Shown one piece after another: positions 1-64,000 of a DNA stretch of 64,000 bases. Every line of letters begins with the position of its first letter. Position 1 is the first letter of the stretch. Below the pieces are notes generated by a model that had not been told where the DNA came from, ran no database searches, and saw only the letters and a program-made list of their open reading frames with translations. Position numbers and translations under genes: made by a program. This stretch comes from Actinomycetes bacterium (GTDB lineage: Bacteria; Actinomycetota; Acidimicrobiia; Acidimicrobiales; Aldehydirespiratoraceae): positions 1-64,000 of the forward strand of contig JAJRXC010000017.1 of NCBI GenBank assembly GCA_024276495.1, in the 5' to 3' direction.

Positions 1-45
1 CCGCCTGAGCCCGCCGGATCGCTCGGGGTGGCAGCGGCCCTCCGG

Positions 46-51
46 TAGAAT
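46..51 (+). promoter_or_regulatory. Putative -10 (TAGAAT), leaderless promoter of ftsY
   Basis: TAGAAT with 9 nt to ATG at 61, no Shine-Dalgarno. Confidence 0.5.
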
Positions 52-60
52 CCGCGACTC

Positions 61-1152
61 ATGCTGTTCGCACTGATCATCGCCATCGCCGCCGTCGTCA
101 TCATCGGCACGTCGGCCTACGTCCTTCTCCGCGACCGTCGCGACGATCTCGTGGTCGACGCACCGGCCGACGACACCGCGCTGGATGATGTCGCGGTCGA
201 AGACGTCGCGGTCGACGATGTCGTCGTCGACGGGCCGCGGCCGTCGTTTCGCGAACGCCTGGCGACGGCTCGATCCGCGCTCGGCGGCTACCTCGGCGCG
301 GTGTTCTCCAGTGGGAGGATCAGCAGCGAGACCTGGGACGATCTGGAGGAGGCCCTCATCCGGGCCGATGTCGGGGTGACGACGGCCACGTCCATCATCG
401 ACGCCGTCCGGGAGAAGGTCGCCGAGGATGGCATCGAGGAGACGGCGGAGCTGCCGGAGCTCATCAAGGCCGAGATCGTCGACCGACTCGCGGGATTCGA
501 TCGGGACCTGTCCGTCGATGTCGTCGCGGCCGGGGGCGAACCCGGCCCGGCGGTGTGGCTCTTCGTCGGCGTCAACGGTGTCGGCAAGACCACCACGATC
601 GGCAAGCTCGCGGCACGAGAGAAGGCCGACGGCCGTTCGCTGGTCCTCGCCGCCGGTGACACCTTCCGGGCCGCCGCGGCCGAGCAGCTCACGATGTGGG
701 CCGAACGCAGCGAGGTCGACATCGTCCGGGGAGCCGAGGGCGCCGACCCCAGCTCGGTGATCTTCGACGCGGTCGAGCGGGCCGGTGCCCGCCGCGCCGA
801 CATCGTGATGGCCGACACCGCCGGTCGGTTGCAGACCAAGACCAACCTGATGGAAGAGCTGAGCAAGGTTCGCCGGGTGGCCGAGAAAGGCGTCGGCACC
901 GTCACCGAGACCCTGCTGGTGATCGACGCGACAACCGGACAGAACGGAATGTCGCAGGCCACGCAGTTCGCCGACGCGGTCGACGTCACCGGGGTGATCC
1001 TCACGAAGCTCGACGGCTCGGCCAAGGGCGGGATCGTCATCGCGATCCACTCCGAGCTCGGTCTCCCGGTGAAGCTCGTCGGCCTCGGCGAGGGCATCAA
1101 CGACCTCGTCGACTTCGACGCCACCGAGTTCGTCGACGCCCTTTTCGAGTAA
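61..1152 (+). CDS. ftsY: Signal recognition particle receptor FtsY, with acidic N-terminal extension after a TM helix
   Basis: GVNGVGKTTTIGKLA, DTFRAAAAEQL, DTAGRLQ, TKLDGSAKGG SRP-GTPase motifs. Confidence 0.97.
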   Translation: MLFALIIAIAAVVIIGTSAYVLLRDRRDDLVVDAPADDTALDDVAVEDVAVDDVVVDGPRPSFRERLATARSALGGYLGAVFSSGRISSETWDDLEEALIRADVGVTTATSIIDAVREKVAEDGIEETAELPELIKAEIVDRLAGFDRDLSVDVVAAGGEPGPAVWLFVGVNGVGKTTTIGKLAAREKADGRSLVLAAGDTFRAAAAEQLTMWAERSEVDIVRGAEGADPSSVIFDAVERAGARRADIVMADTAGRLQTKTNLMEELSKVRRVAEKGVGTVTETLLVIDATTGQNGMSQATQFADAVDVTGVILTKLDGSAKGGIVIAIHSELGLPVKLVGLGEGINDLVDFDATEFVDALFE

Positions 1153-1157
1153 CCCCT

Positions 1158-1208
1158 GGTTCTGTGACATCCGCGGACCGGTATGCGGTCCGCGGATGTC
1201 ACAGAACC
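1158..1208. repeat. Perfect 23-bp inverted repeat with 5-nt loop between ftsY and ffh
   Basis: GGTTCTGTGACATCCGCGGACCG-GTATG-CGGTCCGCGGATGTCACAGAACC. Confidence 0.9.
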
Positions 1209-1236
1209 GGGGAGAACGTCGCTGCGACGGCCCCGC

Positions 1237-1242
1237 TAGCCT
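1237..1242 (+). promoter_or_regulatory. Putative -10 (TAGCCT), leaderless promoter of ffh
   Basis: 9 nt upstream of ATG 1252. Confidence 0.5.
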
Positions 1243-1251
1243 GACCCGACC

Positions 1252-2700
1252 ATGTTCGAGACGCTCTCCGACCGATTCGACAACATCTTCAAGGGGATCC
1301 GGGGCCGCGGGAAGCTGTCGGCCGACGACGTCGACGAGACGCTGCGGGAGATCCGACGGGCGCTGCTCGAGGCCGACGTCAACCTCGATGTCGCCAAGAA
1401 CCTGACGGCCCGGATCCGCGATCGGGCCGTCGGCGACGAGTTGTCGGCCGCACTGAACCCCGGCCAGCAGATCGTCAAGATCGTGCTCGAGGAGTTGACG
1501 ACCAGCCTCGGTGGCGAGGCGATGAAGATCACCTACGCGTCGAAGCCGCCGACCGTCGTCCTCATGGCCGGGCTGCAGGGTGCGGGCAAGACCACCAACG
1601 CCGGCAAGCTCGCCCAGTGGTTCAAGAAACAGGGGCGCAACCCGCTCCTGGTCGGGGCCGATCTCCAACGTCCCGCGGCAGTCGAGCAGCTCCGTACGCT
1701 CGGTGGCCAGGTGGGCGTACCCGTGTTCTCGGAGGCCACCGACCCCGTCGAGGTGGCCGCGAAGGCCCTCGCCGAGGCGAACCGAACCGGGCGCGACGTC
1801 GTCATCGTCGACACGGCCGGTCGGTTGGCCATCGACGAAGAGTTGATGGCCGAAGTCGGTCGGATCTCCGATGCGGTCGAGCCCGACTACACGTTCCTGG
1901 TCGTCGACGCGATGACCGGGCAGGACGCGGTCACCGTCGCCCGGTCGTTCAACGAGACTCTTGCGCTCGACGGTGTGATCCTCACGAAGCTCGACGGCGA
2001 CGCCCGCGGCGGCGCCGCGCTCTCGGTGAAGGAGATCGTCGGCAAGCCGATCGCGTTCGCGTCGACCGGCGAGAAGCTCGAGGACTTCGAGACGTTCCAT
2101 CCCGATCGCCTGGCCAGCCGGATCCTCGGCATGGGCGACGTGGAGACCCTCATCGAGAAGGCGGAGGAGGCGTTCGACAAGGAGGAGGCGGAGGAGGCCG
2201 CCGCCCGGCTCCTCGAAGGCACCTTCACGCTGGAGGACTTCCTCGAGCAGATGCAACAGGTCAAGAAGATGGGGCCGCTCGGCAACCTGATGAGCATGAT
2301 GCCCGGTCTGCCCAAGGAGGCTCGCGACGTCGAGATCGACGACCGCCAGATCGCCAGGATCGAAGGCATCATCCGCTCGATGACCCCGTCCGAGCGCATC
2401 GCCCCCGCGGTCATCGACGGGTCCCGACGCCAGCGGATCGCGGCCGGTTCCGGCGTGCAACCCAACGAGGTCAAGGCGCTGCTCGACCAGTTCGGACAGA
2501 TGCGCAAGATGATGAAGCAGTTCGCCGGGTTCGGTACCAAGAAGACGAGCTCGAAAACCCGGGGCGGCAAGGGGTCGCGGGGCAAGAAGGGCAAGAAGAA
2601 GCGCGGAGGGCGGGTCACCGAGAAGGGTGGCGCCAAGGTCCAGAAGGCTTCGTTGACGTTGCCCGGGCTCGAAGACAGCGACTTTCCCGGGTTCAACTGA
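1252..2700 (+). CDS. ffh: Signal recognition particle protein Ffh (SRP54), Lys-rich C-terminus
   Basis: GLQGAGKTTNAGKLA, DTAGRLAIDEELM, TKLDGDARGGAALS and Met-rich M domain. Confidence 0.97.
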   Translation: MFETLSDRFDNIFKGIRGRGKLSADDVDETLREIRRALLEADVNLDVAKNLTARIRDRAVGDELSAALNPGQQIVKIVLEELTTSLGGEAMKITYASKPPTVVLMAGLQGAGKTTNAGKLAQWFKKQGRNPLLVGADLQRPAAVEQLRTLGGQVGVPVFSEATDPVEVAAKALAEANRTGRDVVIVDTAGRLAIDEELMAEVGRISDAVEPDYTFLVVDAMTGQDAVTVARSFNETLALDGVILTKLDGDARGGAALSVKEIVGKPIAFASTGEKLEDFETFHPDRLASRILGMGDVETLIEKAEEAFDKEEAEEAAARLLEGTFTLEDFLEQMQQVKKMGPLGNLMSMMPGLPKEARDVEIDDRQIARIEGIIRSMTPSERIAPAVIDGSRRQRIAAGSGVQPNEVKALLDQFGQMRKMMKQFAGFGTKKTSSKTRGGKGSRGKKGKKKRGGRVTEKGGAKVQKASLTLPGLEDSDFPGFN

Positions 2701-2855
2701 CTCGACCTCGGCCGCCGGCGCGAGATTCGGTCGTCAGGTTGGATCGGCGGCCCTGCGCAGATTGAATTGTCGGGTCGCCCGGTCCTGTTTGCCGCGCACC
2801 CGATCTTCCGTACCGATTCTCCAAGCCGAATCACCTCCAGAGAAACCGAGAAACA

Positions 2856-3275
2856 ATGGCCGTCAAGCTCCGCCTCATGCGGATGGGCAAGAAAAAGCAG
2901 CCCACCTATCGTGTCGTCGCCGCCGACGCGCGCTCGCCCCGAAACGGGCGCTTCATCGAGATCATCGGCACCTACGAGCCGCGCCAGGACCCGTCGGTCA
3001 TCAAGATCGACAACGAGCGGGCCGTCCACTGGCTCCAACACGGCGCGCAGCCGACCGAGCGGGTGGCCAAGCTCCTGAAGATCTCCGGAGCGTGGACCGA
3101 AGCCACCGGTGAGACGGTCGATGCCGTGGTTCCCACCGCGGCGCCCAAGAAGAGCAGGAAGCAGATCGAGAAGGAAGCCGAGGCGGCTGAGCAGGCCGCG
3201 GCGCCGACCGAGGAGCCCTCCGCCGAAACCGGTTCGGCCGGCGATGAAGACGGCACGACTGAAGGAGACGCCTGA
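2856..3275 (+). CDS. rpsP: 30S ribosomal protein bS16 with low-complexity C-terminal tail
   Basis: [42 protein letters not shown]. Confidence 0.97.
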
Positions 3276-3520
3276 TGGCGACCGAAGCAGCCCAGGCCGT
3301 GTGCGAGTACGTCGTGAAGCAGATCGTCGACAACCCCGACGCCGTGCACGTCGAGGTCTCCGAACGTGATTCCGGGATTCGCCTCGATGTGACCGTCGGC
3401 GACGGCGACATGGGTCGCGTCATCGGTAAGCGAGGCCGCGTGGCCACCGCGATCCGCACCGTGGTGCGGGCCGCCGGCCACGAAGACGACCAGACCATCG
3501 ACGTCGAGTTCGTCGACTGA
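3275..3520 (+). CDS. khpA: KH-domain RNA-binding protein KhpA
   Basis: GRVIGKRGRVATAIRTVVRAA KH motif; position rpsP-khpA-rimM. Confidence 0.93.
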   Translation: MATEAAQAVCEYVVKQIVDNPDAVHVEVSERDSGIRLDVTVGDGDMGRVIGKRGRVATAIRTVVRAAGHEDDQTIDVEFVD

Positions 3521-3534
3521 GACGACGCCGTCCG

Positions 3535-4020
3535 ATGCTCGAGGTCGGACGGATCACCCGCCCCCACGGGGTCGGAGGTGAGGTCAATGTCGTTCTCGTG
3601 TCCAACCGGACCGAACGCGTCGCCCCCGGATCGGTGTTGCACACCGACGACGGGCCACTGACCGTTCGCTCGTCGCGGCCCCACAAATCCGGGTACATCG
3701 TGCGCTTCGAGGAGTGCACCGACCGCAACCGAGCGGAGACGCTGCGGGGGACGGTGCTGTCGGCCGAACCGATAGAGGACCCCGACGAGCTGTGGGTTCA
3801 CGAGCTGATCGGTGCGATCGTCGTCGACGAGGCCGGCCTCGAACGGGGCACGGTCGCCCGGGTGATCGACAATCCGGCCAGTGATCTGCTCGAGCTCGAC
3901 TCCGGCGCGCTCGTCCCGTTGCGGTTCGTCACCGAGGTCGAGCCCGGTGTGCGGATCGACGTCGACGTCCCCGACGGGCTTTTCTCCCTCAACGAGCACG
4001 AGCGGGACGAGACCACGTGA
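3535..4020 (+). CDS. rimM: Ribosome maturation factor RimM
   Basis: LEVGRITRPHGVGGEV N-terminus; synteny. Confidence 0.95.
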   Translation: MLEVGRITRPHGVGGEVNVVLVSNRTERVAPGSVLHTDDGPLTVRSSRPHKSGYIVRFEECTDRNRAETLRGTVLSAEPIEDPDELWVHELIGAIVVDEAGLERGTVARVIDNPASDLLELDSGALVPLRFVTEVEPGVRIDVDVPDGLFSLNEHERDETT

Positions 4021-4757
4021 GCCTGCGAATCGACGTCTTCTCGATCTTTCCGAAGATGATCGACGCTGCCGCGTCGGAGTCGGTGATCGGACGCGGTCGC
4101 CGAGACGGCCTCCTCGACATCCGAGTCCACGATCTCCGAGCGACGACGACCGACGTCCATGGCACCGTCGACGACGCCCCGTTCGGTGGGGGAGCGGGGA
4201 TGGTCATGATGCCCGAGCCGCTGTTCGGGGCGGTCGAGGCCGCCGACCCACCCCGCCCGCTCTACTATCTGTCGCCGGCGGGACGGACCTTCGACCAGGC
4301 TCTGGCCCGAGAGCTCGCCGCCGGTTCGGGATTCTCGCTGCTGTGCGGCCGCTACGAGGGGGTCGACGAACGGGTTCGCGAACATCTCGTCGACGCCGAG
4401 ATCTCCGTGGGCGACGTCGTCTTGGCCGGGGGAGAAGTCGCGGCGCTCGTCGTCATCGAGGCGGTCGGCCGGCTCGTTCCCGGCGTGCTCGGGAACGCCT
4501 CGTCGCTCGACGACGAGTCGTTCGCCGACGGCCTGCTCGAGTACCCGCACTACACGCGGCCCGCCGATTTCCGCGGCTGGCGCGTGCCGGAGGTTCTCCG
4601 AAGCGGAGATCACGCCCGGGTGCGCCGCTGGCGTCGGGCGCAGGCACTGCGCCGGACCATCGAGCGGCGACCGGATCTCATCGAGGCCCGCGGCGGTCTG
4701 ACGATCGACGACGTCGATCTCCTCGAGGAGTTCGGGCTCGGCGACGAACCGGGCTGA
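4017..4757 (+). CDS. trmD: tRNA (guanine-N1)-methyltransferase TrmD
   Basis: GGGAGMVMMPEP, LLCGRYEGVDERV, SVGDVVLAGGE, YPHYTRPADFRG. Confidence 0.97.
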   Translation: MSLRIDVFSIFPKMIDAAASESVIGRGRRDGLLDIRVHDLRATTTDVHGTVDDAPFGGGAGMVMMPEPLFGAVEAADPPRPLYYLSPAGRTFDQALARELAAGSGFSLLCGRYEGVDERVREHLVDAEISVGDVVLAGGEVAALVVIEAVGRLVPGVLGNASSLDDESFADGLLEYPHYTRPADFRGWRVPEVLRSGDHARVRRWRRAQALRRTIERRPDLIEARGGLTIDDVDLLEEFGLGDEPG

Positions 4758-4877
4758 GAGAGGAGATCGATTGACTCGCTTCGGGTGGCGTCCGGGGTCG
4801 GTGCCTCTAAACTCGACCGTCGGCCTGGGTCCCGGATCCCGCCGTCAAACCTTTCGACCTCACCAGCGGAGCCTGCA

Positions 4878-5225
4878 ATGCAGCCCACCGATCTCATCGA
4901 CAACCTGAGCCTTCGAGACGACGTCCCCGACTTCGCCCCCGGTGACACCCTGAAGGTCCATGTGAAGGTCATCGAGGGCAATCGCCAGCGCACGCAGCTG
5001 TTCGAAGGAGTCGTCATCCGCCGACAGGGCTCCGGCATCCGTGAGTCCTTCACGGTGCGAAAGCTCAGCTTCGGCGTCGGCGTCGAACGCACCTTCCCGT
5101 TGCACACCCCGATCGTCGAGAAGATCGAACGGGTGACTCGCGGCGATGTTCGCCGGGCCAAGCTCTACTATCTGCGCGATCGTGTCGGGAAGTCGGCGAA
5201 GATCAAGGAGAAGCGCGACCACTGA
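4878..5225 (+). CDS. rplS: 50S ribosomal protein bL19
   Basis: [43 protein letters not shown] inside the longer ORF 4785-5225. Confidence 0.96.
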
Positions 5226-5275
5226 GTCGTTTCCGGCGGCCTCGGTAGCCGACCCGCACTGTCACAGGGCCGATC

Positions 5276-5281
5276 TAGGGT
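5276..5281 (+). promoter_or_regulatory. Putative -10 (TAGGGT), leaderless promoter of yraN-like gene
   Basis: 7 nt upstream of ATG 5289. Confidence 0.45.
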
Positions 5282-5288
5282 CGGCCGC

Positions 5289-5630
5289 ATGGACCGATCA
5301 CGGGTGGCGTTGGGCGAATGGGGCGAAGCGAAGGTGGCGCGCCACTACGAGGCGGCCGGCTACGACGTGCTCGATCGCAACTGGCGGGTTCGTGGCGGCG
5401 AGATCGATCTCGTGCTCGGTCGTGGCGACGAGATCGTGTTCTGTGAGGTGAAGACCCGCTCGTCGGGTCGTTACGGCCACGGGGTCGAAGCCGTCGGGAT
5501 CCGAAAGCAGCAGTTTCTGCGTCGAACCGCGGTCACCTGGCTCGATGCCCACGATCGCCGCGGCCGTCTTCGCTTCGATGTCGCGGCCGTCACCCGAGGC
5601 CGAGTCGAGGTGATCGAAGCCGCGTTCTGA
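5289..5630 (+). CDS. YraN/UPF0102 family endonuclease-like protein
   Basis: GEWGEAKVARHYEAAGYDVLDRNWRVRGGEIDLV...CEVKTRSS. Confidence 0.93.
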   Translation: MDRSRVALGEWGEAKVARHYEAAGYDVLDRNWRVRGGEIDLVLGRGDEIVFCEVKTRSSGRYGHGVEAVGIRKQQFLRRTAVTWLDAHDRRGRLRFDVAAVTRGRVEVIEAAF

Positions 5631-5648
5631 GCTGCGCCGTCTCGCCCC

Positions 5649-5858
5649 TCAGCGTGGCTTTCTACGCGTTCGCCGGCCGTCCCAACAGCCGCGATGCCAG
5701 TGGCGACGGAGGTCGGGGGCGTCCACCGGCACCACCGCGTAGTGGCCGGTTCCGGGGAGGATGTCGCGATTGCAGTTCGGGCACAGATAGGTCTTGGTGG
5801 CCTGGTAGGGCTGGAGGAACCGCACTTCCACCTCGCCGTAGGCCTCCGGGTCGTCCAT
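5649..5858 (-). CDS. Conserved small zinc-ribbon-like protein
   Basis: YLCPNCNRDILPGTGHYAVVPVDAPDLRRHWHRGCW; CxxC plus H/C pairs; ATG overlaps upstream stop (TGATG). Confidence 0.7.
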   Translation of the reverse strand: MDDPEAYGEVEVRFLQPYQATKTYLCPNCNRDILPGTGHYAVVPVDAPDLRRHWHRGCWDGRRTRRKPR

Positions 5859-5968
5859 CAGCCGAACAACGCCCACAAGACGAGCAGGACGGCGACGAGC
5901 ACCGCCGCGCCGACGAAGAGGTAGTCGCTCGGCCGACGTCGGTGTGGTCGCGTGGGGTCCATTCCCAT
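5858..5968 (-). CDS. 36-aa single-pass membrane protein
   Basis: MGMDPTRPHRRRPSDYLFVGAAVLVAVLLVLWALFG; overlaps start of following small gene. Confidence 0.55.
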   Translation of the reverse strand: MGMDPTRPHRRRPSDYLFVGAAVLVAVLLVLWALFG

Positions 5969-5989
5969 TCCGTCAGTATCGTCTGTCCG

Positions 5990-6346
5990 ATGTGGAGCCC
6001 CACCCTGCGTCCTCCGGTCGTTGCCGTCATGTCGGTGGCGTTGTTCATCGGCGCCTGCGCGAGCGCGCCGCCGGAGGTGCCCGTCGGGCCCGACGGCGAA
6101 CCCGACCCCGTGCTCGTTTCCGGCCGCGAGGTCTATGCCGCTCGTTGCAGCAGCTGTCATGGATCGGCAGGTGATGGCGGCAGCGGGCCCCGCCTGGCCG
6201 GCGTCGTCGCCGACGTCTTTCCCGATCCGGGAGACCAGGCCCTCGTGATCAGAGAGGGTCGCGACAACATGCCGGGGTTCGATTCACGCCTTTCCGACGA
6301 TCAGATCGACGCCGTGGTGCGCTACACCCGAGAGGTTCTCGGCTGA
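5990..6346 (+). CDS. Lipoprotein cytochrome c (single CxxCH)
   Basis: Lipobox SVALFIGAC; CSSCHG; distal NMPGF Met ligand. Confidence 0.88.
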   Translation: MWSPTLRPPVVAVMSVALFIGACASAPPEVPVGPDGEPDPVLVSGREVYAARCSSCHGSAGDGGSGPRLAGVVADVFPDPGDQALVIREGRDNMPGFDSRLSDDQIDAVVRYTREVLG

Positions 6347-6442
6347 ACGTCGTCGGGCCGTCACACCCGTTCGCTATGGTCACCCCACGCTCATCGTCTG
6401 CGACAAGGCGATCTCCAGAAGTCCAGTCTTCGGAGGTCAACC

Positions 6443-7957
6443 GTGCTCGCAACCATTCCGTCCTCGACGCTCGATGGCATCGATGGCGCCCGCGTCGCCG
6501 TCGAGGTCCATGTCGCCAACGGGCTGCCGGGGTTCACGATCGTGGGGCTCCCCGACGCGTCCTGCCGTGAAGCCCGCGACCGGGTGCGCGCCGCCATCGA
6601 GTCGAGCGATCTTCGTTGGCCGATGCAACGCGTGACCGTCAATCTCGCCCCGGGCGGGCTGCGAAAGGTGGGAGCCGGGCTCGACCTCGCGATCGCGCTG
6701 GGGATTCTCGGCGCGAGCGGACAGATCGCCGTGGAGCGCCTTCGCGGGCTGGCGGCGGTCGGTGAGCTCGGCCTCGACGGCACCGTGCGGCCCGTGCGCG
6801 GGATCCTCCCGATGGTCGACACGCTCGACGATTCCCGCGTCGTGGTCGCCGCAGCCGATGCCCGGGTCGCCACGCTCGGGCTCGATGACCGGGTGCGGCC
6901 GGTGCATCGGCTGCGCGAGGTCGTCGATGCGGTGGTCGAAGGCCTGCCGTGGCCCGATGTCGCGCACGAGGTGTCGGTCGATCCTCCGGCGGTCGAGCCC
7001 GACCTCGCCGATGTGCGAGGGCAGCACGCGGCCCGTCACGCGTTGGAGGTCGCTGCGGCCGGCGGGCACCATCTTCTTCTCGTCGGTCCGCCCGGTGCCG
7101 GTAAGACGATGCTGGCCCGGCGGCTTCCCGGCCTGCTCCCGGAGCTCGAGCCCGAGGCGGCGCGGGCGGCCACGAGAATCCACAGCGCGGCCGGCCTCCC
7201 GCTTCCCGCCTCCGGTCTCGTCCACCGGCCACCGTTTCGGGCGCCGCACCACTCGGCCTCGATGGCGGCGCTCGTCGGGGGAGGATCGGGGCAGGCCCGG
7301 CCGGGGGAGGTCAGCGTGGCGAGCGAGGGGGTGTTGTTCCTCGACGAGCTCGGTGAGTTCGCGCCGCGGGTGCTCGATGCGCTTCGTCAGCCGCTCGAGG
7401 AGGGGGTCGTGAGAATCGCCCGCAGCGGCGGGACCCGATCCCATCCCGCCCGGGTTCTTCTCGTCGCGGCGATGAACCCGTGTCCATGCGGGGAGGGTGG
7501 AAGCCTGGCCTGCCGCTGCAACGCGGCGTCGCGGTCGCGCTACGCGGCGCGCGTCTCCGGGCCGCTGCTCGACCGTCTCGACGTGATGGTCCACGTCGAT
7601 CGTCCCTCGCCGGTGGCTCTTCTCGGCGCGCAGCCGGGCGAGTGCTCCGCCACCGTGGCCGAGCGTGTCGCCGAAGCCCGGGCCCGAGCCCGGGCCCGGG
7701 GAGTCGGATGCAACGCGGCGTTGACCCGCGAACAGCTCGACGAGCACGCCGCGCTCGAGCCGGCGGCGGTCGATGTTCTCCACGACGCCATGAGACGTGG
7801 CGTCCTGAGCGCACGGGGCGCCATGAGGGTTCGAGCCGTTGCCCGCACGATTCGCGATCTCGACGACGGCGGCCGCGGCGTGCGCAGTCGCGACATCACC
7901 CGCGCCATCGAGATGCGGGTCCGGCCCCCGATGGGCGGCGATGATGTCGTCGACTGA
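6443..7957 (+). CDS. comM: YifB/ComM family Mg-chelatase-like AAA+ ATPase
   Basis: GLPGFTIVGLPDASCREARDRVRAAI; GPPGAGKTMLA; FRAPHHSAS; NPCPCG. Confidence 0.96.
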   Translation: MLATIPSSTLDGIDGARVAVEVHVANGLPGFTIVGLPDASCREARDRVRAAIESSDLRWPMQRVTVNLAPGGLRKVGAGLDLAIALGILGASGQIAVERLRGLAAVGELGLDGTVRPVRGILPMVDTLDDSRVVVAAADARVATLGLDDRVRPVHRLREVVDAVVEGLPWPDVAHEVSVDPPAVEPDLADVRGQHAARHALEVAAAGGHHLLLVGPPGAGKTMLARRLPGLLPELEPEAARAATRIHSAAGLPLPASGLVHRPPFRAPHHSASMAALVGGGSGQARPGEVSVASEGVLFLDELGEFAPRVLDALRQPLEEGVVRIARSGGTRSHPARVLLVAAMNPCPCGEGGSLACRCNAASRSRYAARVSGPLLDRLDVMVHVDRPSPVALLGAQPGECSATVAERVAEARARARARGVGCNAALTREQLDEHAALEPAAVDVLHDAMRRGVLSARGAMRVRAVARTIRDLDDGGRGVRSRDITRAIEMRVRPPMGGDDVVD

Positions 7958-9062
7958 CCCCACCCACCCCGGCGACCACTCACCGTCGGCCGAGATCGCC
8001 GCCCTGGCCGCGCTTCCCCGGGCCGGGTCGGTTCGCCTCGGCCGTCTGCTCCGCGACCGGGAGCCGGGCGGGGCCTGGTCGCGTGTCAAGGAGGGTCGCG
8101 TCCCGGTCGAGGTGGCACCGGCCGCGGTGCGCGAGGAGTGGCGAGCGGCCTCCCGCTCGGTCGAGCTCGTCGAGCTCGGTCGTCGGCTTCGAACGGCCGG
8201 GGTCGTCCCGACCTCCTGGCACGATGATGCCCATCCGCCCCAGTTTCGTGCCGACATCGATCCGGCGCCGCTGGCCTTTCGGCGCGGCCGGCTTCCCGAC
8301 GCGAACCTGCCCCATGTCGCGATCGTCGGAACCCGACGGGCATCGGCGATCGGCAGGGAGATGGCCAGGGAGTTGGGCGCCGGTCTCGCCGCCTCGGGTG
8401 TCGTCGTGGTGTCGGGCCTGGCGTTGGGCATCGACGGGGCCGCGCACCGCGGTGCGCTGCTCGGCGCCGGTGCGCCACCGGTCGCCGTGGTCGGTAGCGG
8501 TGCCGATGTCGTCTACCCGGCCGCGCACCGCGACCTGTGGCGCGAGGTCGCCGCGGTCGGCGCGGTCCTCACCGAGGCACCGTTCGGCGCCCGCCCCGAC
8601 GCATGGCGGTTCCCGGCCCGGAACCGGCTGATCGCGGCGCTCGCCGACCTCGTCGTCGTGGTCGAGTCCCGCGCGGCCGGTGGCTCGCTGTTGACCGTGG
8701 AGCAGGCAACCCGTCGTGGCGTCGACGTCATGTCCGTGCCCGGGTCGGTCCGCAACGCGGCCGCGATCGGCACCAACCAGCTGTTGGCCGACGGGTGCGC
8801 CCCGGTTCGCGACGTCGACGACGTCCTCGTCGCGTTGGGCCTGGGTGCTGCCACCGCCGCGGCTCGGCGGGCGACTCCGACCCGGCCCGCCGTCTCGCCC
8901 GAAGCCGACCGGGTGTTGGCGGCGATCGACGACGGACCGACATCGGTCGATCAGCTCGTCGAGCGACTCGGGATCGACGTCGGCGATGTCTATCTGCGCC
9001 TCGGGGAGCTGTCCGCCGCGGGCCGGGTCGTGCACGACGGTGCCCGCGTGCGTCGCGCATGA
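7944..9062 (+). CDS. dprA: DNA-processing protein DprA
   Basis: [66 protein letters not shown]. Confidence 0.95.
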
Positions 9063-9089
9063 TGGCGTCGACCGCGGTGGGTGGTTGGC

Positions 9090-9095
9090 TAGGGT
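9090..9095 (+). promoter_or_regulatory. Putative -10 (TAGGGT), leaderless promoter of xerC-like gene
   Basis: 7 nt upstream of ATG 9103. Confidence 0.45.
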
Positions 9096-9102
9096 CATCA
9101 CC

Positions 9103-9981
9103 ATGAAACGCTGGGAGCTCGACGACTGGCTGGCCTCGCTGACCCGCGTGGCGCCGTCGACCCTGGCGGTGTACCGCCGCGACCTGCGCGACGCGGCGCG
9201 CTGGCTCGACACCGTCGGACGGCCGTCGCCCGTGTCGGTGACCCGCCGGGACCTCCGCGGCTACCTGGCCCGACTCGACCGGGACGGCTACGCCCGGCGC
9301 ACCATCGCCCGGAAGGCATCGATACTGCGACGTTACTTCCGGTGGGCGCAGCGAACGGGTCGGATCGAAACGGACCCCAGCGCCGCGCTCTCCGCCCCCC
9401 GAGGCACCGCGACGCTTCCCCGGGTGCTCTCCGCCGACGAGCTCGACCACCTGATCGAAGGCGGTGTGCGCAGCTCGGATCGGCCCGAGATCGAGCTACG
9501 GGATCGCGCCGTGGTCGAACTGCTCTATGGCAGTGGTCTTCGGGTCAGCGAACTGTGCGGCCTTCGTCGTGTCGACCTCGCGGGGCCGAAGGGAACCGTC
9601 TCCGTCTGGGGGAAGGGCGACAAACAGCGACGGGTGCCGATCTCGGATCCGGCGGCCGACGCGTTGGCCCGCTGGATGTCCGATGGTCGACCCGCGCTCG
9701 TCACCGAGGGGTCGCCCGATGATCGGGTTTTCCTGAACCGTCGAGGGAACCCGCTCGGGCCCCGCGATGTCCGACGCCTGCTCGACCGCCGATCACCGAC
9801 ACCCACGCACCCCCACGCACTTCGCCACACCTTTGCCACTCATCTTTTGGACGGAGGTGCCGACTTGCGTGCTGTGCAGGAATTGTTGGGCCACGCGGAT
9901 CTCGCCACCACTCAGATCTACACGCGGGTGAGTCGGGAGCGAATGCGTGAGGTCCACCGATCAACCCATCCCCGCGCGTAG
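9103..9981 (+). CDS. xerC: Tyrosine recombinase XerC/XerD
   Basis: [51 protein letters not shown]. Confidence 0.95.
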
Positions 9982-9990
9982 GAATCACTT

Positions 9991-10767
9991 GTGAGCGACG
10001 ACGCCTCCGAAACAGCCCAGCTCTGGGCCGACTACAAGCTCGGCCGGTCGCGTGAGCTGCGTGACAAGCTGATCATCCAGTACTCGCCCCTCGTCAAGTA
10101 CGTGGCCGGGCGAGTCGGCGTCGGCCTTCCCCGCAACGTCGAACAGTCCGACCTCGTGAGCTTCGGGGTCTTCGGTCTCATCGACGCGATCGAGAAGTTC
10201 GATCCTGCCCGCGGCTACAAGTTCGAGACCTACGCGATCGCCCGCATCAAGGGAGCGATTCTCGACGAGCTCCGGTCGATCGACTGGGTCCCACGGTCGG
10301 TGCGGTCCAAGGCCCGCTCCCTCGAGCGGGCCATGGCCAAGCTCGAATCCGTTCATCATCGAGCCCCGACCGATGAAGAGGTCGCGGCCGAGATGGGGGT
10401 CAGCCCCCAGCAACTGCAGACCACATTCAGTCAGATCTCCTTCGTGGGGGTCGCCGCGCTCGACGAGATGCTGTCCGGTGGTGAGCGCGGCGAATCGGTC
10501 ACGTTGGCCGACACGGTCGCCGACACCGGCGAAGGACCCATGGGCGTCTACGAGGTCGAAGAGATGCGTCAGATCCTCGCCGAGTCGATCAATCGCATGC
10601 CGGAGCGGGAGAAGATCGTGCTGACCCTCTACTACTATGAGGGTCTCACCCTCGCCGAGATCGGCCGCGTCCTGGGCGTGACCGAGAGCCGCGTGTGCCA
10701 GATCCACACCAAGGCCGTGCTCCAGCTGCGCTCGCGGATCACCGCCGTCGAACGCGAACCGGCCTAG
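9991..10767 (+). CDS. whiG: FliA/WhiG family RNA polymerase sigma factor
   Basis: [72 protein letters not shown]; synteny with rpsB. Confidence 0.93.
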
Positions 10768-10841
10768 GCCGACGTCGTTCGCGGCCCACGACAGGGTCGC
10801 CCATCCCACTTCCCCGGACCAACCGATCCAAGGGAAGCCCC

Positions 10842-11519
10842 ATGTTCACGATTCCACGTCTGCTTCGACGTGCGCTCTGTTGCGCCGCGCTGCTCGCCAC
10901 CACCTTCGCCCCGGCTGCGGCAACCGCCGCCGTCGTGTTTCGTCCGCCGACCGACGCGCCGGTGCTCGATCCGTTCCGGTTGCCCGACGGCCCCTACGGC
11001 GCCGGCAACCGGGGAATCGAGTACGACACGGGCGCCGGCGACCTCATCGTGGCCGCGGCGGCCGGTGAGGTCGTGTTCTCGGGCGCGGTCGCCGGTTCGC
11101 TGTTCGTCAGCATCGAGCATCCGGGCGGGCTGCGATCCACCTACGGCTTCGTCTCGAACACGCTGGTCCGGGTCGGTGCCCGAGTGGCCGCGGGAACGGT
11201 CGTCGCGAGAGCCGGAGGACCGTTTCACTTCACGGTCCGACTCGATGGTGTCTATCTGGACCCTGCCGGGCTGTTCGGATCGCGCCGACAACGCGTGAAC
11301 CTCGTCCCTCACCGGCCCCCGAACCTCTCGACCTTCGATGGGCGCTCGTCGGGCCTGGCATCGGCTCCCGCTACACTTCTCGACGGTCCGCCAGGGCCTC
11401 GGACGGAGCCAGATCGGCCCCGACGAATTCTGTTGGTCCGTGCAACACCCGGTCGCTTCGGCGTCCTGCACGGAGACGCAACCGGGAAGAAGGAACCGCC
11501 ATGGCTGTCATCTCCATGA
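10842..11519 (+). CDS. M23-like peptidoglycan peptidase, secreted
   Basis: Signal peptide; [34 protein letters not shown]; upstream of rpsB, overlapping its start by 19 nt. Confidence 0.85.
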
Positions 11520-12490
11520 AGCAACTGCTCGAGGCCGGAGTCCACTTCGGTCATCAGACCCGCCGTTGGAACCCGAAGATGAAGCGGTTCATCCACGGCG
11601 AGCGGTCCGGTATCCACATCGTCGATCTCCACCAGACGCTCAACCATCTCGAGACCTCCTACGTCTTCATCCGAGATCTGGTCGCCAACGGCGGCACCGT
11701 GCTGTTCATCGGTACGAAGAAGCAGGCCCAGGACTCGATCCAGTCCTACGCCGAGCGCTGCAACATGCCCTACATCAACGAGCGCTGGCTCGGTGGCATG
11801 TTGACCAACTTCCAGACCATCTCCAAGCGGGTCGGAAAGATGAAGGAGTACCAGCGCATGCGCGACTCCGGGGAGTTCGAGGCCATGCCGAAGAAAGAGG
11901 CGCTCCTCATCAATCGCGAGCTCACCAAGCTCGAGCGCAACCTCGGCGGCATCCGCGACATGGAGAAGCTTCCGGACGCCATCTTCGTGCTCGACACGAA
12001 GAAGGAACACATCGCCGTCACCGAGGCACGCAAGATCGGCGTTCCGATCGTTGCGGTCGTCGACACGAACTGCGACCCGGATCTCGTCGACTACGCCATC
12101 CCCGGCAACGACGACGCGATTCGTGCCGGTCAGCTGATGTGTCGTGTCATCTCCGATGCCGTGCAGGAGGGACGCTTCATCCGTTCCAAGCGGATGGAGA
12201 AGGACGGCGAAGGCGCCAAACGCAACGCCCTCGAGGAAGCCGAAGTCGCGGCCCAACAGGAGAAGGCCCGAGCCGAGGCGGCCGCCGCTGCTGCCGAACG
12301 CGACGCGCGGGTCGCCGCGGCGAAGGCCGCACCGGCCGACGAGGTCACTCCCGCAGCCGAAGAGGCCGCCCCGACCCCGACCGCTCCCGTCGAGGTGTCG
12401 GCCCCGACCGACGAAGCCGAGGCTCCGGCCAACACGCCTGTGGAAGACTCGCTGCCGCAGGCCGGAGACACTGGTACTCCCGAGGCCTGA
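11501..12490 (+). CDS. rpsB: 30S ribosomal protein uS2 with Ala/Pro/Glu-rich C-terminal extension
   Basis: [38 protein letters not shown]. Confidence 0.97.
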
Positions 12491-12568
12491 GTCGCCACGA
12501 CCGACCGCGACGACGGTCGATCACAACCACAGTCGATCACCACAGAAGAAAAACCGGAGAACCACCAG

Positions 12569-13357
12569 ATGTCGATTTCCGCCAAGGACGTCAAGGCCCT
12601 TCGCGACGCAACGGGCGCCGGAATGATGGATGCCAAGAAGGCACTCGTCGAATGTGACGGCGACATGGACGCCGCGAAACAGCTCCTGCGCGAACGGGGA
12701 CTGGCGAAGGCCAGCGGTCGCGAAGACCGGGAGAACAACGAGGGCACGGTCGCGCTGACTGTCGACGGCAACGTCGCGGCGCTGGTCCAGATAAAGACCG
12801 AGACGGACTTCTCCGCGAAGAACGAGGCGGTGACCGGGCTCGCATCGCGCCTGGCCGACGCGGTGCTCGCCGACGGCCACGCCGCGATCGACGCCCACAC
12901 CACCGAGATCGAGGACTTGCGGGTCACGATCAAGGAGAACATCGCGGTGGGTGCCGTCGAACGGGTCGAAGCGGCCGAGGGGAACACCCTCGACACCTAT
13001 GTCCACGTCCAGGACGGCCGCGGCGTCAACGCCGTCGTCGTCGAGGGCAACGGGGTCGGTGCCGACGATCTTCACCAGGTGGCACTCCACATCGCCTTCG
13101 CGAAACCCACGTATCTGTCTCGAGACGAGGTTCCAGCCGACGAGGCCGAACGCGAGCGGGCGTCACTGCTCGAGATCACCAAGGCCGAGGGCAAACCCGA
13201 ACAGGCCTGGGACAAGATCGTCGACGGTCGGATGCGGGGCTGGTACGGCGAACGTGTCCTCCTCGAGCAGGGCCTCCACGGCGACAAGACCGCCGTGAAG
13301 GACAGCCTGGGGGGCGGATCGATCGTACGGTTCGTGCAAGTCGTGATCGGCGGCTGA
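12569..13357 (+). CDS. tsf: Elongation factor Ts
   Basis: [39 protein letters not shown]. Confidence 0.97.
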
Positions 13358-14130
13358 TGATGAGCGACGGCGAAGGCGCTCCCGGAGGAACCGAATCGGC
13401 CCGCTGGCGGCGGATTCTGTTGAAACTCTCCGGGGAGGCGTTTGCCGGGTCGCTCGAATACGGCATCGACGGCGGCACGGTCCGCGAGATCGCCGAAGAC
13501 ATCGTCGCGGTGAAGAGCCACTTCGAGATCGACATCGCGATCGTCGTCGGTGGTGGCAACATCTGGCGTGGTATCCAGGGCTCCGGGGCCGGCATGGATC
13601 GTGCCCAGGCCGACTACATGGGGATGCTCGCCACCGTCATGAACGGTCTTGCCCTCCAGGACACGCTCGAACAGATGGGGCAACCCACCCGGGTGCAGAC
13701 CGCCATCCACATGGCCCAGGTCGCCGAGCCCTACATCCGCCGCAAGGCGACCCGGCATCTCGAGAAGGGCCGAATCGTCATCTTCGCGGGCGGTACCGGT
13801 AACCCGTTCTTCACGACCGACACGGCGGCATCGTTGCGGGCGGTGGAGATCGAGGCCGACGCGGTGTTGAAGGGAACGCACGGCGGAACCGACGGGATCT
13901 ACACGGCCGACCCCCGCGTCGACCCGAACGCGAGCAAACTCGATCACGTGAGCTACCTCGACGTGTTGAACCGCGGCCTCAAGGTCATGGACGCCACCGC
14001 GATCACCTTGTGCATGGACAACGATCTCCCGATCGTGGTTTTCGACCTCATGGGCGACGGCAACCTCCGGTCCCTGCTCGAAGGAGAGGCAATCGGTACG
14101 CTCGTCGACGACGAGAAGGGGTCGTCGTGA
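13357..14130 (+). CDS. pyrH: UMP kinase
   Basis: [36 protein letters not shown]. Confidence 0.97.
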
Positions 14131-14696
14131 GTTCTGAACTGATCGAGTTGGTGCTCGAGGAAGCCGCCGAGAAGATGGATGCCGCGGTCAGCCATGCCCG
14201 TGAGGAGTTCTCCACCGTTCGCACGGGGCGGGCCAGCTCGGCGTTGTTCGAGAAGTTGACCGCGCAGGCCTACGGTGTCGAGATGCGGCTTCAGGAGCTC
14301 GCCAGCTTCGCCGTGCCCGAGGCGAGAATGCTCGTGGTGACACCCCACGACATCGCGAACCTCGAGGTCATCGAGCGAGCGATCGTCAACGCCAACATGG
14401 GGCTGACCCCGTCCAACGACGGCCGGGTGATCCGCCTCAACTTTCCGCCACTCACCGAGGAGCGGCGCCGCGACCTCGCCCGGGTGGTCGGCGGCATGGC
14501 GGAGGACGCGAAGCAGCGGGTCAACGCGGTGCGCCGCGCCGCTCGCAAGGATCTTGACGATCTTGAGCACGACGGGGGAGTCTCCTCCGACGACATTCAA
14601 CGTGCCGAAGGCCAACTCGATGCGCAAAAAGACGCGCGTATCGCCGCAATCGACGAGGCGCAAGCCCAGAAGGAAAAGGAGCTGATGGAGGTCTGA
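14127..14696 (+). CDS. frr: Ribosome recycling factor
   Basis: [37 protein letters not shown]-like; GTG start overlapping pyrH stop. Confidence 0.95.
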
Positions 14697-14726
14697 CCTC
14701 CGTCGGTTCGGGGAAGAGCGAGAGTC

Positions 14727-16010
14727 ATGAGCGATCAGAACGACAACGACGGCTTCCGTATCGTCGATGGAGGTGAGCCGCTCGATGACGATGTGGTCCC
14801 CGGCCGTTCGGTCTTCGGTGATGACGACGATTCCTTCGTCGACGACGACGCGGCCGTCCCCCATTGGAGCGAGCCGGCGACCGGCGCGGTGCCCCAGGTC
14901 GGCGGATCCGCCGACTCGGTGACCTTCGCTCCACCCGACGAACCGGTGCTGGCCGAGGCCGAGGAAGAGGACCTCGCGGCCTGGGCCGACGTGTCGTCGA
15001 CGCCACGCTGGGCCGACGAGGACCAGCCGCTTCCCCCCGCCGAGCCGCTCGTCGTCGAGGAATCGGCCGACATCGCCGACGACTTCTTCGCGTTCGACGA
15101 CTCGTCGACGGGTCAGGCCGAAGAGCCGTCGCTCGGCGACAAGCTCAACGCCACCCGGGGGACCAGCGGGAGCGACCGTGATCTTCCGACCGCGATCGTC
15201 GTCGGTGTCGGCCTCGCCGCCGCGATTCTCGCGGCGATGACCATCGGTCCGGCTGCCGCGGTGGCCGTCGTCACCTTGTTCCTCGGCCTCGCCGCTGTCG
15301 AGTTCTTCAACGCGGTGAGGGTGGCCGGGCATCAGCCGGCCGTGCTGCTCGGGCTGGCGGCGACCGTGACCATGCCGCTCGCGGTCTACTGGCGCGGTGA
15401 GTCGGCGATGCCGTTGGTCATCACCCTCTCGGTGGTCTTCGGGGCTCTCTGGTACCTGACCGGGGTCGGCAACGAATCACCGGTCCGGGGCCTCGGCACC
15501 ACCCTTTTGGGCATCCTCCACATCGGTCTCCTCGGGTCCTACGCCACCTTGATGCTGTCGATCCCCGAGCTCGGCACCGGCCTGCTGACGGCGGCCGTCC
15601 TCGTCACTGTCGGCTACGACGTGGGGGCCCTCGCCATCGGGAAGGTCATGGGACGCTCACCGTTGTCTCCGGCCAGCCCCAACAAGACCGTCGAAGGGCT
15701 GGTCGGCGGCATGCTCGTCGCGGTGGCGGTCGGTGTCGGCATGGGGGTTCTCGGCCAGCCGGCCCCGTTCGCCGGTGATGTCTGGGGCGGAGGCCTGGCC
15801 GCGTCGCTGGTGCTCGGGCTCGTCGGCGCGTTCGCCGCTCCCATCGGAGATCTCGCCGAGTCGCAGATGAAACGTGACCTCGGGATCAAGGACATGGGTT
15901 CGATCCTTCCCGGGCACGGCGGCCTTCTCGACCGGTTCGACGGTCTCCTCTTCGTCCTTCCCGCCACCTACTACGTCGCTCGCCTGCTCGACGTGACCGT
16001 GCCGGGCTGA
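14727..16010 (+). CDS. cdsA: Phosphatidate cytidylyltransferase with ~145-aa acidic N-terminal extension
   Basis: Multiple TM helices; SPASPNKTVEGLVGG; SQMKRDLGIKDMGSILPGHGGLLDRFDGLLF. Confidence 0.95.
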   Translation: MSDQNDNDGFRIVDGGEPLDDDVVPGRSVFGDDDDSFVDDDAAVPHWSEPATGAVPQVGGSADSVTFAPPDEPVLAEAEEEDLAAWADVSSTPRWADEDQPLPPAEPLVVEESADIADDFFAFDDSSTGQAEEPSLGDKLNATRGTSGSDRDLPTAIVVGVGLAAAILAAMTIGPAAAVAVVTLFLGLAAVEFFNAVRVAGHQPAVLLGLAATVTMPLAVYWRGESAMPLVITLSVVFGALWYLTGVGNESPVRGLGTTLLGILHIGLLGSYATLMLSIPELGTGLLTAAVLVTVGYDVGALAIGKVMGRSPLSPASPNKTVEGLVGGMLVAVAVGVGMGVLGQPAPFAGDVWGGGLAASLVLGLVGAFAAPIGDLAESQMKRDLGIKDMGSILPGHGGLLDRFDGLLFVLPATYYVARLLDVTVPG

Positions 16011-16048
16011 GTCGGTCCCCCCGACCATGCCCACCCCGGTCCGGCGGG

Positions 16049-16054
16049 TAGCGT
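16049..16054 (+). promoter_or_regulatory. Putative -10 (TAGCGT), leaderless promoter of dxr
   Basis: 7 nt upstream of ATG 16062. Confidence 0.45.
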
Positions 16055-16061
16055 CGATGCC

Positions 16062-17240
16062 ATGACGACGTCGATCGTGGTTCTCGGGTCATCGGGATCC
16101 ATCGGAACCCAGACACTCGACATCGTCCGTGCCGAACCCGAGCGGTACCGGATCGCGGCGCTCGGGGTCAACCGATCCGTCGACGTCGTGGTCGCACAGG
16201 CCCGGGAGTTCCGTCCGGACCTGGTCGCGGTGGCCGACGAGACCCGCGCCGAAGGCCTCGCCGCTCGCCTCCCCGCCGGTACCGAGCTCGTTGTCGGCGC
16301 TGATGCGTTGCCCACGGCGGCGGCGGTCGGGGACGTGGTCATCAACGGGGTGGTCGGCTTCGCCGGGCTCCCGGTCACGTTGGCTGCGCTCGTTGCGGGG
16401 AAACGTCTCGGTCTGGCCAACAAGGAATCGCTGATCGCGGCCGGCCCGGTCGTGCAACGGGTTTGGCGCGACTCCCGCGGCGAGCTGATTCCGGTCGACA
16501 GCGAGCATTGTGCGGTCCATCAATGCCTGCGGGCCAACGACATCGACGCCAAGGTGGGCCCGACCGATCGGGTTCACGAGATCGTGCTGACGGCGAGCGG
16601 CGGCCCGTTTCGCGGCCGCACCCGTTCGGAGCTGGCCGCGGTGACGATCGACGACGCGCTGGCCCACCCCACATGGGCGATGGGTCCGAAGATCACCGTC
16701 GATTCGAGCACGCTGATGAACAAGGGGCTCGAGGTGATCGAGGCCCACGAGCTCTTCGGGGTCGACTACGACCGGATCAACGTCGTCGTTCACCCGCAGT
16801 CGGTGATCCACTCGATGGTCAGCTATCGGGACGGCGCGACGATCGCGCAGCTGTCGATGCCCGACATGCGGTTGTGCATCGGCTACGCGTTGGCCTATCC
16901 CGACCGATTGGAGATTCCGTACGGCGCGATCGACTGGAGCGAGATGTCACGACTCGATTTCCAACCCCCGGACCTCGAGGCGTTCCCCTGCCTTCGGCTC
17001 GCCTATGAGGCGGGACGGGCCGGAGAGACCGCGCCGGCGTGGCTGAGCGCGGCCAACGAGGTCGCGGTCGACCAGTTCCTCAAGGGACGCATCGGCTGGG
17101 TCGACATCTCCGATGTGCTCGAGGCGACATTGCAGGAGTGGCCGGGAACGATCGCGACCGACCTCGACGTTGTTCTCGACATGGACCGACAGGCCCGCCT
17201 CGTCGCGGCCGATCTCATCGACCGGAGCGTCCGGGTATGA
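16062..17240 (+). CDS. dxr: 1-deoxy-D-xylulose 5-phosphate reductoisomerase
   Basis: VVLGSSGSIGTQTLDIV; LANKESLIAAG; VDSEHCAVHQCL; TASGGPFRG. Confidence 0.97.
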   Translation: MTTSIVVLGSSGSIGTQTLDIVRAEPERYRIAALGVNRSVDVVVAQAREFRPDLVAVADETRAEGLAARLPAGTELVVGADALPTAAAVGDVVINGVVGFAGLPVTLAALVAGKRLGLANKESLIAAGPVVQRVWRDSRGELIPVDSEHCAVHQCLRANDIDAKVGPTDRVHEIVLTASGGPFRGRTRSELAAVTIDDALAHPTWAMGPKITVDSSTLMNKGLEVIEAHELFGVDYDRINVVVHPQSVIHSMVSYRDGATIAQLSMPDMRLCIGYALAYPDRLEIPYGAIDWSEMSRLDFQPPDLEAFPCLRLAYEAGRAGETAPAWLSAANEVAVDQFLKGRIGWVDISDVLEATLQEWPGTIATDLDVVLDMDRQARLVAADLIDRSVRV

Positions 17241-18805
17241 CCGACATCACCGAGCGCGGGGACGACCCCCGCACCGACCCGCATGGTCAGACGATGTCGA
17301 CCTCGGCCCCTCGTCCGGCTGATCCGCGTCTGCCCGCCGAGGTCGAGCACCGCGAGAGCTGGACCGGACTGATCATGTTGATCGCGGCGATCGGCGCCCT
17401 CGGTGTGTTCGCCGGCTGGAGCTGGGCCTTCATCGTCGTCGCGATCATCTTCATGATCTTCATGCACGAGATGGGGCACTTCGTCACCGCGAAGTTGACC
17501 GGGATGAAGGTGACCGAGTTCTTCATCGGGTTCGGACCGCGCATCTGGTCGTTCACCCGAGGCGAGACCGAGTACGGCGTGAAGGCGATCCCGGCCGGTG
17601 CCTATGTTCGCATCATCGGAATGAACAACCTCGACGAGGTCGAGCCGGGAGACGAGGACCGGGCGTACCGGGTGAAGTCGTTCCCCCGCAAGCTCCTGGT
17701 GGTGACCGCCGGATCGGGGATGCACTTCCTGATGGCCGTGGTCCTCATCTTCTCGTACCTCCTGTGGCAGGGCGCGCCGGCCGACGACGGAAGCTGGGTG
17801 GTCGGATCGGTGAGCGCGCAGAGCGCGGCCGGTCAACTCGACCTCGACGTCGGAGACGAGATCGTCTCGATCGACGGAATCGAGTTCGTCGGCTTCGAGC
17901 AGTTCGGCGAGCTGGTCGCGGCCCGCGGTGGCCAAGAAGTCGAGGTCGTCTACCGCTCCGACGGGGATCTGGTCACCGAATCGGTGATCCTGGGCGCCCG
18001 GCTGACCGAGATCGGGGCCCAGCGCATCACCGGCCTCGAGGTGCGTGACCGCATCCTGCAAATCGATGGTGTCGATGTCTTCAGCTGGGACGACGTGATC
18101 GCCGCGGTCGACGGCCGTTTCGGCGAAGAGCTTCGCATCGTCTTCGATCCGGCCCGAGGTTCGGGGCTCCAGGTCGTCGACAACGCCGTCATCAGCGATC
18201 TCCCCGCCGCGTCGATCGCCACCACGGGCTTCTTCGGCATCTCGCCCGACGCGGCCCGCCAGTCGCTGGGGATCATCGGCAGCGCCACCAACGCCGTCAC
18301 CGACTTCGGGGGGTTCTTCACGACGATCACCGGCGGGATGTGGGATCTCCTGACCGGCGGCGCCGTCCCCAACTTCGTCAGCGACACGTTGACCGGTCAG
18401 ATCGACACCGTCCACGACGACATCACCTCCACCGACGCGGGCGAACGGGAGATCGCCAGTCGGGCCCTCGACGCCGGCAACCCCGACGAGGAACGCATCA
18501 TCTCCATCTATGGCGCGGCCCGATTCGGCAGCGAGCTCACCGAGCAGGGATTCGACAACGTGTTATTGTTCCTCGCCGGCCTCAACGTGTCGATCGGCGT
18601 GCTCAACCTGATCCCGTTGCCGCCCCTCGACGGCGGCCATGTCGTGATCGCGACGTACGAGCGGATCCGTTCGATCGGCGGCCGCCGTCACGAGGTGGAC
18701 TACAACAAGGTTCTCCCGCTCACGTACGCCGTGTTCCTCCTGCTGACCGCATTCGGCCTTCTCGCGATCTTCCGGGACATCATCGATCCGATCAGCCTCG
18801 GCTGA
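17237..18805 (+). CDS. rseP: Site-2 protease RseP-like (M50, PDZ)
   Basis: FMHEMGHFVTAKLTGMKVTEFFIGFGPRIWS; NLIPLPPLDGGHV. Confidence 0.94.
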   Translation: MTDITERGDDPRTDPHGQTMSTSAPRPADPRLPAEVEHRESWTGLIMLIAAIGALGVFAGWSWAFIVVAIIFMIFMHEMGHFVTAKLTGMKVTEFFIGFGPRIWSFTRGETEYGVKAIPAGAYVRIIGMNNLDEVEPGDEDRAYRVKSFPRKLLVVTAGSGMHFLMAVVLIFSYLLWQGAPADDGSWVVGSVSAQSAAGQLDLDVGDEIVSIDGIEFVGFEQFGELVAARGGQEVEVVYRSDGDLVTESVILGARLTEIGAQRITGLEVRDRILQIDGVDVFSWDDVIAAVDGRFGEELRIVFDPARGSGLQVVDNAVISDLPAASIATTGFFGISPDAARQSLGIIGSATNAVTDFGGFFTTITGGMWDLLTGGAVPNFVSDTLTGQIDTVHDDITSTDAGEREIASRALDAGNPDEERIISIYGAARFGSELTEQGFDNVLLFLAGLNVSIGVLNLIPLPPLDGGHVVIATYERIRSIGGRRHEVDYNKVLPLTYAVFLLLTAFGLLAIFRDIIDPISLG

Positions 18806-18851
18806 GCCACGGCCCGCCCGCCTCCGGACCAGATCGGGGGTGGGGGAGCGG

Positions 18852-18857
18852 TAGATT
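18852..18857 (+). promoter_or_regulatory. Putative -10 (TAGATT), leaderless promoter of ispG
   Basis: 6 nt upstream of GTG 18864. Confidence 0.45.
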
Positions 18858-18863
18858 CTCGGG

Positions 18864-20093
18864 GTGGAGTTCACCCAGAGCTTTCCTCGCCGCCCCACCC
18901 GCCGAATCATGGTGGGCGACGTCCCCGTCGGGGGGGACGCGCCGATCACCGTCCAGTCGATGACGGTCACCAAGACCGCCGATCACGACGCGACCCTTCA
19001 ACAGATCTATGCGCTTGCCGCGGCGGGAGCCGACATCGTTCGCTGCACCTGCAACGAGCCCGAGGCGGCCGAGGGACTCGCCCGCATCGTGCCCCGTTCC
19101 CCCGTGCCGATCGTCGCGGACATCCACCACCAGTACCGGCGGGCGCTCGAGGCGTTGGAGGCAGGCGTGCACTGCCTCCGACTGAACCCCGGGAACATCA
19201 AGAACCCCGAACACATCCGGACGGTCGCGCGTGAAGCACTGGACCGCAACGTGCCGATCCGGATCGGGGTCAACGGCGGTTCGCTGCATCCCGATCTCTA
19301 CAAGAAGTACGGCGACAAGGTGACCCCGGAAGCCATGGTGGAGTCGGCCCTCCAGGAGATCGCCTACTTCGACGAAGTCGGATTCGATCTGATCAAGATC
19401 TCGGTGAAGGCATCGAGCGTGCCACTGATGATCGAGGCGTACCGCCAACTCGCCGAGGTCACCGATCATCCCCTGCACCTCGGCGTGACCGAGGCCGGCC
19501 CGCCACCCATCGGCACGCTCAAGGCGACCGCCGGAATGGCCACGTTGCTGGCCGAGGGCATCGGCGACACCATCCGGTACTCCCTCACCGCCGATCCGGT
19601 CGAGGAGGCGAGGGCCGGGCGACAGCTGCTCGAGACGCTCGGTCTGCGCGAGAGAAAGAACATCGATCTGATCGCGTGCCCGAGTTGCGGGCGGGCCGAG
19701 GTCGATGTCTTCACGATCGCCCAGGACGCCATGCGGGCGTTCGGTGAACGGAAGATTCCGCTCCAGGTCGCGGTCATGGGCTGTGTCGTCAACGGCCCGG
19801 GTGAGGCCCGCGACGCCGACCTCGGCATCGCGGCCGGCAACAAGCGAGGCCACCTCTTCGTCAAGGGCCAAAATGTCATGGTCGTCGCGGAGGACGAGAT
19901 GGTCGACACGCTGGTCGAATGGGCCGAGTTCATCCACGAACACGGCGCCGACGCCGCGTTGGCCCGGGCCGGCGCGACCAAGGACGCGGCGAAGCGGGCG
20001 GCCGACGAGGACCGTGACCGGAACCTGGGCGAACGCGGCGACGACGCCAACCACGCCGAAGAAGTGATCGCCCAGATCCGGCGCGGCGGCTGA
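18864..20093 (+). CDS. ispG: 4-hydroxy-3-methylbut-2-enyl-diphosphate synthase IspG
   Basis: RRIMVGDVPVGGDAPITVQSMT; CPSCGR; GCVVNGPGEARDADLGIAAG. Confidence 0.97.
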   Translation: MEFTQSFPRRPTRRIMVGDVPVGGDAPITVQSMTVTKTADHDATLQQIYALAAAGADIVRCTCNEPEAAEGLARIVPRSPVPIVADIHHQYRRALEALEAGVHCLRLNPGNIKNPEHIRTVAREALDRNVPIRIGVNGGSLHPDLYKKYGDKVTPEAMVESALQEIAYFDEVGFDLIKISVKASSVPLMIEAYRQLAEVTDHPLHLGVTEAGPPPIGTLKATAGMATLLAEGIGDTIRYSLTADPVEEARAGRQLLETLGLRERKNIDLIACPSCGRAEVDVFTIAQDAMRAFGERKIPLQVAVMGCVVNGPGEARDADLGIAAGNKRGHLFVKGQNVMVVAEDEMVDTLVEWAEFIHEHGADAALARAGATKDAAKRAADEDRDRNLGERGDDANHAEEVIAQIRRGG

Positions 20094-20094
20094 C

Positions 20095-20511
20095 ATGGCG
20101 ACCGCCAGGGTCGACCTGGCCGACGCCCGCGAACGTCGCCTTCCCCTCGTCTCGGTTCGGAGCGGCAAGCCCGCCCACGGCTACGCGACGGCCGGCAAGG
20201 CGCCGTACATCGTTCGGGTTCCCCTGACCCAGGCGGAGTTCGACCGGGTGCAATGGCTCGAGGCCAAACGGAGGTCGGCGATCGTGGGCGGGGTCGTTTG
20301 TGTGGCGTTCGGCGTGGCGATGGCCCGTTTCCCCGTGATGCTGCCGCTGGGGTTGTTCATCGGGGCTCTCTCGTTCGCGCTCTGGGGTGCCTGCGTGTTC
20401 ATGCTGCGGCGCCTGTTGCCGGTGGTGGAACCGGGCCCGAAGGCGGGACAGATCACGTTGCACGGCGTGGACCGACGTTTCGTCGCCGCGGTCGGTGCCG
20501 CGGCCGACTGA
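20095..20511 (+). CDS. Hypothetical protein with two predicted TM helices
   Basis: ORF follows ispG directly; hydrophobic VGGVVCVAFGVAMARFPVMLPLGLFIGALSFALWGACVFML. Confidence 0.65.
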   Translation: MATARVDLADARERRLPLVSVRSGKPAHGYATAGKAPYIVRVPLTQAEFDRVQWLEAKRRSAIVGGVVCVAFGVAMARFPVMLPLGLFIGALSFALWGACVFMLRRLLPVVEPGPKAGQITLHGVDRRFVAAVGAAAD

Positions 20512-20565
20512 GGGGCCTGTCGTCTTGCTAGAGTGAGGGCTGCGTTTCGGGAGTCCTTTCGGATG

Positions 20566-20592
20566 AGGCGTGGCCTTGGGCCACGCCTTTGT
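20566..20592 (+). terminator. Hairpin (10-bp stem, 3-nt loop) in rimP leader
   Basis: AGGCGTGGCC-TTG-GGCCACGCCT then TTGTC. Confidence 0.6.
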
Positions 20593-20648
20593 CAATTGGG
20601 CCATCGGCGCCGCAGTCATCCATTCGCGATCGAGCAGGAGGTTCCGTC

Positions 20649-21188
20649 ATGGCGATCGTCGACCGTGTTCGAGAACTCGTCGCTCCGATCGTCGACGCCG
20701 AGTCCGTCGAGCTCTACGACATCGAACACAAAGGCGGCGTCCTTCGCATCCTGGTCGACGGTCCGGACGGGATCGACATCTCCGTCATCAAACGGATCAG
20801 CCGCGCCGTGAGCCGGCTGCTCGACGAAGTCGACCCGATCCCGGGCCGGTACACGCTCGAGGTCTCGAGTCCCGGTCTCGAACGTCCGCTGCGAACCCCG
20901 ACCCACTTCTCCAAGGCGGTCGGGTCCGACGTCAAGATCAAGACCCAACCCGACGCCGCCGGTGACCGGCGCGTGACCGGCACCCTGATCAGCGCCGACG
21001 ACGACGGTTTCGAGGTCGAGACAACCGATGGGGTGCGCCGGATCCCCTATCGCGACGTCAGCTCGGCCCGCACGGTCTTCGAGTGGGGGCCGACCCCCAA
21101 GAAGGGCGGCAAACGCCCGAACCCCGGCCCCGCCGACACATCTCTTCCTGACCCATCTCTCCCCGACAAGAAGGCTCCGACGTCATGA
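20649..21188 (+). CDS. rimP: Ribosome maturation factor RimP
   Basis: LVDGPDGIDISVIKRISRAVSRLLDEVDPIPGRYTLEVSSPGLERPLRTPTHF. Confidence 0.95.
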   Translation: MAIVDRVRELVAPIVDAESVELYDIEHKGGVLRILVDGPDGIDISVIKRISRAVSRLLDEVDPIPGRYTLEVSSPGLERPLRTPTHFSKAVGSDVKIKTQPDAAGDRRVTGTLISADDDGFEVETTDGVRRIPYRDVSSARTVFEWGPTPKKGGKRPNPGPADTSLPDPSLPDKKAPTS

Positions 21189-22435
21189 ACCAAGACATGA
21201 TGGAAGCACTCCAGGCGCTGGCCGCCGAACGAGGAATCTCCGTCGATGCGCTGTTCGGCGCCCTCGCCGACGCCCTCGAATCCGCCTACAAGCGCATGCC
21301 GGGCGCCCACGAGTACGCGTGGGTCACGATCGACCCCGACACCATGGACTTCCAGGTCTTCGCCCAGGAGCTCGACGAGGACGGCGAACCCATCGGGGAC
21401 GAGTTCGAGGTCACACCCGACGACTTCGGCCGGATCGCGGCCCAGACCGCCCGCCAGGTCATGACCCAACGCATCCGCGAAGCCGAGCGCGAGCTGAAGT
21501 ACGAGGAGTACGCCGGACGCGAAGGCGACATCGTCACCGGCATGATCCAACAGACCGACGCCCGTTACACCCTGCTCGACCTGGGCCGGGTGGAGGCCCT
21601 CCTGCCGCAGGCGGAGCAGGTCCCCTACGAGCGGCCCGACTCCAACGTTCGGATCAAGGCGTACATCGTCGAGGTGCGCAAGACGGCCAAGGGACCGCAG
21701 ATCGTCGTGAGTCGCACCCATCCGGGCCTCGTCAAGCGGCTGTTCGAGCTCGAGGTCCCCGAGATCGCCGACGGCGTCGTCGAGATCCGGGCCTGTGCCC
21801 GCGAACCGGGGCACCGCACGAAGATCGCGGTGTTCTCGAACGATGCCAACGTGGACCCCGTCGGCGCCTGCGTCGGTGCCCGTGGCGCCCGCGTTCGTCA
21901 GGTCGTCAACGAGCTGCGGGGCGAGAAGATCGACATCGTGCCGTTCTCCGATGACCTCGAGGAGTTCGTCATGAAGGCGCTCTCCCCGGCGAAGGTCACC
22001 CAGGTTCGTCCCGATGAGGCCACCGGCGACTGCGACGTGATCGTGCCCGACTATCAACTGTCGTTGGCCATCGGCAAGGAGGGCCAAAACGCCCGCCTCG
22101 CGTCGCGGTTGACCGGCTGGGGCATCAACATCAAGTCGGAGACGCAGCTCGCCGAGGAAGAGGCCTACGGCGATGTCGAGTGGGCCGAGGGTGAGTGGGT
22201 CACCGACACGGAGACCGGCGAACAAGTGTGGCAGCCCGCCGACGGCGGCGAGGCCGTGTCGGCGGAGGCGTGGGCCGAAGCGGTCGACGAGAGCGCCGAG
22301 ACCGATGAGTCCGACGCGCCGGTACCCGCCCCAGAGGCGGCCGCGGCGGTCGCCGAGGAGCCGCCGGCCGCCGAGGAGCCGGCAACCGACGAGTCCGTGA
22401 CCGAGGAGTCGGCCGACTCGGACGGTGCTTCCTGA
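21185..22435 (+). CDS. nusA: Transcription termination/antitermination protein NusA with acidic C-terminus
   Basis: PVGACVGARGARVRQVVNELRGEKIDIV; LAIGKEGQNARLASRLTGWGINIKSE. Confidence 0.97.
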   Translation: MNQDMMEALQALAAERGISVDALFGALADALESAYKRMPGAHEYAWVTIDPDTMDFQVFAQELDEDGEPIGDEFEVTPDDFGRIAAQTARQVMTQRIREAERELKYEEYAGREGDIVTGMIQQTDARYTLLDLGRVEALLPQAEQVPYERPDSNVRIKAYIVEVRKTAKGPQIVVSRTHPGLVKRLFELEVPEIADGVVEIRACAREPGHRTKIAVFSNDANVDPVGACVGARGARVRQVVNELRGEKIDIVPFSDDLEEFVMKALSPAKVTQVRPDEATGDCDVIVPDYQLSLAIGKEGQNARLASRLTGWGINIKSETQLAEEEAYGDVEWAEGEWVTDTETGEQVWQPADGGEAVSAEAWAEAVDESAETDESDAPVPAPEAAAAVAEEPPAAEEPATDESVTEESADSDGAS

Positions 22436-22704
22436 GCGGGCCGATTCGGACCTGTGTCGGCTGCCGGCGAGCGTTGCCCGCCTCGAGCCTCGTGCGGGTC
22501 TCCGTGCACGAAGGAAGGCTCGAGACCGGCTCGGGCTCCGGCAGGGGCGCGTGGGTCGGTCCGGCGCTCGAGTGTGTCGAGCTCGCGACTCGACGCCAGG
22601 CCCTTCGTCGGGCCCTTCGCGCCGAGGTGAACGCGGCCGAGATCGCTAGGCTCTTGGCGTCGTGGTCGACAGACCCGCTCGCGTGCCCGCACACGAACGA
22701 CTGA
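22432..22704 (+). CDS. YlxR/DUF448 family RNA-binding protein; likely CTG start overlapping nusA stop
   Basis: LSGPIRTCVGCRRALPASSLVRVSVHEGR...GRGAWV; conserved RTCVGCR lies upstream of the predicted 22474 start. Confidence 0.82.
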   Translation: MSGPIRTCVGCRRALPASSLVRVSVHEGRLETGSGSGRGAWVGPALECVELATRRQALRRALRAEVNAAEIARLLASWSTDPLACPHTND

Positions 22705-22764
22705 CCCCACACCGGTGAAGCAGCGCCTTCGCCGTTCCCTGATCACAAGGACTTCCGTCAGAAC

Positions 22765-24477
22765 GTGCCATCCAACATTCGCGTGTACGAACTTGCTCGT
22801 GAGCTCGGCCTCACCAACAAGGAGACGCTCGACCTCGCCGAGAGCCTCGGTATCGGGGTCAAGAGCCACTCGTCGAGCATCGTTGACGCGCAGGCCGACA
22901 GAGTCCGACGCAAGGCCGAGCGAGAGGGCCTGATCCGCGACGAACAGCCGCCCGAGCCCGAGAAGGCGAAGAAGGCGGCCAAGAAGTCGACGAAGAAGAC
23001 CGCCAAGAAGGCGGCCAGGAAGTCGACGAAGAAGACCGCCAAGAAGGCGGCCAGGAAGTCGACGAAGGCTGCCACCGACGCCGACGCGGCGCCGCCCGAG
23101 GAGACGTCGCCCGCACAACCGCTCGACGACTCCGACGCCCGTGAAGACGCCGCCGACCAACCGGTCGCGCCGGTCGCCGAGGACCAGGCCGCGGTTGAAC
23201 CGGCCGCGGTTGAACCGGCCGCGGTTGAACCGGCCGAGCCGGAACCAGCCGCCCCCAAGCGGGTCATCTCATCGAGCGGAAGCGGGGCCCCGCCCAAGCG
23301 GACGGTCGACGAGCCCGTGCCCGCCCCGGCACCGGTCGTCAAGAAGGTCGTCAAGAAGGTCGTCAAGAAGGTCGTCAAGAAGGTCGCGATCAATCCCAAC
23401 GTGAAGCCGGGCGACGCGCCCACGTCCACGTCGGGAAAGCCGATTCCGCCTCCGCCACGCTCCTCGACCGGACGGGCCATCCCGCCGCCGCCCGGCGGTC
23501 GCGGCCCACGTCCGAGCGGTCCTCCGAGTCGTTCGGGGGCCCCCAGCGGTCCGATGCCGGGTGGTCGGCGTCCGAGCGGCGGTCCGCGTCAGTCGGTTCC
23601 GGGTGCCGGTCCCGCACAGGGTCGACCCGGTGGTGGCCGTGGCGGCCCCGGCGGTGGCCCGAACCAGGGTCGACGTCCACCCCGGCGCAAGGGGCGCCGC
23701 CGTCGCAGCCGCGAAGAGCTCCAGCCGATGGACGCACCGGCGTACACGCCCGACGACGCGCCGGTTCCGTCCGGTGAGGTCGTCATCGAACGGGCGTCGA
23801 CCGCGCTCGATCTCGGCCCGAAGCTGAACCGCACGGCGGCCGACGTCGTCCGGTTCCTCATGCAGGCCGGAGAGATGGTCACCGCGACCCAGTCGCTCTC
23901 CGACGAGATGATCGAGCTGTTCGCCGAGGAGATCGGCGCCGAGATTCGGCTGGTGAATCCCGGTGAGGAACAAGAGGTCGAGCTGCAGAAGCTGCTCGAG
24001 GTCGACGCCGACGCCGATGCCGACGCGCCGCCCCGCCCGCCGGTGATCACCGTCATGGGCCATGTCGACCACGGCAAGACCTTGCTGCTCGACCGCATTC
24101 GCAACGCGAACGTCGTCGAAGGCGAGGCCGGCGGCATCACGCAACACATCGGCGCCTACCAGATCGACCGCGACGGGCAACTCATCACCTTCATCGACAC
24201 ACCGGGCCACGAGGCGTTCACGGCCATGCGGGCCCGCGGTGCCGGTTCCACCGACATCGTCGTGTTGATGGTCGCCGCCGACGACGGGGTCATGCCCCAG
24301 ACGATCGAGGCGATCAACCACGCCAAGGCAGCCGACGTGCCGATCGTCGTCGCGGTGAACAAGATCGATCGCGACAACGCCGATCCCCAAAAGGCGATCG
24401 CTGGTGTGGCCGAGCACGGTCTCGTCCCCGAGGCCTGGGGTGGGGAAACGATCTTCCAGGAGATCTCGGCGTTGTAG
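22765..24477 (+). CDS. infB: Translation initiation factor IF-2, N-terminal and G domains; ends at in-frame TAG
   Basis: [55 protein letters not shown]5-like EISAL immediately before TAG 24475-24477. Confidence 0.93.
22984..23055 (+). repeat. Two exact tandem copies of a 36-bp coding repeat ([12 protein letters not shown]) in infB
   Basis: AAGTCGACGAAGAAGACCGCCAAGAAGGCGGCCAGG x2 plus partial third copy. Confidence 0.9.
23188..23232 (+). repeat. Three tandem copies of 15-bp GCCGCGGTTGAACCG in infB
   Basis: Direct reading; encodes AAVEP repeats. Confidence 0.9.
23338..23385 (+). repeat. Four tandem copies of 12-bp GTCAAGAAGGTC in infB
   Basis: Direct reading; encodes VKKV x4. Confidence 0.9.
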
Positions 24478-24486
24478 AACATCGGC

Positions 24487-25557
24487 GTGGAGGAGCTCCT
24501 CGATCAGCTCCTGCTCGTCGCCGAGGTCGAAGACCTGAGAGCCGATCCCGAAGGCCGGGCGTCCGGTGTGATCCTCGAAGCCAACCTCGACACCGGCCGT
24601 GGCCCCGTCGCCACGGTCCTCGTCCAGACCGGCACCCTGCGGGTGGGCGATCCGATGGTCGCCGGCGCGGCCTGGGGCCGGGTGCGGGCGCTGATCAACG
24701 ACCAGGGCGAGAACGTGAAGGAAGCCGGGCCATCGACCCCGGTGCAGGTGCTCGGCCTGTCCGATGTCGCCGTCGCCGGCGACGATTTCGTCGTGGCCCC
24801 CAGCGAGAAGGTGGCCTCGAGGGTGGCCGACACCCGCGAGCACTGGAAACGCCAGTCGAGTCTCGGCCGAGAAGCCCATGCTCTTTCCGGCGGGGCCAAG
24901 CTCGAAGACATCTTCGAACAGATCAAGAGGGGCGAAGCGGCGACCCTCAACATGGTCGTCAAGGCCGACGTCAACGGCTCGCTCGAAGCCGTCACCGAAT
25001 CGCTGCGCAAGCTCGAACGCGACGACGTCAAGATCGGCTTCGTGCATCGCGGTGTCGGCGGCGTGACCGAGAACGACATCCAGCTCGCCGCGGCATCGAA
25101 CGCCAGCATCATCGGGTTCAACGTGCGTCCCGATCGAAAGGCCCGCGACCTCGCCGAGCTCGAAGGTGTCGAGATCCGGACCTACGAGATCATCTACAAG
25201 CTCCTCGAGGACATCGAGGCGGCCATGGTCGGCATGCTGGCACCGGAGTTCGAGGAGATCGTCACCGGCGACGCCGAGGTTCGCGAGATCTTCCGGGTGC
25301 CCCGAATCGGTGCCGTCGCCGGTTGCTACGTGACCAACGGCGTGATCACCCGTGGATCGAAGGTGCGCTTCCTTCGCGAGGGAACCATCATCTGGAAGGG
25401 CGAGATCAGCTCGCTCCGGCGGTTCAAGGAAGACGCGCGGGAGGTGGCGGCCGGCTACGAGTGCGGCATCGGCCTCTCCGACTTCCAGGACCTCAAAGAG
25501 GGCGACGTGATCGAGACCTACGAAGAGCGTGAGATCGCGCGCACGCTCGATTCCTGA
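24487..25557 (+). CDS. infB: Translation initiation factor IF-2, domains II-IV (same frame, after the TAG)
   Basis: [56 protein letters not shown]-terminal fMet-tRNA-binding domain; same frame as 22765-24477. Confidence 0.9.
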
Positions 25558-25848
25558 GTGCACGTCCTGGCCGTGGAGATCGACTTGCGGCTTCCCGGCT
25601 GTCGGTCGCTGAAGGAGAAGCGTTCGGTGCTTCGACCCGTGCTCGACGGCCTTCGCCACCGCCATCCGGTGGCCGTGGCGGAAGTCGCGCATCAGGACCA
25701 ATGGCAGCGGGCGTCCGTCGGGATGGCCGCCGTCTCGTCGTCGCCGGGCTATGCCGAGGAACTGATCGACGCCGCGGAGCGTTTCGTGTGGTCGTTCCCC
25801 GACCTCGAGGTGCTGGGTTCGGTCCGACGATGGCTGGAGGACGTGTGA
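25558..25848 (+). CDS. DUF503 (YlxP-like) family protein
   Basis: LRLPGCRSLKEKRSVLRPVLDGLRHRHPVAVAEVAHQDQWQRASVGMAAV. Confidence 0.9.
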   Translation: MHVLAVEIDLRLPGCRSLKEKRSVLRPVLDGLRHRHPVAVAEVAHQDQWQRASVGMAAVSSSPGYAEELIDAAERFVWSFPDLEVLGSVRRWLEDV

Positions 25849-26297
25849 TGGCGGGCGGACGGGGCTCGGGACGGCATCGCCGCGGCCGCGGCAGGGCCGC
25901 GAACCCGGCAGCCGCGAACCGCACCGCCCGCGTCGGCCACCTGATCAAGCAGATCATCGCCGAGGAGCTGGAGTCGATCGACGACGACCGGATGTTGCTC
26001 GTCTCGATCACGAGCGTCGATGTCGACCGGGAGCTCCACCGCGCCGTCGTGTGGTTCACGACGCTCGATGGTGACGACGACCCGGTTGTCGAAGAGGCGT
26101 TCGAGGAACACCGGGGTCGGCTTCGTCGGGCCGTGAGCCGCCAGGCCCGCCTGCGTCACACCCCCGAGCTCGTCTTTCGGCCCGACGAGACCCTGCGTTC
26201 GGCCGAACGGATCGAGAGCCTGTTGCTGGACGACGAGCGTCCGCCGGTTCCCGACCCCGACGAGCAGTCGACGGATCGCGGCGATGGCGAAGGGTGA
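25848..26297 (+). CDS. rbfA: Ribosome-binding factor A
   Basis: RTARVGHLIKQIIAEELE...RLRHTPELVFRPDETL. Confidence 0.92.
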   Translation: MAGGRGSGRHRRGRGRAANPAAANRTARVGHLIKQIIAEELESIDDDRMLLVSITSVDVDRELHRAVVWFTTLDGDDDPVVEEAFEEHRGRLRRAVSRQARLRHTPELVFRPDETLRSAERIESLLLDDERPPVPDPDEQSTDRGDGEG

Positions 26298-27162
26298 CGA
26301 CGGGCCCCACGGCGTCGCGGTGATAGACAAGCCGGCGGGGTGGACGAGCCACGATGTCGTCGCGAAGGTGCGCGGGGTCCTCGGAACCCGCAAGATCGGC
26401 CACAGCGGCACCCTCGATCCCGACGCCACCGGGGTGCTCGTCCTCGGGGTCGGCAAGGCGACTCGGCTCCTGCGGTTCCTCACCGAGCTGCCCAAGTCCT
26501 ATGTCGGAGAGATCGTGCTGGGAGTCGAGACGTCGACCCTCGATGCCGCCGGCTCGGTCACCGCCACCCACGACATGTCCGCGCTTACCGACGCCGAGAT
26601 CCGAGCTGCGACACTTCCGCTGACCGGTCCGATCGAACAGATTCCCCCGATGGTCTCGGCGGTCAAGATCGACGGCAAACGGCTCTACGAGCTGGCCCGG
26701 GAAGGCAAGGTGGTCGAGCGGGCCCCCCGTCCGGTGACCGTGCACCGCTTCGAGGTCCGACCGGTGGCCGGCGAGTCGGGAGTCTGGCGCTGCGAGGTCG
26801 ACTGCTCGGCCGGGACCTATGTGCGCACGCTCGCCGCCGATCTCGGCACCGCGCTCGGAGGTGGCGCCCATCTCCGTCGCCTGCAACGCACCGCGGTGGG
26901 TGGTTTCACCCTCGACGACGCCGGAACGGTCGACGCCCCGACCCTGCGACCCGTTGGCGATGCGGTCCGCCACCTCCCCGCCGTCGTCGCCGACTCCGAC
27001 CTGGCGCTCGCGGTGGGGCACGGAAAGGTTCTCGATCGTGCTCGGCTCGGGGTCGGTGCGCAATCCGGTCCCTGGGCGATCCTCGATGGCGATGGTGAGC
27101 TTCTCGCCGTGTACGAGGCCCACAAGGGAGCAACGAAACCCGCAGTCGTGCTACGTCGCTGA
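26284..27162 (+). CDS. truB: tRNA pseudouridine-55 synthase TruB
   Basis: GVAVIDKPAGWTSHDVV...KIGHSGTLDPDATGVL; PPMVSAVKIDGKRLYELAREG. Confidence 0.96.
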   Translation: MAKGDDGPHGVAVIDKPAGWTSHDVVAKVRGVLGTRKIGHSGTLDPDATGVLVLGVGKATRLLRFLTELPKSYVGEIVLGVETSTLDAAGSVTATHDMSALTDAEIRAATLPLTGPIEQIPPMVSAVKIDGKRLYELAREGKVVERAPRPVTVHRFEVRPVAGESGVWRCEVDCSAGTYVRTLAADLGTALGGGAHLRRLQRTAVGGFTLDDAGTVDAPTLRPVGDAVRHLPAVVADSDLALAVGHGKVLDRARLGVGAQSGPWAILDGDGELLAVYEAHKGATKPAVVLRR

Positions 27163-27175
27163 TCGGTGCCGCCGA

Positions 27176-27181
27176 TAGCGT
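27176..27181 (+). promoter_or_regulatory. Putative -10 (TAGCGT), leaderless promoter of ribF
   Basis: 6 nt upstream of ATG 27188. Confidence 0.45.
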
Positions 27182-27187
27182 CACGCC

Positions 27188-28141
27188 ATGGAGATTCTCC
27201 GCGATCGACGAGACAAGTTGCCCGAGACGGTGTCGGTCGCATCGACGATCGGGGTGTTCGACGGGGTTCACCTCGGACATCAGGAGATCTTTCGTCAGGT
27301 GCGGGCGGCCGGCGAACGACTCGGTGTGGCGTCGGCGGTGGTGACCTTCGACGGGCATCCGGCCCATGTCGTCCGGCCCGAAAGCGCGCCTCGCCTCCTC
27401 ACCACCCTCGAGCAGAAGCTCGAGCTGATCGAGGCCGAGGGCATCGACTTCGCCTACGTGATCGAGTTCGACGAGGAGCGGGCGTCGACGCATCCCGAGG
27501 TGTTCGTCGAGCAGGTCTTCATCGACGCGCTCCACGCCCGAGCGATCGTGGTCGGCGAGGACTTCCACTTCGGTCGGGGTCGGGCCGGCAATGTCGAGGG
27601 GCTTCGTGAGATCGGCGAGGAGTGGGACTTCGAGGTCCTGGCGCTCGATCTGATCCGTCACCGCGACGATGCCCGCGAGCCCGTGTCGTCGACCAACATC
27701 CGGCGGGCCCTCGCCGGCGGCGATGTCGCCCGGGCCGCGGAGATGCTCGGTCGACCCTACGAGGTGCGCGGTGTGGTCGAAGCCGGCGACAAGCGGGGTG
27801 CGACGATCGGCTTTCCGACCGCCAACATCCCGGTCCCCACCGTCATGGCGTGGCCGACCGATGCCGTCTATGCCGGATGGTTCACCCGGGCCAACGGCGA
27901 CCGTCATCCGTGCGCGATCAACATCGGCCGGCGCCCGACGTTCTACGACCATGCCAAGGAGTCCCTGCTCGAGGCCCATCTCATCGATTTCGACGGCGAC
28001 CTCTACGGTGAAGAGGCAAGGGTGTCGTTCGTGCGGCTGTTGCGCAGTGAGCGCAAGTTCGAAGGCATCGATCAGTTGGTCGAACAGCTGAAGACCGATG
28101 TCGACGATGCCAGGACGATCCTGCAGTCGGCGAGCGACTGA
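27188..28141 (+). CDS. ribF: Bifunctional riboflavin kinase/FAD synthetase
   Basis: TIGVFDGVHLGHQEI; GRGRAGNVEGL; RGVVEAGDKRGATIGFPTANI. Confidence 0.95.
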   Translation: MEILRDRRDKLPETVSVASTIGVFDGVHLGHQEIFRQVRAAGERLGVASAVVTFDGHPAHVVRPESAPRLLTTLEQKLELIEAEGIDFAYVIEFDEERASTHPEVFVEQVFIDALHARAIVVGEDFHFGRGRAGNVEGLREIGEEWDFEVLALDLIRHRDDAREPVSSTNIRRALAGGDVARAAEMLGRPYEVRGVVEAGDKRGATIGFPTANIPVPTVMAWPTDAVYAGWFTRANGDRHPCAINIGRRPTFYDHAKESLLEAHLIDFDGDLYGEEARVSFVRLLRSERKFEGIDQLVEQLKTDVDDARTILQSASD

Positions 28142-29323
28142 TCAGCGCGGTTCGGCGCCCACGCGGCGTCGGTCCGGTGAGGGGGCCGGTGATCGGGTCC
28201 AGAGGTGGGTGACGGAACGGTCGCCGGTCGAGCCGGGGGACCATTTCCCCCAGATCCCTCCGACGACGGCCCGGGTCCGTTCGGTCCATTCGATGCACGA
28301 CGGCTCCGCGACCCGGCGCACGACCTGGCGTATCCCGTGGGGATGGACGACATAGCCGGCCCACACCCCGGGGTGGTCCTTGGTGGAGCCCACCTCGGTG
28401 ATGAGCGCCGAACCGTGTCTGCGGACGCGGTTGCGGTGGGTGTGGCCGCTCGAGACCAGGATGTCGGGGTTGGCGGCGAGCATCGTGTCGAGCGCCGACA
28501 CGGCGTCGCGGTGGGGTGTGCCGAGCGGCCAGAACGTCGGATGGCGGCGTTGTTCGAAGTGATGGTGGCACAACACCAGGGCCGGGGTGGCGACGTCGAC
28601 AGCTCGGGCCAGCTCGTCGCCGTGGCGCCGCATCCGGCCCCAGCTGTGCCCGGCAACGGTCGAGTCGGCGGCGACGACCCGGATGCCGGCGAGGTCGCGG
28701 GTCTGTATGGGATCGGGAAACAGCCCTCGGCGGCGAAGTTCCGTGGTGGCATCGAGCGAGTCGCGTTTGGCGACCGTGTCGTGGTTGCCCGGGACGGCCA
28801 TCACCGGAATCGGCACCTCGGCGAGGAGCGCGTCGACGAGATCCCAGTGCGAGGGCGCACCGAGGTCGGTGATGTCCCCCTTAATGACGAGGAGCTCGGC
28901 GCCCCACGCGACGGCTTCTCTCACCGCGGCGATCGCGCAACGAAGGGGATACGGCTGCAGGGGCCCCGATTCGCGCATCTCCTTGAGAAGACCGAAACCG
29001 GTCTCGCCGAGATGGAGGTCGCTGATGGTCGCGATGCGGCACAGTGCCGGACCCTCGATTCGGGGTTCGGTGACGATGGTGCGTCGGCCGATGACCCGGC
29101 CATCGACGGTGATGTCGACGTCGTGGCGGCGGTCGGGGAGCAGTCCGGTGATCTCGGCCGCGCCGGGGGCACCGGCCCATCCGAGACGAATCTCGCGTCC
29201 GTCGACGATCGCGCCGAGCTCACCATCGGGAAGGGCTCGCCACACCAGCTGGGCGGAGCAGTCCTCGAGGGCGAAGACCTCGACGGGATCGGGACCGGTG
29301 AACGGGAAGGTCGGTGCCACCAT
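28142..29323 (-). CDS. Metallophosphoesterase family protein
   Basis: IATISDLHLG, VIKGDITDLG, AVPGNHD, CHHHFEQ, SSGHTHRN. Confidence 0.9.
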   Translation of the reverse strand: MVAPTFPFTGPDPVEVFALEDCSAQLVWRALPDGELGAIVDGREIRLGWAGAPGAAEITGLLPDRRHDVDITVDGRVIGRRTIVTEPRIEGPALCRIATISDLHLGETGFGLLKEMRESGPLQPYPLRCAIAAVREAVAWGAELLVIKGDITDLGAPSHWDLVDALLAEVPIPVMAVPGNHDTVAKRDSLDATTELRRRGLFPDPIQTRDLAGIRVVAADSTVAGHSWGRMRRHGDELARAVDVATPALVLCHHHFEQRRHPTFWPLGTPHRDAVSALDTMLAANPDILVSSGHTHRNRVRRHGSALITEVGSTKDHPGVWAGYVVHPHGIRQVVRRVAEPSCIEWTERTRAVVGGIWGKWSPGSTGDRSVTHLWTRSPAPSPDRRRVGAEPR

Positions 29324-29366
29324 CAGCTATCGGCGCGGTCGCCGGGTTTTCTGAGGCCGGTGGGGA

Positions 29367-31889
29367 TCAAAGGGCGACTTTCAGTCGGTCCGCTTCGCGG
29401 GTGCGGAACGCGGTGTTGATGCGTTGGCGTTCGAGGTGCTGGGAGATCTGCTTCTCACCCTGGGGAACCGGGTGGTCGGCGAGGAAGGCGGCGACCTCGT
29501 CGAACATTTCCGGCGAGTCGAGGGCGGTCACCCCCTCCAACATCCTGGCCAGTGAGTTGCTCGGGAACCGGGCCGACAGCGTCTCCCAGTTCTGCTCCGT
29601 GAACCTCCACACCGCTTCACCGGCGGTGCGGTTGGCCAGGGCCTGCCGGATCACATACGGCCCGTCCTGACTGCGGACGTCGCCTCGCACGATGTCGTCG
29701 AGGACCTCGCGGACCAGCTCGATGTCGGGGAGGTCGGCGCGGGCGCGGAGATGGCGCTGCTCGGTCTGCGGGTCGGTGGCCGCGCGCCAGCGGGCGCGTA
29801 GCTGATCGGCGATCCGGCGGTCGCCGTGGTGGGCCACGACGACCAACGCCGCCGCGGCGAGCGTCGGGTCGGCGGCATCGAGGCGGTCGTGACACGACGC
29901 GATCGTCGGTTCGTGGTCGGCGACGGCGCCGAGGAGACGAACCAGCGTGGCCCGCAGTTCGCGGGTGCGGTCATCGTCGCTGTCGTGACTGTCGAGACCG
30001 ATCGATTCGAGTGTCGGGCCGGCGAGGGCGACGATGCGGGATCGGAGGCGGTTCGCCGCAGCCGGGTCGTCGTCGACGATGTTCATCAGGGACCCGAGTC
30101 CGGCGGAGAGGGCCTGCCAGACGGTGAGATCCCGTTCGGTGCCAAAGCCCTCGGCCAGCTGCAACCATCGGATCGCGTCGATCTCGTCGGCGAGGGTGAG
30201 GGCCCACGAATCGTCGACGATGCCGTGGCGCTCGGCCGGCTCGAGCCCCGAGAGATCGGCCGGTCCGGGCCCGGGGTGGACACGGTAGAACCCGGCGGCA
30301 CCGACGTTGGCGGTCGTGGGTCGCCCGGGCGCGGTCAGCAGCGCGGATCGGCCGTCGAGGAGCACCCGATGCTCGTGGACGGACCCCTCGTGGTCGAGCC
30401 GAAGGCCGACGGGAACCGCCCACATGCGGTCGTCGGCCACCTCGTGGTCGAGCGTGAACCGACGTTGGTGGAGTTGGAGCCCGTGTGGCGTTGGGGTCGT
30501 CTCTATCACCGGGTAGCCGCCCTGGAAGATCCAGCCGTCCATGATTCGGCGGACCGGCTGCGCGCTGACCTCCTCGAGCGCGTCCCAGAGGTCGGTCGTG
30601 TCAGTGTTGGAGTAGGCGTGGAGTCGCAGGTACCGGCGGACGCCGTCGCGAAAGACGGTCGGTCCGAGGTGCTGTTCGAGCATGCGCACGACGGAGGCGC
30701 CCTTCTCGTAGGTCAAGATGTCGAACATCCCCTCGGCTTCCTCCGGGGTGACGACCGGGAACTCGATCGGGCGTGTCGTCGCCAGGGCATCGGTGTCGAA
30801 CGCGGCAGCCCGGGCGCGACCGAACGTATTCCACACCTCCCAGTCGGGTCGGAAGGCGTGACTGCACGACGTTTCCATGAAGGTGGCGAACGCTTCGTTC
30901 AGCCAGATTCCCTCCCACCACCTCATCGTGACGAGATCGCCGAACCACATGTGGGCGAGCTCGTGGTTGATCACGTCGGCGACCCGCTGCAGCTCCGGCT
31001 GGCTCGCCCGGTCGGGATCGACGAGGAGGAGGACTTCCCGGAAGGTGATGCAGCCGAGGTTCTCCATCGCCCCGAACGCGAAGTCGGGGATGGCCAGGAG
31101 GTCGACCTTGTCGCCCGGGTACGGGAGGTCGTAGTAGTCGGTGAACCAGTCGAGGGCGTGGACCGCCACGTCGAGGGCGAACGAGGTCAGGTGGCGCCGG
31201 CCGGGTCGGTGGATGACCCGGACCGGGACTCCTCCGGCATCGACCGGGTCGGTTGCCTCCAGCGGCCCGATGACGAACGCCACCAGATAGGTGGACATCC
31301 GCATCGTCTCGGCGAAGGTGATGCGGCGACGACCGTCGGCGTCGATGGTGTCGTCGATCGCGGCGCCGTTCGACACGGCGAGATGATCGGGATCGACGAT
31401 CAGGGTCGTCGCGAAGGTCGCCTTCCATGCCGGTTCGTCCCAGCACGGGAACGCCCGCCGGGCGTCGGTTGACTGGAACTGGGTGGTGGCGATGGTGTGG
31501 GCGCGGCCGTCGGTGCCGGTGTAGGTGGACCGGTAGAAGCCCCGCAGGCGATCGTTGAGCACCCCCCGAAACGTGGCGTGGATGCGGGCCGGACCGGCGG
31601 GAAGCCCGTCGGGGAAGTCGAGGTGGAGCCGTTCGGTGTCGGCATCGAGGCGAACCGCGGGGCGGTGTTCGCCGCCGGCCGAGCCGGTTGCGTCTTCGTC
31701 GGTGACGAGGCGCACGTCGCCGATCTCGAGCTCGGCGGCGTTGCACACGATCTCGTCGGTGGCTTCGAGGATGTCGACCTCGATCGTGACCGACCCCCGG
31801 AAACGGCCCGATTCGAGGTCTGGTTCGAGGAGCAACTCGTAGCGGTGCGGGACGACGTGGCGGGGGAGTCGGGCGTCGGTGGTGGCCAT
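29367..31889 (-). CDS. pepN: M1 family aminopeptidase (PepN-like)
   Basis: FGAMENLGCITFRE (GAMEN), HELAHMWFGDLVTMRWWEGIWLNEAFA (HExxH-18-E). Confidence 0.94.
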   Translation of the reverse strand: MATTDARLPRHVVPHRYELLLEPDLESGRFRGSVTIEVDILEATDEIVCNAAELEIGDVRLVTDEDATGSAGGEHRPAVRLDADTERLHLDFPDGLPAGPARIHATFRGVLNDRLRGFYRSTYTGTDGRAHTIATTQFQSTDARRAFPCWDEPAWKATFATTLIVDPDHLAVSNGAAIDDTIDADGRRRITFAETMRMSTYLVAFVIGPLEATDPVDAGGVPVRVIHRPGRRHLTSFALDVAVHALDWFTDYYDLPYPGDKVDLLAIPDFAFGAMENLGCITFREVLLLVDPDRASQPELQRVADVINHELAHMWFGDLVTMRWWEGIWLNEAFATFMETSCSHAFRPDWEVWNTFGRARAAAFDTDALATTRPIEFPVVTPEEAEGMFDILTYEKGASVVRMLEQHLGPTVFRDGVRRYLRLHAYSNTDTTDLWDALEEVSAQPVRRIMDGWIFQGGYPVIETTPTPHGLQLHQRRFTLDHEVADDRMWAVPVGLRLDHEGSVHEHRVLLDGRSALLTAPGRPTTANVGAAGFYRVHPGPGPADLSGLEPAERHGIVDDSWALTLADEIDAIRWLQLAEGFGTERDLTVWQALSAGLGSLMNIVDDDPAAANRLRSRIVALAGPTLESIGLDSHDSDDDRTRELRATLVRLLGAVADHEPTIASCHDRLDAADPTLAAAALVVVAHHGDRRIADQLRARWRAATDPQTEQRHLRARADLPDIELVREVLDDIVRGDVRSQDGPYVIRQALANRTAGEAVWRFTEQNWETLSARFPSNSLARMLEGVTALDSPEMFDEVAAFLADHPVPQGEKQISQHLERQRINTAFRTREADRLKVAL

Positions 31890-31895
31890 CGGCGA

Positions 31896-31901
31896 AATCT
31901 A
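31896..31901 (-). promoter_or_regulatory. Putative -10 (TAGATT), leaderless promoter of pepN
   Basis: 6 nt upstream of ATG at 31889 (minus strand). Confidence 0.45.
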
Positions 31902-32020
31902 GCGAGCCGGAACCGACACGGGACCGTAAACCGATTTACCGCTTCGTAACACCGATATCGGGTTTGATGGAAGCGCGGGAAGATCCCATCCCCCCCGATG
32001 GGCACGCAGGAGGTGTTGGT

Positions 32021-32158
32021 ATGCGGAACCGACGACAGCGACGGGACTCGAGCGAGTCGTTCGACCCGATCGTCTGGCCCGAAGAGGAACTCGACGTCGA
32101 CGACGAGGCGTTCGCTCGAGCCATTGCCGAAGGTCGAGACGAAGAGCTGGCCGCGTAG
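32021..32158 (+). CDS. 45-aa small protein, basic N-terminus and acidic C-terminus
   Basis: GCAGGAGGTGTTGGT-ATG strong Shine-Dalgarno; MRNRRQRRDSSESFDPIVWPEEELDVDDEAFARAIAEGRDEELAA. Confidence 0.6.
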   Translation: MRNRRQRRDSSESFDPIVWPEEELDVDDEAFARAIAEGRDEELAA

Positions 32159-32256
32159 CGATCGCCCGCGTCCGCTCCCCGGGTTCGGGCCACTGGCTTC
32201 GAGGCCCGGGCCGATAGAGTCGATGGCTCCGTGCCCCCCGCGCCTTTGGAGTCCTC

Positions 32257-33234
32257 GTGGAACCCACCCTCGATGTTGTCGGCGTCGGGAACGCCATCGT
32301 CGATGTGATCTCGACCGTCGACGACTACTTCATCGTCGCCCATGGTCTCAACAAGGGAGCGATGACGCTCATCGACGCGGATCGGGCGACGTCGCTGTAC
32401 GCGAGCATGCCCCCGGGCATCGAGGCCTCGGGTGGTTCGGCGGCCAACACGATGGCCGGCCTCGCCAGCCTCGGAAGCTCCGCCGGCTACCTGGGCAAGG
32501 TCCGTGACGATCAGCTCGGCGAGGTGTTCGTTCACGATCTCCGGGCGGCCGGCGTCGGGTTCGATGTCGCCGCCGGTCAGGAGGGCCCGCCGACGGCCCG
32601 CTGTTTGATCCAGGTCACGCCCGACGCCGAGCGGACCATGAACACCTTCCTCGGCATCTCCGCGTTCCTCGGCCCCGACGACATCGACGAGGAGCTCGTG
32701 GCGTCGGCGGCCATCACGTACTGCGAGGGATACCTGTGGGACATGGCGGTCGCGAAGCTCGCCATTCGTGGGGCGATGGAGGTCGCCCGGAATGCGGGCC
32801 GGACGGTGTCGTTGACCCTCTCCGATGCGTTCTGCGTCGACCGTCATCGCGACGAGTGGCTCGACCTTCTCTCCGACAACGTCGATCTCGTGTTTGCCAA
32901 CGAGTCGGAGATCTGCTCGCTGTTCGAGACCGACGATTTCGATCTGGCCGCGGATCGGATCGCCGATCTGGTCGACATCTCGGCCCTGACCCGTTCCGAG
33001 GCCGGTTCGGTCATCGTCGCCAACGGGGAGCGGATCGTCGTTCCCGCGGCGTCCGTCTCCCGGGTCGTCGATGCGACCGGCGCCGGTGATCTCTACGCGT
33101 CGGGGTTTCTGCACGGCATGGCGCGTGGTGAGGATCTCGCGCGCTGCGCGGAGATGGGAAGTCTTGCGGCGGCCGAGATCATCTCGCACATCGGCGCTCG
33201 GCCGCAGGTCGCCCTGTCGACCCTCGTCGGCTGA
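32257..33234 (+). CDS. PfkB family carbohydrate/adenosine kinase
   Basis: GGSAANTMAGLASLGSSAGYLGKVRDD; VVDATGAGDLYASGFLHGM. Confidence 0.93.
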   Translation: MEPTLDVVGVGNAIVDVISTVDDYFIVAHGLNKGAMTLIDADRATSLYASMPPGIEASGGSAANTMAGLASLGSSAGYLGKVRDDQLGEVFVHDLRAAGVGFDVAAGQEGPPTARCLIQVTPDAERTMNTFLGISAFLGPDDIDEELVASAAITYCEGYLWDMAVAKLAIRGAMEVARNAGRTVSLTLSDAFCVDRHRDEWLDLLSDNVDLVFANESEICSLFETDDFDLAADRIADLVDISALTRSEAGSVIVANGERIVVPAASVSRVVDATGAGDLYASGFLHGMARGEDLARCAEMGSLAAAEIISHIGARPQVALSTLVG

Positions 33235-33264
33235 GCGGGTGACGGAGATCACCTTGACCCGTCG

Positions 33265-33281
33265 ATAATAACCGTTATCAT
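33265..33281. promoter_or_regulatory. Candidate TetR operator overlapping -10 TATCAT
   Basis: ATAATAACCGTTATCAT, near-perfect palindrome (one mismatched pair), 9 nt before ATG 33291. Confidence 0.55.
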
Positions 33282-33290
33282 CGGGCCGCA

Positions 33291-33932
33291 ATGAGCGCGG
33301 TGGCCTTCCCCTCGTCCGGCACGACCACGGTTGTCCCTGGCGCGCCGCCCGCTCACGATCCGCTGACCGATCGTCTCCTCGCGGCCGCGGTCGAGGTCTT
33401 CACCGACAAGGGCTTCGAGAAGGCCGGCGTCGCCGCGATCGCCCGTCGGGCCGGCGTCACCACCGGTGCGATCTACTCCCGCTGGAGCGGCAAGCACGAG
33501 ATGATGCTCGATGCCCTCGACGTCGTCATGCTCGACCAACTGGACCAGCTCCTCTCCGCCGGCCGCGCCGACGCACCCGACATCTTGAGTGCGCTGGGGG
33601 CGGAGCTCGTCGTCCGGTCCGACGCGGCCGATGCCCTCGTCGCGGAGGCGATGGTCATCGCTCGCCGCGATCCCGAGTTCAACGAGATGCTCAGCCGGCG
33701 ACTGGCCGAACAGGAGCAGAAGCTCGCCGAGGTGATCGATGGCGGCAAGGCCGCCGGGCTGATCGACCCCTCGCTGTCGACCGACGCGATCGTGACGCTG
33801 TGTCACGCGATCGGCATCGGCTTCGCGATGTTCGGGTCGATCGCGCGGCCGCTCCCCGCCGCCGACGGGTGGAACGCCGTCATCCGACGATTGATCGTGG
33901 CCGCCCGACCGGCCGCGGGCCCGGATCTCTGA
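33291..33932 (+). CDS. TetR/AcrR family transcriptional regulator
   Basis: LLAAAVEVFTDKGFEKAGVAAIARRAGVTTGAIYSRWSGKHEMM. Confidence 0.93.
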   Translation: MSAVAFPSSGTTTVVPGAPPAHDPLTDRLLAAAVEVFTDKGFEKAGVAAIARRAGVTTGAIYSRWSGKHEMMLDALDVVMLDQLDQLLSAGRADAPDILSALGAELVVRSDAADALVAEAMVIARRDPEFNEMLSRRLAEQEQKLAEVIDGGKAAGLIDPSLSTDAIVTLCHAIGIGFAMFGSIARPLPAADGWNAVIRRLIVAARPAAGPDL

Positions 33933-33963
33933 ACCCAACCCCGAACCCCCGAGGAGAACGAAG

Positions 33964-35136
33964 ATGGCAGTGACGAACCGCGACATCATCGGCCGCGACT
34001 ATGCCAACGACGTGGATGCGATCATCGACATCGCCCGCGCCAACGACAATCCGGACGAGGTGATCCACACTGTCGTCGACAACGCCGAGGCGATCTTCAC
34101 GTGGAACTACGACAAGGGAGAGCGGGAGAAGCTCGACCGGCTCTACGAGAAGGCGAAGACCTCGCAATGGAACGCGACAACGGACCTGGACTGGTCGATC
34201 GAGGTTGATCCCAGAACCGCGCTCGATCTCAACATGGAGCGGGCGCTCATGGGCGACTTCGTCGACGAGCCCGGCTCCCCGGTCGCGAAGTGGGGCGACG
34301 ACGAGTGGGAGGAGTTCGGCCTCCAATCGATCAAATGGCGCCTGAGCCAGTTCCTCCACGGCGAACAGGGTGCGCTCCTGTGCACCGCGAAGATCGTGGA
34401 GACCGTTCCCTGGATCGACGCCAAGTACTACGCCGCCACCCAGGTGGTCGACGAGGCCCGCCACGTCGAGGTGTTCGGCCGGTACCTCGACGAGAAGCTC
34501 GACGGAGGCTATCCCGTCAACCCCCACCTCGGCCTGCTGCTCGACGACATCATCAACGACAGTCGTTGGGACATGACCTATCTCGGCATGCAGATCATGG
34601 TCGAGGGTCTGGCGCTGGCCGCGTTCGGCTTCATGCACAGTGTCACCGAGGAGCCGTTGCTGAAGAAGCTGCTCCGCTACGTCATGAGCGACGAGGCCCG
34701 CCACGTGGCCTTCGGCGTGCTCAGCCTCGCCGAGGTCTACCAGGAGATGGACGCGGCCGAGATTCGTGAACGTCAGGAGTTCGCCTTCGAAGCCGCGTTG
34801 CGGATGCGGGACCGCTTCCTCCAACAGGAGGTGTGGGAGCACATGGGGATCGACACCCGCCAGATGGTGGAGTTCCTCCTCAACGCCCCCGAGGAGTCGA
34901 AGGTGTTCCAGCGGATGCTGTTCTCCAAGATCGTCCCGAACTGTCGCAAGCTCGGCCTGCTCGACGCGGGCGACGGCTGGCTCCGGGATCGGTTCACCGA
35001 GATCGAGGTCATCGAGTTCGAACATCTCGAGGACACCGGTTCGGAGTTCATCGACTACGACCTCGCCGAGGGCGACTTCGACGAGAGATCCGAGGAGATG
35101 CAGGCCGCGGCGGCCGCCGCGGCGACGCCGACCTAG
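33964..35136 (+). CDS. Ferritin-like diiron protein of unknown substrate
   Basis: VDEARHVEVFGRY and SDEARHVAFGVLSL ExxH diiron motifs; SD GAGGAGAACGAAG. Confidence 0.85.
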   Translation: MAVTNRDIIGRDYANDVDAIIDIARANDNPDEVIHTVVDNAEAIFTWNYDKGEREKLDRLYEKAKTSQWNATTDLDWSIEVDPRTALDLNMERALMGDFVDEPGSPVAKWGDDEWEEFGLQSIKWRLSQFLHGEQGALLCTAKIVETVPWIDAKYYAATQVVDEARHVEVFGRYLDEKLDGGYPVNPHLGLLLDDIINDSRWDMTYLGMQIMVEGLALAAFGFMHSVTEEPLLKKLLRYVMSDEARHVAFGVLSLAEVYQEMDAAEIRERQEFAFEAALRMRDRFLQQEVWEHMGIDTRQMVEFLLNAPEESKVFQRMLFSKIVPNCRKLGLLDAGDGWLRDRFTEIEVIEFEHLEDTGSEFIDYDLAEGDFDERSEEMQAAAAAAATPT

Positions 35137-35145
35137 AGTCCCGAG

Positions 35146-35992
35146 ATGGGATACACCTGTTTCGACATCGATGAGACCGACGGCGTCGCCCATGTGCGCC
35201 TGTCGCGGCCCGACGCGTACAACACGATGACACCGGCGTTCTGGTCGGAGCTCCCCGACATCGTCGGGGAGATCTCCGACCGGGGACGGGCCCGGGCCAT
35301 CGTGTTCGTCGACGGGAAAACACTTCAGCGCGGGGATGGACCTCGCCGTGTTCGGAGGCGGGGACGGTGGCGTCACCGGAGGAGGCGGAATCGAGGAGAC
35401 GGGTCGCCAGCGGGCCGCCCTTCGTCTCAACGTCTTGCATCTGCAGCGGTCGTTCACGTGCCTCGAACAGGCCCGGATGCCGGTGCTCGCCGCGATCCAG
35501 GGTGGCTGCATCGGCGGCGCTGTCGACATGGTGACCGCGGCCGACTGTCGGTACGCCACCGAGGACGCCTTCTTTTGCATCCAGGAGATCAACATCGGGA
35601 TGACCGCCGATGTCGGCACCCTCCAACGACTCCCGAAGTTGATCCCGGAAGGCGTCGCGCGCGAGCTCGCCTACACCGGGCGTCGCCTGCCGGCCGACCA
35701 GGCTAAGGCCGTCGGCCTCGTCAACGAGGTCTTCCCCGATCACGAGGCACTGCTCGCCGGGGTCCACGAGGTCGCCGCGGAGATCGCGTCGAAGTCGCCG
35801 CTCGCCGTTCACGGAACCAAGGAGACCATCCTCTTCAGCCGCGACCATTCCGTCGACGACTCGCTGAAGTACATCGCCGCCTGGCAGACCGGGATGTTCC
35901 AGCCCGCCGACATGGCGGAGACGTTCGCCGCCAAGGCCGAGGGCCGCGAGCCGGTCTTCGAGGATCTCGGCGAGATCCGTCGAGGCCTCTAG
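35146..35992 (+). pseudogene. Enoyl-CoA hydratase/isomerase, frameshifted at A-run 35317-35320
   Basis: Frame 1 MGYTCFDIDETDGVAHVRLSRPDAYNTMTPAFW joins frame 2 MDLAVFGGGDGG...AAIQGGCIGGAVDMVTAADCRYATEDAFF; deleting one A restores GKHFSAGMDLAVF. Confidence 0.88.
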
Positions 35993-36585
35993 TCCTCGAG
36001 CGCGGGGCCGAACACGAGATCGAGGTCGCCGAGCTGCACCAGGGTGGAGGCCACCCAGCCGCCGAGCGTCGTGAAGTGCTCGTCGAGCGCCGAGCCGTCG
36101 ACGAGCGCCGTCTCGTCGAGCTCGTAGACCCCCTCGTAGGCCACCTCGATCGCGTACTCGGCCTCGTCGAGGTCGCCGCCGTAGATCGACTCGACCGTCG
36201 GTCCGCTGCGAATCAGCTTCTCGGCGCCGACCTTCGGGCTGCTCACGGGGAGCGCCGTGAGCACCCGTCGAGGTTCCGGGGCTTCCCGCAATCGTTGGAC
36301 TCGCAGCGTGATCTCGATGTCGATCCGGGGCGGTTCGCCGAGCTCCTCGTCGACGTACCAGCTGCGGTAGGCGGTCTGCGACCAGGTCGGCCAACTGAAG
36401 CTCACGTCGGCCTGGACGCGTGGGGGCAGCCCCTCACCGGGTAGGCCGTAGGACGTCTGCCACGACACGTCGCCGAGCAACACGTCGACCTGGAAGTGCT
36501 CTTCGAACGCCTGACGTTCGAGGCGGGCGTGTTCGAAGGCGTCGCGAAGCGCGCCGATGGCGTCGGTGAACACATGGTCGAGCAT
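35989..36585 (-). CDS. Hypothetical protein
   Basis: Long ORF convergent with the hydratase; shares no recognised family. Confidence 0.65.
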   Translation of the reverse strand: MLDHVFTDAIGALRDAFEHARLERQAFEEHFQVDVLLGDVSWQTSYGLPGEGLPPRVQADVSFSWPTWSQTAYRSWYVDEELGEPPRIDIEITLRVQRLREAPEPRRVLTALPVSSPKVGAEKLIRSGPTVESIYGGDLDEAEYAIEVAYEGVYELDETALVDGSALDEHFTTLGGWVASTLVQLGDLDLVFGPALED

Positions 36586-36597
36586 GGTGGGGCGAGG

Positions 36598-37548
36598 TTA
36601 GTAGCCCGAGGCGACGTCGACGCTGCCGATCAGTTCCTCACCGGCCCGCCAACGGCGTACGTTCTCCTCGACGCGTGCCGCGAGGCGGGGAAGCCCCATC
36701 TCCGGCGTGTTGCCGACGTGGGGGGTGATCAAGACGTTGCCGTGGTCCCAGAGCGGATGCCCGTCGGGGAGAGGCTCGGGGTCGGTCACGTCGAGGACGG
36801 CGCCCGCGATCGTTCCCGCGTCGAGGGCCGCCAGCAGGTCGTCGTTGACGACGTGAGCGCCGCGGGCGATGTTGATCAGCCAGGCGTCGTCGGGCATCGA
36901 GGCGAGAAGGCGGGCGTCGACGATGCCGGTCGTCTCGGGAGTGAGCGCCAGACAGACGATCACCGCGTCGGCGCCGGCAACCGCCTCGAACCGGTCCTCG
37001 GTGGTCACCGTCCGGGCCGCGCCGGGCAGCGGCCGCGGGTTGCGCCGTACGACGGTCACGTCACAGCCCCACGGTTCGATCAGCCGCAGGAAGCTCTCGG
37101 CGAGCCCGCCACCCCCCAGGAGTGTGATCTTCGCGCCGAGGAGGTTCCGACCGCTTTGGGCCTGCCACGAGGAAGCCCGGGCGAACACGGGGATGTCCCG
37201 GAACGCGCTGAGCAGGGCGGTCATCATCCACTCGGCGCAGTCGTCGGCGTAGACGCCCTTTCCACAGGTCCAGATCCGGTCGGGGTCGAGGAACGGGGCC
37301 AGATTCTCGATGCCGGCGTAGGGGAGCTGCACCCAGCGGGCCGAGCCGGCTCGGGCCATGAGCTCGGGGAAGACGTCGACGGCCGCCGGATCGGCCCAGA
37401 TGACCGCGTCGGCCTCCTCGAGCGGGACGATCACCGCGCCGGCCCGCTCCGTCGCGGCGACGAGCGCCGCGTGCATCTCCGGACGACTGGCAGGAACGAC
37501 GGCCACCCGCCCCCGCGTGGGGTCAGTCGACGCCGAACTGGCGGTCAC
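36598..37548 (-). CDS. D-isomer-specific 2-hydroxyacid dehydrogenase
   Basis: [81 protein letters not shown]. Confidence 0.92.
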
Positions 37549-38155
37549 CCGCGTCTCCCAGTCCGGGAACGATGTAGCCGATCTCGTTGAGGTGGCTGTC
37601 GATCGAAGCGGTCACGTGCACGTCGGCAGTGCCCGAACCCCGCAACGTCTCCACTCCCTCGGGAGCCGAGAGCACGCACACGACGGTGATCGTCCCCGCG
37701 TTGGATTCCCGCAGACTCCGACACGCGTGGATGGCGGATCCGGCGGTGGCGAGCATCGGATCGAGGACCATGACCGGTTGCCCGGCGAGGTCGTCGGGCA
37801 CGGTGTCGAGATAGACGTGGGGTTGCAGCGTGTCCTCGTTGCGCTTCAAGCCGATGAACCCGGTGCGGGCCTCGGGCAGCACGGCGAGGGCGGCGTCGAG
37901 CATGCCCAGGCCCGCGCGCAGCACGGGTACGAGCAGGGGCAGCTCGGTGTCGGGTGCCAGTCGGGTCCCCGTGGTCGGACCCATCGGCGTCGTGACCGGA
38001 ATGGTGTCGGTCGGGAGGTCCCGACAGGCCTCATAGACCAGATGGCGGCTCAGGTCCCTGAGCGCGGCACGAAAGCCCGGACGGGTGGTGGTCTCGTCGC
38101 GCAAGCGGGTGAGCGCCACCGCGGCGAGGGGATGATCGACGACATGAACCTGCAC
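37523..38155 (-). CDS. upp: Uracil phosphoribosyltransferase
   Basis: [47 protein letters not shown]. Confidence 0.95.
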
Positions 38156-38205
38156 GAGGCGACTATGCCACGTTCACCTGCGGCCCGGCGCTTCGAGCGC
38201 GGGGA

Positions 38206-41151
38206 TCACGGCAGAACCTTGGCCACCTCGACCGACGCCGGATCCGCATAGAGGACCGCGGCGAGGTCACGGACATCGTTTCGTGTGACCCGTTCGAGCA
38301 TGGCGAAGCGCTGGTCGGGTTGCAGCGGACGTTGATCCGGAAAACGGGTGATGGCCAGATTCGCGGTGAGGAAGAGCGCGTCGTTCACGAATCCGTAGTC
38401 GTTTCCGATGACCCGGATGGCTCGATTGAACTCATCGGCACTCGGACCGGTGATCGCCAGCTCGATCAGGATCGACTCCAACGCGTCCTCGATCTCGGAG
38501 AGACGGGCCGGATCTCCATCGACCTGGATGAACGAACCGAGGCCGGGCTCACCGGCTCGGCTGATGCTGATCTCGGCGAAGCCGCCGTAGGACGCACCCA
38601 ACTCCTCCCGGATGACGTCGGTGATCGCGTTGGTGATGATGGTGGAGAGGACGACCGATGTCACCTCGGTCGGACCGTCGACCTCGCCAACCCACCAATC
38701 GAACCGGGTGACGCCGCCGTTGGCCGTTCCCGCGGACAGCGTGACCTCCCCGCGCAGACGAGTGGTCGGGAAGTCGACTCCGAGATCGACCCACGAGTCG
38801 TCGGGCCCGGTCGGCAGCGTGCCGAGATAGCGGGCGGCGAGATCGAACGCCGTGTCGGCGTCGATGTCGCCCACGATCGCGACATGGAGATCGTCGACGG
38901 TCGAGAACCGATCCGCGAAGATCGACCGGAGGGTCGACGCGTCGAGTCCGTCGATGTCGCCCTGGTCGAGGAGAAGGTCGTAGCGGTCGTCGCCGCCGGC
39001 CAGCAGGTCGTCCAACACGACGGAGAGTCGCAGATCCGGGTCTGTCCGGGCTGCCTCGAGCGTCGTGGCCGCGGCCCGAGAAACCGACCGCAGGGCGACA
39101 TCGTCGACCCGCGGTTCGGTCATCGTGAGGTTGATCAGCGCGAACAGCGCTTCGGCGTCGCTCGTCGCGGCGCGGGCGGTGATCAACTCCTCGGATTCGT
39201 CGATCGCGGCGCTCATCGTGATGTCGCGGCTCTCGAGATAGCGTTCGACCGTTGCCGTGTCGTGGGGCCCGACTCCGCTGGAGAGAACGGCATCGACGGC
39301 GGTTCGGGCCAGGGCCAGATCGGGTTCGTCGAGCGCACTCCAACCCCCGCTGGACTCCAACCAGACATCGAAGGACCCTTCGGTGATGCTGGTCTGCTGG
39401 AACGTGACGACCACCCCGTTCTCGAACGTCCACTCCTCGACGGTTCCCTCGCGGGTCTCGCGGCTGCGACGATTCGTCGTCGCAGCCGGCTCCGGACGGT
39501 CCATCAGCGCGTCGATCGACGGAACCTCGGCACCGGATCCGGCCGGCCGCGCGTTGTCGAGCACCTCGCGTAGCCGGGCTGCGGTGGGCATGTCGCCGGG
39601 GTCGTCGCCGACCTCGATGATGATCGGGCCGCTCGAGCCGAGCAACCAGCGCCAGAAGTTCGTCAGCTCGTCGGCCCGGAGGCCTTCGATGACGCTGCGT
39701 TGACGGCGAATGCGGTTCTCGGCGTCGTCGAGCGAGCTTCCCTCGAGGAAGTAGCTGCTGAGCGCGTTGGCGTACTCGAAGTCCTGGGTCGATCCGAGCG
39801 TCGCCAGCTCGTCGTCGAGGGCGCCGAGCATCACCTCTCTCATGCGGGCGACGTCGTCGTCGCCGAAGCCGTCGACGGCCGCGGCCAGGAGCTGGGCGAG
39901 GAACTGCTCGAGGCCCGTGTCGAGCGCCGGCGCCTGCAGGCTGGTGCCGAAGTACCGAAGCCCGCGATTGACCGCGAACGTCTCGAGGAACGGAGGCTGA
40001 TCGACATCGAGATCGCCTCGCTGGAACGCTTCGCCGAGTCGGCTCTCGAGCATCACGGCGACGGCGTTCTCGATCAGCGTCATGCGCTCACCGCCGACGG
40101 TTCCGGTGTCCCAGACCGGCAGTCGGATGTCGAGGGAGAGATAGTCGGCGGCGTTGTCGGGCTGGACGATCACCTCGACGACCGGGGTGGGGTCGAGCGG
40201 AACCGACACCGGTTGGCGGATCGGGGGATCCGGTGTCCGGGTGGCGAGATCGGAGAACCGGTCCCGGACCGCCCGCTCCATGTCGTCGAGGGGGAGGTCG
40301 CCGACCACGACGACGGCCATGTTGTCGGGACGGTACCAGTCGTCGTAGAAGGCCCGAAGGGTGTCGGCCCGGGTCGCTTCGATGAGATCGGCATCGCCGA
40401 TCACCAGGTGGCCCTCGTAGGGGGTCCCGGCGGTGTAGATCTCCTCAAAACGCGTGAGGATGATCCCATCGACGGATTCGCGGCCCTGGCGCAGCTCATC
40501 GCGAACCACGCCGACCTCGGCGGCGACATCGGCCTCCACGAGCGTCGCGCGTGAGGCCCATTCGCTCAAGACGTCGAAGGCGACCGCCACCGCCGAGGGG
40601 TCGAACGTGGGTGCCCCGAGGAGGAACACGGTCTCGTCATAGCTCGTGTAGGCGTTGACATCGGCGCCGAACGAGATTCCCAGGCGTTGGAGTTGGGCAG
40701 CCAGCTCGTTGCCCGGGAACGCCTCCGTGCCGTTGAACATCATGTGTTCGAGGAAATGCGCGCTTCCGTCGAGACCGTTGGCTTGTTGGAGTGAGCCGGC
40801 GTCGATCACGAGTCGGAGGTCGAGGCTCCCGCCCGGTGTGGAGTTGCGTCGCAACAGGTAGGTGAGGCCGTTGTCGAGCGTTCCGATGCGGAAGTCGCGG
40901 TCGACCGGGAGCGGCGTCGGGTCGGGATCGGGCGCGGCAGCAGCCGGGATCCCCTGCGGGTTCCCGTCGACCGTGTCGGGGAGCGGCGTCGGGGTCGGAC
41001 TCGTGGTGTCGGGGGGCTGCTCCACCGTCTCGCTCGCGGTGCCCCCGATCTCGTCGAGGATGGCGTCGACGTCGGGATCATCGGCGCACGCGGCCGCGAT
41101 CAGCGCCGCGGCGAACAAGACAGCGATGAAGCGGATCGTGGGAAAACGCAT
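38206..41151 (-). CDS. M16 (pitrilysin-like) metallopeptidase lipoprotein
   Basis: Lipobox LIAAAC; HFLEHMMFNGTEAFP (HxxEH); C-terminal M16 repeat. Confidence 0.92.
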   Translation of the reverse strand: MRFPTIRFIAVLFAAALIAAACADDPDVDAILDEIGGTASETVEQPPDTTSPTPTPLPDTVDGNPQGIPAAAAPDPDPTPLPVDRDFRIGTLDNGLTYLLRRNSTPGGSLDLRLVIDAGSLQQANGLDGSAHFLEHMMFNGTEAFPGNELAAQLQRLGISFGADVNAYTSYDETVFLLGAPTFDPSAVAVAFDVLSEWASRATLVEADVAAEVGVVRDELRQGRESVDGIILTRFEEIYTAGTPYEGHLVIGDADLIEATRADTLRAFYDDWYRPDNMAVVVVGDLPLDDMERAVRDRFSDLATRTPDPPIRQPVSVPLDPTPVVEVIVQPDNAADYLSLDIRLPVWDTGTVGGERMTLIENAVAVMLESRLGEAFQRGDLDVDQPPFLETFAVNRGLRYFGTSLQAPALDTGLEQFLAQLLAAAVDGFGDDDVARMREVMLGALDDELATLGSTQDFEYANALSSYFLEGSSLDDAENRIRRQRSVIEGLRADELTNFWRWLLGSSGPIIIEVGDDPGDMPTAARLREVLDNARPAGSGAEVPSIDALMDRPEPAATTNRRSRETREGTVEEWTFENGVVVTFQQTSITEGSFDVWLESSGGWSALDEPDLALARTAVDAVLSSGVGPHDTATVERYLESRDITMSAAIDESEELITARAATSDAEALFALINLTMTEPRVDDVALRSVSRAAATTLEAARTDPDLRLSVVLDDLLAGGDDRYDLLLDQGDIDGLDASTLRSIFADRFSTVDDLHVAIVGDIDADTAFDLAARYLGTLPTGPDDSWVDLGVDFPTTRLRGEVTLSAGTANGGVTRFDWWVGEVDGPTEVTSVVLSTIITNAITDVIREELGASYGGFAEISISRAGEPGLGSFIQVDGDPARLSEIEDALESILIELAITGPSADEFNRAIRVIGNDYGFVNDALFLTANLAITRFPDQRPLQPDQRFAMLERVTRNDVRDLAAVLYADPASVEVAKVLP

Positions 41152-41158
41152 TGAGTGG

Positions 41159-41164
41159 ACCCTA
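41159..41164 (-). promoter_or_regulatory. Putative -10 (TAGGGT), leaderless promoter of M16 peptidase
   Basis: 7 nt upstream of ATG at 41151 (minus strand). Confidence 0.45.
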
Positions 41165-41187
41165 CCGGCAACGACGGTCGCGGTCGG

Positions 41188-42309
41188 TCAGACCCGCGGC
41201 TCCACGGCCCAGGCCTCGAGGGGCGCGTAGCGGGGTTTGATGATCTGTTCGATGACCTGGAGACGTTCCCGGAACGGGAGGAAGCTCGACTTCATGGCGT
41301 TGACCGTGAGCCAGCGGATCCGGTCCCAGCCGTAGTCGAACGCCTCGGTGAGCGCGGCCATCTCCGATGTCATCGACACCCCCGACATCAGCCGGTTGTC
41401 GGTGTTGACCGTCACCCGGAAGCGCAGGTCGATGAGCTCCGCGATCGGATGGTCGGCGATCACGTCGACCACGCCGGTGTTGACATTCGACGTGGGGCAC
41501 ACCTCGAGCGGGATCCGACGGTCGCGGATGAAGTGGGCGAGTCGCCCCAGCTCGGGTTCGCCCTCATCGGCCCCCGTGATGTCCTCGATGATCCGGATGC
41601 CGTGGCCGAGCCGTTCGGCCCCACACCATTGCACGGCCTTCCAGATCGACCGGGGGCCATACGCCTCGCCGGCGTGGATCGTGATGTGGAAGTTCTCCCG
41701 ATGGCAGTACTGGAAGGCGAGGAGGTGGTCGTCGGGCGGAAACCCGTCTTCGGGGCCGGCGATGTCGAAACCGACGACCCCGTCATCGCGGGCCCGGACC
41801 GCGGCCTGGGCCACCTCCAGCGAGTTGTGCTGATGACGCATGGCGGAGCAGATCGCCCGGATCGTCAGATCGGTCCCGGCGCTTCCCGCCGCGAACCCGG
41901 CCAGCACCGCCTCGACCACACCATCGAGGGAAAGCCCCTTTTCGGTGTGGAGCTCCGGCGCGAATCGGATCTCCGCGTAGACGACGCCGTCGGCGGCGAG
42001 ATCCTCGGCGCACTCCCGGGAGACCCGCTCGATCGCCTCGGCGGTCTGCATCACCGCGACCGTGTGGGCGAACGTCTCGAGATAGAGGGTGAGGTCCTTG
42101 CGGTTGGCCCCCCGCTGCATCCATGTGGTCAGCGCCTCGGGATCGTCGGCAGGAAGCCCGGTGTAGCCGATGTCGTCGGCGATCTCGATGATCGTGTCGG
42201 CTCGCAGCCCTCCGTCGAGATGGTCGTGGAGCACGACCTTGGGCGCCCGCCGTATTCGCTCGAACGTGGGTGGCCCGACGTCGAGGGATGCACTGGCTGC
42301 GGTGGTCAT
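41188..42309 (-). CDS. add: Adenosine deaminase
   Basis: PKVVLHDHLDGGLR; HAGEAYGP; CPTSNVNTG; VTVNTDNRLMSG. Confidence 0.94.
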   Translation of the reverse strand: MTTAASASLDVGPPTFERIRRAPKVVLHDHLDGGLRADTIIEIADDIGYTGLPADDPEALTTWMQRGANRKDLTLYLETFAHTVAVMQTAEAIERVSRECAEDLAADGVVYAEIRFAPELHTEKGLSLDGVVEAVLAGFAAGSAGTDLTIRAICSAMRHQHNSLEVAQAAVRARDDGVVGFDIAGPEDGFPPDDHLLAFQYCHRENFHITIHAGEAYGPRSIWKAVQWCGAERLGHGIRIIEDITGADEGEPELGRLAHFIRDRRIPLEVCPTSNVNTGVVDVIADHPIAELIDLRFRVTVNTDNRLMSGVSMTSEMAALTEAFDYGWDRIRWLTVNAMKSSFLPFRERLQVIEQIIKPRYAPLEAWAVEPRV

Positions 42310-42328
42310 GTCTCAGGTTACGCCGCGC

Positions 42329-43171
42329 TCACCGGTCGAACCCTCGCAGCGGCATGGAAGGGCGGCGCTGCAGCCAGTTGTCGGCGGGATAGGTCGCGGT
42401 GCCGTCGATCAGGTGGAGGGTGTAGGCGTGTCGACTCTTCGTGGACGTGTTGGGGGCGCTCCAGTGAGGAAGGGTGCCGTGGAGGACGACCATCGTTCCC
42501 TTCTCCGCCTCCAACGGAACGAGATCGTCGACCGGCCAGGGGCTCGGATCGAGAACCTCCATCACGGTGCCGGCGCCCTGGCGGCGCAGCCGGGTGCGCG
42601 CCGGTTCGCGGTGGTGGCCGGGAGCGGCCCACAGGCAGCCGTTGTCGATCGTCGCGTCTTCGATCGCGAACCAGAAGCCGATCACCGACTGCGGCTCGGT
42701 CCACAAGAAGGTGTGGTCGCAGTGGCAGGTGACCTCACCCCCGATGTCGGGCTGCTTGAAGATGTACATCGACTGGAGCAACAAGGGGTCGCGCAGGCCG
42801 ACATCGGCCGCCAACTCGGCCAACATCGGGGTGCGACTGAACCGATCGAACACCGGATCGAGGTCGTGCATCGCGTGGCCCAGCTTGTTGACGGCGAGCT
42901 CGAGTGGACGGGTGAGCTCGCCGTCGACGACGGCGCCGTCCTCGAGGAACCAGCGCACGACATCACCCGACGTGAGGAAGTACTCCTCTTGGGCATGGTC
43001 CTGGCTGGTCGTGTCGAACACGGTGAGTCCACCGTCGACCGACGGGTCGGCCGCGGCGAGCTTCGCGATGACGTGTTCGCGCAGTTCGTCGCAGGCCGCA
43101 GGGTCGACCGCGCCCGGGAGCACGACGAAGCCGTCGCGTTCCCAATCGACGAGCTGGGCGGACGTCAACAT
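42329..43171 (-). CDS. Phytanoyl-CoA dioxygenase (PhyH)-like Fe(II)/2-oxoglutarate oxygenase
   Basis: CHCDHTFLWTEP (HxD) and distal H in HGTLPHWSAPNTS; WERDGFVVLPGAVD N-terminus. Confidence 0.85.
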   Translation of the reverse strand: MLTSAQLVDWERDGFVVLPGAVDPAACDELREHVIAKLAAADPSVDGGLTVFDTTSQDHAQEEYFLTSGDVVRWFLEDGAVVDGELTRPLELAVNKLGHAMHDLDPVFDRFSRTPMLAELAADVGLRDPLLLQSMYIFKQPDIGGEVTCHCDHTFLWTEPQSVIGFWFAIEDATIDNGCLWAAPGHHREPARTRLRRQGAGTVMEVLDPSPWPVDDLVPLEAEKGTMVVLHGTLPHWSAPNTSTKSRHAYTLHLIDGTATYPADNWLQRRPSMPLRGFDR

Positions 43172-43195
43172 GGTTCGACCCTACGCCGAACGACG

Positions 43196-44461
43196 CTACG
43201 TCTCGCCCCGGCGGTAGATCTGGCCGTCGGCCGCGGGCATTCGCAGGCGTTGAGAGAAGAAAACGAGCACGACGAGCACGATCACGAACGGCAAGATGTT
43301 GATCCACCAGTTGGGCACCGTGTCGGACAGGAAGTACCACAACGCGGCGAGCGCGCCGAGAATGCCGGCGAGAACCGCATCGACCCGTCGGCCGCGGGAC
43401 ACGGCCCAGACCAGCACCAGGGCGAGGGCGATGGTGTTGACGAGGAGCAGCGAGTGCGAGCCGGCCCCGCCGAGGTCACGCAGCCCGAGTCCGAAGGGAT
43501 AGCCGAAGAGCATGGAGCCGGCCATGATCCCGCCGGGGCGCCAGTTCCCGAAGATGAGGGCCGCGAGGCCGATGAAGCCCCGGCCGTTGGTCTGTCCTTC
43601 CTGATAGATGCCGGACAGCTCGGGGCTGACGATGATGGCGCCACCGAGACCGGCCAGGGCGCCGCTGATGGTGACGGCGATGTACTTGTAGCGGTAGATG
43701 TCGATGCCCTGCGATTCGCCGCTTTGTGGGTGTTCGCCGCAGATGCGCAACCGAAGCCCGAAGCGGGTCTTCCAGATCACCCATGCGGTGAGCGGAACGA
43801 AGGCCAGCGCGATGATCGTCGCGAACGAGATCTGGGCCACGAGCCCGCGGGTGAGGCTCGTGACGTCGGAGAGGAAGAACCAGTCCTTCTTCGTGACCCA
43901 GCCGAGCAGATCGGGAGATTCCCAGCTGCCGACGTTGCCGCCGGCGAAGAACGGGAGGGTGAACCTCCCGACGCCGGGAACCCGCGGTGACTGGGTGATC
44001 GACCCGCCGTCGTAGCCGGTGAGGATCTCCGACGACAGGAATCGGGTGATGCCGGGTGCCAGGACGTTGATCGCGACACCGGAGATGATGTGGTCGACGC
44101 CGAACGAGACGGTCGCGACCGCGTGGAGCAGACCGCCGAACGAGCCTCCCAACGCCCCGATCGCCAGACCCCACCACGGCCCGTAGTTGATGGCCCCCCA
44201 GGCCCCGAACCAGGTGCCGAGGACCATCATCCCCTCGAGGCCGATGTTGACGATGCCGGCCCGCTCGGAGTAGAGACCGCCGAGGCCGGCCAGCATGATC
44301 GGGACGGCCCAGCGCAGCATCGCCTGTGACGAGCTGGTCGTGGTGAGGCGTTCGGTGTCGTCGAAACCCTGAACCACCGTCAAGACGAAGATTCCGGCGG
44401 CGGCGTAGAGCATCCAGCGGGCCCACGCGGGGAGCTGAGCGAGCCTGGTGAAGGTGATCAT
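43196..44461 (-). CDS. ABC transporter permease (BMP-type nucleoside uptake)
   Basis: GGLYSERAGIVNIGLEGMMVLGTWFG; ATG overlaps upstream permease stop. Confidence 0.9.
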   Translation of the reverse strand: MITFTRLAQLPAWARWMLYAAAGIFVLTVVQGFDDTERLTTTSSSQAMLRWAVPIMLAGLGGLYSERAGIVNIGLEGMMVLGTWFGAWGAINYGPWWGLAIGALGGSFGGLLHAVATVSFGVDHIISGVAINVLAPGITRFLSSEILTGYDGGSITQSPRVPGVGRFTLPFFAGGNVGSWESPDLLGWVTKKDWFFLSDVTSLTRGLVAQISFATIIALAFVPLTAWVIWKTRFGLRLRICGEHPQSGESQGIDIYRYKYIAVTISGALAGLGGAIIVSPELSGIYQEGQTNGRGFIGLAALIFGNWRPGGIMAGSMLFGYPFGLGLRDLGGAGSHSLLLVNTIALALVLVWAVSRGRRVDAVLAGILGALAALWYFLSDTVPNWWINILPFVIVLVVLVFFSQRLRMPAADGQIYRRGET

Positions 44462-45576
44462 GTCGCTCCCACCGCGAGCGCGGCGGCAGCCGATGCCGCC
44501 TCGTCGCGTTCTCGTATCCGTCTCACGACTTCGTAGGCCACCACGGCGGCGAGGATGATGACGCCCTGCATGATCTGGACGATCTCCCGTGATGCGGCAC
44601 CGGTGACCTGGAGGATCCCCGAGGAGATGTCGAGGAACGCGAAGATCAGTGCGCCGAGCGCGATGCCGGCCGGGTGGTTGCGGCCGAGAAGCGCCACGGC
44701 GATCCCGGCGAACCCGAGCCCCTTGATCGGGTTGGACGGGAAGAAACCGGTGTCCATCAGCTCGGGAAGGCCGACGAGGCCGGCCACCGCACCCGACAGC
44801 ACCATCGATGCGACGATCATTCGCTTCGGCGAGATGCCGCCGGCCCGGGCGGCCGTGGGGTTCATGCCGCTGGCCCGGAGGTCGAATCCGAAGACCGTGC
44901 GGTTGAGCAGCACGTGGTAGAGCAGACCGACGGCGACCGCGACGAGCAGCACCGCGGTGAGCTCCTTGCCCTGACGGATGTCGCGGGTCACGAGCTCCAG
45001 CCAGCTGTTGATGTCGGGTAGCAGCCCGCTGCCGGCGATCGGTTCGGTGCCGACCCGACCCCCGGTCGCGCTGATCTCGCCGCCCGCCTGCCACTCGGTG
45101 ATCAGCCACGCCACGATGCCCGAGATCGCGATCGCGTTGAGCATGATCGTCGAGATGACCTCGTTGACCCCGCGGGTGACCTTGAGGGCGCCGGCCAGGC
45201 CCGAATAGGCCCCGCCGACGATCATCGCCACGCTGATGATCACGGTGACGTGCAACGCGGCGGGAAGCGACACCTGGCCGCCCACATAGGCCGCGACGAT
45301 GAACGCGAAGAGGTACTGGCCTTCGACACCGATGTTGAACAGGTTCATCCGGAAGCCGATGGCCGCCGCGACGCCGGAGAGGTACAGCGGTGTCGCCCGG
45401 TTCAAGATGTCGACCTGGGTCTCGAGCTTGCTCGCGTGCTTGAGCATGTCGCCGTACGCGTCGAGCGGGTTGCTGCCCGAGATGAGCAGCACGATCGAGG
45501 ACAGGCCGATGGCGAACGCGAGGGCCGCGACCGGCGCGGCGACGGCCAGGACGACCCGGCGGGTGGTTCCGTTCAC
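44458..45576 (-). CDS. ABC transporter permease (BMP-type nucleoside uptake)
   Basis: GFRMNLFNIGVEGQYLFAFIVAAYVG; GTG start overlaps ATPase stop. Confidence 0.9.
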   Translation of the reverse strand: MNGTTRRVVLAVAAPVAALAFAIGLSSIVLLISGSNPLDAYGDMLKHASKLETQVDILNRATPLYLSGVAAAIGFRMNLFNIGVEGQYLFAFIVAAYVGGQVSLPAALHVTVIISVAMIVGGAYSGLAGALKVTRGVNEVISTIMLNAIAISGIVAWLITEWQAGGEISATGGRVGTEPIAGSGLLPDINSWLELVTRDIRQGKELTAVLLVAVAVGLLYHVLLNRTVFGFDLRASGMNPTAARAGGISPKRMIVASMVLSGAVAGLVGLPELMDTGFFPSNPIKGLGFAGIAVALLGRNHPAGIALGALIFAFLDISSGILQVTGAASREIVQIMQGVIILAAVVAYEVVRRIRERDEAASAAAALAVGAT

Positions 45577-47096
45577 GATGCCTCCTCGAGCGACGCCCCC
45601 GTCATGTACGCCCCGAGGTCGCGCGGGGTGACGTCGGTCGGGTCGAGGGTCGCGACCAGCGAACCGCGCAGCATGACGACGATGGTGTCGGACAGGCCGA
45701 TGAGCTCGTCGAGGTCGGCGGAGATGAGCAGGGTCGCCATGCCCGCGGCGCGAGCGGCACGGATGGCGTCCCACACGGCGGCCTGGGCACCGACATCGAT
45801 GCCCCGGGTCGGGTGGGCGGCGATGAGCACCGACGGGTTCGCGACCAGCTCCCGACCGATGATGAGTTTCTGCTGGTTTCCACCGGACAGGGCATGGGCC
45901 GCGACATCGATGTTCGGGGTGCGAACGTCGAACTCCTCGCGGACCTCCTCGGTACGCGCCTTCGAGCCGGCCCGATCGAGCCACGGTCCGTGGGCGTAGG
46001 GAGGTTCGGTCTGATGGCCGAGGGCCACGTTCTCCCACAGCGGCGCGGCGAGCAGAAGGCCCTCGCGGTGGCGGTCCTGCGGCACATAGCCGAGGCCTTG
46101 TTGGCGGCGGTGGCGGACACTGGTCGTCGTGATGTCGTGGCCGAGGAGCACGATGTGTCCGGACGCGGCGTCACGGGTGCCCATGATCGCGTCGGTGAGC
46201 TCCGTCTGGCCGTTGCCCTCGACCCCGGCGATTCCGACGATCTCACCGCGATGCACGGTCACGCTGACGTGTTCGACCACGGGGCGTTCGTCGTCGTCGA
46301 GCACGGTGAGGTCCCGCACTTCGAGCCCGACCTCGTCGGTCACCGTCGACCGGGTGGTCTGGGGGGTCGGAAGCTCCGAACCGACCATGAGCTCGGCGAG
46401 GTCGCCGGCGCTCACCTCGTCGGGCTTGACGGTGGCCACCGTGTGCCCCTGCCGCAGCACCGTGATGGTGTCGGCGATCTCGAGCACCTCGTCGAGCTTG
46501 TGGTCGATGAAGAGGATCGTCGCGCCGTCGGCTCTCAGGTCGCGCATGTTGCGGAACAGCTCGTCGACCTCCTGGGGAACCAGTACCGCGGTGGGCTCGT
46601 CGAGGATGAGGATCTTGGCCCCGCGGTAGAGGACCTTGATGATCTCGACCCGTTGCCGTTCGCCGACCTCGAGGCGCTCGACGAGGTCGTCGGGGTCGAT
46701 GGTGAGGCCGTAGGCGTCGCCGACCTCGCGGAGGTGGGCTCGGGCGTTCTCGAAGTCGATGCGGCCGCCCGACTTCACCGGTTCGGCGCCGATGATGACG
46801 TTCTCGAGCACGGTGAGTTGGTCGGCGAGCATGAAGTGCTGGTGGACCATGCCGATCCCGCGCTCGATCGCTTCGCTGGGCGAGCTGAACGACACCTCTT
46901 CGCCCCGGATCTTCATGGTGCCCTCGTCGGCCGCCTGCATGCCGTAGAGGATCTTCATCAGGGTGGACTTGCCGGCACCGTTCTCGCCGCAGATGGCGTG
47001 GATCTCGCCCTCCTCGACCCGGAGGTTGACGTCGTCGTTGGCGATGACCCCGGGAAAGCGTTTCGTGATCCCGATCAATTCGATGGCTGGCGCCAC
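45573..47096 (-). CDS. Twin-ABC ATPase of nucleoside/sugar-type ABC transporter
   Basis: GENGAGKSTLMKILYG; LDEPTAVLVPQEVDELF; second domain GVEGNGQTEL, ALSGGNQQKLIIGREL. Confidence 0.95.
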   Translation of the reverse strand: MAPAIELIGITKRFPGVIANDDVNLRVEEGEIHAICGENGAGKSTLMKILYGMQAADEGTMKIRGEEVSFSSPSEAIERGIGMVHQHFMLADQLTVLENVIIGAEPVKSGGRIDFENARAHLREVGDAYGLTIDPDDLVERLEVGERQRVEIIKVLYRGAKILILDEPTAVLVPQEVDELFRNMRDLRADGATILFIDHKLDEVLEIADTITVLRQGHTVATVKPDEVSAGDLAELMVGSELPTPQTTRSTVTDEVGLEVRDLTVLDDDERPVVEHVSVTVHRGEIVGIAGVEGNGQTELTDAIMGTRDAASGHIVLLGHDITTTSVRHRRQQGLGYVPQDRHREGLLLAAPLWENVALGHQTEPPYAHGPWLDRAGSKARTEEVREEFDVRTPNIDVAAHALSGGNQQKLIIGRELVANPSVLIAAHPTRGIDVGAQAAVWDAIRAARAAGMATLLISADLDELIGLSDTIVVMLRGSLVATLDPTDVTPRDLGAYMTGASLEEAS

Positions 47097-47135
47097 TCGT
47101 TCCCTCCCCGGTCTGGCCGATCCGTCGAAAACGAC

Positions 47136-47165
47136 GACGGGGCCGGACGTTAGCCCGGCCCCGTC
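47136..47165 (-). terminator. 11-bp hairpin between bmp gene and ABC ATPase gene
   Basis: GACGGGGCCGG-8 nt-CCGGCCCCGTC, followed on the minus strand by GTCGTTTTCG. Confidence 0.55.
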
Positions 47166-47187
47166 GCTTCGTCAGATGTTCAGCGGA

Positions 47188-48267
47188 TTATTCCGGAACC
47201 GTCGGAACGACGATGTCGCCGGCGATGATCTGGGCCTTGAACTCTTCCAGCTGGGGAACGATGTCGTCTATGAACCCACCCGAGGTGGAGTAGCCGACGC
47301 CGTCGATCGCCAGGTCGTAGGTGGTCGGGCCGCCGGTGAAGGTGCCGTCGACGACCGCCTTGATGAAGGTGTAGACCGCGACGTCGACCCGCTTGAGCAT
47401 CGAGGTCAAGATGAACTCCTGCACGGCGGGATCGGCGGTCAGGTACTGATCGGAGTCGACCCCGATCGCCCAGACCCGGTTGGCCATGTCGCTGTGGTCC
47501 TTCGCGGCCTCGAACAGGCCGGCTCCGGTGCCACCGGCCGCGTGGTAGACGACATCGGCGCCGTCTTCGTACATGGCGAGGCCGATCTCCTTGCCCCGGT
47601 CGGGGGCGTTGAAGCCGTCGAAGTCGGGGGCGGCGGTGACGTACTCGCTGAGGATCTCGATGTCGGGGTTGACGGCCTTCGCACCGGCGATGTAGCCGGC
47701 CTCGAAGCGCTCGATCAGGCCGCCTACGCCGCTCACGCCGCCGATGAATCCGATCTTGCCGCTCTCGCTCTTGAGCGCGGCCGCGGCACCGACGAGGAAC
47801 GAGCCCTGCTCCTCACGGAAGCCCGTGCCGGCGATGTTCTCGCCGTACGGAACCGGGGGGTCCTGGGAGAAGTCGAGCATCACGGAATCGATGACGCCGA
47901 AGGAGGTGTCGGGGTTCTCCGCACCGACCGCCGCCACGTCGCCTTCGAACAGGAACCCGACCGCGACCACGAGGTCGCTGGCGTCGGCGCCGAGCTGGAG
48001 CAGCTCCGCCCGGTTGGAGCCGTCGTCGTTCGGCGAGGCCTCGGTGAACGTGATACCGAGCTCCTCCTCGGCGCGCAGGGCGCCGGCGTAGGCCGAGTCG
48101 TTGAACGACTGGTCGCCGCGGCCACCGATGTCGTAGATCAACGAGACGGTGATCGAATCGCCGTCGCCGGCTCCGGCGTCGGTCGTGCTGTCGTCGTTTC
48201 CGCACGCGGCGGCGATCAGCGAGAACGACATGAGAAGACTCAACAGGAGTAGGAGTCGCTTGCGCAT
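47188..48267 (-). CDS. BMP family (nucleoside-binding) lipoprotein
   Basis: Lipobox SLIAAACGND; SLIYDIGGRGDQSFNDSAYAG; GFIGGVSGVGGLIERFEAGYIAGAKAVNPD. Confidence 0.95.
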   Translation of the reverse strand: MRKRLLLLLSLLMSFSLIAAACGNDDSTTDAGAGDGDSITVSLIYDIGGRGDQSFNDSAYAGALRAEEELGITFTEASPNDDGSNRAELLQLGADASDLVVAVGFLFEGDVAAVGAENPDTSFGVIDSVMLDFSQDPPVPYGENIAGTGFREEQGSFLVGAAAALKSESGKIGFIGGVSGVGGLIERFEAGYIAGAKAVNPDIEILSEYVTAAPDFDGFNAPDRGKEIGLAMYEDGADVVYHAAGGTGAGLFEAAKDHSDMANRVWAIGVDSDQYLTADPAVQEFILTSMLKRVDVAVYTFIKAVVDGTFTGGPTTYDLAIDGVGYSTSGGFIDDIVPQLEEFKAQIIAGDIVVPTVPE

Positions 48268-48406
48268 TTGGGCCCTCCAGGGTCCGTGGATAGGGGTTGA
48301 TCCCGATTCGCAGGAATGTCGGAACCAGGGGTAGACGAAACCGTAGCTCGCAACTCGCACTACCGCGCACGAGCGACGAGGAATCTTCGACGGGGATCGG
48401 CCCGCG

Positions 48407-49378
48407 TCAGTAGAAGACGCAGCGGGTGCGGTGCCGCGGTGTCGCCTTGTAGCGCGGCTCGGCGCCGAGGTTCCAGAGCACGTTGTCGAGATCGCCGGCC
48501 GTGATGTGGTCGCCCCCGGCGGCCAGCGCCGCCCGGAGCGACTCGACCGCGTGCAACCCGCAGGCCCGGATCTCGATCTCGGGCGGCGATCCGACCGGGA
48601 TGTCGTCACCGGCCTCGATGTGGGCGAGGAGCTCGTCGTCGAATTGCAGCACGCCGGCGATCCGCAGCACATGGGGGACGAGGTTGTCGGCGAACATCGT
48701 GAGCTCGGCCCGATCCTCGAAGTGGCCGGGCCCGGTCCGCTGGAAGGCCACCGAGAGGTCCTGCACGGTGATCTGGGCCCGCTTGTAGAGGAGCACTTCG
48801 CCGGCGACGGGGTGCAGGTGGACGTCGCGGTAGAACGGCATCTCGGCGAGCAACTCGAGGAGTCGGGCCCCGCGGCCCTCGGCTGCCGCGACCGTGGCGA
48901 CGAACGACCCGCCGCCGACCCGGTCCACGAACTCGGCGAGATCGTGCCACGCCCGGGTGAAGAGCTCCATGAGCTCATGGGCGGGACCGCCGTCGAGGAG
49001 CTGGTCGAACGCCGCCGCCGCGTCGTCCACGGTCCACGCGGCCAGGCGCTCGGTGGTCAGCCGGCCGGTGTCGGCGACGAGATCGCGCAGCGACGCCGCG
49101 ATCGTGTGGTAGCCGGACAGGCCCGGTCGCTTCTGCAGGTGAGGGAAGTAGCCGCTCCCGAAGTTGATCGCGTCGAGCGCGAGCACGAACGCGGTCGCGG
49201 TCTCCTCCGAACCGATGCGGGTCTGGCCGGGATCGTCGAGCGGCCGATCGAGAAGGCCCTCGTCGACGAGATGCGACGCGAGCTCGACGATGCGGTCGTC
49301 GTCGATGATGACATGGGTCGCGGCGGCGGCCACGGCGGCGCACGACTCCCGGATGCGGTCGAACACCGTCTCGGTCAT
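48407..49378 (-). CDS. Queuosine salvage protein Qng1/DUF2419 family (queuosine nucleoside glycosylase-like)
   Basis: LDAINFGSGYFPHLQKRPGLSGYHTIAASLRD; NLVPHVLRIAGVLQFDDELLAHIEAGDDIPVGSPPEIEIRACGLHAVESL; DLDNVLWNLGAEPRYKATPRHRTRCVFY. Confidence 0.85.
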   Translation of the reverse strand: MTETVFDRIRESCAAVAAAATHVIIDDDRIVELASHLVDEGLLDRPLDDPGQTRIGSEETATAFVLALDAINFGSGYFPHLQKRPGLSGYHTIAASLRDLVADTGRLTTERLAAWTVDDAAAAFDQLLDGGPAHELMELFTRAWHDLAEFVDRVGGGSFVATVAAAEGRGARLLELLAEMPFYRDVHLHPVAGEVLLYKRAQITVQDLSVAFQRTGPGHFEDRAELTMFADNLVPHVLRIAGVLQFDDELLAHIEAGDDIPVGSPPEIEIRACGLHAVESLRAALAAGGDHITAGDLDNVLWNLGAEPRYKATPRHRTRCVFY

Positions 49379-49710
49379 CTCGGACTCCCGTGGGCCCGAA
49401 CGACGTGGGCGACCCTGACCTCGTACCACTCGTACCACTCGTCGCGGCCCCGGGACTGGGCGTCGAGGTGATCGGGGTGACGTCGCCATCGCTCGATCGC
49501 CGCCTCGTCGGCCCAGTACGACACGGTGATCCCCGTTCCGTCGGCGGCCCGCGTGGAGTCGACACCCAGATGACCGGGGATCGTCGCCGCGAGCTCCACC
49601 ATTCGGGCGGCAGCGGCCTCGTAGTCGCGGTCGACCGCCTCGTCTCCCCAGTTCGCCCGGCGGTTGGTGAAGATCACGGCGAGATACGGAGGTTCGGGGG
49701 TGGTCGTCAT
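49375..49710 (-). CDS. Antibiotic biosynthesis monooxygenase (ABM)-like domain protein
   Basis: PYLAVIFTNRRA...ELAATIPGHLGVDSTRAADGTGITVSYWADEAAIERWRRHPDH. Confidence 0.85.
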   Translation of the reverse strand: MTTTPEPPYLAVIFTNRRANWGDEAVDRDYEAAAARMVELAATIPGHLGVDSTRAADGTGITVSYWADEAAIERWRRHPDHLDAQSRGRDEWYEWYEVRVAHVVRAHGSPR

Positions 49711-49726
49711 CGGACCACCGTAGGCG

Positions 49727-51187
49727 TCAGCGCCCGCGGGCCCGCCGCCATCGTCCGTAGCGGGTCACGAGATCGAGCGAGCGGATCGCCCGGCCGGCCG
49801 AGGCGTGACACATCACGCCGGCGGCGCGGGCCGCGGCCGGGCCGGGATTGTCGGGCCGGGCGTTGGCCAGCTCGGTCGCCATGAGCACCGGTGTGCCGGT
49901 GGCCGAAGCGATCTCCGCCGCGGCCTGGGCGTAGCGGGTGTCCTGGCGCTCGTGGAAGTCGACGATCCGTTCGAGGCCGTGGTCGGGGTAGAACGGTCCT
50001 TCACGCATCATCGCCGCGGTGTTCGACTGGATGCCCAGGCCCAAGAAGAGCACCGAATCGACCTCGGGATGCGATGCCGCGAGCTTGAGGATCTCCGGCA
50101 CCGTGTCGCGGGTCTCGCCTCCGGCCATGTCGATCGGATTGTTCTTCGACCAGCGCGGCGGCAGGAGCTCGTCGATCGCCGCGTGGAGATCGGCCGGCAG
50201 GGGACCGGCCGAGAGCCTCGTGGGTGTCATCGCGTCGACAGCGGCGACTCCCCAGCCGCCGACGGTGGTGACGACCACGACGCGGTTGCCCTGCGGCAGG
50301 GGTTGGGTGGCGAGGGTGGCGGCGGTCTCGAAGGCCTCCTCCACGTCGCGGGCCCGCAACACTCCTGCCTGACGGCACATTCCGTCGAACACCGAATCGT
50401 CGGTCGCGAGCGCACCGGTGTGGCTCGCCGCGGCGCGCGCGCCGGCATCGGACGCGCCGCCCTTCACGAGGACGATCGGTTTTCGTTCGCTGACGGCGCG
50501 GAGCCGTTCGAACAGCTTATGACCGGCGTCGACCGATTCCATGTAGACCAGGCAGACATCGGTCGCGGGATCGTCGGCGAACCACTCGAGATAGTCGGCG
50601 ATGCCGAGGACCGCCGCGTTGCCCGCCGCGACCGCGCGGCTGATCCCCACCCCGGTGTGGCGGGCGAGATTCAGAAACGACGAGACGAAGTTGCCCGACT
50701 GGCTGGCCACGGCGATCCGGCCGGGAGGCGCATAGGGGGCGACGATCTGGGCGCACATCCTCGACGGGGTGGAGACGACGCCCTGGCCGTTGGGTCCGGC
50801 GACGGCCACGCCCAGCTCCTCGGCCAACGCCACGAGTCGTCGTTCGGCCTCGGCCCCGGCGGCGCCCGCCTCGCGATACCCGGCGGCCGCGAAGAACGCG
50901 GCGGTGACCCCCTTGGCCGCGGCGGCCCGCAACAGGTCCTCGTTGATGGCCTGCGGGGTGCAGATGAAGATCAGGTCGGCGGCCCCGTCGGGGACGTCGT
51001 CGATCGATCCGAGCACCGCCTGTCCGAGCGCGTCGCCCGGCTCGCGGCCGACGGGGAAGATCCGCCCCCGGTAGCCGGAGGCCAAGATGTTGTGGAGGGT
51101 GACGAATCCGAACTTCCCCGGATGGTTCGACACGCCCGTGATGATGATGCCGTCGGGGTCGAAGAGGGCGGCGAGGTCGTGGCTCAA
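49727..51187 (-). CDS. NDP-forming acyl-CoA synthetase, CoA-binding (alpha-type) subunit
   Basis: FDPDGIIITGVSNHPGKFGFVTLHNIL; AVAGPNGQGVVS; SQSGNFVSSFL; SHTGALA. Confidence 0.9.
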   Translation of the reverse strand: MSHDLAALFDPDGIIITGVSNHPGKFGFVTLHNILASGYRGRIFPVGREPGDALGQAVLGSIDDVPDGAADLIFICTPQAINEDLLRAAAAKGVTAAFFAAAGYREAGAAGAEAERRLVALAEELGVAVAGPNGQGVVSTPSRMCAQIVAPYAPPGRIAVASQSGNFVSSFLNLARHTGVGISRAVAAGNAAVLGIADYLEWFADDPATDVCLVYMESVDAGHKLFERLRAVSERKPIVLVKGGASDAGARAAASHTGALATDDSVFDGMCRQAGVLRARDVEEAFETAATLATQPLPQGNRVVVVTTVGGWGVAAVDAMTPTRLSAGPLPADLHAAIDELLPPRWSKNNPIDMAGGETRDTVPEILKLAASHPEVDSVLFLGLGIQSNTAAMMREGPFYPDHGLERIVDFHERQDTRYAQAAAEIASATGTPVLMATELANARPDNPGPAAARAAGVMCHASAGRAIRSLDLVTRYGRWRRARGR

Positions 51188-51843
51188 GCGGGATCCGTCT
51201 CCAACAGGGCGTCGACCGCGATCGGAACGCCGTCGACGAGGATGAGCGGGTTGAGGTCGACCGAACGGATGCCGTCTTCTTCCCGGCCGACGTTCGCGAG
51301 GGCGACGAGGGCCTCCACCAACGCCTGGCGGTCCACCGCGGGCTCACCGCGGAACTCGCCCAGCAGGCGCTGGGTGGCGAGGTCGTCGATCATCTCCGCG
51401 GCGTCGATCTCGTCGATCGGCACGAGCCGGAAGACGACATCGCGGATCGCTTCGGCCAGGACCCCGCCGACTCCGAGCATGATGGTCAGCCCGAACTGGG
51501 GGTCGTCGACGAGCCCGGCGATCAGCTCACGGTTGCCCGAGACCATCGTGGAGACGAGGACCTCGACGTCGCCGTCGTCGGGACGGGCGGCCGCTAGGAG
51601 CTCGTCGCACGCGACGCGAAGCCCTGCCTCGTCGGGAATGCGCAGCCGTACGAGACCGCGCTCGGTCTTGTGGGCGATCGCCCGGCCGCACAGCTTTGCC
51701 ACGACCGGGTAGCCCACGTCGGGGTCGGCGTCGACCGCGGCGACCACGTCGTCGGTCGTTGTCCCGGTCACGAACGGCGACACGGGCACGCCGTGGCGGG
51801 CGACGACCCGGCGGGATTCGGCTTCGGAAAGGGTGATGCTCAC
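51184..51843 (-). CDS. NDP-forming acyl-CoA synthetase, ATP-grasp (beta-type) subunit
   Basis: GYPVVAKLCGRAIAHKTERGLVRL; FGLTIMLGVGGVLAEAIRDVVFRL; SVDLNPLILV; GTG start. Confidence 0.88.
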   Translation of the reverse strand: MSITLSEAESRRVVARHGVPVSPFVTGTTTDDVVAAVDADPDVGYPVVAKLCGRAIAHKTERGLVRLRIPDEAGLRVACDELLAAARPDDGDVEVLVSTMVSGNRELIAGLVDDPQFGLTIMLGVGGVLAEAIRDVVFRLVPIDEIDAAEMIDDLATQRLLGEFRGEPAVDRQALVEALVALANVGREEDGIRSVDLNPLILVDGVPIAVDALLETDPA

Positions 51844-51913
51844 GGCGATGGGTCTACCACGCGGCTCCGATCCGGCTCCCGCCGGAAACCGGTGGTCGGG
51901 GCGAGGGGCTCGG

Positions 51914-52270
51914 TCAGTCGGGCAACCGGCAGGCGTCGGTGGCCCCCGGGAGCTTGTGACGGAAACGGGCGACGAGCGCGTAGACCGGCCGGGCCAGCCA
52001 CGACATCGGCGCGGTGACCAGGACGCGGCCCACGACACCCCAGAAGCCGCCGGCCGCGATGAGCGCGCGTCCGATCGCGAGGTGCCCACGATGAAGGCCT
52101 CCGTCGGCGTCGACCCAGTAGGCCGCGGTCGTGACGTCGCGTTCGGTCAGCCCGAGCGCGTCGAGATCGAGGGACTGCCAGGGCTCGACGGGGGTGCCGC
52201 TCGGAAGCCGCGCCTCGATCCAGCGGGCCGAGGAGGTGCAGAACCCACAGTCGCCGTCGAACACGAGCAC
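51914..52270 (-). CDS. DCC family thiol-disulfide oxidoreductase (DUF393)
   Basis: MLVFDGDCGFCTSSARWIEARL. Confidence 0.92.
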   Translation of the reverse strand: MLVFDGDCGFCTSSARWIEARLPSGTPVEPWQSLDLDALGLTERDVTTAAYWVDADGGLHRGHLAIGRALIAAGGFWGVVGRVLVTAPMSWLARPVYALVARFRHKLPGATDACRLPD

Positions 52271-52380
52271 GGCTTCAGTCTCGCAGGTGACGCGCGAGCT
52301 CCGACATCCGGATCCGACCCCGGACGCGAGAACGCCGCCGGATGACCGGCGGCGGCGGGAAGATCGATCGATCCGCGAAG

Positions 52381-52470
52381 TCAGCTGTTGCGGCCCTGAT
52401 TGGGCTTGCGGCCGTGGTTGGCCTTGCTGCGGCGGGTCTTCGCCTTCTTCTTCTTCGTGCGCTTCGACAT
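52381..52470 (-). CDS. 29-aa highly basic protein, candidate ribosomal protein bL37
   Basis: MSKRTKKKKAKTRRSKANHGRKPNQGRNS; ANHGxxPN tail resembles actinobacterial bL37; below the supplied ORF cutoff. Confidence 0.7.
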   Translation of the reverse strand: MSKRTKKKKAKTRRSKANHGRKPNQGRNS

Positions 52471-52506
52471 GCCGGACAGGCTATCGGGCGGTTCTCGAAC
52501 CGCGAC

Positions 52507-53520
52507 TCAGGCGTGGTGGCCGCCCGTCCAGGCCAGCACGTCGTCGGCGGTCCAGGTGTTGACGATGTCGTCGACGGGCACACCGCAACGCGCCGCCTTG
52601 TCGGCGCCGTAGGGCTGCCATTCGAGCTGGCCCGTGGCATGGGCATCGGTGTTGATCGCGATCTTGCACTCCCAGTCGAGGGCGAGCTCGAGCAGCTCCT
52701 CGGGTGGGTCCTGGCGCTCGGGCCGACAGTTGATCTCGACCGCGGTGTCGAACCGGGCGCAGGCGGCGAACACGATCTCCGGATCGAACGCCGACGGGGG
52801 TCGGCCCCGCCCCACGAGCTTGCGATTGGTGCAATGGCCGAGGATGTCGGTGTGGGGGCTGGCGATGGCCATCACCATGCGTCGGGTCATCTCGTCGCGG
52901 GGGAGGCGGAGCTTGGAGTGCACGCTCGCGACGACGACATCGAGGCGGGCGAGTAGGTCGTCGGCCAGATCGAGCGTCCCGTCCTCGAAGATGTCGACCT
53001 CCATGCCGGTGAGGATCCGAAATGGTGCGACCTCGGCGTTGAGTGTGTCGATCTCGTCGAGTTGCGACCGCAGCCGCTCCTCACTGAGCCCGTGGGCGAT
53101 GGTGAGCCGGGCGGAGTGGTCGGTGATTACCATCCACTCGTGGCCGAGCGCGATCGCGGTGGCGACCATGTCGGGGAGCGGGCCGCCGCCGTCGGACCAG
53201 GTGGTGTGGACATGGCAGTCACCGCGCAGCGCGGCCAGCACCGTCTCGCCTTCGCCGACCGGGATCCGGCTGCGTTCGTCGAGTCGGGCGAGGTACCCGT
53301 CGGTTTTGTCGTCGAGCGCGTCGACGATCACCTCGGCCGTGCTCTTGCCGATGCCGTCGAGCTCGGTGAGGGTCCCGGCCGCGGCCCGTTTCGAGATCTC
53401 TTCGGGCCCGGTCGCGGCGACGACGTCGATCGCGTTGCGAAACGCCCGGATCTTCTGGCCGGGGGCCAGCTCGCGGTCGAGATAGTGAATGGCCTGCTGC
53501 AGCGCGAGGAGCGGCTCCAT
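52507..53520 (-). CDS. PHP domain protein with N-terminal HhH (PolX-type) region
   Basis: ELDGIGKSTAEVIVDAL; DCHVHTTWSDG; VITDHSARL; NTDAHATGQL. Confidence 0.92.
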   Translation of the reverse strand: MEPLLALQQAIHYLDRELAPGQKIRAFRNAIDVVAATGPEEISKRAAAGTLTELDGIGKSTAEVIVDALDDKTDGYLARLDERSRIPVGEGETVLAALRGDCHVHTTWSDGGGPLPDMVATAIALGHEWMVITDHSARLTIAHGLSEERLRSQLDEIDTLNAEVAPFRILTGMEVDIFEDGTLDLADDLLARLDVVVASVHSKLRLPRDEMTRRMVMAIASPHTDILGHCTNRKLVGRGRPPSAFDPEIVFAACARFDTAVEINCRPERQDPPEELLELALDWECKIAINTDAHATGQLEWQPYGADKAARCGVPVDDIVNTWTADDVLAWTGGHHA

Positions 53521-53579
53521 CCGGGTCACGCTACCCGTCGCCGTCGACCGCCGAAGTGGCCGCGTCGCCGGGCCGGTGC

Positions 53580-53921
53580 TCAGAGATTGCTGAAGTCGAC
53601 TACGATCAACACCGTCAGCAACCCGATGATGCCGACGTTGATGGCCGTCATCGGCCATTTCCACTTGTGGTTCGCTCGGTGGAAGCGGCGAATGCTCACG
53701 ACGTTGGCGACGATCGCGGCGGCCCCGATGGGCACACCGATCCACGGACCGACCCCGGTGCCGAACCCGATCAGTGGAAAGACGAACGGAATCAGCACAT
53801 AGGTGAGCGTGCACCGGATCGCCGAGACCGCGATCGACTTCGAGAAGGCCCGCTCGGCGCCCGCGAGGTCGGCACCGTCGGTGGTCGTCGGGGCGTTCGG
53901 CGCCGCGCTCACATCGGTCAC
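53580..53921 (-). CDS. Hypothetical membrane protein (3 predicted TM helices)
   Basis: AIRCTLTYVLIPFVFPLIGFGTGVGPWIGVPIGAAAIVANVVSIRRFHRA. Confidence 0.72.
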   Translation of the reverse strand: MTDVSAAPNAPTTTDGADLAGAERAFSKSIAVSAIRCTLTYVLIPFVFPLIGFGTGVGPWIGVPIGAAAIVANVVSIRRFHRANHKWKWPMTAINVGIIGLLTVLIVVDFSNL

Positions 53922-53951
53922 GAAGCCCCACCGTATCCCCCGACCGGTCGC

Positions 53952-53957
53952 TAGCCT
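53952..53957 (+). promoter_or_regulatory. Putative -10 (TAGCCT), leaderless promoter of ychF
   Basis: 10 nt upstream of ATG 53968. Confidence 0.45.
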
Positions 53958-53967
53958 CGACCGGGCC

Positions 53968-55041
53968 ATGGAACGATTCGGATTCGTCGGGCTTCCCAAC
54001 GCCGGCAAGAGCTCTCTGTACAACGCGCTCGCCGGAGGTGGCGCCCACGCGGCCCCCTACGCCTTCGCGACGACCGATCCCAACGTCGGTGTCGCGAAGG
54101 TTCCCGATGTCCGGCTCGATCGACTCGCGGTGATGAGCGGGAGCAGGAACGTCGTGCACGCGGCGGTCCAGTTCACCGACATCGGCGGGCTGGTCGAGGG
54201 CGCGAGTCAAGGAGAGGGGCTCGGCAACGCCTTCTTGTCCCACATTCGCGAGGTCGACGCGATCGTGTTCGTCCTGCGGGCGTTCCCCGACCCCGACGTG
54301 CCCGGTCCCAGCGATCCGCTCGAACATCTGCGGGTGGTCGAGATCGAGCTGGCGCTCGCCGATCTCGCCAGTGCCGAGAAGGCACTCGACAAGACCAGCC
54401 GCATGCTGAAGGGCGATGGCTCGCTGCGGTCGACCGTCGATCTCCTGCAGACCGTCGTCGACCATCTCTGCGAGGGCACGCCGTTGTATCGGGTCGGTCT
54501 CGACGACGAGGCGCGCGGGCAGCTCAAGGAGTTCTTCTTCCTCACCAACAAGCCGGTGATGGCCGTGCTCAACATCGGTGAGGACCAGATCGGCCACGAG
54601 GACGCGCTCGCGGCGCCGGTCCGAGCCGAGCTCGACGGGGCCGAGGTGGTTCCGCTCAGCGTGCAGCTCGAGGCCGAGGCCGCGTTGATGGACGCCGGCG
54701 AGCGTGAGGAGATGCTCGAGGCCCTCGGTCTCGGGGAAGGAGCGGTGCCCCGGTTCCTGAAGAGCGCCTACCACATGCTCGGCCTGCGAACGTTTCTCAC
54801 GACCGGGGAGAAGGAGAGCCGGGCGTGGACCTTCCGGGCCGGCTCGACCGCGCCCGAGTGCGCCGGTGTGATCCACACCGACTTCCAGCGCGGGTTCATC
54901 CGGGCCGAGACGATCCAGTGGGACGAGCTGCTCGAGGCGGGCTCGTGGGCCGCGGCCCGTGATGTCGGCAAGGTGCGATCCGAGGGAAAGGACTACGTCA
55001 CCCGCGACGGCGACGTCATGGAGTTCCGCTTCAACGTCTGA
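53968..55041 (+). CDS. ychF: Redox-regulated/ribosome-associated ATPase YchF
   Basis: FGFVGLPNAGKSSLYNALAGGGAHAAPYAFATTDPNVGVAKVPD; C-terminal GVIHTDFQRGFIRAETI. Confidence 0.96.
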   Translation: MERFGFVGLPNAGKSSLYNALAGGGAHAAPYAFATTDPNVGVAKVPDVRLDRLAVMSGSRNVVHAAVQFTDIGGLVEGASQGEGLGNAFLSHIREVDAIVFVLRAFPDPDVPGPSDPLEHLRVVEIELALADLASAEKALDKTSRMLKGDGSLRSTVDLLQTVVDHLCEGTPLYRVGLDDEARGQLKEFFFLTNKPVMAVLNIGEDQIGHEDALAAPVRAELDGAEVVPLSVQLEAEAALMDAGEREEMLEALGLGEGAVPRFLKSAYHMLGLRTFLTTGEKESRAWTFRAGSTAPECAGVIHTDFQRGFIRAETIQWDELLEAGSWAAARDVGKVRSEGKDYVTRDGDVMEFRFNV

Positions 55042-55160
55042 GCGCGGGGTCGTCCGGGGTCGTCCGACCCGGCTCTCGCGGGTTCGGGTAACCCCGGGTC
55101 GCACGCGGGAGTCCAATGGGGGGGACACATTCCTTCACCGACGTACGCGCCCGATCCCCC

Positions 55161-55186
55161 CAGCCTGCCTACCGGCAGGTAGGCTG
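55161..55186. promoter_or_regulatory. 26-bp imperfect palindrome overlapping putative -10 (TAGGCT, 55180-55185) of the desaturase gene
   Basis: CAGCCTGCCTACCGGCAGGTAGGCTG, 10 nt upstream of ATG 55196. Confidence 0.65.
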
Positions 55187-55195
55187 AGAGGCATC

Positions 55196-56179
55196 ATGGT
55201 GACCACCGCAGACAACTCCCTCCCGAACCGTTCCCCGTCGGACGGTTCCCTCACCGACGCGACGCTCGTGGAGGTCCTCGAAGAGACGGCCGCCGGCCTC
55301 CTCGAGCGCCACCTCGCGACCACCAAGGAATGGTTTCCCCACGCCTTGATCCCGTGGACCTCGGCCGTCGACTACGACGACGACTACGAGTGGGATCCCG
55401 CCGACGCCACGATTCCGCCGGCGGTGCGGAGCGCGCTGTTCGTCAACGTCTTGACCGAGGACAACCTGCCCTACTACTTCCGTGACATCGAGCGCATGTT
55501 CGGTCGGGACGGCGCGTGGGGCGAGTGGGTCCGTCGCTGGACGGCCGAGGAGGGTCGCCACGGGATGGTGCTCAACACCTACCTCCAGGCCACGAGAGCG
55601 GTCGATCCCGTCGATCTCGAGCGGGCCCGGATGATCCAGGTGCAAACCGGTGCGGTTCCCGAGCCGCCGAACCCGGCCGAAGGACTCGCCTATGTCTCCT
55701 TGCAGGAGCTCGCGACCCGTATCTCCCACTTCAACACCGGTGGCCTGTTGGAGGACCCCGTCGGTCGCCAGATCATGCGTCGGGTCGCGTCCGACGAGAA
55801 CCTCCACTTCCTCTTCTACCGGGATGCGTTCTCGGCGACCATCGAGATCGATCCGTCGATGGCCGTCATGGCGATCGAGAAGCAGACGGTGAACTTCGCG
55901 ATGCCCGGTGTCGGGATCCCCGGCTTCAACTCCCACGCGAAGGCGATCGCCGACGCGGGCATCTACGACCTCGCCATCCACCACGACCAGATCCTGCAAC
56001 CGGTCATCATGCGCGATTGGGCCGTCGAGTCGATCGAGGGTCTGTCGCCCGAGGCGGAAGCTTCCCGCGAGCGGCTGCTGAAGTACATCAGCCGGGTCGG
56101 CAAGGTCGGGGCCCGCCTCGCGAGCCGTCGCGAGGAGAAGGCGGCGCGGGCCGCGGAACGCGAACCGACGCCGGTGTGA
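55196..56179 (+). CDS. Acyl-ACP desaturase (soluble diiron, DesA-like)
   Basis: WTAEEGRHGMVLNTYL and ASDENLHFLFYRDAF diiron motifs; VNVLTEDNLPYY. Confidence 0.93.
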   Translation: MVTTADNSLPNRSPSDGSLTDATLVEVLEETAAGLLERHLATTKEWFPHALIPWTSAVDYDDDYEWDPADATIPPAVRSALFVNVLTEDNLPYYFRDIERMFGRDGAWGEWVRRWTAEEGRHGMVLNTYLQATRAVDPVDLERARMIQVQTGAVPEPPNPAEGLAYVSLQELATRISHFNTGGLLEDPVGRQIMRRVASDENLHFLFYRDAFSATIEIDPSMAVMAIEKQTVNFAMPGVGIPGFNSHAKAIADAGIYDLAIHHDQILQPVIMRDWAVESIEGLSPEAEASRERLLKYISRVGKVGARLASRREEKAARAAEREPTPV

Positions 56180-56217
56180 TTCCCCGGCGGAGCACGCGCC
56201 ACGCCCTTCGCGGCGCG

Positions 56218-56223
56218 TAGATT
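56218..56223 (+). promoter_or_regulatory. Putative -10 (TAGATT), leaderless promoter of DUF192 gene
   Basis: 6 nt upstream of ATG 56230. Confidence 0.45.
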
Positions 56224-56229
56224 TCCGCC

Positions 56230-56559
56230 ATGGCGTGGCTCGTGGCCGAGGATCGTGTGGTGGCGTCGCTCGAGGTCGCGGACACTCGCGGCGCCCGGCG
56301 CCGAGGCCTGATCGGCCGCGACGGGATCGAGGGAGCGCTGCTGTTGTCGCCGGCCCGCTCCGTCCACACCATGCGAATGAGGTTCGCGATCGATGTCGCC
56401 CATCTCGACGCCGACATGACGGTGCTGTCGGTGGTGACGATGCCGCCGTGGCGAATCGGCCGGTGGCACCCGCGGGCCCGCCACGTGATCGAGGCGGAGG
56501 CGGGTTCGTTGCGACGTTGGGGCATCGAGCCGGGCGTCACGATCGAAGTTCGTTCATGA
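56230..56559 (+). CDS. DUF192 family protein
   Basis: RRRGLIGRDGIEGALLLSPARSVHTMRMRFAIDVAHLD. Confidence 0.88.
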   Translation: MAWLVAEDRVVASLEVADTRGARRRGLIGRDGIEGALLLSPARSVHTMRMRFAIDVAHLDADMTVLSVVTMPPWRIGRWHPRARHVIEAEAGSLRRWGIEPGVTIEVRS

Positions 56560-57419
56560 GCGGTTCCCCGGCGCCCGGCGCCCTCGTGTTGATCGCGACC
56601 CCCATCGGGAATCTGGGCGACCTCTCGTCGCGGGCGGCGGAGGAGCTCGCCACCGCCTCCCTGATCTGTTGCGAGGACACGCGGCGCACGGGTCGTCTGT
56701 TGGCGCACCTGGGGCTCACGGGTCGGCGACTCCGACGGGTCGACGATCACACCGAAGCGGCCGAGGTCGATGACGTGGCCGCCCGCATCGGGGCCGGTCA
56801 GCGCGTCGCCCTGGTGTCCGACGCGGGGACACCGGGGATCTCCGATCCGGGGGCGCGGCTCGTCGCCGGGGTGATCGCGGCAGGTCACCCGGTGACGGTG
56901 GTCCCCGGGCCGGTCGCCGCGGTCGCGGCCCTCGTGGCGAGCGGCGCGGTCACCGATCGTTTCGTCTTCGAGGGGTTCTTGCCCCGCGAGGGTCGGGAGC
57001 GCCGGCGTCGACTGGCCGAGATCGCGACCGAGTCCCGCACCGTCGTGCTCTACGAGTCACCGAAGCGGATCGGGTCGATGCTCGAGGCCTTGATCGAGGT
57101 GTGTGGCGGCGACCGGCGGGCGACGATCGCCCGCGAGATCACGAAGCTGCACGAGGAGTTCGTCCGGGGCTCGCTCGCCGAGCTGTCGGATTGGGCGGCG
57201 ACGCCGCCGAAAGGAGAGATCGTCGTGGTGATCGAGGGGGCGCCGGCGATGCCGGATGCCACCGACGAAGTCATCGTCGCGGCGTTGACCACCGAGCTCG
57301 CGGGAGGGGCGAGTCGACGCGACGCGACCGCCGCGGTGGCGGAGATGTTGGGGGTCGGGCACCGGCGGACCTACGAGCTGGCGATCGGCATCCCCGGGAG
57401 TGTCACACCCCCTTCGTAG
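56556..57419 (+). CDS. rsmI: 16S rRNA (cytidine-2'-O)-methyltransferase RsmI
   Basis: LVLIATPIGNLGDLSSRA; CEDTRRTGRLL; VSDAGTPGISDPG. Confidence 0.95.
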   Translation: MSGSPAPGALVLIATPIGNLGDLSSRAAEELATASLICCEDTRRTGRLLAHLGLTGRRLRRVDDHTEAAEVDDVAARIGAGQRVALVSDAGTPGISDPGARLVAGVIAAGHPVTVVPGPVAAVAALVASGAVTDRFVFEGFLPREGRERRRRLAEIATESRTVVLYESPKRIGSMLEALIEVCGGDRRATIAREITKLHEEFVRGSLAELSDWAATPPKGEIVVVIEGAPAMPDATDEVIVAALTTELAGGASRRDATAAVAEMLGVGHRRTYELAIGIPGSVTPPS

Positions 57420-57422
57420 CAT
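57417..57422 (+). promoter_or_regulatory. Putative -10 (TAGCAT), leaderless promoter of rmuC; its TAG is the rsmI stop codon
   Basis: 7 nt upstream of ATG 57430. Confidence 0.45.
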
Positions 57423-57429
57423 TCGGTTC

Positions 57430-58776
57430 ATGGAACCTGTCGTTGTGATCGTGTCGGTCGCCTCTCTCTTTCTCGCTGTCGGTCTCGGCGTCGGCGTGGG
57501 TGTTCTCCTCGTGCGGTCGCGCCGAGGTGGCACCGATGAAGTGGTGGCCCGGCTCGCGGCCGAGTTGGCGGCGCGTCAGGAGTCGCAGGTCGAGACCGTG
57601 GTCGAGCGGGTCGTGGCGGTCGCCGGTGAGAGCTTCGACAGTCGCCTGCAGACCGGGACCGCCGAGCTCGATCATCGCCGTGAAGCGATCGACCTGCGCA
57701 TGGCCGGCGCCCAACAGCGAATCGACGAGCAGCTCGGCGACGTGGTCGCCTCGTTGCAGTCGAAGATCGAGGAGGTCGACAAGCTGGTGGCCGAGCGGGT
57801 CGGCGGGTTGTCGGCGACGATGGATGCCCGGGTCGGCGGGATGTCGAAGAACCTCGGGTCCCAGGTGCGCGCGATGAGCGGTGAGCTCCAGCAGGTCCGC
57901 ACCCTGGTCGCGCAGCTCCAGAAGGAACGGGCCCAACAGCACGGGCAGTTCGTCGAGAGTCTGGAAGCGGCCACTCGTCAACAAAAGGTCCTCGCCGAGA
58001 CCACCCAGCACCTCCGTGAGGCGCTCGCGAGTCCCCAGGCCCGGGGCCAGTGGGGCGAGCGCATGGCTGAAGACGTCCTTCGTTCCGCCGGCATGCGCGA
58101 GGGGATCAACTATCGCAAGCAGCGGGCGATCGACGGTGGCACCAAACCCGACTTCACGTTCCTGCTGCCCGACGAGCGGCTCCTCCACATGGACGTCAAG
58201 TTTCCGGTCACGAACTATCTCCGACATCTCGAAGCGCCGACCGACATGGAGGCCGACGCCTTCCGCGACCGTTTCCTGCGCGACGTGCGCGACCGGGTGA
58301 AGGAGTTGCACGGCCGCGGCTACGCGGCGACCGACACCACCGTCGGCTACCTGTTGCTGTTCATTCCCAACGAGAGCGTCTACGGGTTCATCCACGAGAA
58401 CGATCCGACCCTGCTCGACGACGCGCTCGGACAAAAGGTCGTGTTGTGCTCGCCTACCACCCTGTTCGCGGTGCTCGCCGTCGTCCGCCAGGCGATGGAC
58501 ACCTTCGCCGTCGAACGGGCCACCGAGGAGATCCTCGAGTGTCTGGCCGGGTTCGGAGAGCAGTGGCAGAAGTTCTCCGGCCAGATCGACAAGGTCGAGC
58601 GTCACATCGAGACGCTGACGCGAAGCTTCGGAGCCCTCTCGGGGACCCGCCGACGGGCGCTCGAACGTCAGCTCGACCGCATCGACGACGTCCGGAGCCG
58701 GTCGGGGGTGCACGACGAAACCCCGGTGCTCGGACCGCCGTCATCGCCGCTGCTGCGGGATGTCACTGCCGGCTGA
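57430..58776 (+). CDS. rmuC: DNA recombination protein RmuC
   Basis: GQWGERMAEDVLRSAGMREGINY; DMDVKFPVTNYLRHLEAP-like; LCSPTTLFAVLAVV. Confidence 0.93.
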   Translation: MEPVVVIVSVASLFLAVGLGVGVGVLLVRSRRGGTDEVVARLAAELAARQESQVETVVERVVAVAGESFDSRLQTGTAELDHRREAIDLRMAGAQQRIDEQLGDVVASLQSKIEEVDKLVAERVGGLSATMDARVGGMSKNLGSQVRAMSGELQQVRTLVAQLQKERAQQHGQFVESLEAATRQQKVLAETTQHLREALASPQARGQWGERMAEDVLRSAGMREGINYRKQRAIDGGTKPDFTFLLPDERLLHMDVKFPVTNYLRHLEAPTDMEADAFRDRFLRDVRDRVKELHGRGYAATDTTVGYLLLFIPNESVYGFIHENDPTLLDDALGQKVVLCSPTTLFAVLAVVRQAMDTFAVERATEEILECLAGFGEQWQKFSGQIDKVERHIETLTRSFGALSGTRRRALERQLDRIDDVRSRSGVHDETPVLGPPSSPLLRDVTAG

Positions 58777-58815
58777 TCGATGACGAAATGCTCACCGGCC
58801 CGAGAGGAGCACCGG

Positions 58816-58821
58816 TAGCCT
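58816..58821 (+). promoter_or_regulatory. Putative -10 (TAGCCT), leaderless promoter of metG
   Basis: 7 nt upstream of ATG 58829. Confidence 0.45.
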
Positions 58822-58828
58822 CGCCACC

Positions 58829-60490
58829 ATGTCGACCCCTGTCCTCGTCGCCGTTGCCTGGCCCTACGCATCGGGCTCGCGGCATCTCGGTCATCTGGCC
58901 GGCGCCTATCTGCCGGCCGACGTGTTCGCCCGCCACCAACGGCGGGTCGGCAACGAGGTCCTGATGGTCTCGGGGTCCGATGTGCACGGCACCCCGATCA
59001 CGGTGCGGGCCGACGCCGAAGGGGTGACGCCGCAGGACATCGTCGACCGCTATCACGGTGAGTTCCTGCGCCAGTGGGACGCGGTCGGGATCTCGTGGGA
59101 CAACTACACGACCACCGGCACCGAACATCACGCCCGGGTCACCCAGCAGATGTTCCTGCGTCAGCTCGAGAACGGCCACATCGACAAGCGCACCTCGGAT
59201 CAGTTCTACGACCCCGAGGCCGAGCGCTTCCTGCCCGACCGCTACATCGAGGGGACCTGCCCGTACTGCGGCTACGGCGAAGCGCGCGGCGACCAGTGCG
59301 ACAACTGCGGACGGACCCTCGATGCCACCGAGCTCGGAGATCCTCGTTCGAAGATCACGGGCGTCACCCCCGAGCTGCGGGCGACCGAGCACTTCTTCTA
59401 CCGCTACTCCGACTTCACCGAGCGGCTCGCCACCTGGCTGAAGGCGAAACGGGGCTGGCGACCCCACGTCCTCAACTTCGCGCTCGGCTGGACCGAGGAG
59501 GACGGCCTGCACGATCGGGCCATCACCCGCGATCTCGACTGGGGCATCGAGGTCCCGGTCGACGATCTCGGGCCGGGCAAGCGCATCTACGTCTGGTACG
59601 ACGCGGTCATCGGCTACCTCTCCGCCTCACAGGAATGGGCGTCGCTTCGCGGCGACGAGGAGCAGTGGCGCCACTGGTGGGAGAACGACGACGCCCGCCA
59701 CGTCTACTTCATCGGGAAGGACAACATCCCGTTCCACTGTCTGTTCTGGCCCGCCCAGCTCATGGGTGCCGGCGACCTCCACCTGCCCGACGACGTTCCC
59801 GCCAACCAGTACGTCACGTTCAAGGGCGGGAAGGCGTCGGCGAGCCGGGGCATCGGTCTCACGATCGAAGAAGGGCTCGACCTCTTCCAACCCGACGGGC
59901 TGCGCTACGCCCTCGCGGCGAACTTCCCCGAGCAGGCCGACACCGAGATCTCGATCGAGGAGATCGCCCGCCGGATCAACGAGGAGCTCGTCGCCACCTG
60001 GGGCAACCTCGTCAACCGGGTGCTCGCGATGGTGCACAAGAACCATGGTGTCCAGCCCCGTTCCGATGGTCGAACCGGCGCGGACGCGGCGCTGTTGGCG
60101 ACGGTCGATCAGTTCCTGACGACCAGCGGCGAACAGATCGAGCGGGTCGAGCTCCGGGCCGCGCTGCGCACCGCGATGGACGGGGCCCAGGCCATCAACG
60201 CGTACCTCAACGCCACCGAGCCGTGGAAGCTGGCCAAGGTCGATCCCGACCGGGCCGGTGTCGTTCTGGCGACCGCGCTCGACGCGATCAACGCGATCCG
60301 CATCGCGTTCAGCCCGTTCCTGCCGTTCAGCAGCGCCCGCCTCGACGAGGTGCTCGGCGAGGTCGACGGTTGGCGGTCGGTCGCGGTCGAACCCGGCACC
60401 GTCATCGACAAGCCGGTCCCGCTCTTCGAGAAGGTCGATGTCGCGGAACTTCTCGCCGCGACCGGCGTCGATGGAGATGCCGGAGACTGA
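58829..60490 (+). CDS. metG: Methionyl-tRNA synthetase
   Basis: WPYASGSRHLGHLAGAYLPADVFARH; CPYCGYGEARGDQCDNCG; FKGGKASASRG. Confidence 0.96.
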   Translation: MSTPVLVAVAWPYASGSRHLGHLAGAYLPADVFARHQRRVGNEVLMVSGSDVHGTPITVRADAEGVTPQDIVDRYHGEFLRQWDAVGISWDNYTTTGTEHHARVTQQMFLRQLENGHIDKRTSDQFYDPEAERFLPDRYIEGTCPYCGYGEARGDQCDNCGRTLDATELGDPRSKITGVTPELRATEHFFYRYSDFTERLATWLKAKRGWRPHVLNFALGWTEEDGLHDRAITRDLDWGIEVPVDDLGPGKRIYVWYDAVIGYLSASQEWASLRGDEEQWRHWWENDDARHVYFIGKDNIPFHCLFWPAQLMGAGDLHLPDDVPANQYVTFKGGKASASRGIGLTIEEGLDLFQPDGLRYALAANFPEQADTEISIEEIARRINEELVATWGNLVNRVLAMVHKNHGVQPRSDGRTGADAALLATVDQFLTTSGEQIERVELRAALRTAMDGAQAINAYLNATEPWKLAKVDPDRAGVVLATALDAINAIRIAFSPFLPFSSARLDEVLGEVDGWRSVAVEPGTVIDKPVPLFEKVDVAELLAATGVDGDAGD

Positions 60491-60492
60491 TC

Positions 60493-61245
60493 GTGGCCTG
60501 GGTCGATCATCACTGTCATCTCGCCCCCGGCGCCGACGGGGAGCGCCGGATCGAAGAGGCTCGACGCGCCGGCGTCGGCCGGCTGGTCACGGTGGGGACC
60601 ACGGTGGCGCAGAGCCGCCAGATGATGGCGATCGCCCGACACCACGAAGGCGTGTGGGCGACTGCGGGCGTGCATCCCCATGATGCCGCCGATGGAATCG
60701 ACGGGCTCGACGAGCTCCTCGACGCACCAGAGGTCGTCGCGGTGGGGGAGTGCGGGCTCGACTACCACTACGACCATTCGCCACGCGACGCCCAGGCCGA
60801 CGCGTTTCGACGCCAGATCGGCCTCGCCCACGCGCGCGACATGCCCCTGGTGATCCACACGCGGGCGGCGTGGGCGGAGACGTTCGAGATCCTCGACCGG
60901 GAGGGCACCCCCCGGCGCACCGTCTTTCACTGCTTCACCGGCGGTGTCGACGAAGGGGCCGAATGCCTCGCACGCGGGGCCAACCTGTCGTTCTCGGGCA
61001 TCATCACCTTTCCCAGCGGTGGCGACCTGCGTGACGCCGCGGCGGCCTGTCCGCTCGATCGAGTGTTGGTGGAGACCGACAGCCCGTATCTCGCGCCGGT
61101 CCCTCATCGAGGGAAGACGAACCGGCCGGCGTTGGTCCCACTGGTCGGCGCCGCGGTGGCCGCGGCGATGAACCGGCCGGTCGAGGAAGTGGAAGCGGCC
61201 ACGTCGTCGAACGCCGCGACGTTCTACTCGTTCGACGCGCCCTGA
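60493..61245 (+). CDS. tatD: TatD family hydrolase
   Basis: VDHHCHLAPG; AVGECGLDYHYDHSP; VFHCFTGG; VLVETDSPYLAP; GTG start. Confidence 0.94.
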   Translation: MAWVDHHCHLAPGADGERRIEEARRAGVGRLVTVGTTVAQSRQMMAIARHHEGVWATAGVHPHDAADGIDGLDELLDAPEVVAVGECGLDYHYDHSPRDAQADAFRRQIGLAHARDMPLVIHTRAAWAETFEILDREGTPRRTVFHCFTGGVDEGAECLARGANLSFSGIITFPSGGDLRDAAAACPLDRVLVETDSPYLAPVPHRGKTNRPALVPLVGAAVAAAMNRPVEEVEAATSSNAATFYSFDAP

Positions 61246-61276
61246 GCCCCGATCGACGTTCGACCGGCCCAAAAGG

Positions 61277-61305
61277 TTGCAATTGTGTTACAACGCTTCT
61301 ACCGT
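61277..61305 (+). promoter_or_regulatory. Putative sigma-70-type promoter of the Rpf-like gene (TTGCAA-17-TACCGT)
   Basis: TTGCAA 61277-61282, 17-nt spacer, TACCGT 61300-61305. Confidence 0.45.
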
Positions 61306-61327
61306 CGCGCGTCGTACGGAGTCGCCC

Positions 61328-61343
61328 TGTCACAGCAGTGACA
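61328..61343 (+). repeat. 6-bp perfect hairpin in the 5' UTR of the Rpf-like gene
   Basis: TGTCAC-AGCA-GTGACA. Confidence 0.7.
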
Positions 61344-61368
61344 ACCGACCAGAGGGAAGGACGGAGCT

Positions 61369-62115
61369 CTGGACGGACCAACTCGGGCATCGCTGCGGGT
61401 CGCGTCGTTCACGGTCGCGGCGGCGGTGTTCATCGCCAGCACGATCCAACCCGCCGCGGGGGCCACCGCGGTGCTCGACGCCGATCTCGCGGCCTTCTCG
61501 TCTCGCGCCCAGCAGTGGACCGAGGCCCGTCAGGTTCGACGAGAGGCGGCACTGGTCCAGGCGCTGGCCCTCGCCGCCGACGCCCGTCAGGCCGAAGAAC
61601 ACCGGCTGGCCGATGCCGAAGCCGCCCGGGCCGAGGCCGCGGCCCGACTCCGGGCCGCGGAGATCGCCGCCGAGACCACGACCACCACCGCCGCGCCGAC
61701 GACCACCGCGGCCCCCACGACCGCGCCGCCGACGACCGTCGCCCCGGCCGAGCCGCCGACCACCGCCGAACCGACGACCACCGCCCCGACGACCACCGCG
61801 GCCCCGGCTGAGCCGCCGCCGACCACGACGGCGCCCCTCGCGACCGGCCCGACCCCGGCCCAGTGGGAAGTGCTTCGCCAATGTGAGTCGAGCGGCAACT
61901 ACACGATCGTGAGCCGGAACGGGCGGTACCGGGGCGCCTACCAGTTCTCCCAGGCCACCTGGGACTGGATCGCGTCATCCGCCGCGCCGGCGCTGGTGGG
62001 AGTGGACCCGATCGCCGCCTCTCCCGGAGACCAGGACGCCATGGCCCTCGCGTTGTGGAACCGCCAAGGCTGGTCGCCGTGGCCGATCTGCGGTGTCGCG
62101 GCCGCGGCTGCGTGA
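61369..62115 (+). CDS. Secreted resuscitation-promoting-factor-like transglycosylase with Thr/Pro-rich linker
   Basis: QWEVLRQCESSGNYTIVSRNGRYRGAYQFSQATWDW...DQDAMALALWNRQGWSPWPICG; CTG start gives an intact signal peptide. Confidence 0.85.
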   Translation: MDGPTRASLRVASFTVAAAVFIASTIQPAAGATAVLDADLAAFSSRAQQWTEARQVRREAALVQALALAADARQAEEHRLADAEAARAEAAARLRAAEIAAETTTTTAAPTTTAAPTTAPPTTVAPAEPPTTAEPTTTAPTTTAAPAEPPPTTTAPLATGPTPAQWEVLRQCESSGNYTIVSRNGRYRGAYQFSQATWDWIASSAAPALVGVDPIAASPGDQDAMALALWNRQGWSPWPICGVAAAAA

Positions 62116-62932
62116 GTCGTTGACCCACTCCCCCCGGGATCTGCGGGATCTCCTCGCCCGGTTCGGTCTCGAGCCCCGGCGCGCCCTCGGCCAGAACTTC
62201 GTCGTCGACCCCAACACGGTTCGCCGGATCGCGGGCCTCGCCGAGGTGGGTCGGGGAGACCATGTGGTCGAGATCGGCGCCGGCCTGGGATCGCTCACGC
62301 TGGCCCTGGCCGAGCGCGGCGCGAGCGTCGTCGCCGTCGAGAAGGACCGTGACCTCGTGGCCGCGCTCCGAGAGGTCGTCGCCGCCGACGACGTCCGGGT
62401 CGTCGAAGGCGACGCGCGGGAGCTCGACTGGGACGTGGTGCTGGGGGATCACGACCCGTGGTCGCTCGTGGCCAACCTTCCCTACAACGTGGCGACGCCA
62501 CTCGTCCTCGACCTGCTCCGTGACGTTCCCCGGATCGAGTCGATGCTGGTCATGGTCCAGCGTGAGGCGGGGGAGCGGCTGGCCGCCGGCCCGGGGACCA
62601 AGGCGGTGGGGATCCCCTCGATGCTGGTGGCCTACCACGGACGCGCCCGGGTGGTCGCGCAGGTACCGGCATCGGTGTTTCACCCTCGCCCCCGGGTGGA
62701 GTCGGTGCTTGTGCGCATCGTGCGCCACGATCGGGCGCCCGTCGACACCCCGATCGAGGTGATCGATCCGGTGCTTCGGGCCGCGTTCGGCCAACGACGA
62801 AAGATGCTGCGACGGTCGCTGGCGGGCCGGGTCGATGCCGACGGATTCGAGGTCGCCGACGTGGATCCCCGGGCCCGGCCGGAAACCCTCGATCTCGCCG
62901 CCTGGTCGCGATTGGCCGCTCAGGCCCGTTGA
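62093..62932 (+). CDS. rsmA: 16S rRNA dimethyladenosine transferase RsmA/KsgA
   Basis: RRALGQNFVVDPNTVRRIAGLA; VVEIGAGLGSLTLAL; VANLPYNVATPLVL. Confidence 0.95.
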   Translation: MSRPRLRESLTHSPRDLRDLLARFGLEPRRALGQNFVVDPNTVRRIAGLAEVGRGDHVVEIGAGLGSLTLALAERGASVVAVEKDRDLVAALREVVAADDVRVVEGDARELDWDVVLGDHDPWSLVANLPYNVATPLVLDLLRDVPRIESMLVMVQREAGERLAAGPGTKAVGIPSMLVAYHGRARVVAQVPASVFHPRPRVESVLVRIVRHDRAPVDTPIEVIDPVLRAAFGQRRKMLRRSLAGRVDADGFEVADVDPRARPETLDLAAWSRLAAQAR

Positions 62933-63876
62933 GAATCCCACAGCTCGGCCATCGCGGCGAACAGCTCCGTCATCGTGGCCGGTGCCCGGTCGGTGTCGAA
63001 CTCCCGATAGCAGGTGTCGACGAGGGTGACGACGCGCTCGGGGTCGCCCCAGTCACTCCACCGGTCGAGGGCGAGGTCGGCAGCGGCGTCGGTGACCGAC
63101 AGGCCGCGATCGAAGCGGTCGCGGCACTCACGATGGCAGTACTCCAGATAGGCGCGAATCTGCGCGAGCCCGGCCAGGTCCGTGACGGGTCCGTGGCCGG
63201 GCACGATCGTCTTCGGCTGCCAGCCCTCGATCACGTCGAGGGCCTCGAGCAGATCGGGGATCGAACCGGCCCAGAGGATCGGGTGGCCTTCGACGAACAG
63301 GATGTCGCCGGTGTAGACGGTGGACCGTTCGGGGACGTGCACGAGAACGTCGCCGGCGGTGTGGGCGGGACCGACCTCGACCAGTTCGACGCGGGTGTCG
63401 CCGACGAACCGATCCATCCGCCCCTCGAAGGTGGTGGTGGGAATCGGACGGTTGATCCCGGTGAAGTCGAAGGAACCGAAGCAGTGGGCGAAGAACTCAC
63501 CGGTGACGCCCATCTTCGGAGCCGCAGCCAACAACGCGAGCATCATCTCCGGGTTCTCCTCGGCCATCTCGGCGGCCGCGGCACGCGACGCGATGACCTC
63601 GGCGTCGACCAGTTCGTTTCCGTTGCAGTGGTCGCCGTTGGCGTGTGTGTTGACGACGGTGGTGATCGTGGCGGCGGGAACGGCGTCGGCGAACGCGTCG
63701 AGCATCGTCTGGGTGAGCGGCAGATCGAACAAGGTGTCGACCAGCAGCGACTCCTCCCCGTCGACGATCAGCCCGGCGTTGCTCCAGCCCCAACCGCCAT
63801 CCGGCTGGATCCAGGCCCAGTTGCCGGCGCCCAGATCGTGAAGTCCGTGGGTGAACGGCCGGGTTCCGAGAGCCAT
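62920..63876 (-). CDS. MBL-fold metallo-hydrolase
   Basis: NTHANGDHCNGNEL (HxHxDH variant HANGDH); VGPAHTAGDVLVHVP; PGHGPVTD. Confidence 0.9.
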   Translation of the reverse strand: MALGTRPFTHGLHDLGAGNWAWIQPDGGWGWSNAGLIVDGEESLLVDTLFDLPLTQTMLDAFADAVPAATITTVVNTHANGDHCNGNELVDAEVIASRAAAAEMAEENPEMMLALLAAAPKMGVTGEFFAHCFGSFDFTGINRPIPTTTFEGRMDRFVGDTRVELVEVGPAHTAGDVLVHVPERSTVYTGDILFVEGHPILWAGSIPDLLEALDVIEGWQPKTIVPGHGPVTDLAGLAQIRAYLEYCHRECRDRFDRGLSVTDAAADLALDRWSDWGDPERVVTLVDTCYREFDTDRAPATMTELFAAMAELWDSQRA

Positions 63877-63910
63877 CCGCGCACTCTAGATGACTTCGGT
63901 CGACCCCGAT

Positions 63911-63916
63911 TAGTCT
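63911..63916 (+). promoter_or_regulatory. Putative -10 (TAGTCT), leaderless promoter of ispE
   Basis: 6 nt upstream of GTG 63923. Confidence 0.45.
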
Positions 63917-63922
63917 TCGCCG

Positions 63923-64000
63923 GTGATCACGATCTCGGCGCCTGCGAAGCTCACCCTCTCCCTGCGGATCACCGGCCGGCGTGACGACGGGTATCACCTG
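63923..64000 (+). CDS. ispE: 4-diphosphocytidyl-2-C-methyl-D-erythritol kinase IspE, N-terminus only (runs off window)
   Basis: VITISAPAKLTLSLRITGRRDDGYHL; rsmA-ispE neighbourhood. Confidence 0.85.
   Translation, partial: MITISAPAKLTLSLRITGRRDDGYHL

Follow-up and report, generated by a model that had tools for sequence, protein, structure and literature searches.

The question raised by this locus is whether an intact 29-codon reading frame, described in a first-pass annotation as unlisted because of its length and as resembling the ribosomal protein bL37, is a genuine gene, and what it encodes. We analyzed the frame within a 64,000-nucleotide stretch of DNA (the window) and within the 4.33-Mb genome to which it belongs, where it lies on contig C4. 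On the sequence evidence set out below, we are almost certain that it encodes the bL37 orthologue of Acidimicrobiia, a protein of the 50S subunit.

Coding status of the reading frame

Positions 52381..52470 of the minus strand (ATG at 52470-52468, TGA at 52383-52381) translate exactly as MSKRTKKKKAKTRRSKANHGRKPNQGRNS followed by the TGA stop. This is the intact ATG-to-TGA frame of 29 aa originally described, and homology and conservation mark it as a bL37 homologue. The frame appears, with its ATG start, in a mechanical ORF list; its small size is consistent with the earlier remark that length had kept it unlisted.

A short, composition-biased peptide of this kind could be a functionless chance Lys/Arg-rich ORF, or the shadow of an opposite-strand gene, and three plus-strand ORFs (52131-52562, 52342-52956 and 52400-52612) overlap the site. 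Against this, KANHG[KR][KR]PN is expected by chance, over six frames and given base composition, only 3e-7 times in the window and 2e-5 times in the 4.33-Mb genome. A tblastn search of relatives, proposed along with the bL37 suggestion, found the ORF conserved in 37 of 41 genomes (its own and 40 relatives) with E-values from 3e-12 to 7e-3; other stretches of these genomes scored about 0.1 or worse, and the next-best match in the window's own genome had an E-value of 0.9-1.5. Among 22 same-family orthologues, mean DNA identity was 84% within the ORF and fell to 35% and 31% over the 60 nt immediately upstream and downstream, respectively, and mismatches at codon positions 1, 2 and 3 numbered 79, 66 and 169. 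Identity limited to the ORF, together with this third-position excess, is what purifying selection on a translated frame leaves behind. Moreover, start, stop and frame are kept across many families, the excess falls in the bL37 frame, and the unconserved flanks speak against the shadow of a longer opposite-strand gene. A chance or shadow origin is refuted by these conservation results, and we give it essentially no weight.

Contig C11 of the window genome has a further DNA match; it was rejected as a bL37 paralogue, being a Lys/Ala-rich tail on GAPDH. This GAPDH (C11 ~14400-14610; L002:1400-1606) seems to end in a histone-H1-like tail of about 35 residues rich in Lys, Ala and Pro.

Identity of the peptide and its occurrence in Acidimicrobiia

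The peptide has the size and basicity of bL37, a protein of about 24 aa with an N-terminal Lys/Arg segment. Alignment bore out the proposed match to mycobacterial bL37: the 29-aa window form is colinear with it over residues 1-24, and the KANHG loop is common to both, KANHGRKPN of the window peptide corresponding to the ANHG-[KR]-[KR]-PN C-terminal loop of bL37. Twenty-eight members were aligned, including eight from actinobacterial families outside Acidimicrobiia, and K16, A17, N18, H19, G20 and P23 were invariant among them. Several other actinobacterial bL37 sequences (L037, L039, L041, L043 and L048) have G or A in place of the first K of KANHG, and the loop core is therefore given as ANHG-x-x-PN.

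A Pfam search of the 29-aa peptide returned no match. The sole match in an NCBIfam scan was NF047428 (ribo_Myco_bL37), at 25.5 bits (E 1.1e-5); the curated cut-off is 30 bits, which makes the peptide a bL37 homologue rather than a formal match to the model. This cut-off is an annotation threshold, and the model was built on mycobacterial-type forms. The low score is probably explained by a one-residue insertion before KANHG. Same-order members lacking the insertion pass the cut-off (G206, 36.9 bits; G120, 31.6 bits), and their bL37 genes are found at the corresponding point of the conserved gene order. All 28 aligned members matched NF047428, the eight non-Acidimicrobiia rows having been found with that model. 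Because the window peptide itself misses the cut-off, its assignment rests also on these linking orthologues, on gene order and on conservation.

Comparison with solved structures by phmmer gave five PDB matches, all to bL37 chains or an equivalent chain and all aligned within residues 1-24. The best E-value, 0.018, is as weak as expected for a single sequence with 24 aligned residues, and Lys/Arg composition bias inflates the scores of the N-terminal half. A profile that included mycobacterial rows reached E 3.6e-10 and was discarded as circular evidence. An Acidimicrobiia-only profile, used instead, still ranked bL37 chains first (E 0.0012), and the link to bL37 is thus independent of the mycobacterial rows. 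Collectively, the PDB and NF047428 matches, conservation and gene order support the resemblance to bL37 first noticed at this locus.

The C. acnes bL37 peptide has been reported to inhibit Gram-positive staphylococci in disk assays (PMC10085706), which lends some color to the idea that the window gene encodes a small basic protein, of a nucleic-acid-binding or antimicrobial type, that acts off the ribosome and has only the KANHG-x-x-PN loop in common with bL37. We judge this idea very improbable. The alignment with bL37 is colinear over its full length, and conservation is wide and vertical-looking at a single gene location. Furthermore, the neighbors are translation and rRNA-modification genes and bS22, and no secretion signal is apparent by eye in the 29-aa sequence. 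As an orthologue of bL37, the peptide would be translated and bind the ribosome in Acidimicrobiia.

The C-terminal extension claimed for the peptide is real and class-wide, a tail of the form -xGRNS, -xGRN or -xGRG being common to the whole of Acidimicrobiia; it is not peculiar to this lineage, as -AGR, -AGK and -AGRKG tails are found in other actinobacterial families too. The deep-branching actinobacterial lineage to which the peptide had been ascribed proved to be Acidimicrobiia/Acidimicrobiales from the named orthologue contigs, the best of which are mostly Acidimicrobiales/Acidimicrobiaceae MAGs, the top ones showing 83-90% identity over all 29 residues. That bL37 reaches this lineage was likewise found, and is less surprising than first supposed, the protein having already been reported as general in high-G+C actinobacteria (PMC5876184) and a bL37 model for planctomycetes already standing in NCBIfam. 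Profile A1 detected bL37 in 13 of 13 same-order genomes (counting the window's own) and in 3 of the 4 remaining class members in a draw from the phylum, and in 210 of 296 Acidimicrobiia genomes in a draw from the class. With the 37 of 41 genomes above and the members from other actinobacterial families, conservation is broad.

Matches are missing in some genomes that carry ychF, so that bL37, though widespread in Acidimicrobiia, is not universal there. Some otherwise complete genomes, same-order members included, have ychF and no bL37 match. Eight genomes (G012, G027, G039, G217, G239, G257, G276 and G387) have ychF and no obvious bL37 within 1.5 kb or in a whole-genome search; loss, relocation or divergence would each account for them. 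More generally, where an Acidimicrobiia genome has no match, bL37 may be dispensable, replaceable or too divergent. All of the f91 genomes listed (~1.1 Mb and probably streamlined) lack a bL37 match. Absence from G016, which has neither a bL37 nor a ychF match, and from G449, where ychF stands at a contig end, likely reflects assembly gaps.

Start signals and gene neighborhood

A putative -10 box, TAGCCT (52478..52483, minus strand), begins 13 nt before the ATG, and its TANNNT pattern is conserved among orthologues. Leaderless genes in high-G+C bacteria are marked, according to published work, by a TANNNT core some 12 bp upstream of the start (PMC3160421), and in M. tuberculosis TANNNT serves as the -10 motif, with no conserved -35 (PMC3898074). 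The box predicts a transcript that begins with the A of the ATG or close to it, and the mRNA is probably leaderless. TANNNT beginning 12-17 nt before the start, with a peak at 13-15, was present in 119 of 131 distinct Acidimicrobiia-type orthologue upstreams, some of which come from closely related species and are not fully independent. Shuffled upstreams carried the motif at that position in a mean of 6.1 cases (maximum 12), and a comparable box preceded 25 of 1,364 background ATGs in the window. A Shine-Dalgarno-like tetramer was found in 21 of the 131 Acidimicrobiia-type upstreams versus 19 of the 24 remaining bL37 genes, nearly all of which come from other actinobacterial families.

The upstream same-strand neighbor encodes a PolX-like protein with HHH_8 and PHP domains (52507..53520, minus strand; start inferred), and 36 nt separate its stop from the bL37 ATG. 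This short gap would suit a rival account, of expression but not of identity, in which bL37 is transcribed solely at the far end of a polX transcript and has no leaderless promoter of its own. A scan for the sigma-70 -35/-10 consensus found nothing, as that account would have it; the failed scan is, however, uninformative, because M. tuberculosis TANNNT promoters lack a conserved -35 (PMC3898074). Moreover, several families have no PolX at this position, yet the -10 box stands at -12..-17 in the 119 upstreams noted above. In the window's family and some others (L074, L077 and L187), PolX separates bL37 from ychF; it is missing there from L075, L186 and L188-L194 and from the shortest versions of the cluster. 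We therefore consider exclusive co-transcription with polX unlikely and favor a leaderless promoter directly before bL37.

About 26 nt after the stop is a hairpin without a T run (52333..52354, minus strand), its perfect 9-bp G+C stem reading CGCCGCCGG-TCAT-CCGGCGGCG. A fold of 71 nt around it gave a z of only -1.35, which is not significant, and the hairpin is at best a possible candidate terminator. The downstream neighbor, a DCC1-like thiol-disulfide oxidoreductase gene (51914..52270, minus strand), lies outside the bL37 unit. Farther along the same strand, the window encodes a queuosine salvage protein (Q_salvage, PF10343; 48407-49489).

Divergent from bL37, on the plus strand, is a translation-related cluster that begins with the ychF GTPase gene (53968..55041; start inferred). 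It continues with an rsmI-like methyltransferase ORF (TP_methylase; 56235..57419, start tentative, the domain beginning at about residue 117), metG for methionyl-tRNA synthetase (58829..60490), a tatD-like DNase gene (60502..61245, start approximate, the domain part of ORF 59074-61245) and ksgA (rsmA) for 16S rRNA adenine dimethyltransferase (62093..62932). A gene for bS22, a COX24_C-like protein of sequence VGSLVKKRRKRMRKKKHKKMLRRTRHQRRK, follows 0.7 kb past the window end on the minus strand (C4:64667-64753; L071:17668-17757). It has a GTG start with a TAACGT box 14 nt before it, and a comparable -10 box precedes the Acidimicrobiia bS22 genes read.

This arrangement recurs in most Acidimicrobiia regions compared, which were picked partly for having both genes on one contig and are not a random sample: bL37 is divergent from ychF or rsmI, metG, tatD, ksgA and ispE follow on the opposite strand, and bS22 stands on the bL37 strand at the far end of the ychF-rsmI-metG-tatD-ksgA-ispE cluster. 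We detected bS22 in 36 of the 41 relatives at E <= 1, with 28 of them above the Pfam cut-off. Thirty-one Acidimicrobiia genomes had bL37 and bS22 on one contig, 5-25 kb apart in 29 (26 of these on the same strand); the exceptions to this spacing were G009 and G026. Where non-Acidimicrobiia genomes, mycobacterial and others, had both genes on one contig, hundreds of kilobases separated them.

Proposed role and comparison with known systems

In M. smegmatis, the pocket that holds bL37 is formed by H39, H40, the H41/H42 joint, H72 and H89; those who discovered the protein there described it as confined to high-G+C actinobacteria (PMC5876184). C. acnes bL37 lies below the tip of 5S rRNA and has been proposed to link H39, H40, H72, H89 and 5S rRNA (PMC10085706); the exact function of the protein is still open (PMC6133939). 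For the window gene we infer transcription, translation, ribosome incorporation, a binding site and an effect on the peptidyl transferase center. The -10 box immediately ahead of the ATG would serve the gene as its own promoter element, and the resulting mRNA would be translated without a leader. Going by homology to the mycobacterial and Cutibacterium proteins, an N-terminal basic helix (approximately residues 1-15) and the KANHG-x-x-PN loop would occupy the 50S pocket of 23S H39-H42, H72 and H89 and the 5S rRNA tip, where bL37 may brace H89 beside the peptidyl transferase center, and the -xGRNS tail would lengthen the C-terminal loop by about four residues. A bolder proposal, tentative and on balance doubtful, is that Acidimicrobiia bL37 is a structural variant whose longer basic segment and -xGR(N/G)(S) tail add a 50S contact, and that bL37 and bS22 form a leaderless pair bracketing the rRNA-methylation/translation cluster, kept for coordinated expression.

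The bL37 family, its general spread in actinobacteria and a planctomycete model were already known, and the window gene is not a new kind of protein. The new information is modest and concerns the type of start, the insertion and the order of the genes. The bL37 literature that we found names no Acidimicrobiia, in a search whose coverage was thin for subscription journals, and earlier reports are possible. Automated annotation likely omits bL37 from this class because most same-order forms score below the NCBI model cut-off; an alignment allowing the insertion and tail would be a simple fix. The results fill an annotation gap by placing in Acidimicrobiia bL37, which together with bS22 makes up the pair of extra ribosomal proteins of actinobacteria. 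The probable leaderless start and the neighborhood common with bS22 are testable leads on the expression of tiny ribosomal proteins.

Among known systems, the planctomycete NCBIfam model NF047429 (ribo_Plancto_bL37) shares the product name and matches 7 of the 28 aligned members weakly (best E 9e-5), but is longer (32 positions) and has a cut-off of 40 bits. At E <= 0.01 it matched nothing in the window genome, its cut-off was not reached, and one weak, unrelated-looking match was seen in the 21 genomes searched; we rejected it as a description of the window gene. A literature search for bL37 in planctomycetes found no paper. In Borrelia, an N-terminal extension of uL30 is reported in the same 50S pocket and has been proposed as a stand-in for bL37 (PMC10618245). 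The extension there is fused to uL30, whereas uL30 is short in the window genome, so that no such extension fills the bL37 pocket. It is also short in the other actinobacterial sequences read, with or without bL37, and a Borrelia-type stand-in therefore fails to account for the absences of bL37 here.

The 24-aa bL37 of Cutibacterium acnes (PDB 8crx chain V) has the ANHG-x-x-PN loop and was tied best match of the Acidimicrobiia-only profile; it lacks the tail and differs in spacing between basic segment and loop. Compared with bL37 of M. smegmatis and M. tuberculosis (PDB 5o60 chain 3, 7kgb chain v; NF047428), the window form has one extra residue before KANHG and an -xGRNS tail in place of a single terminal residue. 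Its putative leaderless start contrasts with the Shine-Dalgarno-like site of mycobacteria, and its gene adjoins ychF/rsmI, neither of which is near the mycobacterial gene. The two forms are nonetheless alike in start, basic N-terminus, SKANHG-[RK][RK]-PN loop and size.
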